A stretch of DNA of 39,328 nt, taken from the IMG/VR virus record IMGVR_UViG_3300009085_000014, positions 1 through 39,328 of that record, one strand, 5' to 3'. The translations under genes and the position numbers were made by a program. The notes under the pieces are model-generated. The model saw only the letters and a program-made list of their open reading frames with translations. It did no database searches and had not been told where the DNA came from. Positions 1-39,328 of the stretch are shown in pieces. The stretch comes from a virus. Positions within the stretch are counted from its first letter, which is position 1; every line of letters begins with the position of its first letter.

Positions 1-123
1 CCGTCCGGTCTGCTCATGCCTCACTTCATCGAGGCTCAGGAATCCCGGAAGTCGGACCCGCAACGTCAGCGTGAGTCGCGTGAGAAAAAACGTGCCATGT
101 CACGATTCGTGACGCATGAGTCA
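1..123. repeat. Terminal direct repeat, left copy
   Basis: Bases 1-123 are identical to 39206-39328. An exact overlap at both ends of a complete phage gene set means the sequence closes into a circle of 39205 bp; the open reading frame crossing the join stays in frame. It is either assembly overlap of a circular or permuted genome, or a short physical terminal redundancy; the sequence alone cannot say which. Confidence 0.95.
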
Positions 124-1008
124 CGCGACGTGACGCTTGAGTCACAGCCCGTAACGTTTGAGTCACACTCGGTCACAACCTGTCACAACCTGTCACAACC
201 TGTCACTCTTACCTCTGCTGATCCTTTGCCTTGCTCTGCTTTGCCTTGCTCTGCCTCCTCTGCCTCCCCTACCCCTCCGGAGCCAGACCGCTCCGCGGCG
301 GCGGCGGAATCAGTCGAGAGTCAAGGTCAGCCACAGCAAGCCTCGCCTAAGCCGCCTGCGCGCCACACTGAGGTGCCGATCCCACCAAAGGGCGGCCAGG
401 TGCCAGTTGGTACCCAAAGACGCGCCACAGAGGCGCTGAGGCTGGTCTGCGTCGATGAGCATGAGCGGGCCGACCCGCCTAGGAGTGAAGCGCTCCGCGC
501 TGCGCCCGCGCCCGCAAATATCCAAGTGTCGCAACCAGCGACCAGGCGCGACCGAGTTCGCACCGAGTGGTCAGACCTGTCGATCCGTGAGCTGGCCATC
601 AGGTGCCGAGAGAGTCCGTACGACGCCGCGATGGCAGGACCAGAGACTCGCCCCGAGGTGCTGCAGGTGCAGCGAGCTTGGTGCGAGGCGGTGGGGCTGC
701 CAGTCCGTGCACTCGGTAGCCTAAGCGACAAGAACCACGCCCTGAACTCGATCCTCAGGGCGCTTGAGACGTACTCGCTCGAGGATGTGCTCAGAGCATG
801 CGCGCAGGCGAAAAATGATGACTGGGCACAGGGGAGAGTGCCGAACAGGGACGGGAGCTTAGGCAAGAAGTGTCGACTCGAGTGGATGAGCGTGACGGTG
901 ATTAGCCGCCTCCTAGACGCAGCGGATGCGAACAAGCCGGAGGCTAGGTCACCGCGAGTGCAGAAGGCCATAGACGCCGTAGAGGCGGTTCTAGCGGGGA
1001 GAAAATGA
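1..1008 (+). CDS. Replication initiator/organiser protein, 3' part (gene starts at 38963)
   Basis: Joined across the genome ends, this gene runs 38963-39205 plus 1-1008 and encodes 416 aa. The first ~90 residues (encoded at the right end) look like the winged-helix DNA-binding domain of phage replisome organisers. A charged stretch (ESREKKRA) and a low-complexity segment (about residues 115-152, VTHES, VTLES, VTFES) follow, then a Pro/Ser/Ala-rich linker and a helical C-terminal domain. DNA coding for the low-complexity segment is a set of phased GTCAC boxes, as in lambda O and similar initiators that carry their origin inside the gene. It probably binds those boxes and recruits the host helicase. 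No polymerase or helicase is encoded, so host replication enzymes must be used. An internal ATG at 16 is only the first Met after the window edge, not the real start. The stop overlaps the next start (ATGA at 1005). Confidence 0.72.
   Translation, partial: PSGLLMPHFIEAQESRKSDPQRQRESREKKRAMSRFVTHESRDVTLESQPVTFESHSVTTCHNLSQPVTLTSADPLPCSALPCSASSASPTPPEPDRSAAAAESVESQGQPQQASPKPPARHTEVPIPPKGGQVPVGTQRRATEALRLVCVDEHERADPPRSEALRAAPAPANIQVSQPATRRDRVRTEWSDLSIRELAIRCRESPYDAAMAGPETRPEVLQVQRAWCEAVGLPVRALGSLSDKNHALNSILRALETYSLEDVLRACAQAKNDDWAQGRVPNRDGSLGKKCRLEWMSVTVISRLLDAADANKPEARSPRVQKAIDAVEAVLAGRK
99..211. other. Candidate replication origin: phased GTCAC/GTGAC boxes
   Basis: GTCAC or its inverse GTGAC (one variant GTAAC) begins at 99, 109, 120, 130, 141, 151, 162, 172, 182, 192 and 202, one box every 10-11 bp, so all lie on the same DNA face. 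The first three units are 21 bp long; the last are three perfect 10-bp copies of GTCACAACCT. A pyrimidine-rich tract with repeated TTGCCTTGCTCTGC follows (about 207-280) and might be the unwinding side. The position inside the initiator gene matches lambda-type origins. This is inference from pattern; no replication data. Confidence 0.6.
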
Positions 1009-1610
1009 TAGAGAAACCAACGAGCGGAAACTGGTTTGAGTGGGTCAATCGGCGCTACCCATTCGACGATGCGTGGGAGCGTCACCTACTCACGCGGACA
1101 GAGCGCCCGCAGCCTTGCTCCGAAGAGCAGCTCGACGACCTGCGAGGGATCGTAGACCGCAGCCTGGCAGCCATGTTCGCTGAACTGTGGTTTCACTCAG
1201 TCGAGAAGGTATCGGATGTTGAACGGGCGCAGCGGCTCGACAGAGAGAAGGAACGAGAGAAAGAGCGGTGCCGGATGATCCGCACAGCAAAACTCGCACT
1301 CGAGAACAAGCTGGGAGACACGCGAGAGGAACGAGACTCGGCGCAAGCAACCGCGCAGCACATGCTCGGAAACGGACTGCTTGAGCAGCTCGGGTACAAT
1401 GAGCTCCGCGATTGGGAGCGCATGCATCGTTACGCTAGAGCAGTGGCGCGGGGCGATAACCCGCCGAGGCCGACGCTCTGGAGCGAGCGAAAGCGGGAAT
1501 CTCAACAGCGACGGGAACTCGAAGATATCGACGGAGCCATCGGGGCAACCCAAGCAGGGAAGCCACGTACTCAGTTCGAGCAGCAAGAGCTTGGACAATT
1601 CAGAAGGTGA
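1005..1610 (+). CDS. Unknown charged helical protein (201 aa)
   Basis: I do not recognise this protein. It is very rich in Glu, Arg and Lys, with a long predicted helical/coiled-coil stretch around residues 65-110 (repeats of RxxREKEREKERC type) and a second charged region near the C terminus. It overlaps the initiator stop by ATGA, so it is translationally coupled to it. The position directly after the initiator suggests a replication accessory role such as a helicase loader, but no P-loop or AAA+ motif is visible, so that is only a guess from context. Confidence 0.6.
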   Translation: MIEKPTSGNWFEWVNRRYPFDDAWERHLLTRTERPQPCSEEQLDDLRGIVDRSLAAMFAELWFHSVEKVSDVERAQRLDREKEREKERCRMIRTAKLALENKLGDTREERDSAQATAQHMLGNGLLEQLGYNELRDWERMHRYARAVARGDNPPRPTLWSERKRESQQRRELEDIDGAIGATQAGKPRTQFEQQELGQFRR

Positions 1611-1626
1611 GAAAGGATGCTGTAGG

Positions 1627-1959
1627 ATGAAACGTGCGAAGGCAAACAAGCACTGGAACGAGGATAGAAGATATTTCAGGGCGAGCCTCGTTGTCTCTTG
1701 CGGGAGCGTCGACAGAATTCACGGAATAGTATGCGACGAATGCGTTGAATTGTGCGCTGAAGAGGGAATTAGAATTCCTCGGAGCATGCGCGAGCTAGCC
1801 TCAGTGGTCACTGAGGGGAGACGCAGGAACATCGCTGCTAATCGAGGACTCGGCTACACGCCGCTGAGCGAAGCGTTCGACAGGGCGCATGTGCGCCAAC
1901 GATCGAGGCGCTTGGCTGAAGTTCGGCTCGGGGTGTTCACGGAGAATAGGAGCGAGTGA
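1627..1959 (+). CDS. Small protein with ClpX-like half zinc finger (110 aa)
   Basis: The start at 1627 follows a GAAAGGA ribosome site at 1612-1618; the open frame extends further upstream but inside the previous gene. The segment VVSCGSVDRIHGIVCDECVEL (in part) carries one Cys followed by CxxC within CDECVELC, closely resembling the second half of the ClpX N-terminal zinc-binding domain. The usual first CxxC pair is missing, so metal binding is uncertain. The rest is helical and basic. Base composition is more AT-rich than in the structural genes, suggesting a recently acquired gene. Function unknown; adaptor or decoy for the host ClpX is conceivable but unsupported. Confidence 0.55.
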   Translation: MKRAKANKHWNEDRRYFRASLVVSCGSVDRIHGIVCDECVELCAEEGIRIPRSMRELASVVTEGRRRNIAANRGLGYTPLSEAFDRAHVRQRSRRLAEVRLGVFTENRSE

Positions 1960-2265
1960 ATGTCGAAGATGGTGGTGACCGGATATTCTGTGGTGTCGAA
2001 GCAATATCACCAGAGAGAAGAGACGACGTCTCTTCGCGTCGTTGGGCGATTCAAATGCCAAAGATGTGAACGAAACGCTGACAAGGAGTGTTCGCTTCGC
2101 ATTAGCAACGACGAAGTCCTTGCTGGACAGTCGAGCAGAGTCGAATTTCTGATAGAAAGAATCCAAGAGCTTGCGCCGTCATGTTCTTGCGATATGATGC
2201 GTTGCCGCATCGGAACGGCGTACATGCGTAGGCATCGGTTGGCGCTGAAAGGGGAACGGATATGA
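1960..2265 (+). CDS. Small Cys-rich protein (101 aa)
   Basis: The ATG directly follows the previous stop (TGA then ATG), typical of a coupled operon. Residues show CQRCERNADKEC in the middle and CSCDMMRC near the C terminus, two Cys clusters compatible with a small zinc site. The C-terminal tail is strongly basic. No family recognised. DNA near its 3' end (2187-2226) resembles the operator-promoter motif of the minus-strand early genes; see findings. Confidence 0.55.
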   Translation: MSKMVVTGYSVVSKQYHQREETTSLRVVGRFKCQRCERNADKECSLRISNDEVLAGQSSRVEFLIERIQELAPSCSCDMMRCRIGTAYMRRHRLALKGERI

Positions 2266-2540
2266 AGCTAACTCAATTTGAGGATGGCCAGCTTACTGTA
2301 CTGAACCGGATATATTTTGAGCTACTGATCACTCTTCTCATGAAGGAGAAAGTTGCGGCCATTTCGGGGAAATCGTGGGCCGAGGTCTGGATAGCTCAGC
2401 ATAAGGATCGGAGCGACGATGAGATCCATGTGGATGTCGACTTGCGAGTCTTTCACCGTACTTACCTACGCATCGTGTTGAGTTCGATCAGTGAATTGCA
2501 GCGACTGAAGTTGCTGCGCGCAAGATTGGAGTTGAGGTGA
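2262..2540 (+). CDS. Unknown small protein (92 aa)
   Basis: ATGA overlap with the previous gene supports the start. The protein is mixed helical, with a hydrophobic segment (FELLITLLM) too short and charged at its edges to be a secure membrane span, an acidic middle and a Leu/Arg-rich C terminus. It looks like a small cytoplasmic protein. No family recognised and neighbours give no specific clue. Confidence 0.5.
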   Translation: MKLTQFEDGQLTVLNRIYFELLITLLMKEKVAAISGKSWAEVWIAQHKDRSDDEIHVDVDLRVFHRTYLRIVLSSISELQRLKLLRARLELR

Positions 2541-2592
2541 TACCGACGCGGCGTGGCTCGCGTGGGCTCAGACGCCTAGTAGAGAGGATGAA

Positions 2593-3084
2593 ATGGGATC
2601 TGGAGAAAACACAGTGACAGAGTGTCCAGCACTGGCTGCGCTCAAGGAGCTCCTCGATGCTAGCGTCTGGACGAGTGATGGCGTAAATGCGAGGGACAGG
2701 GCGCGTCAGGTTATCGCGTCAGGGTGCCAGTCATCTGCGTCATCCTGCCAAACGCTCGACACACTAGAGACTGCACTCAGTGACCTTGTAGAGGAGGTTG
2801 TTGGGGCTTTCTCGTGCGAACCTGGAAGCGCTGTCGCGTCAGCTCTAAGGCGAGCGGAGAAAGCGCTTCGGAGGCTCGGTTTGCACTACGAGAACGGAAA
2901 TGCGCTGTGCCCGAGCAAGGCAACACTGTCCGTGGTTGAGCAGGCGGCGACCAACGTCGTTTGCGCCCACGAGAGAGTGGTGCAGATTTCACATAGAACC
3001 GTGGCTGGCATCGAAGCGAGTGTAACCTGTGACAAGGCAATTGAAGCGCTTCGCCACGCGCTGAAAAAGCGAGGTGCACTGTGA
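2593..3084 (+). CDS. Unknown helical protein (163 aa)
   Basis: An AGAGAGG ribosome site sits at 2581-2587 before the ATG. The preceding 52 bp are the only real gap in this part of the operon. The protein is Ala/Leu/Glu-rich and looks all-helical, with a basic C terminus (LKKRGAL). It has several Cys residues but no CxxC pairs. Its end overlaps the next gene through a GTGA junction that is part of a duplicated 22-bp module (see findings). No family recognised. Confidence 0.5.
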   Translation: MGSGENTVTECPALAALKELLDASVWTSDGVNARDRARQVIASGCQSSASSCQTLDTLETALSDLVEEVVGAFSCEPGSAVASALRRAEKALRRLGLHYENGNALCPSKATLSVVEQAATNVVCAHERVVQISHRTVAGIEASVTCDKAIEALRHALKKRGAL

Positions 3085-3467
3085 AACGCGAGCAACCGAC
3101 GGAGCTGGTGACGCTCCCTTCCGTAGTCGTGAAAACGCGCAAGACGTACACGGTTTCGTGGTGGTTCAACGCGTACCACTACTGCGGAGACACGCACATG
3201 GACGAGCCGCATAAGACCTGTCACACGAAGACATTTCTGACGAAACGCGGCGCGTATCGACACATGGCCACGGGGTACGTAATCGGTCGTCGCGAGGCGC
3301 TCGGATGCACGCGAAACCAATGCAACCGCACAGATATCGTAGGATCCGACGGAGACGGTCCAATCGAAGAACAGTGCAAGTACTGCAACACGGAATCGTT
3401 CGCGCGCATCGTAGGCAGACTCGCGCGATGGCTCATGTGGCGCGACAGGAAGCGAGGTGTACTGTGA
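3081..3467 (+). CDS. Unknown Cys/His-containing protein (128 aa)
   Basis: The GTG start overlaps the upstream TGA (GTGA at 3081). The sequence has YHYCGDTHMDEPHKTCHTK early and CTRNQCNRT plus CKYCNTES later, so a zinc-bound fold is plausible. It contains Trp-rich stretches (SWWFNAYHYC and WLMWRDRKRG). I do not recognise the family. It is flanked on both sides by nearly identical translational junctions. Confidence 0.5.
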   Translation: MKREQPTELVTLPSVVVKTRKTYTVSWWFNAYHYCGDTHMDEPHKTCHTKTFLTKRGAYRHMATGYVIGRREALGCTRNQCNRTDIVGSDGDGPIEEQCKYCNTESFARIVGRLARWLMWRDRKRGVL

Positions 3468-3640
3468 AGCGTTGCGGGATTGGCGTGCACTCGAGGCTCG
3501 GCGCGGCTTGGGACGTGTCCAATTGGCAAGTGTACTTCAGGCACGCGATTGGCATCGTGACCAAGGGCACACCTTGGGGGATCGAAGGTCCGGACAGAAG
3601 GCGTTGGGCGACGAGCAGAAGGAAAGGGACGAAACGATGA
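3464..3640 (+). CDS. Small basic protein, GTG start (58 aa)
   Basis: A GTGA junction at 3464-3467 mirrors the one at 3081, and the end overlaps the next gene through ATGA at 3637, so this short frame is bracketed by couplings on both sides. The product is 58 aa, Trp- and Arg-rich, ending in a cluster of basic residues (RRRWATSRRKGTKR). It may bind nucleic acid. The longer frame beginning at 3305 is inside the previous gene and is not needed. Confidence 0.5.
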   Translation: MKRCGIGVHSRLGAAWDVSNWQVYFRHAIGIVTKGTPWGIEGPDRRRWATSRRKGTKR

Positions 3641-4647
3641 ACAAGGAAGAATTTGTTGAGCGATGCAGGGTTCAATTCGCTGGAAGGTGTTCGGATTGCA
3701 TGCTTACTGTTGGCTCCGCCATCGCTTCTGTAAAGGATGTGCTTGGGGCGATTCCTGAGACGGCTGTCATTGACATCTTGCTGCATCCAGACAAGGGGGG
3801 TTCTCTTGAAAAGCAAGACACCAAAGCAGACCTGATCGGCGAGCGCCTTGAGATTGCTTTTCTCGATGTTGTCTTTCCGTTGTGGAAAGCGAAAAACCGT
3901 GAGTCCTGGAATAGCTGGCCATTGTTAGCGTTACAGACGGATGAGTTCGTGCCGGTTCTTAGGAACGGGGTCCCGCAGGTGGATTACCATGAGAACGGGA
4001 AGCGCGTTGGAACGGTCGGACCTGGTGGCGCATGTCAACTAATTGATGGGTATCACGGAAGCTACAGCGCGCTCAGCGCGCTGAGCGAAAAGATTCGCGC
4101 TCTGATCGCTCAGGACATGAAGCTCGAGGCGTCGTGCCAACCGCTGGTTGTGTGCCTATCTGAGCGCTTTGGCTTCGTTGACAAGAACGGAATACTGTTC
4201 GTTCTAGCAGACGTTCACAGATACGGAACCGTAATCGTCGCTCCGGACGGATCCGTTGTTGGGGTCATCCGAAAGAACGTCGCAGAAAACGGAGCGTCCA
4301 GCTTCATCGTTTACAACACTGCGGCAATGCACACCGCTTGTGTCGACCCTGGAAGCCTAAGGCGTCAGGCGGCCCTATTCGCCAAATGGGCAGCGTTTGG
4401 AGCTGGAGAGTCAGTGCTGCCAAAGTTCAAAGAAGAACGACTGGTGGACATTCCAGGGTTCCCCGGGTGGCTTCTATGCGTCGACGCGATTCGTAACCAG
4501 TTCTGCATTATGCACAACGGAAGGGTTGTTGGAGAGTTTTCGCCGCGGTTCAAACTTGACTCCGTGCTTCGCGAAATACCACCTGAGGGGCTGCTCAAAG
4601 CGGCGGTGGAAACAGTCAAATGGCGCTACTTCGGAGCGATCGAATGA
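3637..4647 (+). CDS. Unknown 336-aa protein with HPDKGG motif
   Basis: The start is set by ATGA overlap with the upstream gene; the open frame extends back to 3457 only because it shares sequence with that gene. Residues 50-55 read HPDKGG, the signature of J-domain loops (as in T antigens and DnaJ), preceded by a helix-like segment, but helix II lacks the usual basic residues, so a J-domain is doubtful. The middle and C terminus hold three Asn-Gly turn repeats (LRNGVPQVDYHENGKRVG, KNGILFV, HNGRVVGEF) that suggest a beta-repeat fold. Function unknown. Confidence 0.55.
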   Translation: MNKEEFVERCRVQFAGRCSDCMLTVGSAIASVKDVLGAIPETAVIDILLHPDKGGSLEKQDTKADLIGERLEIAFLDVVFPLWKAKNRESWNSWPLLALQTDEFVPVLRNGVPQVDYHENGKRVGTVGPGGACQLIDGYHGSYSALSALSEKIRALIAQDMKLEASCQPLVVCLSERFGFVDKNGILFVLADVHRYGTVIVAPDGSVVGVIRKNVAENGASSFIVYNTAAMHTACVDPGSLRRQAALFAKWAAFGAGESVLPKFKEERLVDIPGFPGWLLCVDAIRNQFCIMHNGRVVGEFSPRFKLDSVLREIPPEGLLKAAVETVKWRYFGAIE

Positions 4648-4913
4648 GCACTGAATATCCTATTCGTGCGAACCGGCTCACGGCCATAGGCCTGTCGATT
4701 CTTTCGCTCTGCTCTGTCGGGTGCGAAAACTGGAATTCGTGTAGAGACGCGGTATTCATGTTGAGTGATGGGGCCGTGTTTTCATGCTCGCGCAGCGACC
4801 AGCAGTTGGTTGTTCTTGGGAATCTTGCGCATTGCTATTGCCCTGCGCGCGGCGCGAATACTGGAGATCCATCGCCAGGTTCCTTCGATAGAGAAGCGGC
4901 AGGCGAAAAATGA
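4644..4913 (+). CDS. Small putative exported/lipoprotein (89 aa)
   Basis: ATGA overlap with the upstream gene. The N terminus has Arg/Asn, then a hydrophobic stretch (LTAIGLSILSLCSVGC) ending in a Cys near residue 26, reminiscent of a lipoprotein signal, although the -3 residue (Ser) is not the usual Leu. Further Cys residues follow (CRDAVF, CSRS, CYCP), which could form disulfides outside the cytoplasm. It could be a superinfection-exclusion or envelope protein; this is inference from the signal-like start only. Confidence 0.45.
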   Translation: MSTEYPIRANRLTAIGLSILSLCSVGCENWNSCRDAVFMLSDGAVFSCSRSDQQLVVLGNLAHCYCPARGANTGDPSPGSFDREAAGEK

Positions 4914-5224
4914 GAACCGCAGGAATAGCGTCTGTGCTTGCGTCAGTTCGACCCTTCGTTGAGCGCGGCTCGAGCGCGCCCTTTTGCGACGAACTGAACG
5001 AGTGGATCGCTCGTGACTACCCAGAAGTTGTCCGCGCATTCCGAGGGTCCACGCATGAGGTTGAGGCGCAGCCTTCAGCTGAACGCGGGCAGTTTCAAAG
5101 AAGCGAGGCTGCATTGGCTTTCATGAACTCGATTCTGACTGGCACTGGTTACGTGGCGGTTAGAAACTGCGCTGTTCGTGAGACTTCGCCAGCCACCACG
5201 TCTACAGGTGAAAACGAAACATGA
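4910..5224 (+). CDS. Unknown small protein (104 aa)
   Basis: ATGA overlaps at both ends (4910 and 5221) support both limits. The sequence has a helical N-terminal half and a Ser/Thr-rich, probably disordered C terminus. No family, signal peptide or metal-binding pattern recognised. Confidence 0.5.
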   Translation: MRTAGIASVLASVRPFVERGSSAPFCDELNEWIARDYPEVVRAFRGSTHEVEAQPSAERGQFQRSEAALAFMNSILTGTGYVAVRNCAVRETSPATTSTGENET

Positions 5225-5757
5225 GGAAACAAGGGCGCACAGCAGAGATTGGGGAGGAGAGCCAGACCAGTCAGCTATGCGCTATTCCCGCGCGCGCGAA
5301 GGGCTCGAATGGTGTCCGTGCTGAGCGTGTCGAGTACGTCGCCGGGTTGATGGCGACAGGTGAATTCAGGCGCGGGAAGACAGCCAAGGAACTCGTGAAG
5401 ATGTGGGGATTATCCCTGCAGAGCGTGCACGAGATATGCTCCGAGGCTAGTCGCGCGGTTCAGTGCTCCGTCAACGTTTCCGACGTCCTGAGAACATTCA
5501 GCGAGTCGCTCGACGAGCTTCTCTCGCTCGGCCACGAGTGCCGAGCAACGGGCAAGCCGCGCGAGGCCATCGTGGCGTTCGCGAAAGTAGCCGAACTCTG
5601 TATGCAAGTTACTCGCAATCGCGACGGGCTTCCGAGTGGAGACGACAGTCGACTGGACACGGTACAGAAGCTCATTGCCGCTGGCTGGACCCCACCCGCG
5701 CCGGAGGGTTTGCCGGCACCAACTCTTGATGATCCGGAGATGAATGATGACGACTGA
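5221..5757 (+). CDS. HTH protein, candidate terminase small subunit (178 aa)
   Basis: The start is fixed by ATGA overlap. Residues about 51-78 (GKTAKELVKMWGLSLQSVHE region) form a convincing helix-turn-helix, followed by a helical region about 85-145 and a Pro-rich acidic tail. Length and order (N-terminal HTH, central oligomerisation helices, flexible C-terminal tail) match small terminases, which bind the packaging site. It would be separated from terL by four genes and the inverted strand, which is unusual. It could instead be a regulator with no role in packaging. Confidence 0.45.
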   Translation: MRKQGRTAEIGEESQTSQLCAIPARAKGSNGVRAERVEYVAGLMATGEFRRGKTAKELVKMWGLSLQSVHEICSEASRAVQCSVNVSDVLRTFSESLDELLSLGHECRATGKPREAIVAFAKVAELCMQVTRNRDGLPSGDDSRLDTVQKLIAAGWTPPAPEGLPAPTLDDPEMNDDD

Positions 5758-6070
5758 GAAAATTGTATGCGCGACAACAGTCCGCCTGGCGACAAACGTG
5801 GTGGTTGACGCTTCGGGACAGTTCGGAAACGTCTGGGACGCGAAGCGAGTGCAAGACCTGGTAGTGTTCCCTGACTCGCGCAACGCACGCTGTCGCATCG
5901 GCGGGCGAGTTCGCGTTGCCGTGTACGTGAGCTACGACCCGAACGAGGAATCGCAGGAAGCGTGGGAACGCTCAACGGACTACCCCTGCCCGGTGTGCGG
6001 GCAACAGTTCGCTTCGAGTCAAGGGCGAGCAAACCACATGCTCCAAAAGCACGGAAGGAAAGGAATGTGA
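5744..6070 (+). CDS. C2H2 zinc-finger protein (108 aa)
   Basis: The start is ATG at 5744 (or 5747) behind GGAG, overlapping the previous gene by 14 bp. The C terminus has a classic C2H2 finger: C82 and C85, then H98 and H103, spacing C-x2-C-x12-H-x4-H, within PCPVCGQQFASSQGRANH. The N-terminal 75 residues look like a small beta domain. Such fingers occur in many phage early proteins and usually bind DNA. The stop and next start share a base (TGATG). Confidence 0.6.
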   Translation: MMTTEKIVCATTVRLATNVVVDASGQFGNVWDAKRVQDLVVFPDSRNARCRIGGRVRVAVYVSYDPNEESQEAWERSTDYPCPVCGQQFASSQGRANHMLQKHGRKGM

Positions 6071-6237
6071 TGTCAACGCAAGGATACGCAATCGAGTGCG
6101 CTATCGAAGATATAAGTGCAGCGCTGCACTCCTTGGACGGGGTTGTTCCTTCCAGGGAGACGGCTATCGCGAGAACGAAACTCGAGGAAGCTCGAATGTG
6201 GCTCCGCGAGAAACTCAGCAAGGAGCTTGAAGCGTAA
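6070..6237 (+). CDS. Acb2/Tad1-like helical-hairpin protein, putative cyclic-nucleotide sponge (55 aa)
   Basis: TGATG overlap sets the start. The 55-aa product ends with VPSRETAIARTKLEEARMW (residues 26-44), which resembles the core of the Acb2/Tad1 hairpin domain (pattern S-R-E, then A-x-T-K-L-E-E-A-x-x-W). Known members bind cyclic oligonucleotides or cyclic ADP-ribose made by CBASS or Thoeris and so block these defences. The protein is shorter than characterised Acb2 and I recognise it by eye only, so function is inferred. It lies next to the phosphoribosyltransferase, with taATG coupling. Confidence 0.5.
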   Translation: MSTQGYAIECAIEDISAALHSLDGVVPSRETAIARTKLEEARMWLREKLSKELEA

Positions 6238-6761
6238 TGCTGCGAGTGACGGAACAGATCATTGCTGACGCTGTGACAGTAGATGATACGGTGCGACTCA
6301 CGAATGGGATGCTCGCGAAGCGAGTCAACGCGGCGCGGCTGTTCGACCGTGGCAACGAGGCGGCGGTCGAGCACGCGCAGAAGATGGCGAGATACTTCCT
6401 CGAGCATGTCGCAAGATTCGACTCGGCTGCATGCGGGTTCTTCGTGATGAGCGGCGGGGCCAAGTTGCAGCCGCTTTTCACGGACGTATTCCGAGGCGTC
6501 ACGAAAGTTCACTCCGGGGATATCGGGATTGATCTGCCGAACATCCTTGGAGACGAAACTCGCGCGTTCCTGATCGAAGACGTGCTGAATACTGGCGGTT
6601 CAGTGATGCGAGCCTTGGACACGCTGCTCAAGCACGGGATCGGGGTAGAATTCGTATTCGCGCTTATCGACAGGAAGATTGGCGCGGTCGAGAGATTGCG
6701 GAAACGTGGAATCAATGTGGTGTGCGTGGCGGATGTGCCGGCGTACGCGGAAAGAAGGTAG
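6237..6761 (+). CDS. Orotate-type phosphoribosyltransferase domain protein (174 aa)
   Basis: The start is taATG at 6237. Residues 111-123, FLIEDVLNTGGSV, are the PRPP-binding motif (hydrophobic, E/D-D, then TGGS) of type I phosphoribosyltransferases, and ALIDRKIGAVERL with the following beta strand matches the orotate phosphoribosyltransferase C-terminal half. The protein is a little shorter than cellular PyrE (about 200 aa). It probably transfers a ribosyl-phosphate to or from a base. In a phage this could be pyrimidine salvage or nucleotide-signal countermeasure; the neighbouring sponge-like gene makes the second worth considering. Confidence 0.65.
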   Translation: MLRVTEQIIADAVTVDDTVRLTNGMLAKRVNAARLFDRGNEAAVEHAQKMARYFLEHVARFDSAACGFFVMSGGAKLQPLFTDVFRGVTKVHSGDIGIDLPNILGDETRAFLIEDVLNTGGSVMRALDTLLKHGIGVEFVFALIDRKIGAVERLRKRGINVVCVADVPAYAERR

Positions 6762-6763
6762 AC

Positions 6764-7183
6764 GTGGCGGATGAGCGTGAAGTGTGTGTCAAAAAAGAAT
6801 TCGACGCGCGGCTTTCCGAAGCGAAAGCGGAATTCATGTGTCGAGTTTGCGAGTTGGTGGCCAAGCATGAGTTGCAGGAACTCAAGCTGACGGTTGACGG
6901 TTTTACTGGTGAGGTGATGTTCAACGGGTACCTGAATGGGTTCGCGCTCGCGATTCTCGAACATCGTGGATGCGATACATTCGATGATATTGCCGAAGAG
7001 ATTGAGAGGCAAGAATCAAAACTGAAGAGCAACCCTGAGTGGGCATCTGGTCTTGAGCCACACGGCGAGGTGTATCGCCGTGGCATGCTGACTGGGTTTC
7101 GTTTGGCTCTCAAGGGAAACGTGAATGACCCGGAATTCGCGCACACGAAACAGATTGTTGAGGCGCTCGAAGCACAGGATTGA
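6764..7183 (+). CDS. Unknown protein (139 aa), last gene of the plus early operon
   Basis: I chose GTG at 6764, 2 bp after the previous stop and behind AAAGAAGG; an in-frame ATG at 6722 lies inside the upstream gene. The product is helical and acidic, with two Cys near the N terminus (MCRVC) and GMLTGFRLALKGN near the C terminus. Family unknown. Its stop codon overlaps the -35 element of the strong promoter at 7180, so the operon ends where a new transcript begins. Confidence 0.5.
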   Translation: MADEREVCVKKEFDARLSEAKAEFMCRVCELVAKHELQELKLTVDGFTGEVMFNGYLNGFALAILEHRGCDTFDDIAEEIERQESKLKSNPEWASGLEPHGEVYRRGMLTGFRLALKGNVNDPEFAHTKQIVEALEAQD

Positions 7184-7207
7184 CACTGTAAACGGCTGGT
7201 GTATTCT
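7180..7207 (+). promoter_or_regulatory. Sigma70-type promoter
   Basis: TTGACA at 7180-7185 (perfect -35), a 16-bp spacer, and TATTCT at 7202-7207 (-10, 4 of 6 consensus). The -35 overlaps the stop of the upstream gene. Predicted transcription start is near 7214. No protein gene starts downstream on this strand before 9201, so its product is a short RNA ended by the hairpin at 7260-7279 or a long leader through it. Confidence 0.6.
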
Positions 7208-7213
7208 AGCCTC

Positions 7214-7285
7214 TCCGTTCACCATCTGTTGACAAGTTCCGTCCCCCCGGAACGTTGAGAGCCCGCCGCAAGGTGGGCTTTCGCG
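7214..7285 (+). ncRNA. Candidate short hairpin RNA (~70 nt)
   Basis: This is bracketed by the promoter at 7180-7207 and the terminator at 7260-7279. It contains a perfect 6-bp hairpin, GTTCCG (7236-7241) with CGGAAC (7248-7253), whose 6-nt loop is TCCCCC. No start codon with a ribosome site is visible. It could be a small regulatory RNA, a packaging-related element or simply a leader; I do not recognise a known RNA family. Confidence 0.4.
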
Positions 7286-7290
7286 TTTCT
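7260..7290 (+). terminator. Intrinsic terminator
   Basis: AGCCCGCC (7260-7267), a GCAA tetraloop, then GGTGGGCT (7272-7279) form an 8-bp stem with one G-U pair, followed by TTCGCGTTT. The GNRA loop and GC-rich stem are typical; the U tract is interrupted. It closes the early operon and the short RNA. Confidence 0.6.
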
Positions 7291-7759
7291 GGCGCTCGAT
7301 TGAACGGCGCCGTGGCGACGCTGTCCATTTCCGGACCAAGCGAGTATCGGTCGCCGGGGCGCACCACTCGTCACCGCCCATGCTCACATATCGTCAGGTC
7401 CGCTAATCTATGAACACGGCTTCTCTCAAGTATCACCCCGGGTATTTTATGACCCAGTGGGTGGGTCAAATTCTACCCAGGCAAACTTCAGCTAGACGTC
7501 CGCGGCTGAATAGATGCCGAAAGCTCCGGGTCAAAAACTACCCACTTGACACGCTTCCCTAACCCTGGGCATTGTCGCGCGGTCTCTGTCGCCGGATCTC
7601 TCCGTATGCCGACTGAAGACTGACGCGCGGACCCGTTGGCCCCTACCCAACCGGAGCGAGACCACCCTCGGAGCGTCTGCGCCCGAGTGGTCGAAGCCCG
7701 GACACGGCCGAGCGCAGCGGAGGACGTGATTGGAGCGCAGCGACGCCTAGGCGGTACTG
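7291..7759. other. Intergenic region (~470 bp) with GGGT/ACCC motifs
   Basis: I see no convincing gene here; frames on both strands have low-complexity Arg-rich products and no coupling or ribosome sites. Two 17-bp motifs, GGGTCAAATTCTACCCA (7463-7479) and GGGTCAAAAACTACCCA (7528-7544), differ at 2 bases, and each has GGGT/ACCC ends in inverted orientation. GACCCA (7451-7456) and TGGGTC (7462-7467) form another inverted pair. A TTGACA occurs at 7547-7552 with no good -10. Next to terL, this could be a packaging site, an operator or a late control region. Confidence 0.4.
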
Positions 7760-9157
7760 TCAGCGCCGGTACGCGCTCGGAAGGACCATTCCATTTCGGC
7801 GCATCCCCTCGGCGGAGCGCTGTAGGAATTCGATCTCGGCCTGTTCCACTGCATCGGCTGGTTTCACAGCGTTCCCGCGCCTGCGCTCTGCCGTGTAGTG
7901 GCGCGCCTCCCGCCATGCATAGAGCACTGCGTCGCACGAGTGGTTGCGCATGCCAGGCATCTCTTCGAGCCTCTTGCTGTTGTGCCAGAGTAGCTTCGTT
8001 GCTTGCTCTGTCCACGGCCCGCACCCTCGCCGAATGAACCTAACCATCCCGTTTGCCACGGCGCCATTGAACAGCGTGATGTAGCCGCGTTTGTCAGTTT
8101 TCTGAACGTTTTCAACTGGTATCGCGAAATACTTACGGAACTCCTCGAGGTATCCCTTGCCGAGCCCGCCATGGTCCCCGACGATTCGCGAGAAGTGATA
8201 GAGCTTGTTCAGCGCGGCCAGATGCGTCCCGAGGTCGCTCGGATTGTTGAGCCCGGTTGGCTCGGTCACCTCGAGCCCGTACACCTCTGGCAGGTCGCGC
8301 GCGAACGCCACGATGGCCAAGGCAACGTTGTTCGTGGCACCGATATCGAACGCCAGCACGTACTCCCACGTGTGCCCGGCCGGCAGAGCATCGACGTACT
8401 GCGCGTCGCTCGACGTCTCGTAGACGAGTCCGCTCGTGTCCTGTACCCACACGCCGTCGCGGAATTGCTGGATCTGGATTGGAGTCAGCTCCGCGAGGGA
8501 CTGGTGGTAGTCCTTCCAATCCAGCCCAGGATTGTCTTCGGCGTGGGCAGGAACGAACACGCGCCGCACGCTCCCATCCTCGCGCCTGGTGACGAGTGGC
8601 GGGCTCCCCGGGGGGAATCCTTGACCCTGGTGAATCCCGTAGCGCTCGCAGATGAAGTCGTGACCAATGCCACCCGGGTTGGTGGCGAGTCTAACCCTGA
8701 GCGGGAAGTTCCTCGGGAACTCGTTGGTGCGGCGTAGGCGCGAGAACAGAAACGAGATCACCTGCCCCTCGAACTGAGTAGCCTCATCGAGCCCGATGAA
8801 CTGGAACTCGGGACCTCGGTAGTTGGCGAGGTCGTTGATGTGCGCGATGTAGCCGAATCCGATGCGGGCCCCGCTTGGGAAAGTCCACGTTTTGAGTTCC
8901 TCGCACCACCTCGCGTCTGACCTGTCCCACCACTGATGAGCGCGATCCATGAGTGCGCCGGGCTGCGATAAGTCTTTGAAAGTCTTACGGAATATGATTG
9001 CTGAGTAGCTCGGGATATTGATTCCCTGCAGGGCCGAGCCGAGAAGCGCATAGGATTTGCCGCATCCCGCGGAGCCGCCGTACATTGCGTCGCGGCACGA
9101 AAGGCTCATGAATAGTCTCTGCTTTGGCGACGGCGGGTGAGGTAGATACTGGGTCAC
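7760..9157 (-). CDS. terL: Terminase large subunit
   Basis: The packaging motor ATPase and nuclease. From the GTG at 9157 the product is 465 aa. Walker A GGSAGCGKS is at residues 27-35 and Walker B FIGLDEAT at 120-127. The C-terminal RNase H-like nuclease shows FDIGAT, GDHGGLGKGY and NHSCDAVLYA with the expected acidic residues. The open frame extends upstream to 9373, but those 72 residues do not look like terminase and overlap the divergent plus gene; GGA lies 11 nt before the GTG. It is the only virion-assembly gene on the minus strand, divergent from the small gene at 9201 with 43 bp between them. Confidence 0.92.
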   Translation of the reverse strand: MTQYLPHPPSPKQRLFMSLSCRDAMYGGSAGCGKSYALLGSALQGINIPSYSAIIFRKTFKDLSQPGALMDRAHQWWDRSDARWCEELKTWTFPSGARIGFGYIAHINDLANYRGPEFQFIGLDEATQFEGQVISFLFSRLRRTNEFPRNFPLRVRLATNPGGIGHDFICERYGIHQGQGFPPGSPPLVTRREDGSVRRVFVPAHAEDNPGLDWKDYHQSLAELTPIQIQQFRDGVWVQDTSGLVYETSSDAQYVDALPAGHTWEYVLAFDIGATNNVALAIVAFARDLPEVYGLEVTEPTGLNNPSDLGTHLAALNKLYHFSRIVGDHGGLGKGYLEEFRKYFAIPVENVQKTDKRGYITLFNGAVANGMVRFIRRGCGPWTEQATKLLWHNSKRLEEMPGMRNHSCDAVLYAWREARHYTAERRRGNAVKPADAVEQAEIEFLQRSAEGMRRNGMVLPSAYRR

Positions 9158-9200
9158 ACTGAGTATTGTCCTAGGCAGGGTAGCACTCCACTCTAGGCGA

Positions 9201-9449
9201 GTGCCCGAACAATTCGAACAGCTAGTCGCTCTGTTGCGCCGCGAAGGGATCCTTGATCGGTGCACATCAATCTCGTGCGAAGGTGTCAATGTGACGCTCG
9301 CTCCGAAGCAAGCGTCGCCTGATTCGCGGCCAAAGCGTGATGTCTCTGAGCAGCCAGGTGTCGCTCTGTTCAATGAGTTGACGCGAGCATTCCCCGGAGC
9401 AGCTGTGCCTCGTTCGCTTCGCGGCGAGATGCCGAAGGGGTCACTCTAA
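9201..9449 (+). CDS. Small protein upstream of portal (82 aa)
   Basis: GTG start at 9201 behind AGGCGA; the stop shares a base with the portal ATG (taATG at 9449), which argues that it is translated. The product has a helical N terminus (EQFEQLVALLRREG) and a basic C terminus. It opens the late plus-strand operon. Family not recognised; a small head or packaging accessory protein would fit the place. Confidence 0.5.
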   Translation: MPEQFEQLVALLRREGILDRCTSISCEGVNVTLAPKQASPDSRPKRDVSEQPGVALFNELTRAFPGAAVPRSLRGEMPKGSL

Positions 9450-11368
9450 TGTCGCTCAGTGCAGCTTGGTGGGAGCAGGAAGAGCGTGATAGTCAGGATG
9501 CTCTACAGGGCCTCAAGGCTCGCTTCGACAGCGCCCATAACCAGGGGACAGTCCGCACTGAGCTTGACACGTTCTTTGAATCTCTCTACTACGACCGCAC
9601 CTACGCCGGGTTCGCCTCCGCGGACAGCACGATTGATTTGCTCGTTGGGACCGTCGAGAGTTCTCTGCGCGAGAACGCGATTCAGCGCATCGTGAGCACT
9701 TTCGCTTCGAAGCTTTCGCGCCAGCGCAACAAACCCGTGATGCTGACGGACGGGGCTGATTGGTGCCTGCAGCGTAAGTCCAAGAAGCTCGAGAAGTGGG
9801 TTTGGGGTCAGCTTCAGTCGTGCCGAATCAACGAGGTGATACGCGACTCGGACATGCAGATGCTGCTCAAGGGGACTGGCATCATCTACACGGGTAGCCG
9901 CCGCAGCGAGATTTACTGCGACGTCGTCCCTCCGAGCGAGATCAAAGTGTCTACGGCGTCCGCTATGCGCGGGCATCCGCTCGACATCTACCGCGAACAG
10001 TGCGTCGACCGCCGTCAGCTGATGAAGCTCTATCCGGAGAAGGCCGACGACATTGAGCGGTCCTCCGCGGTGCCGCCTGAGATTGCTCTCATCGCAACGG
10101 GATCATTCGACACGGACATGGTTCGCACCATCACTGGTTGGCGCCTGCCGTCGTATGAAGAGTCTGAGGATGGTGGGACAATCGTTGCCTGCGACAACGT
10201 TGTACTGAGCGCATCCGAGTGGTGCCGCCCGCGGTTCCCGTTTGCGGTGTCGCGATTCATGCTGGCACCATCAGGATGGTTCGGAATTGGGCTCGTTCAA
10301 GCGCTCGTAGCGATGCAGCTCGAGCTGAATCGGCTGAACTCCGACAAGTCGGACGCGATGCACCTGTTATCCGCGCCGTTCGTTCTTTCGCCCGAGGGCT
10401 CGATTGTAAGGAGCCACTTCTCGAACGAGATTGGTCGCATACTCGAGTTCAATCCAGCATACGGTCCCCCGCAGGTTGTCACGCCGAGCCCGATCTCGCC
10501 TGCAATGTTCGAGCATGCAGACCGGGTGAAGTCTGGAATGTTCGCGCAAAGCGGGTTGAGCGAGATGGCGACACAGGGGTTCAAGCCCGCCGGTCTCAAT
10601 TCGGCGCCGTCTCTCCGCGCTTACGCTGATATGATCGACGACTCGATTCACGACATCTTCCTGCGCCGCGAGCAACAAATCTTGGATGTCGCCGAGAACA
10701 TCATTTGTGAAGCCGAGGAGATGTCCGATGGCGAGCACCGTCCGAAGCGTACGAAGTACACGGGGCCGCGCGGAATCGCCTACTTCGACTTCGCTGAAGT
10801 GAAGATGGCCCGTGAGGATTACACACTAACGATGAAGGCGGCCTCAGACCTTTCGACTACGCTCGCCGGCAAACTCGAAGACCTCGAGGAGCTGCGCGCG
10901 CTCGGAATCGTGACTGACCCTGCCGAGATGCAGGAACTCATCCAGATGCCGGACCTCGACACGGCCGCGTCGCGTCGTAACTCGATGCGTGACCTGCTGT
11001 TGCAGACGATCGAAGAGTCGATCCTCGAAGACGGTAAGGCGATTACGCCCGAGCCGACGTGGGATCTCAAGCTCGCCATCAAGCTGTGCATGGCGACGCG
11101 TTGGCGCGCTCAGCTCATGAAGAATGTGCCCGAGGATCGGATCGCACTTCTTCGTAGGTTCGAGAAGAACTGCGCCTATTACATCTTACAGGCTCAGGGA
11201 CAGCCTGCGGACGCCGCGGCATCCGGAATGCCCCAACAGACAGCAGAACAACCGCCCCTGGACATGGGTATAGCCGAGTCGCCAATGGGGGTGACAACGC
11301 TACCGACCGATGTGCAGCCAGGGGTAGCCCTATCGCCGGAGGGAGCCACACCGGCAGCCATTGGATAA
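9449..11368 (+). CDS. Portal (head-tail connector) protein (639 aa)
   Basis: The dodecameric channel through which DNA enters and leaves the head. Size, position (after terminase, before scaffold and capsid) and content fit a podovirus portal: an N-terminal helical region, a central alpha/beta wing (DVVPPSEIKVS), then FGIGLVQALVAMQLELNRL followed by a stem-helix-like region, and a long helical C-terminal crown. The last ~60 residues are Pro/Gln/Ala-rich and probably flexible. No single diagnostic motif exists for portals; the call rests on order and overall character. Confidence 0.8.
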   Translation: MSLSAAWWEQEERDSQDALQGLKARFDSAHNQGTVRTELDTFFESLYYDRTYAGFASADSTIDLLVGTVESSLRENAIQRIVSTFASKLSRQRNKPVMLTDGADWCLQRKSKKLEKWVWGQLQSCRINEVIRDSDMQMLLKGTGIIYTGSRRSEIYCDVVPPSEIKVSTASAMRGHPLDIYREQCVDRRQLMKLYPEKADDIERSSAVPPEIALIATGSFDTDMVRTITGWRLPSYEESEDGGTIVACDNVVLSASEWCRPRFPFAVSRFMLAPSGWFGIGLVQALVAMQLELNRLNSDKSDAMHLLSAPFVLSPEGSIVRSHFSNEIGRILEFNPAYGPPQVVTPSPISPAMFEHADRVKSGMFAQSGLSEMATQGFKPAGLNSAPSLRAYADMIDDSIHDIFLRREQQILDVAENIICEAEEMSDGEHRPKRTKYTGPRGIAYFDFAEVKMAREDYTLTMKAASDLSTTLAGKLEDLEELRALGIVTDPAEMQELIQMPDLDTAASRRNSMRDLLLQTIEESILEDGKAITPEPTWDLKLAIKLCMATRWRAQLMKNVPEDRIALLRRFEKNCAYYILQAQGQPADAAASGMPQQTAEQPPLDMGIAESPMGVTTLPTDVQPGVALSPEGATPAAIG

Positions 11369-11374
11369 TGCACC

Positions 11375-12394
11375 ATGGGAGCAATGAGCCAGTCCAACAA
11401 CGCCCAACCTCAAAACGCAACGCAATCTCAGGACCCCGGAGAGATGGCTCTCTCTATCCTGCAGGGAGCGATTGACGATGACGTTGCACGTGGATCCGCG
11501 ACTGAGCAGCCGCCGCAGGGAGCTAAGGGCACTGAGCAGGCTGAAGCCGAAGAAACGCCCGAGTCGGAGCAACCGGAGCCCGAAGAGAACCCGATCGTTC
11601 AAGCTCTATCAAAGAAAGAAGTGGACCCCAAGGGTCTACAGAACCAGCACGCTGCACTCACGCGTCGAGCCCGCGCGCTCGAAGCTGAGCATGCGCGAAT
11701 AGAGCAGGAAAAGGCGGAGGTTCTCAAGCAAAAGTCCGAGCTGGGGAAGATTGACGGAATCGCAGACATGGTCGCGTTCGTCGCGAAAACGCGAGGGATC
11801 AGCGAGCAAGACGTCTGGGAGGATGTCGTTGACCAGATCAAGAACAACGGGAAGCGCTCGCCCACCAACAAGGCCGTGCGCGTCGTCGAGGAATTGCGAC
11901 GCGACATCCTGAGCGACCGTGAGAAAGCGGCACGACAAGCCAGGGAGCAAGAGGTTCAAGCGCAGGTCGAACAGGTCGAGCAAGCCGCCGCTGCCTGGAA
12001 ATCTGAGGCGGTTTCGATCGCTCAGAAGTCTGCCGAAAAGTGGCCTATTACCGCGAGAATCCCGGCTAGAGCATTGGCAGTCGCTGCCTATGACGTGGCC
12101 GAGGAATACTACCAAGCAACCGGCGAAGTCCCGACGCACCAGCAGGTGCTGGACTACCTCGAGCGCGAAGCGAACGCGGGGGGCGCGCAGCAAACTGCAG
12201 CTCCCAATTCGCAACCCGCACCCGCCGCGGGCAATGGCGGAGCTAAGGCACCGGCGGTGCCGCCCAAGCAAAAGGCAAGAACCATATCGAATCGCGACGC
12301 TTCTGAGTCAACGCAGACCAGGGATCCGCTCAACATGTCCCAAGAGGAACGTGACGCGGCCGCCCTGCGAATCCTGCAGAACGCGTTCGCATAA
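11375..12394 (+). CDS. Scaffolding-like protein (339 aa)
   Basis: It lies between portal and major capsid, the usual scaffold position. The protein is highly charged: an acidic, Gln/Pro-rich N terminus, a coiled-coil centre (about residues 80-115 and 165-205), a Pro/Ala-rich linker and a short helical C-terminal segment that in scaffolds contacts the capsid. Starts at 11375 and 11384 are both possible; GGA lies about 9 nt before the first, whereas the spacing to the second is too short. It should direct prohead assembly and be lost on maturation. Confidence 0.7.
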   Translation: MGAMSQSNNAQPQNATQSQDPGEMALSILQGAIDDDVARGSATEQPPQGAKGTEQAEAEETPESEQPEPEENPIVQALSKKEVDPKGLQNQHAALTRRARALEAEHARIEQEKAEVLKQKSELGKIDGIADMVAFVAKTRGISEQDVWEDVVDQIKNNGKRSPTNKAVRVVEELRRDILSDREKAARQAREQEVQAQVEQVEQAAAAWKSEAVSIAQKSAEKWPITARIPARALAVAAYDVAEEYYQATGEVPTHQQVLDYLEREANAGGAQQTAAPNSQPAPAAGNGGAKAPAVPPKQKARTISNRDASESTQTRDPLNMSQEERDAAALRILQNAFA

Positions 12395-12402
12395 GGACTC
12401 CA

Positions 12403-13638
12403 ATGATTACTATTTCCGCAATCGCGAACTTCTACAAGACTGTCCAACCCGAGGGGATGGAAGTCTTGGTCTACCCCGTCTCCCCGTTTCTCGGGCTCAT
12501 CAAGAAGTGGACTGAATTCTACGGCTCAGCGAAGCAGCTCGCGTGGCTCGTGAATCGTGGTGGTGGGGCATCCGTGTCGTTTTCGACGGCGCAGGCTGCT
12601 TCCGGAACTCCCAACTACCAAAGGCCGTCTATCACGCGCTCGCGCCTGTACGTGGTGCGCCAAATCGGCAACGAGGACATTGAAGCCTCGCAGTCCAACG
12701 CTGGCGCGCTTCGTGATCTGCTCGTTGAGCAACGCGACCTGGCAATGCAGGATCTCAAGTTCCGGGCTGCCAGTATCGTGCTCGGGAACGGCACCGGCGC
12801 AGTCGCGCGAATCTCGTCCGGATCGAACGTAGGCACCGCGACTATCACTCTGGACGATATCACCCAGATCCGGAACATCATCGTAGGGAACGTGTACAAC
12901 ACGTTCACCGCAGGGGATTCTGCGGTCAACACTGGCGACTGCACGGTTACCTCGATCGATGAGGAGGCTGGTACGGTTACGCTTGGCGGTAACTGGTCTG
13001 CCGCGTCGTCTGGTGTAGCAGCTGGCGATTACATCGTTCCGAAGTCGGACTACAACGCTGTGCCAAAGGGCGTGTTCTCGTGGAACCCCGTCACGCTTCC
13101 AAGCGTCGGTGGTGGCGACTCGTTCTTTGGTGTCGACCGCGGCGGTAGCATCGGGATGGCTGGCTGTCGCTACGCGCCTTCGGCTGGAACACCTCTCGAG
13201 GTTGTGATCAATGCGCTACATCTACATGACCGTTACGGCGGCAAGCACGACTCGGTCTTCCTGAACCCCATGGATCTCGGGAACATCACGAAGGAGGCAA
13301 CGAACCTCCAGCGCATCAACACGAATGCAATCGGAAGCAACGGGAAACAGATCGCGTCGATCAGTTACCAAGCGGTCGTGGTCAACGGTCCGCAGGGTCC
13401 AGTGAATCTCTACTCGGAGCCCAATATCCCGCGCTACCAGCCGCTTGTTACGCGGGTTGGAGCGTGGGAACTCTGGTCACTCAACGAGGCGTTCCGCCTG
13501 CTCACTCGCGGGACCAACGGTGGTGAACTCGCCATCTACAACGCTGACGGTATCGAGCTTCGCTTCGGTGGCTACTGGAACCAGATCTGCCGCGTTCCTC
13601 GCGACTCAATGGTGGTTACACTGCCTACGGCCTCGTAG
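12403..13638 (+). CDS. Major capsid protein (411 aa)
   Basis: AAGGA precedes the ATG. Length and order fit an HK97-fold capsid subunit. Features include the N-terminal arm, KTVQPEGMEVLVYP, RQIGNEDIEASQSN, a helical spine-like segment (VEQRDLAMQDLKFRAASIVLG), a Gly/Ser/Thr-rich insertion around residues 130-215, FLNPMDLGNITKEATNLQ and a C-terminal axial-domain-like beta region (ELAIYNADGIELRFGGYW). The gene is followed by a GC-rich hairpin at 13669-13689, common after capsid genes. Confidence 0.85.
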   Translation: MITISAIANFYKTVQPEGMEVLVYPVSPFLGLIKKWTEFYGSAKQLAWLVNRGGGASVSFSTAQAASGTPNYQRPSITRSRLYVVRQIGNEDIEASQSNAGALRDLLVEQRDLAMQDLKFRAASIVLGNGTGAVARISSGSNVGTATITLDDITQIRNIIVGNVYNTFTAGDSAVNTGDCTVTSIDEEAGTVTLGGNWSAASSGVAAGDYIVPKSDYNAVPKGVFSWNPVTLPSVGGGDSFFGVDRGGSIGMAGCRYAPSAGTPLEVVINALHLHDRYGGKHDSVFLNPMDLGNITKEATNLQRINTNAIGSNGKQIASISYQAVVVNGPQGPVNLYSEPNIPRYQPLVTRVGAWELWSLNEAFRLLTRGTNGGELAIYNADGIELRFGGYWNQICRVPRDSMVVTLPTAS

Positions 13639-13668
13639 CACTGAGCTTCAGCCAACCAATCCAAACTA

Positions 13669-13689
13669 GGGCCCTGCCTGCGGGGGCCC
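13669..13689 (+). terminator. GC hairpin after the capsid gene
   Basis: GGGCCC (13669-13674) and GGGCCC (13684-13689) pair around a 9-nt loop. There is no U tract, so at most it attenuates transcription or protects the capsid mRNA 3' end. An AGGAG ribosome site for the next gene follows directly. Confidence 0.35.
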
Positions 13690-13705
13690 GCCTAGGAGAA
13701 AACTC

Positions 13706-14047
13706 ATGTCTGATAGCTCACTCATTCATCCTCTGAACACGTCGAAGCGTGGTCGCATCGATATGTGCGGATCGTTTACGACTGCAAATACGTCTGCCCC
13801 AACCACTCCTAAGGGTGATGGGGTTGCCGCTCGAACCGGAACAGGAACATTCACCGTCACGCTACCGAATAAGCCTGGAGACCTGGAGAGCATCACGCCG
13901 CACATCTCCGGTGGTGCGAGCACGATCCAAGCAACGTACTCGGCTGGTGTAATCACGATCACTACGTACACGTCCGGATCCGCCGCGGACACCAACGCGC
14001 TGCGTGTCAATTGGCGCGCAACGTTCTCCACTCGAGTAGCGCTATAA
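13706..14047 (+). CDS. Head-associated beta-rich protein, possible decoration (113 aa)
   Basis: AGGAG precedes the ATG. The protein is Thr/Ser/Gly-rich with alternating hydrophobic residues (GTFTVTLPNKPG, ATYSAGVITITTYTSG), suggesting a small beta sandwich. Placed directly after the capsid gene it may be a head decoration or cement protein. It resembles the 133-aa protein at 26083 in overall style, although I see no clear homology. Confidence 0.5.
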   Translation: MSDSSLIHPLNTSKRGRIDMCGSFTTANTSAPTTPKGDGVAARTGTGTFTVTLPNKPGDLESITPHISGGASTIQATYSAGVITITTYTSGSAADTNALRVNWRATFSTRVAL

Positions 14048-14055
14048 GGTGACTC

Positions 14056-14943
14056 ATGAACCGAGACGAACTGAGACAGGCAATCCTGCGGCGCGCGGAC
14101 ATGGTTGGCAGCCCGTTCGTCTCGGATGATGAGCTGGACACGTGGATCGATATCGCAGTTGCTGAACTGCATGGGGTCCTTCGCGAGAAGTACGGCGACG
14201 AGTATTTCTCGAAGACAACCTGGATCCAGGTGCGACCAGGAACGGATCCAAACATCGCGTGGCCACGATTCGAGGCCAATGTCGAAAGCTCGATACCTGG
14301 GCCCGACACGGGCTACGCGTCGTCCTATCCGCTCCCTGACGACTTCCTGTCGCTCGTGCGGTTGCAGTACCTGATCGGCACCGTGACACGCGCAACGGTC
14401 AAGGTAGACGTGTCAGGAGTGTCGAGCTGGGAGCCGGCGGAGAACTGGACGATCACCACTGACGACAAGCGCGCCCTACCGATGCGTCCGATTGACACGG
14501 CTGGGATGCTAATCGACTTCACGCCGCGAAGCTGGCGCACGGTTACCCCCGAATACAGATTGCGATGCGGCCCGGTGCGGCAGCTATCCCTGTCGGGGTA
14601 CGTCAACGGGACGCCGCAGTACTCAGAGGTTTGGCGACAGGGATCCATTGTGGACTTCCTGCCACCTCCGACTGAACTCTGCGCCGTGCAAGCGACGTAC
14701 GTGCGTACCGCGCAGCTCATGCCGGATCATCCGCACATCGGGTACGTGATCTGCGGCGTGGCGGCGATGTGTCTGGGGAAGCAACAGCAGGATCCGAGCG
14801 CTCTGCTTGCTGAGCAAGGCAAGGTTGTGTCGCTGATTACGGGCCCGTCTGCGACCAAGGACGCGGCGAACCCAAAGCGCGTAGTCGACATTCGCGGAGG
14901 CGGATTGCGACGCCGTGGCGGCCCGTGGCCGTACGAGCCATGA
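14056..14943 (+). CDS. Head-tail adaptor protein (295 aa)
   Basis: AAGG precedes the ATG. The protein begins with a helical MNRDELRQAILRRADM segment and DDELDTWIDIAVAELHGVLREKY, typical of adaptor proteins that bind beneath the portal in podoviruses. A beta-rich middle follows (SSYPLPDDFLSLVRLQYL, VDFLPPPTELCAVQATYVR). The C terminus is Gly/Arg-rich. It should close the channel after packaging and connect to the tail. Homology is inferred from order and pattern. Confidence 0.6.
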   Translation: MNRDELRQAILRRADMVGSPFVSDDELDTWIDIAVAELHGVLREKYGDEYFSKTTWIQVRPGTDPNIAWPRFEANVESSIPGPDTGYASSYPLPDDFLSLVRLQYLIGTVTRATVKVDVSGVSSWEPAENWTITTDDKRALPMRPIDTAGMLIDFTPRSWRTVTPEYRLRCGPVRQLSLSGYVNGTPQYSEVWRQGSIVDFLPPPTELCAVQATYVRTAQLMPDHPHIGYVICGVAAMCLGKQQQDPSALLAEQGKVVSLITGPSATKDAANPKRVVDIRGGGLRRRGGPWPYEP

Positions 14944-15263
14944 AGCCAGCGCCTAAACCGGTAAAGTCGCAACTCCCTGAGGTCGAAGAGATCTCTCGGC
15001 AGGTCTGCGACATGGCGCGCGCATTCAACCCGTTTGCGAGTGGCGTGATGTGCGACTTCACGATTGTGGCCAGGGACCCTCCAACGGTGCAGTCTGGGGC
15101 GACGTACGTGCGTCACGGGCTCGGACGAAAACCCCAGGGAGTGATCTTTACGTCGCTACATTTCCCTTTCGACACCGTTGGAGTTGGTGACGGCGAAAGC
15201 GACTCGAGCACGATTTTGCTGTACGCTTCGCAGCCATGCAGCGGGAAGGTGTGGATTTACTGA
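14940..15263 (+). CDS. Small virion-associated protein (107 aa)
   Basis: ATGA overlap at 14940 fixes the start; the earlier in-frame ATG at 14925 lies inside the adaptor gene. An N-terminal helix (EVEEISRQVCDMARAFNPF) is followed by beta strands (MCDFTIVARDPP, ATYVRHGLGRKPQGVIFTSL). The motif HGLGRKPQGVI is common in small phage structural proteins of the tail or neck region. Function unknown. Confidence 0.5.
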   Translation: MKPAPKPVKSQLPEVEEISRQVCDMARAFNPFASGVMCDFTIVARDPPTVQSGATYVRHGLGRKPQGVIFTSLHFPFDTVGVGDGESDSSTILLYASQPCSGKVWIY

Positions 15264-18200
15264 TGGCGCTAAATGTCCAGCGAACGAGTATCCCCTTCGT
15301 AGGCGGCCAGGAACAGCAGGTATCGAAAGAACTCGTCGATCCACCATTGCTGCTCAGAGCTCACAACGTTGTCCCTGTGCGCAACGGTGGCCTGCAGAAG
15401 CGGCCGGCGTGGGTAGCGGACGAGTTTACTACCCAGGGCTACCCGTACCTTCCGCAACCTGAACGCCTGGCTAAGCGCGGCGACGAAGTGCTTTGGCTTG
15501 GTGAGGTGAAGTCCAGCTATATCAGTGAGCACCAGCCGCCAAATGTGATTTCTTTGGCGCACGGCGAAGCCACGGAGCTTTTCGAACCACCGATCTGCGT
15601 TGCGAAAGGAGAGGTGCCGCGCTTCAACACGCGAAAGGTTCTCGAGCTTGTGCACGCGAATCTTGGGCAGCGTATCTGGGCATGGGATTGCGCGTTCGCC
15701 GGAAGTCGCGATGCGGCTGTTGGCTCGCAGCCATCGCCCAACGCTAGCGGGGTCGTGTGCGTGGCGTGGGCAACGATCAATGAGTCAAACGAGGACTCGC
15801 GCGTCGAGTACGCTGTCATTGACGTTGCAACGTCGTCTGTGATTGCTCGAAAGGTGCTTGCTTACGACGCCCACAGCTCGTCGTTCGTTCGCGTCTGCGC
15901 GCTTTTCAGCGAGTTTACGAAGCAGTGGACATTCTTCATCTTCCACCTTGACGGCTCCGAAAGTGTATCGAGCGATGTTCGCGTGACGTCTGTTCTGGCG
16001 GCAACGCCTTGGCAGGTCGACTACTCTGAGGTGCTTGTCACTGACGTGATTGGCTTCGATGCTTGCACGTCAGATCCTGAAGCTGGTGAGCCAAGACTGT
16101 TCTATTCGCACGTGAAGTACGGAGAGAAGATCGTTAGGACAACCCTGTGCGTTACAACCGGGGTCGCGCTCTACCCGTACTCCGAGGCTGCGTACACGAT
16201 CACTCTGTACGCCGCCCCGTCAATTCTATTTTGGACGCTCGCGTGCGCATGCGATCCGAGTGGAACCGAGGCTGCGTGCGTGTTCGGCATGCTCGAGGGC
16301 GGGTGCGGTTCGACTTCGCACAACATGCTCGTCACGTTCTCAGCGACGCCTTCTCCTAGCCACACCATGAACTCGCACAACGAGGTGAGCGTGGCCAGCG
16401 GCGATGACGCGACGTCATTTAGCACTGGGGGACAGCAGGTATGCTGGGCTGGCGATAGGGATCTCAGCGGAGTTCTACGGCATGACAATTGGTGGGTGTC
16501 ATGGGAAAGCAGCGGGACTCGCGATCTGAACATGATGGTGTTCTATGCGAGAGCAGAACGCGCATTAGTTCCGGAGGTGCCGATGGCATCGACGCTTGCG
16601 CTTTGCCCATTCGCGAGACCATTCGCCTTGAACGGACAATCCTATCTGCCTGTCTACCGCGGGCGCTCATCGGATGCTGTGGGCGTCGAGATTGTTGCTC
16701 CGTATCGATACGGTGCAGATGGCGGTGACCCCGTAACCCTATACAGGGTTGCTGGCAGGGTGTCGAAGGGTGACATCGCGTTCAACGACTGGGGAACTGC
16801 GACTGTGAACCTGAGCAAGGGCAAGGGTTCCACGGTTGAATCGTTGTACGAGCGGGGGCGCTTCTTCACCGCGGTACCAATCGTGTCGGTAGAGAACAGT
16901 GAGCATCGTATTGCACTGTTCGAGGTGAGCGTCAGCGACCCCCAGCGATTCGATTGGGCGGAGGCTTTCGGTTGCACCTACTTCGCGTCTTCGATCCCGT
17001 TCTCGTATGACGGAGGCTCCTGTCATGAGTTGGGCTTCCCGTGTCGACCGCAATCTACGGCCGGCGAGATTACGGTGTCGGTTGCGTCGTCTCCAGGCGG
17101 AGGCCTCGCCAACGGAAACTACTACGTCAAGGCGATTTGGGAAGGAACAGACATGATGGGGCGTGTGTCACGCTCCGACCCAAGCTCGTCCGAGATGATT
17201 GAGATCACGGAGAGCCTGAAGACTATTGCCGTTACGTTCGTCAATCTGTGCATCACAACGCACAGCAACGTAAAGCTCGTTGTGTTCGTCTCGAACGACG
17301 GTGGTTACACGTTCGTTCGCAGCGAGCAGATCATAACGAACAACTGGCTTATAGGATCCGAGACTACTGTCGCGCTTCAGCCTCAACGCATGTTCCAGTC
17401 GTACATGCAGACCATCTATACGGACAGGATGCTGCCAAGTACGACGCCGATCCCTGCGCAGCTCGTCTGCGAGTGGGGGCGACGACTATGGCTCGTCAAT
17501 GGGCGCGACGTCTCTCCCTCGCACGAGATCATTGATGGCGAGGAGCCTGCGTTCAGTGATGAGCTGAGATTCCTGTTGCCTGAGCCGGCAACTGGGGTGG
17601 CCCCGTACGACGATCGCATGGTTATCTGGACTCGATTCGCGATCTATTGGTTGTCCGGGGATGGCCCGAATGACCTGGGAGTTGACGGTTCATTCTCTAC
17701 CCCGCAACGCCTTCCAACCGACTTCGGCTGCATCGACGCGCGCTCAATCGTCCGTACCGAGCGCGGCATCTGCTTCCAATCGGAGCGCGGTATCGAACTG
17801 CTGGACCGCGGCTTCGGGACAAGCGTGATCTCTGGCGGAGTCTCGAAGGTGCTACGCGAGGATGGGTACTCTGAGATCGTCGCGTCGTCTTGGGACCAGC
17901 AGACCCAGATTTGCCGCTTCATTGCGCACAACCCGACCTCAGGAGAGTTCATTGTGCTGTGTTGGCACACTCAGTACGATTGGTGGACCACTGCGAGCGT
18001 CCCCGGGATGGCTAGACCTCTCTACACGGACCAGCCCGCTGGGCTCGTGCGAGCAGCTGGCCGCAACTGGATGGCGCTTGGCGATCGGACGGTCCGTAAT
18101 GGCGAACCGATCTGCATGCTGGCGTGGGAGACGGGCCCGGTCAACGCTGAGTACCTAGACAGGCCAGCATACGGGTACTCTGGTGCCGATAACAACCAGT

Positions 18201-18598
18201 GGTACCAATCCGAAATTGAGACCGCCAACGTCAAGCTGGACGGGTTGCTCGGGTTCCAGCGGGTGTGGCGCGTCGAGGTGATGACCTCAGACCAGACCGC
18301 GGTGACCGGGCTCTCGGTGGCGTACGTCACCGACTACGCGGACACTGAGTCTGTTCCGGCGCGGGTCTGGGAGACAGAATCGGATGTGGCGTTGGCCGCA
18401 GTAAACCCAACCCACCACGTTTTCCAGGTCCACGTGAAAGAGCAACAGTCGCAGGCGATTCGCCTGAAAATAAAGGATGTTCAGGTCGAGGGTGTGAACA
18501 GGAACACCTCCCCAACATTCTTCAATCTCGTTGGCTTCTCGCTGCAATGGGGCCAACAGCCTGGTTCGGGTCGCAGGGCAGAGGGAGCAAAGAAGTAA
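15263..18598 (+). CDS. Large P22 gp10-like DNA stabilisation / tail hub protein (1111 aa)
   Basis: TGATG overlap gives the start at 15263; the upstream ATG at 15236 is inside the previous gene. The N terminus (MALNVQRTSIPFVGGQEQQ, then LLRAHNVVPVRNGGLQKRP) has the form of podovirus packaged-DNA stabilisation/tail proteins: a list of values read with the first 'normalising' arm. The rest is a long series of beta repeats with Trp, Gly and Asp turns, consistent with propeller or beta-barrel domains. It is probably the lower tail or tail-tube-like component under the adaptor. Confidence 0.65.
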   Translation: MALNVQRTSIPFVGGQEQQVSKELVDPPLLLRAHNVVPVRNGGLQKRPAWVADEFTTQGYPYLPQPERLAKRGDEVLWLGEVKSSYISEHQPPNVISLAHGEATELFEPPICVAKGEVPRFNTRKVLELVHANLGQRIWAWDCAFAGSRDAAVGSQPSPNASGVVCVAWATINESNEDSRVEYAVIDVATSSVIARKVLAYDAHSSSFVRVCALFSEFTKQWTFFIFHLDGSESVSSDVRVTSVLAATPWQVDYSEVLVTDVIGFDACTSDPEAGEPRLFYSHVKYGEKIVRTTLCVTTGVALYPYSEAAYTITLYAAPSILFWTLACACDPSGTEAACVFGMLEGGCGSTSHNMLVTFSATPSPSHTMNSHNEVSVASGDDATSFSTGGQQVCWAGDRDLSGVLRHDNWWVSWESSGTRDLNMMVFYARAERALVPEVPMASTLALCPFARPFALNGQSYLPVYRGRSSDAVGVEIVAPYRYGADGGDPVTLYRVAGRVSKGDIAFNDWGTATVNLSKGKGSTVESLYERGRFFTAVPIVSVENSEHRIALFEVSVSDPQRFDWAEAFGCTYFASSIPFSYDGGSCHELGFPCRPQSTAGEITVSVASSPGGGLANGNYYVKAIWEGTDMMGRVSRSDPSSSEMIEITESLKTIAVTFVNLCITTHSNVKLVVFVSNDGGYTFVRSEQIITNNWLIGSETTVALQPQRMFQSYMQTIYTDRMLPSTTPIPAQLVCEWGRRLWLVNGRDVSPSHEIIDGEEPAFSDELRFLLPEPATGVAPYDDRMVIWTRFAIYWLSGDGPNDLGVDGSFSTPQRLPTDFGCIDARSIVRTERGICFQSERGIELLDRGFGTSVISGGVSKVLREDGYSEIVASSWDQQTQICRFIAHNPTSGEFIVLCWHTQYDWWTTASVPGMARPLYTDQPAGLVRAAGRNWMALGDRTVRNGEPICMLAWETGPVNAEYLDRPAYGYSGADNNQWYQSEIETANVKLDGLLGFQRVWRVEVMTSDQTAVTGLSVAYVTDYADTESVPARVWETESDVALAAVNPTHHVFQVHVKEQQSQAIRLKIKDVQVEGVNRNTSPTFFNLVGFSLQWGQQPGSGRRAEGAKK

Positions 18599-19887
18599 TG
18601 GGCATCTGGAACACAGTAAAGAAGGTCGGCAAGGGCGCAATCGGACTCGCTGTGGGTGGCCCCGTGGGCGCTGTTGTCGGGAGCGGCGCCCTGAATTCAG
18701 TTGGAAACAAGCTCTGGGGCGGCGTGAAATCGACCATCGGCGGTCAGGCGTCGTTCACTCCGACCGCGCAGAATCTCGACCAGACCCAAGCGAACAGGGA
18801 CCTGGCGTCGTCGGAGCGCGCGCGGGCAAATCAAAATTCGCTCGCCAGGGCGCTCCAACAGCGCGTCGCGGGGCAGGCCCCGAGCGTAGCCGCGTTGCAG
18901 GGGCAGCAAGGGATCGCGCAGGCGTTCCAGAATGCGTCCAGGATTGCGGCCAACTCGCGAGGCGTGAATCGCGGCCTCGCTCTTCGAAGCGGGGCTGACG
19001 CGGCCGCAACCGGGATGGCAGCAGCGAACCGTGACGCAACCATGCTCCGCGCTCAGGAGCAAGTGGCAGCCGAGCAAACCCTCGGGCAGCAGCTGGCACA
19101 GCAGCGAGCGCAAGATTTGCAACAGAGAACCGGCAGTCTGCAAGCGGCGCAGTCGAACCAGCAGGCTCAGCTCGGAGCCCAACAACTTCAGACCGACATC
19201 GCCAGCGGCAATGCCGCGCGGGCCCAGAAGGGCACCGGGGCTGCTTTGAGCTTCATCGGTCCGATCGTGGGCGCGCTTGCCTCCGACATTCGCGTCAAAA
19301 GCGACGTTGCTCCGGCAACTGGATCATTCGCCGAGCGGCTTGCCTCGGTGAAGCCCGACAACCCGGCGTCAATCCAAGGCGGGTACCAGGCTGGGCAAGC
19401 GGCGCAGTCGGCAGGCCTCGCGCGCCAAATGTCGCGCCCCGCGGTGGACCCGTCTATCGAGGACTCGGGCGCATCGATGCCGAGCATGGCCGCGAACTCG
19501 AAGCTCGCCGATGCATTCGTTCAAGGCCTCGCGTCTGCTGGCGGAGGCCTAATGAGCGACGCTCGCGTCAAGCAGGATCTCGCCCCAATCAACCCCTACA
19601 GCTACACGTACAAGCCCGAGATGGCGGCATCGATGGCTGAAGCGCTGGCTGCCAAGGCTCCGCCGGCGGAGCGCGACGCGGTGCGCGGGGCAGCCTACGC
19701 GGACGCTCGAAGTCCCCGAGTAGGTGTGATGACTCAGGAGCTAAAACGCTCGAAAGGTGGCCGCAAGACGGTCATTGACACCCCGGAGGGGCAGGCCATC
19801 GAAGGGCGCCGCGCGCTGAGTTTCATCCTGGCCAACCAAGCCGGTCTGGACAAGCGCATGCGAGCGCTCGAAGGGACGGCGGCGTAA
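18598..19887 (+). CDS. Internal virion protein with S74-type (ICA) self-cleavage domain (429 aa)
   Basis: taATG overlaps at both ends. The N terminus has a Gly-rich hydrophobic stretch, then a long Gln/Ala-rich coiled coil (residues ~60-215), as in DNA-ejection proteins. The C terminus resembles the intramolecular chaperone auto-processing domain (peptidase S74): SDARVKQDLAP with S320, D321 and K325 (Ser-x4-Lys dyad spacing), then PRVGVMTQELKRS and a final helix (LDKRMRALE). A second, partial copy of the start motif, SDIRVKSDVAP, occurs with S229 and K234. S74 domains fold trimeric fibres and cleave themselves off; on an ejection protein this is unusual. Confidence 0.6.
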   Translation: MGIWNTVKKVGKGAIGLAVGGPVGAVVGSGALNSVGNKLWGGVKSTIGGQASFTPTAQNLDQTQANRDLASSERARANQNSLARALQQRVAGQAPSVAALQGQQGIAQAFQNASRIAANSRGVNRGLALRSGADAAATGMAAANRDATMLRAQEQVAAEQTLGQQLAQQRAQDLQQRTGSLQAAQSNQQAQLGAQQLQTDIASGNAARAQKGTGAALSFIGPIVGALASDIRVKSDVAPATGSFAERLASVKPDNPASIQGGYQAGQAAQSAGLARQMSRPAVDPSIEDSGASMPSMAANSKLADAFVQGLASAGGGLMSDARVKQDLAPINPYSYTYKPEMAASMAEALAAKAPPAERDAVRGAAYADARSPRVGVMTQELKRSKGGRKTVIDTPEGQAIEGRRALSFILANQAGLDKRMRALEGTAA

Positions 19888-21656
19888 TGGCGATCCCCGA
19901 TTGGGTCACTCAGCAGGTGCAGCCACTCCCTGGGGCCATGTCGTGGCAGCCTGGGCCGCAGAATGCGCTCGAAGCGGCGGTTCAAGCGGGGATCCCTTAT
20001 CAAGATCCGGCGTCGCCGCAGCCGCTCATGAGCGTTGCGCCCGAGCAGCAACCGATGGCATCGATGCCGCCGGTTGCACCAGTGGCTCAGCCAGTTCAGC
20101 TTCCAGTGGGTGGGATGAGCGTTGCGCCCGAGCAGCCCACAGCGAGCGAGTTGAACTACACTCCGGAGCAACCCGAGCCCCCCGCTGCTCCTCAGCCTGC
20201 TCCGGTTGACCCGGCAGAGCAAACCGTGAACGCTTTGCTGCAGAACTACCTAACTGGCTCACGGCGCGCGGTTCCGGAATCGGTAGTCAAGGCGACCGAG
20301 ACCTGGCAGCAAAGCGCACCTGGCGCACTTCCAGGTCAAGAGGGGCCGTACGCCGCGGCGCAACAAGCGCTCGAAGAACAGCAGAATGAGATGCTGCTCG
20401 ACCAGCGGCTCGCGATGCAGGATAGGGCAGATCTGTACGACCAGGAAGCGCAGTTGGCGTTCAATCAGGGGCGAGGGTTCGCTGCTGAAGCTGCATCGAT
20501 CCAAGCCGACCAGGAACAGCGCAAGGTCGTCATCGACCAGCGCGTCGGCGAGCTCGACCGTCTTATTGAGCAGCGTAGCAAGCTGCAGTCTTCGTTCGCG
20601 GAACGCAATCCTGTTCGCGACATGTCGATGTGGACGCGGATCGCGATCGGGCTCGGCGCCGCCGGGCAGGCCCTTGCCGGCGGGCAGAACGCGGCGCTCG
20701 AGATCGCGATGCGGGAGATCGATGCGGATCTGGCGCACGAAAAGGACAAGGTGGACGCGCTCGGTGCACAGATCGCTGGCAAGCACACACTGCTCGGTGA
20801 TCTGCTCCAGAAATTCATGGATCCGACGGCGGCCTATCATGCGGCGCGCGCCGCTAAGCTCGGCCTGTACGAGTCTGGGTATCGCGAGCAGGCTGCGAAG
20901 GAAAAGTCAGCGGAGATGCGGGCAGCAATGCTTTCTGCGGCAGACTCTCTCTCCGTTCAACGTGCCCAGGAAAGGCTCTCGTCTCTCACGGCTGAGCACG
21001 CGACGCTGATGAGATGGCGACCCGCTGGCGTCGCAGGAAACCAAGGCGGGCTGGCTGGACTCCAAAGGTTCGCAGTCGACTTGGGAATGAAGCCCGGAAC
21101 CCCTGAATACCAGGAGTTCATGAACCGTGGAATCACCGGGAAGCTCCCGGAGTACATCCTTTCGGGCATGGTCAACGCTGGTGCAGTGCCTGACAAGAAC
21201 GAGTTGGCGTTCGCGCGCTTCAACCAGGATCACAAGGTGCGTATGCCTGACGGGCGCATCGGCTACGTCAAGGACAAGACAGACTTCGAAAAGACGACGA
21301 CCTCGCTCAACAAGATGGATCAAAATCTTGGTAGGCTCCGAAAGTACGTTGTGAGCGGTTCCCCTTGGAACCCAACTGATCGTGCAAATGTTGAAGCGAT
21401 CACCAACATGGCTATGGGCGAGATCCGAGTGATGCTGGGACTCGGCGTCATGTCGGAATCGGACAAGGAGCTCGCTCAGAAACTCACAGGTGAATTCGTA
21501 AATGACCGTGTTCCATTTGCTGACAAGCTGAAGCGTCTCGAGACGCTCGAGCAACTGACGTCGCAGACAAGGCGCGAGTACGAATCGCGTATCTCTGCCG
21601 ATCCAAATGCTGACACGTCACTTGTCCCGTCGATCCGCTCTGTGAGGGCCAAGTAA
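19887..21656 (+). CDS. Internal virion / DNA-ejection protein (589 aa)
   Basis: The protein begins with ~115 Pro/Gln-rich residues that hold MSVAPEQ twice (residues 48-54 and 77-83, encoded by a repeat at 20028 and 20115, 87 bp apart). Long helical and coiled-coil stretches follow (about 155-300), with a Gly/Ala-rich amphipathic segment near 250-270 (IAIGLGAAGQALAGGQ) that could enter membranes, and a helical C terminus. Its place between two other large helical proteins and its size fit proteins stored in the head and ejected ahead of the DNA. No enzymatic motif seen. Confidence 0.6.
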   Translation: MAIPDWVTQQVQPLPGAMSWQPGPQNALEAAVQAGIPYQDPASPQPLMSVAPEQQPMASMPPVAPVAQPVQLPVGGMSVAPEQPTASELNYTPEQPEPPAAPQPAPVDPAEQTVNALLQNYLTGSRRAVPESVVKATETWQQSAPGALPGQEGPYAAAQQALEEQQNEMLLDQRLAMQDRADLYDQEAQLAFNQGRGFAAEAASIQADQEQRKVVIDQRVGELDRLIEQRSKLQSSFAERNPVRDMSMWTRIAIGLGAAGQALAGGQNAALEIAMREIDADLAHEKDKVDALGAQIAGKHTLLGDLLQKFMDPTAAYHAARAAKLGLYESGYREQAAKEKSAEMRAAMLSAADSLSVQRAQERLSSLTAEHATLMRWRPAGVAGNQGGLAGLQRFAVDLGMKPGTPEYQEFMNRGITGKLPEYILSGMVNAGAVPDKNELAFARFNQDHKVRMPDGRIGYVKDKTDFEKTTTSLNKMDQNLGRLRKYVVSGSPWNPTDRANVEAITNMAMGEIRVMLGLGVMSESDKELAQKLTGEFVNDRVPFADKLKRLETLEQLTSQTRREYESRISADPNADTSLVPSIRSVRAK

Positions 21657-24307
21657 TGGCAGGGGCAACGTCCAATTGGGTTACGATGGTTGACCCGGTG
21701 ATGGGCGAAGCTCGCGACGTTCACCCCGCTGACGTCGAGGCCGCGGCCGCTCGCGATTGGACGGTTGAGACTCCGGAGCAAACGAAGCTGCGTCAGTATC
21801 AGGAAACTGCCGGGGCACTCGAGGGGGCAAAAGCGCTGGGTGAGGGGGCGTTGAGCTCTGCCACTCTCGGGTTGAGCGACGTTGCTCTGTCGGCTATCCC
21901 TGGCTATTCGGACTCGCGCCAGATGCGTGAGGCGACGTTCCCGACTGCAGCAATGGCTGGGCAGGCAGCGGGATTCTTGATTCCTGGGCTCGGTGAGGTC
22001 AAAGCGCTCGGCACGGCTGGCAAGGTCGCCAAGGCCGTAGGCGCTCCGGCAGCAACCGCGTCGCGCGCGGCGGTCAAGGCGGGCTCGTTCGCTGAGCGCC
22101 TCGCCGCAGGGGCTTCCCCGGGCGCAGCTCGCCGTGTCTTCGCAAAGGGCGTCGGAGGGGCCGTTGGTGGCGCGGTAGAGGGCGGGATTATCGGAGCCGG
22201 GCAGGCACTAACGGACGCCAGTGTGCGCAACAAGGAGCTGACCGCAGAGTTGCTGCTCGGTCATGTCCGCGACGGGGCCACGATTGGAGGGGCACTCGGA
22301 GGTGGGCTCGGTGCTGGCATCGAGGCTTTGGCGATCGGTGGGCGCAAGGTTGCCGTGGGAGCGCCGCGTCTACTCGAGTCGATGACCGGCGCGAAAGGCG
22401 TAGAAGGACTGGCGCAGACCAAGGCGCTGGCCTCGTTTGGCGCTCTTGGATCGGACTTCAAACGCATCGTCAAGGAGGGCGGAAAGGACGCCCCGCGTAG
22501 GCTCGGTGAGCGCATTCTTCGTGAAGAGGAGGCCGCGTTCTCTGGTCCTGGCGCGCTCGGCCGCGCTGTACGTAGCGGCCTCGAAGAGCATGCTGATATC
22601 GCTGGACGCGTTGCTGATCGTGAGGGCGAGAAACTAGGTAACATCTACCGCACGCTCACTCGTCGCGGTGAAGATGTCGAAGCGTCTACGATTGCATCGA
22701 ACATTGAGCGCGACGTGCTCGCCGACCTTCGTTCGAGCGGGTTCGACCCGGACAAGCGGATCGCCAGGTCAATCGAACGCGATCTGTCCGACATTTTCGA
22801 GCCGGTTCAGCGCGCCGACAAGTATCGCGTTTCATCTGATCTGGCGGTCACATTCCGTGAGAACTCCGGCAAGGTTGCGGATCTGATTCGTGGAAAAAGT
22901 AGTGCAGCGGCGAGGCTTGCCATCAGTGAACTTGAAGCGGACGCGAAGGTCATGCGCAAGCACTTCGCCAATTCCGGCCAGGGTTTCGCGATTCGCGAAT
23001 TAGACAACGTGGTGGGGAACCTGCGCGCGGCGGAGTCCCAATTGGCGAAAGGAAGCACCCTTGGTAACCGTCTCGTCAATTACCAATCGGCGCTCGATGC
23101 TCTCACCAAGAAGCTCGAAGAGTCCGCGCTCAAGAACGGAGTCGCGAAGGTTACTCAGGAGGCTCTTTGGAAGCTCCGTCGGAGAATCGACAAATCGATC
23201 AATCAGTGGGAGTTCGGGAAGGATCCGCGTGCTGATTCCTACCGCAAGGTTCGTGACTCGCTCAAGGCTCACGCAGAGGATGCGGCCGATCGATCATCGC
23301 TTGGGACAGAGTTTCGCGAGGCCAATGCGGCTTACTCCGATTGGGTCAAGATCAAGAAAATAGCCGAGCAGCGCGCCGGAATGATGGCTGGAAACCGATC
23401 CGCTGGTCTCACTGACACGATTGTTGGTGCGGCAGGAATCGCGCAGGGAGGGTTGTCCGGCGGAGTCATGGCCGTTGTGGGCCCGCTCGGTAACAAGTTT
23501 CTGCGCTCGGCCGCAGGTGACCGTACGCTGGCCACGGTCGCGAATAGCTACGCGAACTGGCGCAGGGTCACCACTGCGGCCAATGACGCCGCCATCAAGC
23601 TCAGCCGTGACTCTCGCGCGATCGTGAAGGCGTCACCAGTCGCAGCCGCTCCGGTGGGGTTCAGTGCTCGTCTCGCTGAAGATTTTGAGCGCCGTCGAGA
23701 CGAGACAATCTCACAGCAGAACGATTCGGAGCGGCTCGTCGCGCAACTATCGCGGCAGCTCGCAGGCGTGGCCGAGGTGAGCCCGGAGCTTGCCAGCGCG
23801 ACTATTCAGGCTGGCTCCCGTGGCGCAGCGTACCTGGCGAAGCTTCTTCCGGAGGCTCCCGGATTCGCGGACCTCGATAGCGTTTCAACACGCGACGGTT
23901 TCGATGTCCCGGAGTCGGAGAAAGACGCGTTCTTGCGCGCCGAGAAGGCCGTGCGTAAACCAACGAGCGTAATCGGTCTAGCCGAGGCTGGTGAGCTTAC
24001 CCCAGACGAGATTGACGCAGTGAAGGCGTCGTACCCGTCGCTGTACGACGCCATGAGGAACAGCGTAGTGGATGAGGTAGCGAGCGAAGCGGAAGCTGGC
24101 CGCGTCCCGGATTACCAGCGCCAAGCGCAGCTTAGCATGCTGACGGGGATCCCGTTCGATGCGACGTTCCGCCCGGACGTTATCGCGTTCTATCAATCGA
24201 TCCACAATGAGTCGTTAGCGCCGCAACCGCTGCAGCGTCTAGAGCAGCCACAGCGACAATCACGCCTAGCAGAGCGCCGAGGAGCGTTCACGGATAGAGA
24301 GGTCTAA
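21656..24307 (+). CDS. Large internal virion / DNA-transfer protein (883 aa)
   Basis: taATG overlaps on both sides. The first ~250 residues are Ala/Gly-rich with several amphipathic or membrane-like segments (AAGFLIPGLGEVKALG, GAVGGAVEGGIIGAG, GGALGGGLGAGIEALAIGG). The rest is mostly helical, then a Pro/Gln-rich tail. Order and composition match the largest ejection protein of short-tailed phages, which helps build a channel across the envelope. No lytic transglycosylase or peptidase motif is visible, unlike T7 gp16. Confidence 0.6.
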   Translation: MAGATSNWVTMVDPVMGEARDVHPADVEAAAARDWTVETPEQTKLRQYQETAGALEGAKALGEGALSSATLGLSDVALSAIPGYSDSRQMREATFPTAAMAGQAAGFLIPGLGEVKALGTAGKVAKAVGAPAATASRAAVKAGSFAERLAAGASPGAARRVFAKGVGGAVGGAVEGGIIGAGQALTDASVRNKELTAELLLGHVRDGATIGGALGGGLGAGIEALAIGGRKVAVGAPRLLESMTGAKGVEGLAQTKALASFGALGSDFKRIVKEGGKDAPRRLGERILREEEAAFSGPGALGRAVRSGLEEHADIAGRVADREGEKLGNIYRTLTRRGEDVEASTIASNIERDVLADLRSSGFDPDKRIARSIERDLSDIFEPVQRADKYRVSSDLAVTFRENSGKVADLIRGKSSAAARLAISELEADAKVMRKHFANSGQGFAIRELDNVVGNLRAAESQLAKGSTLGNRLVNYQSALDALTKKLEESALKNGVAKVTQEALWKLRRRIDKSINQWEFGKDPRADSYRKVRDSLKAHAEDAADRSSLGTEFREANAAYSDWVKIKKIAEQRAGMMAGNRSAGLTDTIVGAAGIAQGGLSGGVMAVVGPLGNKFLRSAAGDRTLATVANSYANWRRVTTAANDAAIKLSRDSRAIVKASPVAAAPVGFSARLAEDFERRRDETISQQNDSERLVAQLSRQLAGVAEVSPELASATIQAGSRGAAYLAKLLPEAPGFADLDSVSTRDGFDVPESEKDAFLRAEKAVRKPTSVIGLAEAGELTPDEIDAVKASYPSLYDAMRNSVVDEVASEAEAGRVPDYQRQAQLSMLTGIPFDATFRPDVIAFYQSIHNESLAPQPLQRLEQPQRQSRLAERRGAFTDREV

Positions 24308-24588
24308 TGTTCCACGCAGTAATCCCAACACCATACTTCAAGCCGTACGCGTCGCTCGCATCTCCAGTTGCCTGCGGAACAGATGACCCGAGCGGACAGA
24401 AACGGCACGCGAGCGGAATCTATGCAGCTGGCTCCGGCACTGCGGTGGTTCGCCCGCGTGGCATGGGTAGCAGCGACGCGCAAGACAGAACACTTCAGCT
24501 CGTTGCCGGTGTCACGCTATGGGTTGAATTCGATCGCGTAATCTCAGGAACGGCAACCAATCTTGTCCTATTCTGGGCGCGAACATGA
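24307..24588 (+). CDS. Small virion protein (93 aa)
   Basis: taATG coupling upstream and ATGA coupling downstream. The product has a Pro/Tyr-rich N terminus and a beta-rich C terminus (RTLQLVAGVTLWVEFDRV). It lies between the ejection genes and a candidate receptor-binding gene. Family not recognised; a tail accessory protein is plausible. Confidence 0.45.
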   Translation: MFHAVIPTPYFKPYASLASPVACGTDDPSGQKRHASGIYAAGSGTAVVRPRGMGSSDAQDRTLQLVAGVTLWVEFDRVISGTATNLVLFWART

Positions 24589-25265
24589 GCAACGCTGGAA
24601 TTCCATTGCCGATGTTCGAACAGCACCCAGACATGGCGCTCGGGTTATACACGGAGTTACTGGACGTGTTGGGCTCTGCCCTCACTGGTCTCTGGATTGG
24701 CGAGGACATGGTCATAGACGTGGATGGTAATGTCACGTTACGGCCCGGCAGGGTCGGGGGGAACGCTTCAATTTCAGGGGGGACGAACTACAGGATCAAG
24801 TCATTGCTGAATGGGCGTATGGCCTCAGTAACCACAGACACATCCGTGTATCGCGGATACCTCACGCCCGCAATCGACGCGAAAACCGTCATATCGGTCG
24901 CAGAAATAGTACAGGTTCCGTTCGACACCTACAGGACCTTGGTTCGCGGGACCACAACACTGATGGTTGTTGGACTCAGTACGACAAATAGACTTCATGC
25001 AGGGAATGACGGGCTAATGACATTTATGATAGACGGGGTACCCGGCCCTGATGTGACCGTGGGAAATCACATAATTGCAGCATTCCACCCAACGAGTAAG
25101 ACCGAAACGTATTCTCTCGACTACAACAAGACCGCAGAGGCAGCCCGGAACTGGTCCGGGAAAGAAGCGTTGCATCTGTTCAGCAATATCACACCATCTG
25201 CTGAACAGATGTTGTTGCTCAATCAGATCCTGTCCAGCTACTATTCAATTCCCATTGCAAGTTGA
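24585..25265 (+). CDS. Tail-associated lectin-like protein (226 aa)
   Basis: ATGA overlap at 24585. The N terminus is MSNAGIPLPMFEQHPDMALGLYTEL; the remainder is beta-rich and ends with HLFSNITPSAEQMLLLNQIL, the sort of closing motif seen in concanavalin/LamG-like domains of tail fibres. It is probably a fibre or receptor-binding part. The DNA is less GC-rich than the structural genes before it, suggesting a swapped host-range cassette. Confidence 0.45.
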   Translation: MSNAGIPLPMFEQHPDMALGLYTELLDVLGSALTGLWIGEDMVIDVDGNVTLRPGRVGGNASISGGTNYRIKSLLNGRMASVTTDTSVYRGYLTPAIDAKTVISVAEIVQVPFDTYRTLVRGTTTLMVVGLSTTNRLHAGNDGLMTFMIDGVPGPDVTVGNHIIAAFHPTSKTETYSLDYNKTAEAARNWSGKEALHLFSNITPSAEQMLLLNQILSSYYSIPIAS

Positions 25266-25333
25266 AAACTGGAAGCAAACAACTTTACGGCGCCATCTGC
25301 GCCTTCAGATAGCAGACAGTATAGGTAAGTACA

Positions 25334-25753
25334 ATGAAACTAACCAAGGCGTTGATTTTGGCCTGCTCAGACAAAACAGCACTTGATGCTCTATGGTCCG
25401 AGACGAATTCCGATTGCGTTGAGTGCGAAGCGTGCAAGCGCTGCTCGCACTGTACACGATGCGTCTCTTGTGAGGAATGCGCCAACGCAACCGATTGCAC
25501 CGGTTGCTACAATGTGGACAATTCTGATAATTGTGCATCCTGTAAGCATCTCGGGAACGCACATTACTGTGCCGGGTGTAACGGGTACACTGACGCCCTC
25601 AAGTGCCGAAAGCTGTACCAGTGTCAACGGTGCCTGAACTGTAGCCGCTGCATGTTCGTGAGCGGCCTCACTGACGCAAAAAACGTCGTAATGGGAATTC
25701 AGTTGACACCTGCTGAATTCGATCAGGTCTGGGAAGCGGCTGGGTTTAGCTGA
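25334..25753 (+). CDS. Cys-rich repeat protein, 20 Cys (139 aa)
   Basis: AGGTAAG lies just before the ATG. From residue ~28 to ~108 the protein is a run of Cys pairs spaced two or three residues apart, first CxxC repeats (VECEACKRCSHCTRCVSC), then looser ones with NVDNSDNCASC and NAHYCAGC. In total 20 Cys in 139 aa. Similar cysteine-ladder proteins are found in tail regions of environmental phages and probably form a metal- or disulfide-stitched beta helix. The C-terminal 25 residues are ordinary (TPAEFDQVWEAAGF). Function unknown; the 68-bp gap before it holds a small GGCGC/GCGCC hairpin. Confidence 0.55.
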   Translation: MKLTKALILACSDKTALDALWSETNSDCVECEACKRCSHCTRCVSCEECANATDCTGCYNVDNSDNCASCKHLGNAHYCAGCNGYTDALKCRKLYQCQRCLNCSRCMFVSGLTDAKNVVMGIQLTPAEFDQVWEAAGFS

Positions 25754-25765
25754 GTGCGAGTCACC

Positions 25766-26077
25766 ATGACTGAAGAGCGCGAGTCCAGAAACAAGCTCTT
25801 CTCGTGCACGAGTGAGAACCTCGCGGCTGCACCGGTTTCCGCTGAGTATGAGCGCGGAGTTGTTACCGCTCGACTCAAGATGCTCGAAGAGGAAAACATG
25901 CGGCTCCTGGAACGCGTGATTGCTCTTGAGGAGCGCGACAAGCGGATGAACTCACGTCCGCCCGAATTCGAGGTCCAGGCAAAAGGGATACGTATTCAAG
26001 GGAAACAAATGGTCGGAGTCGCAATGATTCTGGCGAGTGCTAGCGTTGCGATCGTTTACTTCATTCTGAGAAAGTAG
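25766..26077 (+). CDS. Coiled-coil membrane-anchored protein (103 aa)
   Basis: ATG at 25766; an in-frame GTG at 25754 immediately after the previous stop is an alternative. Residues ~30-60 form a heptad-like coiled coil (RLKMLEEENMRLLERVIALEE), and the last ~20 residues are a single membrane span (GVAMILASASVAIVYFIL) ending in basic residues. This is a tail-anchored topology. It could act in lysis (spanin-like), in superinfection exclusion or as a chaperone; the lysis genes themselves are 4 kb away. Confidence 0.45.
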   Translation: MTEERESRNKLFSCTSENLAAAPVSAEYERGVVTARLKMLEEENMRLLERVIALEERDKRMNSRPPEFEVQAKGIRIQGKQMVGVAMILASASVAIVYFILRK

Positions 26078-26082
26078 GAAAA

Positions 26083-26484
26083 ATGCTCGAATCGGTAGCG
26101 CAGGCCAATGCCTGCAACAACGCAAGAATCACAGCGTACAATAGTGGCACGATCCGCTATTACGCCGGAACCAAACCGGCTTCAGTTGCAGCCGGGATCG
26201 GTGGCGCGACGCTTCTCGCTACCAACACCTTCGGAGCAACCGCGTTCCCGTCGTCAGCGAACCGCGTTCTGACTTCTAACTCGATCACCGGCGCCAACGC
26301 CGTGGCGACCGGGACGATCGGCTTTGCCGCAGCGTTCGCTTCGGATGGGACCACGATTGTGTCGATCCATAGCGTTGGCACATCAGGAAGCGGCGCCGAG
26401 TGCATCGTCAACAGCACCTCTTGCACCGCTGGGATTGCAGTGAACACGACTTCGTTCACTATCACTCAGCCTGACGGGGCATAA
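26083..26484 (+). CDS. Ala/Gly/Ser-rich structural protein (133 aa)
   Basis: AGGAAAA precedes the ATG, 5 bp after the previous stop, and the end shares a base with the next start (taATG). The product is beta-rich (RYYAGTKPASVAAGIGGATLLATNTFGA) and resembles short phage tail or capsid-associated proteins. Two Cys in the C-terminal half (ECIVNSTSC). No family assigned. Confidence 0.45.
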   Translation: MLESVAQANACNNARITAYNSGTIRYYAGTKPASVAAGIGGATLLATNTFGATAFPSSANRVLTSNSITGANAVATGTIGFAAAFASDGTTIVSIHSVGTSGSGAECIVNSTSCTAGIAVNTTSFTITQPDGA

Positions 26485-28304
26485 TGGCTAACGGAACCAC
26501 CCTTCCTAGTGGATGCTACCTGTCAGTCGCGAGCCCCCCGAGCCGCGATGCTGATGATGGCCTCACCATGTTCGGGTGGTTCTATGTTCCGTCGTACGCG
26601 TCGGGCGAGTTCTACTCGACGCTACTGCTCAACTACGCCACCAACGACGTGGGCGAGGGGTTCCAGTTCGAGGCGGGCTCATCGACGCAATCGCAGGGAT
26701 TCGTCATGTGCTACCCGCCGAATTACTCGGACATCGGCGGAACGTACACAAATGGGACCTGGTACTTCCTGGCGGAAGTGTTCACGCGCAGCGGCGGGGT
26801 TACGACGCGGCGCACGTACATTTCCTCGACTGCTGGCGCCACGCCGACACTGATCTCGACGCAGACGTGGACCGTCGCCGATGCGTCTCCAGAGTACTTC
26901 GACATCGGCGAAGCGCGGACGTACAGCCGTTCACTGCGCGGCTCATTGCAGTACGTTGGCCTCGCTCCGGTTGCGATGTCGACGAGTGAGCTAGCAACGC
27001 AAAGCAACTCGACGACGCCGACTGTCTCGTGTTGGGTGTTTATCGCTGGCGAGGAGGGTGTCTACACCGACTCGAGCGGGAACAGTCGCACTGTCACCGC
27101 CACTGGCGGCACTCCGACCGCGGCAAGCGTTGGTGCTCCGGTGGCTCAGCCCGTCTCTTCGGCAGTGGCCGCTACTGCGGGCGCCCCCGTCGCAACGTTG
27201 ACGGGAACCGTGGCGCAGCCACCGGTAAGCGTGGTTACCAGTGCAGTCGCCGGTGGGCCTAGCGCAGCAATGACAGCCGTCATTGGTCAGCCGCAAATAG
27301 CCGTAGCGGTCACGGCAACCGCTGGCGCACCGGTAGCGTCAGTGGTTGGTGACGTGGCAGCAATTCTCCCACGCATTATTCTCTACGGCCACAGCGTGAT
27401 TGCTGGGTACGGGATATCGGATCCTGACCTCCACATCGCTCCGCAATTGAAAACCCTTCTCGGCAGTCGCGTCGAACAGGTGGTTGAGCTCGGGTACTCT
27501 GGAGAAACCAGCGCAACGCTGCTCGCGAACTTCTCTTCCCGCGTCTCTCCCTATGTTGAGTCTGGCCGCGAGACGGTTCTCGCTTTCACGATAGCGTTCA
27601 ACTCGGCTCACGCTGGCGTTTCGGCTGTCGACATCATGTTCGACATCCTGAATATGGCCGTGCTTGCTGCTAATGCTGGCGTGAAGGTCATATTCATGAC
27701 CGAGACCAAAGCCGATGCTGACAGCCAGGCACACGAAGAGACTCTCTTGGGCGTCAACGGATCGATGAAGTCGCTGTGGCCAACGTATGCGGACGGGCTC
27801 GTTGATACACGGTTGCGGTTTTTCGATCCAACCGACACGTTGCTGTATCAGGCCGACGGCGCCCACCCAACCGGGTACGGAGACGGCGTGTTGGCGGGGA
27901 TGCTGTACTTCGAAATCGATCGGATACTGAGCGGCGTCAGCAGTGAGCTCACTGTTTCCGTTGGCGCGACCGCTGGCGCTCCGGTGGCGGCGGCCAACGT
28001 TGCTGTTGCCCTCAGATCTGTAGCCGCAGCAATCGCTGGTGGCCCCAGAGCAGCGATCCTGACTACGCTTGGAACGCCACTAGCATCCTCTATAGAGGCG
28101 ACCGCGGGCGCACCAACTGCTGGGGCGATTGCTATTCTTGGAGAAGCCAGAATGGTATCTGTTGCTGCGGCTGCCGGCGCACCAATAGCGTCAGTATTGG
28201 TTGAGCTGGTTGAGCAAGACACAGACCTTGGCTTCTTCCCATGCACGCCCACGTCCTACGTGGAGTTGACGCTTACAACCAAAACTAGGGTCGTTGCGCT
28301 ATGA
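26484..28304 (+). CDS. Fibre/receptor-binding protein with lectin-like and SGNH-esterase domains (606 aa)
   Basis: The start is taATG at 26484. Residues ~1-200 look like a LamG/concanavalin sandwich (TMFGWFYVPS, GTWYFLAEVF). An SGNH/GDSL hydrolase follows: block I GHSVIAGYG with S304, block II GYSGET with G340, block III-like FNSAH with N373, and block V DGAHPTG with D458 and H461. The usual GDS is GHS here. Ala/Val-rich repeats (ATAGAPVA pattern, about 20 aa) lie on both sides of the enzyme. It probably deacetylates or de-esterifies a surface polysaccharide during adsorption. Confidence 0.6.
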   Translation: MANGTTLPSGCYLSVASPPSRDADDGLTMFGWFYVPSYASGEFYSTLLLNYATNDVGEGFQFEAGSSTQSQGFVMCYPPNYSDIGGTYTNGTWYFLAEVFTRSGGVTTRRTYISSTAGATPTLISTQTWTVADASPEYFDIGEARTYSRSLRGSLQYVGLAPVAMSTSELATQSNSTTPTVSCWVFIAGEEGVYTDSSGNSRTVTATGGTPTAASVGAPVAQPVSSAVAATAGAPVATLTGTVAQPPVSVVTSAVAGGPSAAMTAVIGQPQIAVAVTATAGAPVASVVGDVAAILPRIILYGHSVIAGYGISDPDLHIAPQLKTLLGSRVEQVVELGYSGETSATLLANFSSRVSPYVESGRETVLAFTIAFNSAHAGVSAVDIMFDILNMAVLAANAGVKVIFMTETKADADSQAHEETLLGVNGSMKSLWPTYADGLVDTRLRFFDPTDTLLYQADGAHPTGYGDGVLAGMLYFEIDRILSGVSSELTVSVGATAGAPVAAANVAVALRSVAAAIAGGPRAAILTTLGTPLASSIEATAGAPTAGAIAILGEARMVSVAAAAGAPIASVLVELVEQDTDLGFFPCTPTSYVELTLTTKTRVVAL

Positions 28305-28597
28305 GCTCTTTCGATGTCGGTGATGAAGTCGCTTTGATCTGCGAGTTCCGGGTTGGCGTTGCGCTGACTTCACAGTCCGAGGTGACATTGCAGGTTATTC
28401 GCCCTAGCGGGGTTGAGTCGAGGTACACATTCGGGCTCAACCAAATCACCGAGTCTTCGCCTGGAGTGTACAGGCGCAATCTTGTGCTCGACCGCCCCGG
28501 GCGCTGGCTTTACCGGTTCACGGCAACCGGGTCTTACCGTGGTACTACTGGGAACGTTGTGGTGAACGTTGACCCGAGCCCATTCAGCTCGGTCTAA
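28301..28597 (+). CDS. Small beta-sandwich protein (98 aa)
   Basis: ATGA overlap with the fibre gene. Sequence pattern (DEVALICEFRV, SEVTLQVIRPSG, GVYRRNLVLDRPGRWLYRF, VVVNVDP) is Ig-like, as in small phage proteins linked to tails or heads. Placed directly after the fibre it may be a fibre accessory protein. No catalytic residues seen. Confidence 0.5.
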   Translation: MSSFDVGDEVALICEFRVGVALTSQSEVTLQVIRPSGVESRYTFGLNQITESSPGVYRRNLVLDRPGRWLYRFTATGSYRGTTGNVVVNVDPSPFSSV

Positions 28598-28604
28598 GGA
28601 GAAC

Positions 28605-29264
28605 ATGAAAACGCAACTGATTGCGCCGCTCATCGGCGTCGTTGTTTCGACACTACTGAGTATTTGGAGAATGCCCGGAGTTCGTGACGGGCTGTTCGCT
28701 CGCATTGGCAAGCTTCCGCGGCCCCTCCAATGGCTCGCCCCACTCTGCCTCTCGATGGCCGCAACGGCGGGGGAAGGATTCTTGGGCGGGAAGACCGGTG
28801 AGGAACTCTTCTGCTACGCGATGGGTAGCGGCGCCGAAGCGGGCGCGTTCGCTATCGCGGCGTGGCACGTTGCCAAGCGGATCTATGAGTTCGCCAAGGC
28901 GCGCCCAGGGGCAACGGTCATTGCGGCGGCGGCAGCAATTGCGGCCATGGCCCAGGGCTGCTCACTCGAGTCTGCACGCCAAACAAGAATCAACTCGCAG
29001 CTCAAGGCGGGAACCTACTCAGCGCAGACTCGCCCCGAGGCGGAGTGCAAAGCGCTCGACAGCGTGCACGTCTACACGACCTATGGCGCTGAACTATCTC
29101 TCGGTGTCGGCACGGCCGCGGGCGTTCTTGCTGCGGCAGATACGAGTGACCCGGTGCGCAACACGGCCGTCGGGGTCGGCATTGGCGCCGCAGTCGTTGC
29201 GGCAGGGCTCGGCGCTTGGTCTGCCAGCTCCGGCAAGGCCTGGACGGAGCAGTGCAGCCAATGA
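28605..29264 (+). CDS. Membrane protein, possible holin/lysis protein with internal lipobox (219 aa)
   Basis: AAGGAG precedes the ATG at 28605. The protein has a hydrophobic N terminus ([17 protein letters not shown]), a second hydrophobic region ([17 protein letters not shown]), a third ([12 protein letters not shown]), then [14 protein letters not shown], a lipobox-like stretch in mid-protein, and a C-terminal Gly/Ala-rich segment ([18 protein letters not shown]). It reads like a holin-type membrane module joined to a small lipoprotein. Its position before the anti-defence, protease and endolysin genes supports a lysis role. Topology is predicted by eye only. Confidence 0.45.
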
Positions 29265-29476
29265 ACTTCGGGCAAGCACTCGAGTTGCTAAAGTCGGGGC
29301 GTAGGGTATCTCGCTCGGGCTGGAACGGTAAGGGTATGTGGCTTGAGCTGCAGCGCCCAGACGCACACTCAAAAATGACGCTACCCTACGTCTACATGAG
29401 CACAGCGCAGGGAGATCTAGTCCCGTGGCTCGCGTCGCAAACTGACATTCTTGCCGAGGATTGGTGCGCACTGTGA
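29261..29476 (+). CDS. tad2: Tad2-like (DUF2829) anti-Thoeris protein (71 aa)
   Basis: ATGA overlap sets the start. The whole protein matches the DUF2829 pattern: [21 protein letters not shown] (in part), [11 protein letters not shown] at 20-30, then LPYVYM, and [15 protein letters not shown] at 54-68. Tad2 proteins bind glycocyclic-ADP-ribose signals made by Thoeris and so block that defence; members are about 70-95 aa. Here it sits in the late lysis cassette, GTGA-coupled to a secreted protease gene, an unusual place for an anti-defence gene that should act early. Confidence 0.8.
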
Positions 29477-30381
29477 AGCTCATACAACTAACCTCCATTT
29501 GTATCATCGGCGCATCTCTCGGATGCGAGGCATGCGGTCCCAAACCAACCCCAGTCCCAGTCCCTCCTGAGCCTACCGGATCCGGTGGTACCCCCGGGAC
29601 TGGTGGAGCCACGTCTGCTGGCTCTCCTGGCGTCGCTGGCGCACCCGGAGCGGCGGGGTCCCCAGTGGTGGCCGTCCAATTTCCCGAGTGCTCACGGTCA
29701 CGCAGGGGGCCGCCACGAGTGCGTCCACCAATGAGCGGCTGGCATCCGGACAAGCAGCGCCAGAAGCGCCGCCGTGCGCGCCCTGTCTACCAGGTGCTCC
29801 CCTACTCGGACGTGTTCCGCGCTCCGAACTTCAACCGCGCCCTCGACCAGGGTTCGCTCGGGAGCTGCACCGGGAACGCGGCGGCCCATGCTCTGTCCAC
29901 GAGCCCATTCGGCCTGCACCTCACTGAGTACGACGCCGTCGCGATCTACTCGCGGGCGACAGCGTTGGATCCGTTTGTTGGCGTCTATCCACCGACGGAC
30001 ACGGGGAGCAACGGTGCGAGCGCTTGGCTCGCCGCTGTGGACCTCGGCTACCACCGCGGGGGATCCTACGCTGTGGACTCGCTCGATGGGCTGCAGTCGG
30101 CCCTGCAGGGTGTACCATGCACGCTCGGCACGGATTGGTATGACGCGTTCTTCGATCCGTCGAACTGCGGCGAGATGTCGATTTCTGGCCGCGTCGCTGG
30201 CGGGCATGAGATCGCGATCGTGGGCTGGGACTCGGTGCTGCGCCGGGTATGGATCCGCAACTCCTGGGGTGACTGGGGCGTGCCTCGCGGCGAGGAGACT
30301 GGGTACGCCTACTTCTCTGCAGGGACCCTGACCAAGCTCTTGGTGCGCGGCGCAGAGATTGACTGCCCCGAGGCCCCATGA
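29473..30381 (+). CDS. Papain-family cysteine protease lipoprotein (302 aa)
   Basis: GTG at 29473 overlaps the Tad2 stop (GTGA); TTG at 29461 is a less likely start. A signal-like N terminus ([18 protein letters not shown]) ends in a Cys, followed by a Pro/Gly/Ser/Thr-rich linker of about 50 residues, typical of myxobacterial lipoproteins. The catalytic domain has QGSLGSC with Q126 and C132 at papain spacing, [12 protein letters not shown] with H245, and RNSWGDWG with N263. All three catalytic positions and the oxyanion Gln are present; only the Trp after Cys is replaced by Thr. Likely targets are envelope proteins at lysis or at entry. Confidence 0.75.
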
Positions 30382-30830
30382 CTCCGCGTGAGCTCAGGCA
30401 GCGTGTCGCGAATGTGGCATCGGCCGAGATCGACTGCTCGGACGCTGTGCGGTATTGGCGCGAAGCGCTCGCGCCGGGCACCCCACGCCCGTACCCTCCC
30501 CATTGGTGCGGAGCATTCACCCTGTGGGCGCTCAGGGTCGCTCTAGGCTGCCAGTGGCACTGGGAGATCGGAAAGGGCTACCTGTGGCGATTGAAGCCCA
30601 CTCGTGACCCCGACCTCGGCGACGTCTGCTACATGGATCGCCCGTTTCAGCACCACGCCATTCTCACGGCGATTGGAGACACGGCTGACGGGCGAGCGTT
30701 CGCGATCTCGGTCGACGGCAATGCGGGGGCCCCGCCGACGCACGTGGATGAGGTTTGGCGGGCACGCGAGAAGTGGACCGTATTCTATTCGATCCAACCG
30801 CTCATTGACACGTGCAACGAACTGAGCTAG
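30378..30830 (+). CDS. Endolysin, CHAP/NlpC-P60-type peptidoglycan hydrolase (150 aa)
   Basis: ATGA overlap sets the start. C44 lies in HWCGAFTLWAL (nucleophile), H92 or H93 in PFQHHAILTAIGD, and a polar SVDGNAG motif at 111-117 completes the triad-like set. The domain is single and short, with no signal peptide, so release would depend on a holin. It is the last late gene, and the bidirectional terminator follows 50 bp later. It should cut peptide bonds in peptidoglycan. Confidence 0.75.
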   Translation: MTPRELRQRVANVASAEIDCSDAVRYWREALAPGTPRPYPPHWCGAFTLWALRVALGCQWHWEIGKGYLWRLKPTRDPDLGDVCYMDRPFQHHAILTAIGDTADGRAFAISVDGNAGAPPTHVDEVWRAREKWTVFYSIQPLIDTCNELS

Positions 30831-30881
30831 GAGTCCCTCCTCACCGTTTCGCTCGTTTGCGATGCACTCGCACCAAAGTCA

Positions 30882-30915
30882 AAAGGCCCCGACTCGAAAC
30901 CGGGGCCTTTGCTTA
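30882..30915. terminator. Bidirectional intrinsic terminator
   Basis: AAAGGCCCCG (30882-30891) pairs perfectly with CGGGGCCTTT (30901-30910) around a 9-nt loop. The A and T runs sit on both ends, so it can stop the plus late operon and the convergent minus operon. It marks the boundary between the two transcription units. Confidence 0.85.
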
Positions 30916-30965
30916 TTTGCGTCGCATCGCAATCACGACAATCGTGACGGCAATGAGGAGCGGGA

Positions 30966-31601
30966 TCAGTTGCGCGGCCAAGAATCTGCCAGCTTGATGC
31001 TCTCAGCAGAGTAGTGCTTCTCCAGGAATCTACGTGCAACCGTCTCGTCTCCGTCACACAGAGCCAGGTACTCACGGAACTTCGCACGAACACACTCAGC
31101 CGTGTAGGAGAGTCCGCGGCATCTCTCGCGATCTTCGCGCATGGGCTCAAGCTCGCGTTCGAGCTGTTCGATCGCATCCTTGCGTTGGCGCTCATGTCTT
31201 ACACGGTCGTCGGCGAGCTTCTTGCGTAGCTCAAGTCCTGGCTTGTGCTTCGCGTAGCTATCGGTAGTTGCGATGCGCTTTTCGACAACTCGCAGCGAAT
31301 TCGGTTTCTGGTCAATGTACGGGGTCCCGATCTGGTAATCGTTCCCGATCAAGACAACGCTCAGAGCAAGCATGGCCGCGGCGTCTTCTCGCTTGGTGAA
31401 CACCGCAACGTCCTTCCAGTTATCGACTTGCACCTCGAACACGGTCACGTATTCCAGTTTCGATAGGATTTCATCGACTGGCGGCAATGGATCGTCGATT
31501 GTTGTGTCGGACTGCATTCGCGCTACGTCTAGGTATCGCTCGAACTCGTCGTCGGTGAGTCGCGATCGTTCGTAATCAGTCAGTTCGTAATACGTCTTCA
31601 C
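30966..31601 (-). CDS. Unknown phage protein, DUF-like (211 aa)
   Basis: I chose GTG at 31601 (MKTYYELTDYERSRLTDDE) behind GGAAAGGA with 8-nt spacing; the frame begins at TTG 31619 and includes ATG 31610 right on the ribosome site. The product has acidic N-terminal helices, a small beta region (YVTVFEVQVDN), and a long charged coiled coil (about residues 125-170). The opening words resemble a common phage early protein type, but no function is known. It is the distal gene of the minus operon. Confidence 0.5.
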   Translation of the reverse strand: MKTYYELTDYERSRLTDDEFERYLDVARMQSDTTIDDPLPPVDEILSKLEYVTVFEVQVDNWKDVAVFTKREDAAAMLALSVVLIGNDYQIGTPYIDQKPNSLRVVEKRIATTDSYAKHKPGLELRKKLADDRVRHERQRKDAIEQLERELEPMREDRERCRGLSYTAECVRAKFREYLALCDGDETVARRFLEKHYSAESIKLADSWPRN

Positions 31602-31626
31602 GGTCCCCATCCTTTCCAATAACGAA

Positions 31627-32151
31627 TCAGATTTTGGTGCACGGTTCTACCAGTTCGATTCCGAGTCTCTCGGCCACGTCGGCAATCGTCCCAAGAACGC
31701 GATAAGCTTCTCCCGCGTTACTCCCGCGCATGTACACGTCTACAGACGGTTGTGGTGTGCGTGCAGGTAAAAGCGCCGACACATCTTCAGCGCTGAACGC
31801 TGCGTACTGATTGTCGCCAACGATAGGAATCAACACCATCTTGCGCTTCGGGTCAGGCCTCCGCTCAGACGCCATATGCATGATTGCGTCTGAGACAAGC
31901 TTGTCAGTCGCATCGTAATCGCATTCGTCTAAGTCTCCGTATTCGTCTAGCGATCCTTCGATTGCACCAGCTTTGGCGAGTGACAGATAGATGTATCGCT
32001 GCCAGCCACTGTAACCTAGTGCGCGCTTCCCGCTGAATCCTTCGCCTTCTTTCCAAACTTCTTCCGCGATGAACACAAACGCCTCGCGAATCGTCTTCGC
32101 GCCGCATGGGCGTCCAACCAGTTCAATATTCAGAATTTCCTCGTTTGTCAT
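31627..32151 (-). CDS. Unknown early protein (174 aa)
   Basis: ATG at 32151 (MTNEEILNIELVGRPCGAKTIREAF) follows GAAAGG at good spacing; the longer frame to 32301 runs into the gap and the next gene. The protein is mostly acidic, with GYSGWQRYIYLSLAKAGAIEG in the middle and a C-terminal half with a conserved look (VAERLGIELVEP). Family not recognised. Confidence 0.5.
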   Translation of the reverse strand: MTNEEILNIELVGRPCGAKTIREAFVFIAEEVWKEGEGFSGKRALGYSGWQRYIYLSLAKAGAIEGSLDEYGDLDECDYDATDKLVSDAIMHMASERRPDPKRKMVLIPIVGDNQYAAFSAEDVSALLPARTPQPSVDVYMRGSNAGEAYRVLGTIADVAERLGIELVEPCTKI

Positions 32152-32221
32152 GACCACTTGCCTTTCAGCGCCCCAAAGGGCGACCCCTTTCGGAGTGCGC
32201 CCCTGGTTACGCCTGTATTGG

Positions 32222-32425
32222 TTACCAGCGCTGGATTCCGCGAATGGCCTCTTCGTTGGCCCCAAATTCGATCGATAGCTCACGGGCTGAGCGTGGGTCA
32301 TCCTGCATCTCGAGTGCAGCCAGCACCAGCTCCCTTGCTTCGTTCTCCGGCAACTCCGCGAAAATCGTATCCGCGTACATCTTGAGCTCTGCCTCGGTAT
32401 CCGCTCTGCTCGTTGCGCTTGCCAT
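32222..32425 (-). CDS. Small helical protein from a leaderless promoter (67 aa)
   Basis: ATG at 32425 is the first codon after a promoter whose -10 lies at 32438-32433, so transcription should begin within a base or two of the start codon; no ribosome site exists. The product is helical and acidic (EAELKMYADTIFAELPENEARELVLAALEMQ). It opens a separate minus operon with 32151-31627 and 31601-30966. The 70-bp gap to the next gene holds C-rich inverted pairs but no clear signal. Confidence 0.6.
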   Translation of the reverse strand: MASATSRADTEAELKMYADTIFAELPENEARELVLAALEMQDDPRSARELSIEFGANEEAIRGIQRW

Positions 32426-32461
32426 GTGTCGAATGATGCGTTAGCGCATCATTACCGTCAA
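32426..32461 (-). promoter_or_regulatory. Operator-promoter for leaderless gene (copy 1)
   Basis: On the minus strand, TTGACG (32461-32456), 17-bp spacer, CATCAT (32438-32433), ATG at 32425. The spacer and -10 carry the palindrome AATGATGCG / CGCATCATT (32432-32440 and 32445-32453, 4-bp centre). This 22-bp perfect palindrome would let a dimeric repressor block the core promoter. Confidence 0.65.
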
Positions 32462-32472
32462 GGCGAATCGAC

Positions 32473-32512
32473 AAGAAAAAACGCCCCGCAAATCACCATG
32501 ACCTGCGGGGCG
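32473..32512 (-). terminator. Strong minus-strand terminator
   Basis: On the minus strand, CGCCCCGCA (32512-32504) pairs with TGCGGGGCG (32490-32482), 9 perfect bp, and is followed by TTTTTTCTT (32481-32473). It ends the exonuclease/recombinase transcript right before promoter copy 1, separating the two minus operons. Confidence 0.9.
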
Positions 32513-32555
32513 GCCTCGTTCTATATTGGAGCCAGTGCTGATACTGATAGCGTGG

Positions 32556-33641
32556 TCAGTCTTCGCCTGGCTCACGCGGCCTGGCAGAAGGTGGCTGCGC
32601 GGGCTGTGACGCGTCCGCTGCTGTTGCCGCGGCCTGAGGAGGCTTAGCCGCCTTAGTAGCTCGCTCCTTGGCGCGCTCGGCCAGCTTTGCGTGCGCCTTG
32701 TCTAGTGCTGCTCCAACTGCGGCTTGACGCGATCCAGTGACAAGCTCCCCGTCTTCAGTCGGTGTACGCTCCTCGTTGCGAGCTTCAAGGATCTCAGTCC
32801 AGGTAGCGTCCCCGTCCGAAATCGCCTGGAAGATTCCGCGCAACATCTGCAACTCGTTCACGTCGATTGACGCGACAGGGTGCCCTAGATACTCAGCGAG
32901 CTGAGCTGGCATCACGCGAAGCTTTTCGAACGAGTCCACAACGCGCTTGATCTCCGCATTCGGGTCCTTCGCGAACTTGTCCTTTCCGATCGCGATACAG
33001 CGCTCCTCGCACTCTTCTTTGATGTCCGCCGGGAGCAGCCGCAGCACTAAGGTTCGCAACGACTTGCTCACCAGCTGATTTTTGCGCTGCGTGATCTCGT
33101 CCACGGTGGCCGCTAGCGTGTATACGGGTTTCCCCTGCGAGTTGGTGCGACTCGAGATTGGGTTGTCGCCGCGCCGTAGAAACGACCGCTCCGTCGTCTT
33201 AGACACGAGGACAACGTCATCGAGGATTGCGTTGCGCTCGTAATCGCGAACGGTAACAGCGATCGTGAGTTTCTCGTCGTCTTCGTACACAACCTCGCTC
33301 GATCCGGACATGTTGCCCATATGCCGTAGCGCCGCCTCGGCGAATCGAATCGAGAATCCAGTGATTTCGACTTTCTCGCGTTCATTCGTGTCGGGATTGT
33401 ATTTGGTACGAGGCAGACTGTACCTCGCCTTCTCGGCGAAGCGAGGCCGTTCGCACTCTTGGAGTAGCTGCGCGCGTACTTGCAGCATGTCGCGAGGGTG
33501 CCGCTCGGCCATGATGCATGCTGCCTCGATGTTCGCCTTGACCTTTGCGGCCATCGCAATCGAAGCCACCTCTGCATTGCGCTGACGCTCGATTGCTCCG
33601 AACGACTCCGTGGTCACTATTGCAGTTTCACCGTTTGCCAC
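32556..33641 (-). CDS. Putative single-strand annealing protein (recombinase) (361 aa)
   Basis: GTG start at 33641 overlaps the exonuclease gene by 14 bp, with AAGG upstream; this exo plus SSAP coupling is the classic recombination pair. The protein resembles a large family of phage annealing proteins: RPRDMLQVRAQLLQECERP, FAEKARYSLP, GFSIRFAEAALRHMGN, VSKTTERSFLRRGD, and NQLVSKSLRTLVLRLLPADI. The C-terminal ~60 residues are an Ala/Pro/Lys-rich tail. It should anneal complementary strands exposed by the exonuclease during repair, concatemer formation or recombination. Confidence 0.7.
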   Translation of the reverse strand: MANGETAIVTTESFGAIERQRNAEVASIAMAAKVKANIEAACIMAERHPRDMLQVRAQLLQECERPRFAEKARYSLPRTKYNPDTNEREKVEITGFSIRFAEAALRHMGNMSGSSEVVYEDDEKLTIAVTVRDYERNAILDDVVLVSKTTERSFLRRGDNPISSRTNSQGKPVYTLAATVDEITQRKNQLVSKSLRTLVLRLLPADIKEECEERCIAIGKDKFAKDPNAEIKRVVDSFEKLRVMPAQLAEYLGHPVASIDVNELQMLRGIFQAISDGDATWTEILEARNEERTPTEDGELVTGSRQAAVGAALDKAHAKLAERAKERATKAAKPPQAAATAADASQPAQPPSARPREPGED

Positions 33642-34629
33642 GCTTTACCTTTTCTTTCTTGCTGCGGAGCACACGATGGCTCGATGCCTGCACCATGTAC
33701 TCACCTCGTTCCGTTGTATTGTTGCTCCACTCTGCGATTCCGTCAACCGTCTCAGGAAGAACACCGACGCTAGCGTTTCCAATGGCTTGCTTGATGCAGT
33801 TACGAAGCTCATCTCGGCGCGTCTCAAGTTCCTTGAGTGTTGGCGCGATCGATTGCAGTTCGCGGGTCCACTCAATTGCCTCTTTCGGAAGTTCGACGCG
33901 CTCACCGTTATCTTTCGGGTAGAGCAGCTTGAGTGCGTCGCTAGAGCGCCACGTTGCTGGAGGAGGATCTAACGTTTCGAGCCTGCGCGCCATGTCCTCC
34001 GCCGCCTCGCGGATGAGACAGAAGAAATCTTCATCAGGCGACATGTCGATTCGGACAAGCCGCGAAAGCCCAACGAGACACGTCACGATTGATTTTGGCG
34101 CACGTGTCACGAATAGCTGGGTTTGAACCTGCGCGATGACGTGGTCCGGCATTGCCCCGGTTTCCTCATCCCATCCTTGCGCCCTGTAGATCTCGGCCGT
34201 CTTACCCTCGTATGACACCCAAGGGTCGCCTGAGCCCTCGATTACCTCTGCGTCCTGAGTGCACCCGACGATCGGGAGCTCACGAGATACGAGTAGGTCT
34301 CCGGACATGCTCAGTGCTGCCCAGTTGTAGGCTCGCGCCGCTTCCTTTGCGATCCCGGACTCGAGCGCCTTGCCCCAAGTGCGACGGTCGTTGAGTCCGT
34401 GGTAAGTATCGTTACTTGGCACAAGTTTGCTGACGTAGACATCGAGCGCGTCGCGTCGCGGATCAAGACCAAGCAGTGCAGGAATCTCGCTCGCTGTCAC
34501 GAGCAGTCGTCTCGTTTCGAGCCACTTTTCTCTGTCAGAATCGCTTGCGCCGCTGAAAAACGCGTGCTCGCTGAACGCTGTCACCGCGCTCGTGTCGTCG
34601 TTATCTGGTATCGCAATTCCTAGTTTCAC
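33628..34629 (-). CDS. YqaJ/lambda-exonuclease family exonuclease (333 aa)
   Basis: GTG at 34629 behind GAAAGGAA. The PD-(D/E)xK core is clear: W36 and R40 then TASEIPALLGLDP (46-57), E90 in WGKALE, D126 in CTQDAEV, E141 and K143 in YEGKTA, and HVIAQVQTQL (163-172). A coiled C-terminal region (about 215-300) follows. It should be a 5'-3' dsDNA exonuclease that makes the ssDNA for the neighbouring annealing protein. Length matches YqaJ-type viral recombinases. Confidence 0.85.
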   Translation of the reverse strand: MKLGIAIPDNDDTSAVTAFSEHAFFSGASDSDREKWLETRRLLVTASEIPALLGLDPRRDALDVYVSKLVPSNDTYHGLNDRRTWGKALESGIAKEAARAYNWAALSMSGDLLVSRELPIVGCTQDAEVIEGSGDPWVSYEGKTAEIYRAQGWDEETGAMPDHVIAQVQTQLFVTRAPKSIVTCLVGLSRLVRIDMSPDEDFFCLIREAAEDMARRLETLDPPPATWRSSDALKLLYPKDNGERVELPKEAIEWTRELQSIAPTLKELETRRDELRNCIKQAIGNASVGVLPETVDGIAEWSNNTTERGEYMVQASSHRVLRSKKEKVKRGKR

Positions 34630-34657
34630 GTATCACCGTTCCTTTCGAAATAGATGG

Positions 34658-34704
34658 GCAACGCGGGTTCAAGGGGGGGGGGCATTTGAGGCAACCCGCG
34701 TTGC
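34658..34704 (-). repeat. 12-bp inverted repeat with ten-G loop
   Basis: GCAACGCGGGTT (34658-34669) and AACCCGCGTTGC (34693-34704) pair perfectly around a 23-nt loop holding ten G (plus strand, 34673-34682), C on the transcribed strand. It lies between the tRNA-like gene and the exonuclease start. No U tract follows, so a processing or stability hairpin is more likely than a terminator. Confidence 0.7.
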
Positions 34705-34710
34705 ACCTTG

Positions 34711-34791
34711 TGGAGCGGACTGGATTCGAACCAGTGACCACATGCGAACAGGACTCCTGTCGCTTAGCCCTACCGTTGAGCTTACCGCCCC
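34711..34791 (-). tRNA. tRNA-like gene, anticodon not assignable
   Basis: Read on the minus strand the 81 nt show a 7-bp acceptor (GGGGCGG with CCGCTCC, one G-U), a D-arm (GCTC, AACGGTA, GGGC), a perfect 5-bp T-arm (ACTGG, TTCGAAT, CCAGT) and discriminator A; CCA is not encoded. The anticodon arm is abnormal: GCGA/TCGC could close it, but the enclosed sequence has CAGG-AGT-CCTG, which folds on itself, and no 7-nt loop with U33 can be placed. It is about 8 nt longer than a standard tRNA. It could be a degenerate tRNA, a mimic or an unusual functional tRNA. Confidence 0.65.
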
Positions 34792-34795
34792 TAGT

Positions 34796-34825
34796 GGCGC
34801 CCGGTGTTACCTGTCACCGCGCGCC
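34796..34825 (-). repeat. Hairpin 5' of the tRNA-like gene
   Basis: GGCGCCCGGTG (34796-34806) and CACCGCGCGCC (34815-34825) form an 11-bp stem with one mismatch and an 8-nt loop. On the minus transcript it precedes the tRNA-like gene by 4 nt and may guide 5' processing. Confidence 0.55.
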
Positions 34826-34871
34826 GGAGTTGGATGTATGACCTGTCGATTCACCTCCGTCAACTGTAATT

Positions 34872-34890
34872 CGTCGTTGAAGCAACGACG
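34872..34890 (-). repeat. Hairpin just after the 61-aa gene
   Basis: CGTCGTTG (34872-34879) and CAACGACG (34883-34890) form a perfect 8-bp stem with a 3-nt loop, 1 bp past the stop codon on the minus strand. There is no U tract; a stability element or weak rho-dependent site is possible. Confidence 0.5.
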
Positions 34891-34891
34891 C

Positions 34892-35077
34892 TCACCCTGC
34901 CGATCGTAACGTTTCTGGGCAGGTGTCGAGTCTTGATTCGGCGCGCTCAGCGATGTCGCGTACGCGGTCCAGTATGATCTCGGTCTCGTACGCCTGACGC
35001 TGGTGCTCGCGCACCGTCATGTACGTTACGCATCCGAGTTCCGCTAGATCTGAAGTCCTGAGTCTAGGCATTGTCAT
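34892..35077 (-). CDS. Small helical protein (61 aa)
   Basis: ATG at 35077 (or 35071) overlaps the end of the upstream gene (stop at 35064-35066), which supports translational coupling. The product is mostly helix (REHQRQAYETEIILDRVRDIAERAESRL), charged and basic at the ends. The longer frame to 35203 is a read-back through the other gene. Family not recognised. Confidence 0.5.
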   Translation of the reverse strand: MTMPRLRTSDLAELGCVTYMTVREHQRQAYETEIILDRVRDIAERAESRLDTCPETLRSAG

Positions 35078-35381
35078 CCTCGATTTCGTCTGAGCGGGCG
35101 CTGAGCCCTCGTGAGAATTCTGCGAGACGGCGGCGGATATTGTCCACCATGATTTGATCGTCACGACAATGCAGCGAAGGGAAATTATCCGCCGCATCGC
35201 CAAGCAAGTCCGCGATAACGCGGAGCGAATTCGCGTCTTGAATCGACTCGTTCAGTACCGACTCTGGGACACGCGCCCGCTCCGTAGTGTCGCCAGGTCC
35301 AGGGATTGAGTCGAACTCGTCGCGCGTGCGAACCGTGTCACGTCGATCGATAGATGTGCAGGCGTTGATTGTTCTAGACAT
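35064..35381 (-). CDS. Unknown protein with occluded ribosome site (105 aa)
   Basis: ATG at 35381 (MSRTINACTSIDRRDTVRTRD) with an exceptionally strong AGGAGG 3-4 nt upstream. That site lies in the right half of a 23-bp inverted repeat and can be hidden. The product is acidic and helical (IADLLGDAADNFPSLHC, DDQIMVDNIRRRLAEF). No family recognised. Expression is probably controlled at the level of translation. Confidence 0.55.
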   Translation of the reverse strand: MSRTINACTSIDRRDTVRTRDEFDSIPGPGDTTERARVPESVLNESIQDANSLRVIADLLGDAADNFPSLHCRDDQIMVDNIRRRLAEFSRGLSARSDEIEDDNA

Positions 35382-35382
35382 A

Positions 35383-35445
35383 CCCCTCCTACCCGGCGCC
35401 ACAACCGCTGCGGAACAGACCAGTTGTGGCGTCGGGTAGGAGGGG
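35383..35445. repeat. 23-bp inverted repeat over a Shine-Dalgarno site
   Basis: Arms at 35383-35405 and 35423-35445 are complementary over 23 bp with one exception (35396 with 35432: G-U if transcribed rightwards, C-A on the minus transcript), and a 17-nt loop. On the minus strand the distal arm contains the AGGAGG of the gene starting at 35381, and the proximal arm has CCTCCT opposite it. Candidate translation switch, attenuator or RNA-processing element. Confidence 0.8.
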
Positions 35446-35466
35446 GACCGGAGTCCCCCAGAATCA

Positions 35467-35697
35467 CTAGGCAGGGTAGTCGCACGGGTCTACCTTGCGC
35501 AGGCGGAGCTGGCACGTGGCCCGCGACTCGTCGTGTAGCACCTCGTAGACCTCACAGTCGCTGTAGCCACCTTGCGCATGACAGGCGCGTGTGTCTGCGG
35601 CTCTCGATGCGATGGCCCTCTCCAACTTGAGGTGTCTACTGATCTCGCCGCGGACGGCGCCTTGGACCACGTAATTGTACGAGCATCTGCTGGTCAT
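35467..35697 (-). CDS. Small Cys-rich protein (76 aa)
   Basis: ATG at 35697 follows GGGAG at 6 nt. The product has a basic helical stretch (GEISRHLKLERAIASRAAD), Cys residues in pairs of positions (ACHAQGGYSDCEVYEV, CQLRLRKVDPCD) and no known family. It sits 13 bp after the previous gene. The frame extends to 35814, but that stretch lies within the other gene. Confidence 0.5.
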   Translation of the reverse strand: MTSRCSYNYVVQGAVRGEISRHLKLERAIASRAADTRACHAQGGYSDCEVYEVLHDESRATCQLRLRKVDPCDYPA

Positions 35698-35710
35698 TTT
35701 GATCTCCCCG

Positions 35711-36079
35711 TCAGAACCGTTCGACCTTGTGTCCCTCTCGCTCCCAGAGCGAGGTGTAGAACTTCGCCATCTTCTCGGCGAAGCGCCCGTGCCACTCGAC
35801 CTCACGGACACCAAGTTCCTTCGTTGTTACCCTCAATCTCACCACCACCACCGTCGTCGCCTTAGCCATGTCCCGATGATGATGCGTTTGCGCATCACCG
35901 TCAAGTGGGGATGCGACTTTTTTTGCGTAGCAGCCGTCGCAGAGCTCCGGCCTGTCATCCGCGGCGCCCTGTGCCCATGGTGTGTCTCTGCCGCACAGCG
36001 CGCATCGGAATGTTTCTGGCGCATCGGACTGATGGTAATCGCGGACGCGTATTCCCCTGTTGTTGATCTTGCACCACAT
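35711..36079 (-). CDS. Zinc-ribbon protein with internal leaderless start (122 aa or 52 aa)
   Basis: From ATG 36079 (GGGAG upstream) the product has a zinc ribbon, CALCGRDTPWAQ then CDGCYAKK (C-x2-C, C-x2-C), followed by HHHRD and MAKATTVVVVRLRVTTKEL. An ATG at 35869 gives only the last 52 aa (VRLRVTTKELGVREVEWHG and a basic tail). That ATG directly follows the operator-promoter at 35904-35876. Two products from one frame are therefore possible. The zinc ribbon looks clearly coding, so I prefer the long gene with an internal promoter. Confidence 0.5.
   Translation of the reverse strand: MWCKINNRGIRVRDYHQSDAPETFRCALCGRDTPWAQGAADDRPELCDGCYAKKVASPLDGDAQTHHHRDMAKATTVVVVRLRVTTKELGVREVEWHGRFAEKMAKFYTSLWEREGHKVERF
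35870..35904 (-). promoter_or_regulatory. Operator-promoter for leaderless gene (copy 2)
   Basis: On the minus strand, TTGACG (35904-35899), 17-bp spacer, CATCAT (35881-35876), ATG at 35869. The palindrome TGATGCG / CGCATCA (35880-35886 and 35891-35897, 4-bp centre) overlaps the spacer. It shares the layout of copy 1 and probably the same regulator. Confidence 0.65.
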
Positions 36080-36124
36080 CCGCTGGTGCTCCCACGCATC
36101 ACCTGCGCTAGCAACTGAATCCGC

Positions 36125-36160
36125 TTGACATTGATGCTTTTCAGCACCAGTACTCGCAAC
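36125..36160 (+). promoter_or_regulatory. Operator-promoter of the HTH gene (copy 3)
   Basis: TTGACA at 36125-36130, then TGATGC-TTTTCA-GCACCA at 36132-36149 (one mismatch from the perfect TGATGC-N6-GCATCA), and ATG at 36161, 30 nt after the -35. The -10 is weak (AGTACT at 36149-36154, 18-bp spacer). It drives the plus early operon and likely is autoregulated. Confidence 0.55.
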
Positions 36161-36355
36161 ATGAGCAATCTGGGCCAAAGAAAGCTGAAGAAATGGCGAG
36201 GGGATAGGGGGCTACGCGAGGCAGCCAGAGCGCTCGGGGTCGACTACCGCTCGTATTACCGGTGGGAGGTCGAGGGGATTGTGCCCGGGTACGCCAGCCG
36301 CAAACTGTGCAACGACGTCGCGGGCATCCCAATAGAGGACTGGGATCATCGATGA
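36161..36355 (+). CDS. Cro/CI-like HTH regulator (64 aa)
   Basis: The start is the ATG 30 nt after the -35 box, with no ribosome site. The protein has a helix-turn-helix: LREAARALGVDYRSYYRWE (18-36), then VPGYASRKLCNDVAG. It is as small as Cro. As the first gene of the plus operon, divergent from minus promoter copy 2 and followed by a coupled gene (ATGA at 36352), it is the natural candidate to bind the three shared palindromes. Confidence 0.65.
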   Translation: MSNLGQRKLKKWRGDRGLREAARALGVDYRSYYRWEVEGIVPGYASRKLCNDVAGIPIEDWDHR

Positions 36356-36633
36356 GATTCCCGAAGGAGCTTCGCGAGATTGATCGCGATACGCACCGTA
36401 GAATGTACGGCATCGTAATGCGCTGCCTGGACAACCGCGAGCACTTCGGGGGAGCGCTAGGGGTAGAGGTCCACCACGCTCTGCTCGGAGCGAGCCGGTA
36501 CATTGACGCGGTGATTGATGTTGCTCTGACCCTCGAGTTTCTCGAATTCTTGCTCCGCAGGGGAGCGGTCACGAAGATCGAAGGAAAAACCATAACAACT
36601 TGGAAGGTGAACGATGAAGGCCGTGAAACTTAG
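36352..36633 (+). CDS. Unknown helical protein (93 aa)
   Basis: ATGA overlap with the regulator. The product is basic at the start (RFPKELREIDRDTHRRMYG) and helical, with a hydrophobic middle (SRYIDAVIDVALTLEFLEFLLRRG). It could be a co-regulator or anti-repressor. Family not recognised. Confidence 0.5.
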   Translation: MRFPKELREIDRDTHRRMYGIVMRCLDNREHFGGALGVEVHHALLGASRYIDAVIDVALTLEFLEFLLRRGAVTKIEGKTITTWKVNDEGRET

Positions 36634-36808
36634 GATTGTGTCGACTCACATCGCAAGAGTTAGTGACGAAGGTGATCGGTGCGGAGCGACGTGCCAGTAT
36701 CTGGACGGTGGTAGATGCAGGATAGACGGACTAGATGACCTGGATGTCGATGCCGAGGGTGTCGCCATGCGTAGCGACACCTGTCGCGAGGCTGAGGGGG
36801 CAGCGTGA
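36614..36808 (+). CDS. Small Cys-rich protein (64 aa)
   Basis: AAGG precedes the ATG at 36614; it overlaps the previous gene by 20 bp. Contains CGATCQYLDGGRC and DTCREAEGA, a likely small zinc site. The next gene starts by GTGA overlap at 36805. Function unknown. Confidence 0.5.
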   Translation: MKAVKLRIVSTHIARVSDEGDRCGATCQYLDGGRCRIDGLDDLDVDAEGVAMRSDTCREAEGAA

Positions 36809-37623
36809 CGGCAACGCTCGCTTTTACTGCGCCGCTATCTTGCCGTGCAGACCAGCCTGACGTTGTTAGGCTGGTCGTCTATGACGGGCTACTATGCAAT
36901 CGAACGTGCCCACATTTGAGCACGCATATCGACGCGTTCGAGTGTGATGGTCTGGGGCAATCCACGATGATGCTCCGTGTCGTATCCGGCACACCAGAGC
37001 GGTGCATGGCGTGCCGCACGGCAACTTCTGACCAAAGAGAATATCAAGTGCGCGCCGAGCGCGCACTGCAGCGACTGAGGGAGCTTCAAGCTCGAAAGGC
37101 ACAGATGAAAACCGAAACGAAGACACAGCAAACAAATACCAAGGCATCGGGTAGGCCCGCTGACGTGCGCATCCAAAAAGACACGAGACATCTCAAGATC
37201 GCGTTGTCGCGCGAGGAGATCGAAGAACGCGCCGAGCGCGCAGCGTATACGTGGGCCGAGATGCAGAAGCAAGAAGCGGAAATGAAGGCCGTTGCTTCGG
37301 CATTCAAGGCTCGTATCTCTGAACTCGAAGGAAAACTCAACGCTCTGCAGCAACAAGTCCGCGACCGTTGCGCTTACGGAGACGTCGATTGCGATATCGT
37401 ATTCGATTTCAAGACTAAGGAGGTCTACACAATCCGACTCGACACGAAGGACGAGATCGAGCGGCGAGACATGCGTCGAGACGAGATGCAAGAGAAGTTC
37501 GAGTTCAAGGAACCTGAGACGCCGGCGCGGCCAGCGGACGTAGCCGTCAGTGAGCTCAACGAAGAGGGCGATCGCACAGCATCGGAGCTGAGGGCTCGTG
37601 CCAAGAAAAGCAAGAAAGTATAG
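36805..37623 (+). CDS. Two-part zinc plus coiled-coil protein (272 aa)
   Basis: GTG start at 36805 overlaps the previous stop (GTGA). Residues 1-75 have six or more Cys (LLCNRTCPHLS, AFECDGLG, ERCMACRTA), a zinc-binding pattern. From residue ~100 on (KTETKTQQTNTKASGRPADV region) the protein is an unrelated charged domain: a coiled coil near 135-185, then CDIVFDFKTKEVYTIRLD. An in-frame Met at the junction could make the C-terminal part alone. It looks like a fusion of two early phage proteins. Confidence 0.5.
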   Translation: MTATLAFTAPLSCRADQPDVVRLVVYDGLLCNRTCPHLSTHIDAFECDGLGQSTMMLRVVSGTPERCMACRTATSDQREYQVRAERALQRLRELQARKAQMKTETKTQQTNTKASGRPADVRIQKDTRHLKIALSREEIEERAERAAYTWAEMQKQEAEMKAVASAFKARISELEGKLNALQQQVRDRCAYGDVDCDIVFDFKTKEVYTIRLDTKDEIERRDMRRDEMQEKFEFKEPETPARPADVAVSELNEEGDRTASELRARAKKSKKV

Positions 37624-38134
37624 CCAATTCGATTGGCATGCTGCGCTCACACGGGCGGACGCCATCCTCTCGGCTCCGCCCGCTCGGGCATTCATCGAGC
37701 GCCCGGCACGTCTGCCAACGCTCGTATTCCGTGCAGCGATTGAGGCGCGCCTGTGTCTCGAGGCGAACAAGCTCGCGACCGGACGCATGCAGCGAAACAG
37801 TTGGAGGCTGGCCGAAATAAAGCGCGACCTGTGGACCCAGCTATCGATTCAAGCTTACGCGTGGCTCAAGTATCGCGAGTATTGGCCGTTCGAGCCAATC
37901 GACGGGGTGCGACCGCAGGTGATCGCAACTAAGTTCAGCGCGCGTCCACCAGACGTCGGGGCCAACCCAGCAAAGGCGGCAATTGATATGTTGCAGATTC
38001 AGAGTCCGCTTAGAACCGAGCGTCGCATCGGGATCATCCGTCGCGATGCGCCGAACTCGGTGCAACAGGTTCACGGGTGGGAATTCCAGCCGATGGCGTT
38101 CCCGGCGTTCGTACTATTGGAGGTGAGAGTATGA
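37598..38134 (+). CDS. RusA-like resolvase candidate (178 aa)
   Basis: GTG start at 37598 overlaps the previous gene by 26 bp, with GAGGG close upstream. The segment ARPPDVGANPAKAAIDMLQ looks like the RusA catalytic loop (usual D-x-D-N-x-x-K-x-x-x-D), with the second Asp replaced by Ala, and VIRRDAP-type residues follow. RusA resolves Holliday junctions and is common near annealing-protein genes. The altered acidic residue makes activity doubtful; identity is tentative. Confidence 0.4.
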   Translation: MPRKARKYSQFDWHAALTRADAILSAPPARAFIERPARLPTLVFRAAIEARLCLEANKLATGRMQRNSWRLAEIKRDLWTQLSIQAYAWLKYREYWPFEPIDGVRPQVIATKFSARPPDVGANPAKAAIDMLQIQSPLRTERRIGIIRRDAPNSVQQVHGWEFQPMAFPAFVLLEVRV

Positions 38135-38541
38135 AGAGTAGAAGCGTACGGTGCGAAAGACATGGTTTCGTGTGTGATCCGGAACCTGGGAAAGGCTCAC
38201 AGTGGCTTTGCCCGTGGTGCCCGTGCCCCTGGACGAAACGCAAGCTGGCGCCTGCTATTCGTGTCGACCCAAATCTCAATCCGGCAATCGAGTCTCGGGC
38301 TCAAACAGAGCCGCCGCCTCGCCCGCCGACCGCTCGCGACAGAGTGACAGAGCTCATCTGCGGATCCAACCCTGTCGCTGACCGAGCGGAGCTCTTCGCG
38401 CGGCTCCGCGGGGTGCTCAATCCAGGGCAGATCCAGAATGCGCTGGAAGGTCTGTCGCGCCAAGGGATGGTGATTCCGCGTTCGATATTCGCGCCGCGCC
38501 GACGTGCTGACGGCCTTCCCGACGCGGGACTCCGCCAATGA
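38131..38541 (+). CDS. Cys-rich DNA-binding-like protein (136 aa)
   Basis: GGAGGTGAGAGT precedes the ATG, with ATGA overlap at 38131. The N terminus has RCERHGFVCDP and WLCPWCPCPW, a probable zinc site. The C-terminal half (TELICGSNPVADRAELFARL, LNPGQIQNALEGLSRQGMV) resembles a small winged helix. It may be a transcription or replication accessory factor. Family not recognised. Confidence 0.5.
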   Translation: MKSRSVRCERHGFVCDPEPGKGSQWLCPWCPCPWTKRKLAPAIRVDPNLNPAIESRAQTEPPPRPPTARDRVTELICGSNPVADRAELFARLRGVLNPGQIQNALEGLSRQGMVIPRSIFAPRRRADGLPDAGLRQ

Positions 38542-38774
38542 TCAACACAACGCTGAGGGGGAAGCCGCGCCTCGAAGACGTCACTGGGAAACTCGTCGGC
38601 CCATACGTGGTGGTTGGCCCTGTCGGGAGTGATTGGCGCACTTCGATCTACTGGGTGCTGCGTTGCCGTCTGTGCGGAATGCGCGAAAGCGCGTGTCGTC
38701 AAAAGTGGGCATTGACCAGTAGGCGAAAACCATTGACGCGATTGCCTAAACGTGGTCATGATTGTGGCAAATGA
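38538..38774 (+). CDS. Small zinc-ribbon-like protein (78 aa)
   Basis: ATGA overlap at 38538 and again at 38771. The sequence has VTGKLVGPYVVVGPVG, then CRLCGMRESACRQKW and a final HDC. CxxC with a later Cys and His suggests a zinc ribbon of the kind that starts many phage HNH or DNA-binding proteins. No catalytic residues are visible. Confidence 0.5.
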   Translation: MINTTLRGKPRLEDVTGKLVGPYVVVGPVGSDWRTSIYWVLRCRLCGMRESACRQKWALTSRRKPLTRLPKRGHDCGK

Positions 38775-38962
38775 CGACGCTGGACAGGATGCTGGTGTGT
38801 CTCGAGACCGGGCTTAGCCTCCCAGTTCTGAGCCGATGGGACAACGGAAAACCGATTCGGGAGGCGAACAAACGCACAATCGAGGCGGCAGTAAAAAAGC
38901 TTGGAAACAAGCTGCAGTCGTCTCGGAACTACCAGGGGGATCAGGCTGGTGCGAGGCAATAA
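38771..38962 (+). CDS. Small HTH protein (63 aa)
   Basis: ATGA overlap at 38771. The product reads LETGLSLPVLSRWDNGKPIR then NKRTIEAAVKKLG, a helix-turn-helix of the XRE/MerR-like kind with a final helix. It is adjacent to the replication initiator (next start directly after the stop). It may help control replication or act as a Cro-like protein. Confidence 0.55.
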   Translation: MTTLDRMLVCLETGLSLPVLSRWDNGKPIREANKRTIEAAVKKLGNKLQSSRNYQGDQAGARQ

Positions 38963-39328
38963 ATGGACTGGTCAAACGAGTCCTATGTGCGCCTTTACGT
39001 ACGAGACACGAAGACGTGGATCCGTCTCGGGTGGGAGGGTCAAGTCGTGCTCACGCTGGCGCTTCGGAAGCTCGACAGGGCTGGCCTACTCGACGACGTA
39101 TCGACGGCAGATGACCTAGCCGTGATGCTCGGAAACGGAATCCCTGTTTCGATCGTTGAAGTAGGCCTATCCAGGCTGCTCGACCGTGAGGTGTTCGTGC
39201 TTGTCCCGTCCGGTCTGCTCATGCCTCACTTCATCGAGGCTCAGGAATCCCGGAAGTCGGACCCGCAACGTCAGCGTGAGTCGCGTGAGAAAAAACGTGC
39301 CATGTCACGATTCGTGACGCATGAGTCA
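38963..39328 (+). CDS. Replication initiator, 5' part (continues at 1-1008)
   Basis: ATG at 38963 directly follows the previous TAA. Residues 1-90 (WSNESYVRLYVRDTKTWIRL, LALRKLDRAGLLDDV, GLSRLLDREVFVLV) match the winged-helix N terminus of phage replisome-organiser proteins. Position 39206 equals position 1 of the window, and the frame is kept, so this and 1-1008 are one 416-aa gene. The window ends inside it, in the first GTCAC-box unit. Confidence 0.72.
   Translation, partial: MDWSNESYVRLYVRDTKTWIRLGWEGQVVLTLALRKLDRAGLLDDVSTADDLAVMLGNGIPVSIVEVGLSRLLDREVFVLVPSGLLMPHFIEAQESRKSDPQRQRESREKKRAMSRFVTHES
39206..39328. repeat. Terminal direct repeat, right copy
   Basis: Identical to bases 1-123 over all 123 bp, so it carries the same part of the initiator gene and the first origin boxes. 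It shows circular closure of the assembly. Confidence 0.95.

Follow-up and report, generated by a model that had tools for sequence, protein, structure and literature searches.

Does a single small protein control the early promoters on both arms of a phage genome, and do these promoters deliver mRNAs without a leader? This question is raised by three similarly built sites in the window analysed here, the whole 39,328-bp IMG/VR virus record IMGVR_UViG_3300009085_000014. The final 124 bases of the record repeat its first, hence the genome is probably closed. It encodes terminase, portal and head proteins and a YqaJ/RecE-like exonuclease, whose neighbour, a member of a family of unknown function, we take for its recombination partner. 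The leftward early genes occupy about 36079 to 30966, and the rightward ones begin at 36161 and continue through the end of the record. A search of the window for Rfam families found none.

Palindromes in the early region

Each of the three sites contains, in this order, TTGACR, a palindrome TGATGC-N6-GCAYCA and an ATG, and the sequences, coordinates and spacings put forward in an earlier sequence-only reading proved correct.

Site 1, minus strand, ATG at 32425: TTGACG-GTAA-TGATGCGCTAACGCATCA-TTCGACAC-ATG
Site 2, minus strand, ATG at 35869: TTGACG-G-TGATGCGCAAACGCATCA-TCATCGGGAC-ATG
Site 3, plus strand, ATG at 36161: TTGACA-T-TGATGCTTTTCAGCACCA-GTACTCGCAAC-ATG

The distance between the -35 hexamer, counted from its end, and the ATG is 30, 29 and 30 nt at sites 1, 2 and 3, in line with the claimed 29-30 nt, and two of the palindromes are indeed perfect while the third has one mismatch. 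All three sites of the proposed set are real; the set was incomplete, however, and two palindromes, one of them in coding sequence, had been overlooked. The five are listed here together with their state in the syntenic relative described below.

S1, 32434-32451: perfect palindrome TGATGCG-N4-CGCATCA, extending to AATGATGCG/CGCATCATT
S2, 35880-35897: perfect palindrome TGATGCG-CAAA-CGCATCA, within an open reading frame; identical in the relative
S3, 36132-36149: one mismatch, in the spacer of promoter P3
S4, 36084-36101: one mismatch, TGATGCGTGGGAGCACCA on the minus strand; TGATGCGTGGGAGCATCG in the relative
Fifth palindrome, 2195-2212, plus strand: one mismatch, inside a 101-aa gene; identical in the relative

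S4 ends 4 nt before the ATG (36079) of a divergent gene and includes an SD-like GGGAG, the SD energy at that start being -6.2; centre to centre, S4 and S3 are 48 bp apart.

With up to one mismatch, TGATGC-N6-GCATCA occurs five times in the window against 0.15 expected, a count that uses the motif of the sequence-only reading itself, chosen after looking. The palindromes could in principle be fortuitous, or reflect coding conservation, and have been kept since the two phages are close. The motif-blind count of near-palindrome families would fit this, as it is not significant (45 of 60 shuffles hold some family of at least five). So would the fifth palindrome, which lies in coding DNA and is not conserved beyond coding (synonymous-codon test not significant, p=0.13); here coding conservation may be all there is. 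Against it stand two significant motif-blind shuffle tests. Two perfect repeats with the same 7-bp arm and the same spacer arise in only 4 of 150 shuffles; both phages hold such a pair, and the arm is TGATGCG in each. The conjunction of TTGAC, a perfect 6-bp-arm repeat and an ATG 28-31 nt on is found at three places in the window, and none of 300 shuffles has it more than once, with the limit that one of the three, at 28569, has a GC-rich repeat with an SD-like AAGGAG and is probably unrelated. S1 and S2 may be duplicates of each other and hence not independent sites, judging from 28 bp that match at 96% between S2 of the window and S1 of the relative.

Conservation in a second phage

Searches by the recombination protein or the coiled-coil gene yielded several distant relatives and a single close one. 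The latter, IMGVR_UViG_3300033481_000005 (L024), is the only syntenic relative found, and a replication-initiation-like gene was found in it. A motif search in related phages, proposed together with the three sites, returned five equivalent palindromes in place in this relative and zero others within one mismatch. Four more distant relatives sharing the recombination protein or the coiled-coil gene have neither the motif nor the HTH gene, and a search of genome contigs for recombination-protein relatives found none. A scan of viral contigs for TTGACR followed by the palindrome gave 34 matches, about chance level by our own estimate, and only the syntenic relative has two sites. Only these two related, uncultivated phages have the motif, and it looks like part of a Cro/CI-type circuit in a new phage lineage.

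In the alignments the palindromes stand out as conserved islands amid poorly conserved intergenic DNA, which argues against chance and against coding conservation, as does synonymous conservation at S2 (below); together with the shuffle tests this makes a fortuitous origin extremely unlikely. In either phage the remote sites S1 and S2 are perfect, while S3 and S4, beside the HTH gene, each carry a single mismatch. In S3 this falls in the right half-site in the window (TGGTGC) and in the left half-site in the relative (CGATGC). Such a change of sides, with S1 and S2 staying perfect, is what one expects of DNA sites recognised with graded affinity by a symmetric dimer. The -35 element remains TTGAC, and all six promoters of the two phages place the ATG 29-30 nt after it, while the gap between -35 and palindrome is 1 or 4 nt; hence the promoter-to-ATG distance is what is kept.

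Promoters and start codons

The palindromes at the three sites overlie the following promoters, and a terminator precedes the first of them.

Promoter P1, 32433-32461, minus strand: -35 TTGACG (32461-32456), 17-nt spacer, -10 CATCAT (32438-32433); conserved in the relative
Promoter P2, 35876-35904, minus strand: -35 TTGACG (35904-35899), 17-nt spacer, -10 CATCAT (35881-35876)
Promoter P3, 36125-36154, plus strand: -35 TTGACA, -10 weak or absent (AGTACT at 18 nt)
Intrinsic terminator, 32476-32512, minus strand: 14-bp stem and T-run, ending the exonuclease/recombination operon just before P1

An independent sigma-70 scan picks P1 and P2. An A7 tract lies upstream of P2, and the equivalent of its -10 in S2 of the relative is CATGCT; P3 of the relative has a -35 TTGACC and an equal 30 nt to the ATG. 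S1 occupies the P1 spacer and overlaps the P1 -10. The terminator is strong in both phages (-25.7 kcal/mol, z -4.6 in the window; -23.9, z -4.6 in the relative), and its position directly before P1, about 20 nt from the -35, means that a promoter of its own is needed there.

At P1 and P2, with their 17-nt spacers, the -10 is 6-7 nt from the A of the ATG, which is the usual distance from a -10 to +1. Because of this geometry, transcription would start at the ATG or one base before it. The claimed absence of a ribosome site is borne out by anti-SD duplex energies of +1.0, -1.1 and +0.6 kcal/mol at sites 1, 2 and 3, against medians of -6.3 for 25 other genes, whose starts were partly picked for a good SD so that the contrast is inflated, and -2.5 for random 15-mers. 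The starts behind P1-P3 are thus without Shine-Dalgarno pairing, below random sequence, whereas most other genes have an SD. Promoter geometry and the absent SD together fit leaderless mRNAs from P1-P3.

Alternatively, the operators could be real and the mRNAs not leaderless, with transcription starting upstream and the palindrome serving as a 5'-UTR hairpin or lying within longer transcripts. RNA of S1 and S2 is predicted to form a 7-bp hairpin of -8.5 kcal/mol, P3 is without a good -10, and RNA across S2 must also exist if a 122-aa protein that spans it is made. However, shuffled versions of the window's S3 fold as well as S3 itself (z -0.15), the A-C mismatches in S3 and S4 of the window would break an RNA stem, and a leader would offer no SD for use at the ATGs. 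The strong terminator shortly before the P1 -35 and the overlap of palindrome and -10 point the same way, and we hold upstream starts to be unlikely.

The position of the palindromes between -35 and -10 raises a further alternative, namely that the regulator is an activator which, bound in the spacer, realigns the promoter as MerR-type proteins do, and the weak -10 elements would suit activation. MerR promoters have spacers of 19-20 nt, though, while those found here are 17 nt and already optimal. Moreover, the palindrome slides by 3 nt between promoters and no MerR family match was obtained, which makes activation of this kind very improbable. Leaderless promoters under a repressor remain our preferred reading.

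A promoter nested in a reading frame

The ATG of site 2 is internal to, and in frame with, a longer conserved reading frame, whose upstream continuation had escaped notice.

122-aa ORF, 35711-36079, minus strand: zinc-knuckle ORF with an N-terminal CxxC...CxxC knuckle and a C-terminal domain
52-aa product (MAKATT...), 35711-35869, minus strand: predicted for translation that begins inside the 122-aa ORF, at the ATG of P2; same frame, no SD

The 122-aa ORF is 69% identical between the two phages, in the same frame and with no stop through S2 in either. With the ATG of site 2 lying inside it, the 52-aa protein can be no more than one product out of two. Synonymous positions are identical in 8 of 8 cases inside S2 and in 38 of 70 outside (p=0.011), so that S2 is conserved as DNA within the coding sequence. 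Conservation also suggests that the upstream half of the ORF is translated; if so, the long product would come from an upstream transcript and, perhaps, the short one from P2.

The candidate regulator

Three small genes are of interest with respect to the protein that binds the palindromes and to what the promoters deliver.

64-aa HTH protein, 36161-36355, plus strand: presumed operator-binding regulator, putatively Cro/CI-like
Second small HTH-like gene, 38733-38962, plus strand: ATG 38771; TTGACG-18-CATGAT; no SD, no palindrome
67-aa gene, 32222-32425, minus strand: ATG at +1/+2 of P1; protein of four helices, weakly similar to sigma-70 region 4

The 64-aa protein shares 80% identity with its counterpart in the relative, and S3 and S4 converge on its gene. 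Profile searches gave weak HTH matches, HTH_28 (E=0.0006) and HTH_3 (E=0.026), both below the curated Pfam cut-offs. Its AF2 model has four helices (pLDDT 67), and the top Foldseek matches are 434 Cro (best, E=2.9), 434 repressor, ImmR and P22 c2, all at E>=2.9 and not significant; a sequence search for relatives of solved structure found none. The 64-aa protein is probably the regulator that binds the operators.

The palindromes might also be operators bound by another protein, which could be a regulator of the host or, as the main alternative, the product of the gene at 38771. This protein is conserved (66% in the relative), has by eye an HTH with the look of a recognition helix in its sequence (GLSLPVLSRWDNG), and is preceded by an SD-less promoter of its own (-35 to ATG 32 nt in the window, 31 nt in the relative); the HTH call for the 64-aa protein, in turn, stays below cut-off. 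Yet the 38771 promoter is without the palindrome, whereas S3 overlaps the promoter of the 64-aa gene and S4 flanks it. Profile searches with the 38771 protein returned no family match, and in actinobacterial loci of similar layout (see Discussion) a perfect site lies at the XRE repressor's own gene. We therefore regard a different binder as rather doubtful and the 64-aa protein as the better candidate. Translational coupling is possible for this gene in the window, where ATG 38771 overlaps the stop codon of the preceding gene.

The 67-aa protein behind P1 is 76% identical in the relative (AF2 model at pLDDT 85). Its best Foldseek match is SigA region 4, at a non-significant E=1.1, and Sigma70_r4 was matched by the relative's copy only (E=0.0042). 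From this weak similarity to sigma-70 region 4, P1 possibly releases a factor that acts on RNA polymerase, which we offer as a lead.

Discussion

On balance, we favour the view that a single dimeric regulator binds the palindromes as its operators. It is probably the 64-aa protein, and it would repress leaderless promoters on both early arms as well as its own. That these are operator-promoters under one regulator, as the sequence-only reading had held, is supported by conservation in a second phage, the fixed distance from -35 to ATG, the SD-less starts and the sigma-70 scan, and a weaker site at the gene of the regulator itself fits as well. In the proposed circuit, S1 and S2 fill the spacer and overlap the -10 of two sigma-70-like promoters of the leftward early arm, S3 fills the spacer of the regulator's own promoter at the head of the rightward arm, and S4 overlaps the divergent leftward gene at its start and ribosome site. 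Binding of the regulator, probably the 64-aa product of P3, would exclude RNA polymerase from P1-P3, whose mRNAs would otherwise begin at the ATG or one base before it and be leaderless. Being strong, S1 and S2 would be closed before the weaker S3 and S4, so that the regulator would limit itself, as Cro does. Palindromes of the same sequence over early promoters on both arms and over the regulator's own promoter, in two phages, are what we find, and this is the arrangement of Cro/CI control. A bolder version has one small repressor sitting in the -35/-10 spacers of several unlinked leaderless promoters, of which the nested one toggles between the 122-aa and 52-aa products and another drives a free-standing sigma-region-4-like protein that could redirect the host polymerase; in this full form the idea is tentative and seems unlikely to us.

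The likeness to a genetic switch had also been suggested. A lambda-like switch for lysogeny is unsupported, because neither a tyrosine integrase (PF00589) nor a serine recombinase (PF00239) was matched in the window phage or its relative, in searches that matched 14 of 14 and 11 of 14 control genomes, respectively. An early shut-off of the Cro kind is the simpler interpretation, and a plasmid prophage state may still be compatible with the missing integrase and recombinase.

A literature search for the operator sequence returned nothing relevant; related arrangements are known, however. In phage PY54 a small lytic repressor binds an 18-bp palindrome, and RACE mapping has shown that the cI and cro mRNAs begin at the AUG, with an AT-rich UP-like sequence upstream (PMC4488713). 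PY54 has one operator between divergent repressor genes, whereas the phages described here have four sites on two arms, genes other than the repressor also stand behind leaderless-type promoters, and no CI-like long repressor was identified. PRM-cI of lambda and PRM-paaR2 of CP-933P express the regulator gene on a leaderless mRNA from a promoter that overlaps the regulator's operators, with graded affinity (PMC8630535). In the phages described here, by contrast, every promoter has an operator filling its -35/-10 spacer, and we found neither a recombinase nor a lysogeny module.

The genome motif scan gave actinobacterial repressor loci plus apparent chance matches. The pattern scans match seven loci of actinobacterial type (Clavibacter L077, Isoptericola L085, L004, L005, L015, L026 and L030), in which TTGACR is followed after 1-3 nt by TGATGCA-N4-TGCATCA, or a form with one mismatch, and after a further 9-10 nt by the ATG or GTG of an XRE repressor. 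Two of these loci also have TGGTGCA-N4-TGCATCA, with a weaker half-site, before the divergent Cro-like gene, which in the loci is mostly SD-led. In these loci the layout recurs at repressor genes that are presumably autoregulated. Their XRE repressors have about 150 aa and act at a single locus, whereas the phage regulator has 64 aa and several promoters. Profile comparison of the 64-aa protein with the actinobacterial regulators detected no homology (probability below 4%), and since protein homology is not detectable, the likeness of layout may be convergence.

Leaderless mRNAs of phage repressors are thus known already, and what we describe looks like Cro/CI-type control in an unusual layout. 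To our knowledge, most phage mRNAs known to be leaderless are those of repressor genes. The present phages differ in three ways: the layout is found at several genes besides that of the repressor, each of the promoters has its spacer filled by the operator, and one of them is embedded in frame in a larger gene; the mechanism is one that we infer. That actinobacterial elements repeat the layout, and with a very similar half-site, suggests a compact promoter-operator design, one that a pattern search can find. If several of the operator-controlled promoters are leaderless, one small protein would set both the transcription and the mode of translation of the early regulators.

Further features of the window and its syntenic relative

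Several features accompany the predicted operators (palindromes of the form TGATGC-N6-GCAYCA) in the window:

2195-2212: palindrome TGATGCGTTGCCGCATCG, within a 101-aa gene
32222-32425: 67-aa four-helix protein with weak similarity to sigma-70 region 4
34710-34800 (minus): tRNA-like sequence; counterpart in the relative at L037:4860-4934 (minus)
35711-36079: 122-aa zinc-knuckle ORF
38733-38962: second small HTH-like gene

The palindrome inside the 101-aa gene is identical in the relative, IMGVR_UViG_3300033481_000005; synonymous conservation at this site was tested and is not significant. The second HTH-like gene lacks the palindrome in both phages, and in both it starts without a Shine-Dalgarno sequence, 31-32 nt past TTGACG; in the window only, its start shares an ATGA overlap with the stop of the preceding gene. 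The 122-aa ORF carries an A7 run (GCAAAAAAAG) immediately ahead of its embedded promoter, kept in the relative, which is possibly a slippage site or an UP-like tract. The 67-aa protein behind promoter P1 is possibly a free-standing region-4-like factor.

ARAGORN reports an unassigned tRNA at the tRNA-like sequence in the relative and none in the window; the window sequence and its counterpart can be aligned only in D-arm-like and T-arm-like parts. Positions 1-124 recur as a direct terminal repeat (124 bp) at 39205-39328, so the genome in this record is probably closed; in that case ORF 16-1008 is the tail of a replication gene beginning near 38963.

Sequences noted in other elements

TTGACAGAATATGATGCAWTGTTGCATCATATTGACTGTCAA lies in a repeated element on many contigs of uncultured Victivallis (L058, L060, L079, L086, L087), perhaps the end of a mobile element.

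In seven actinobacterial-type elements (L004, L005, L015, L026, L030, L077 from Clavibacter and L085 from Isoptericola), each with a divergent Cro-like gene, TTGACR-TGATGCA-N4-TGCATCA is followed after 9 or 10 nt by the start codon of an XRE repressor. These repressors are apparently leaderless and autoregulated.
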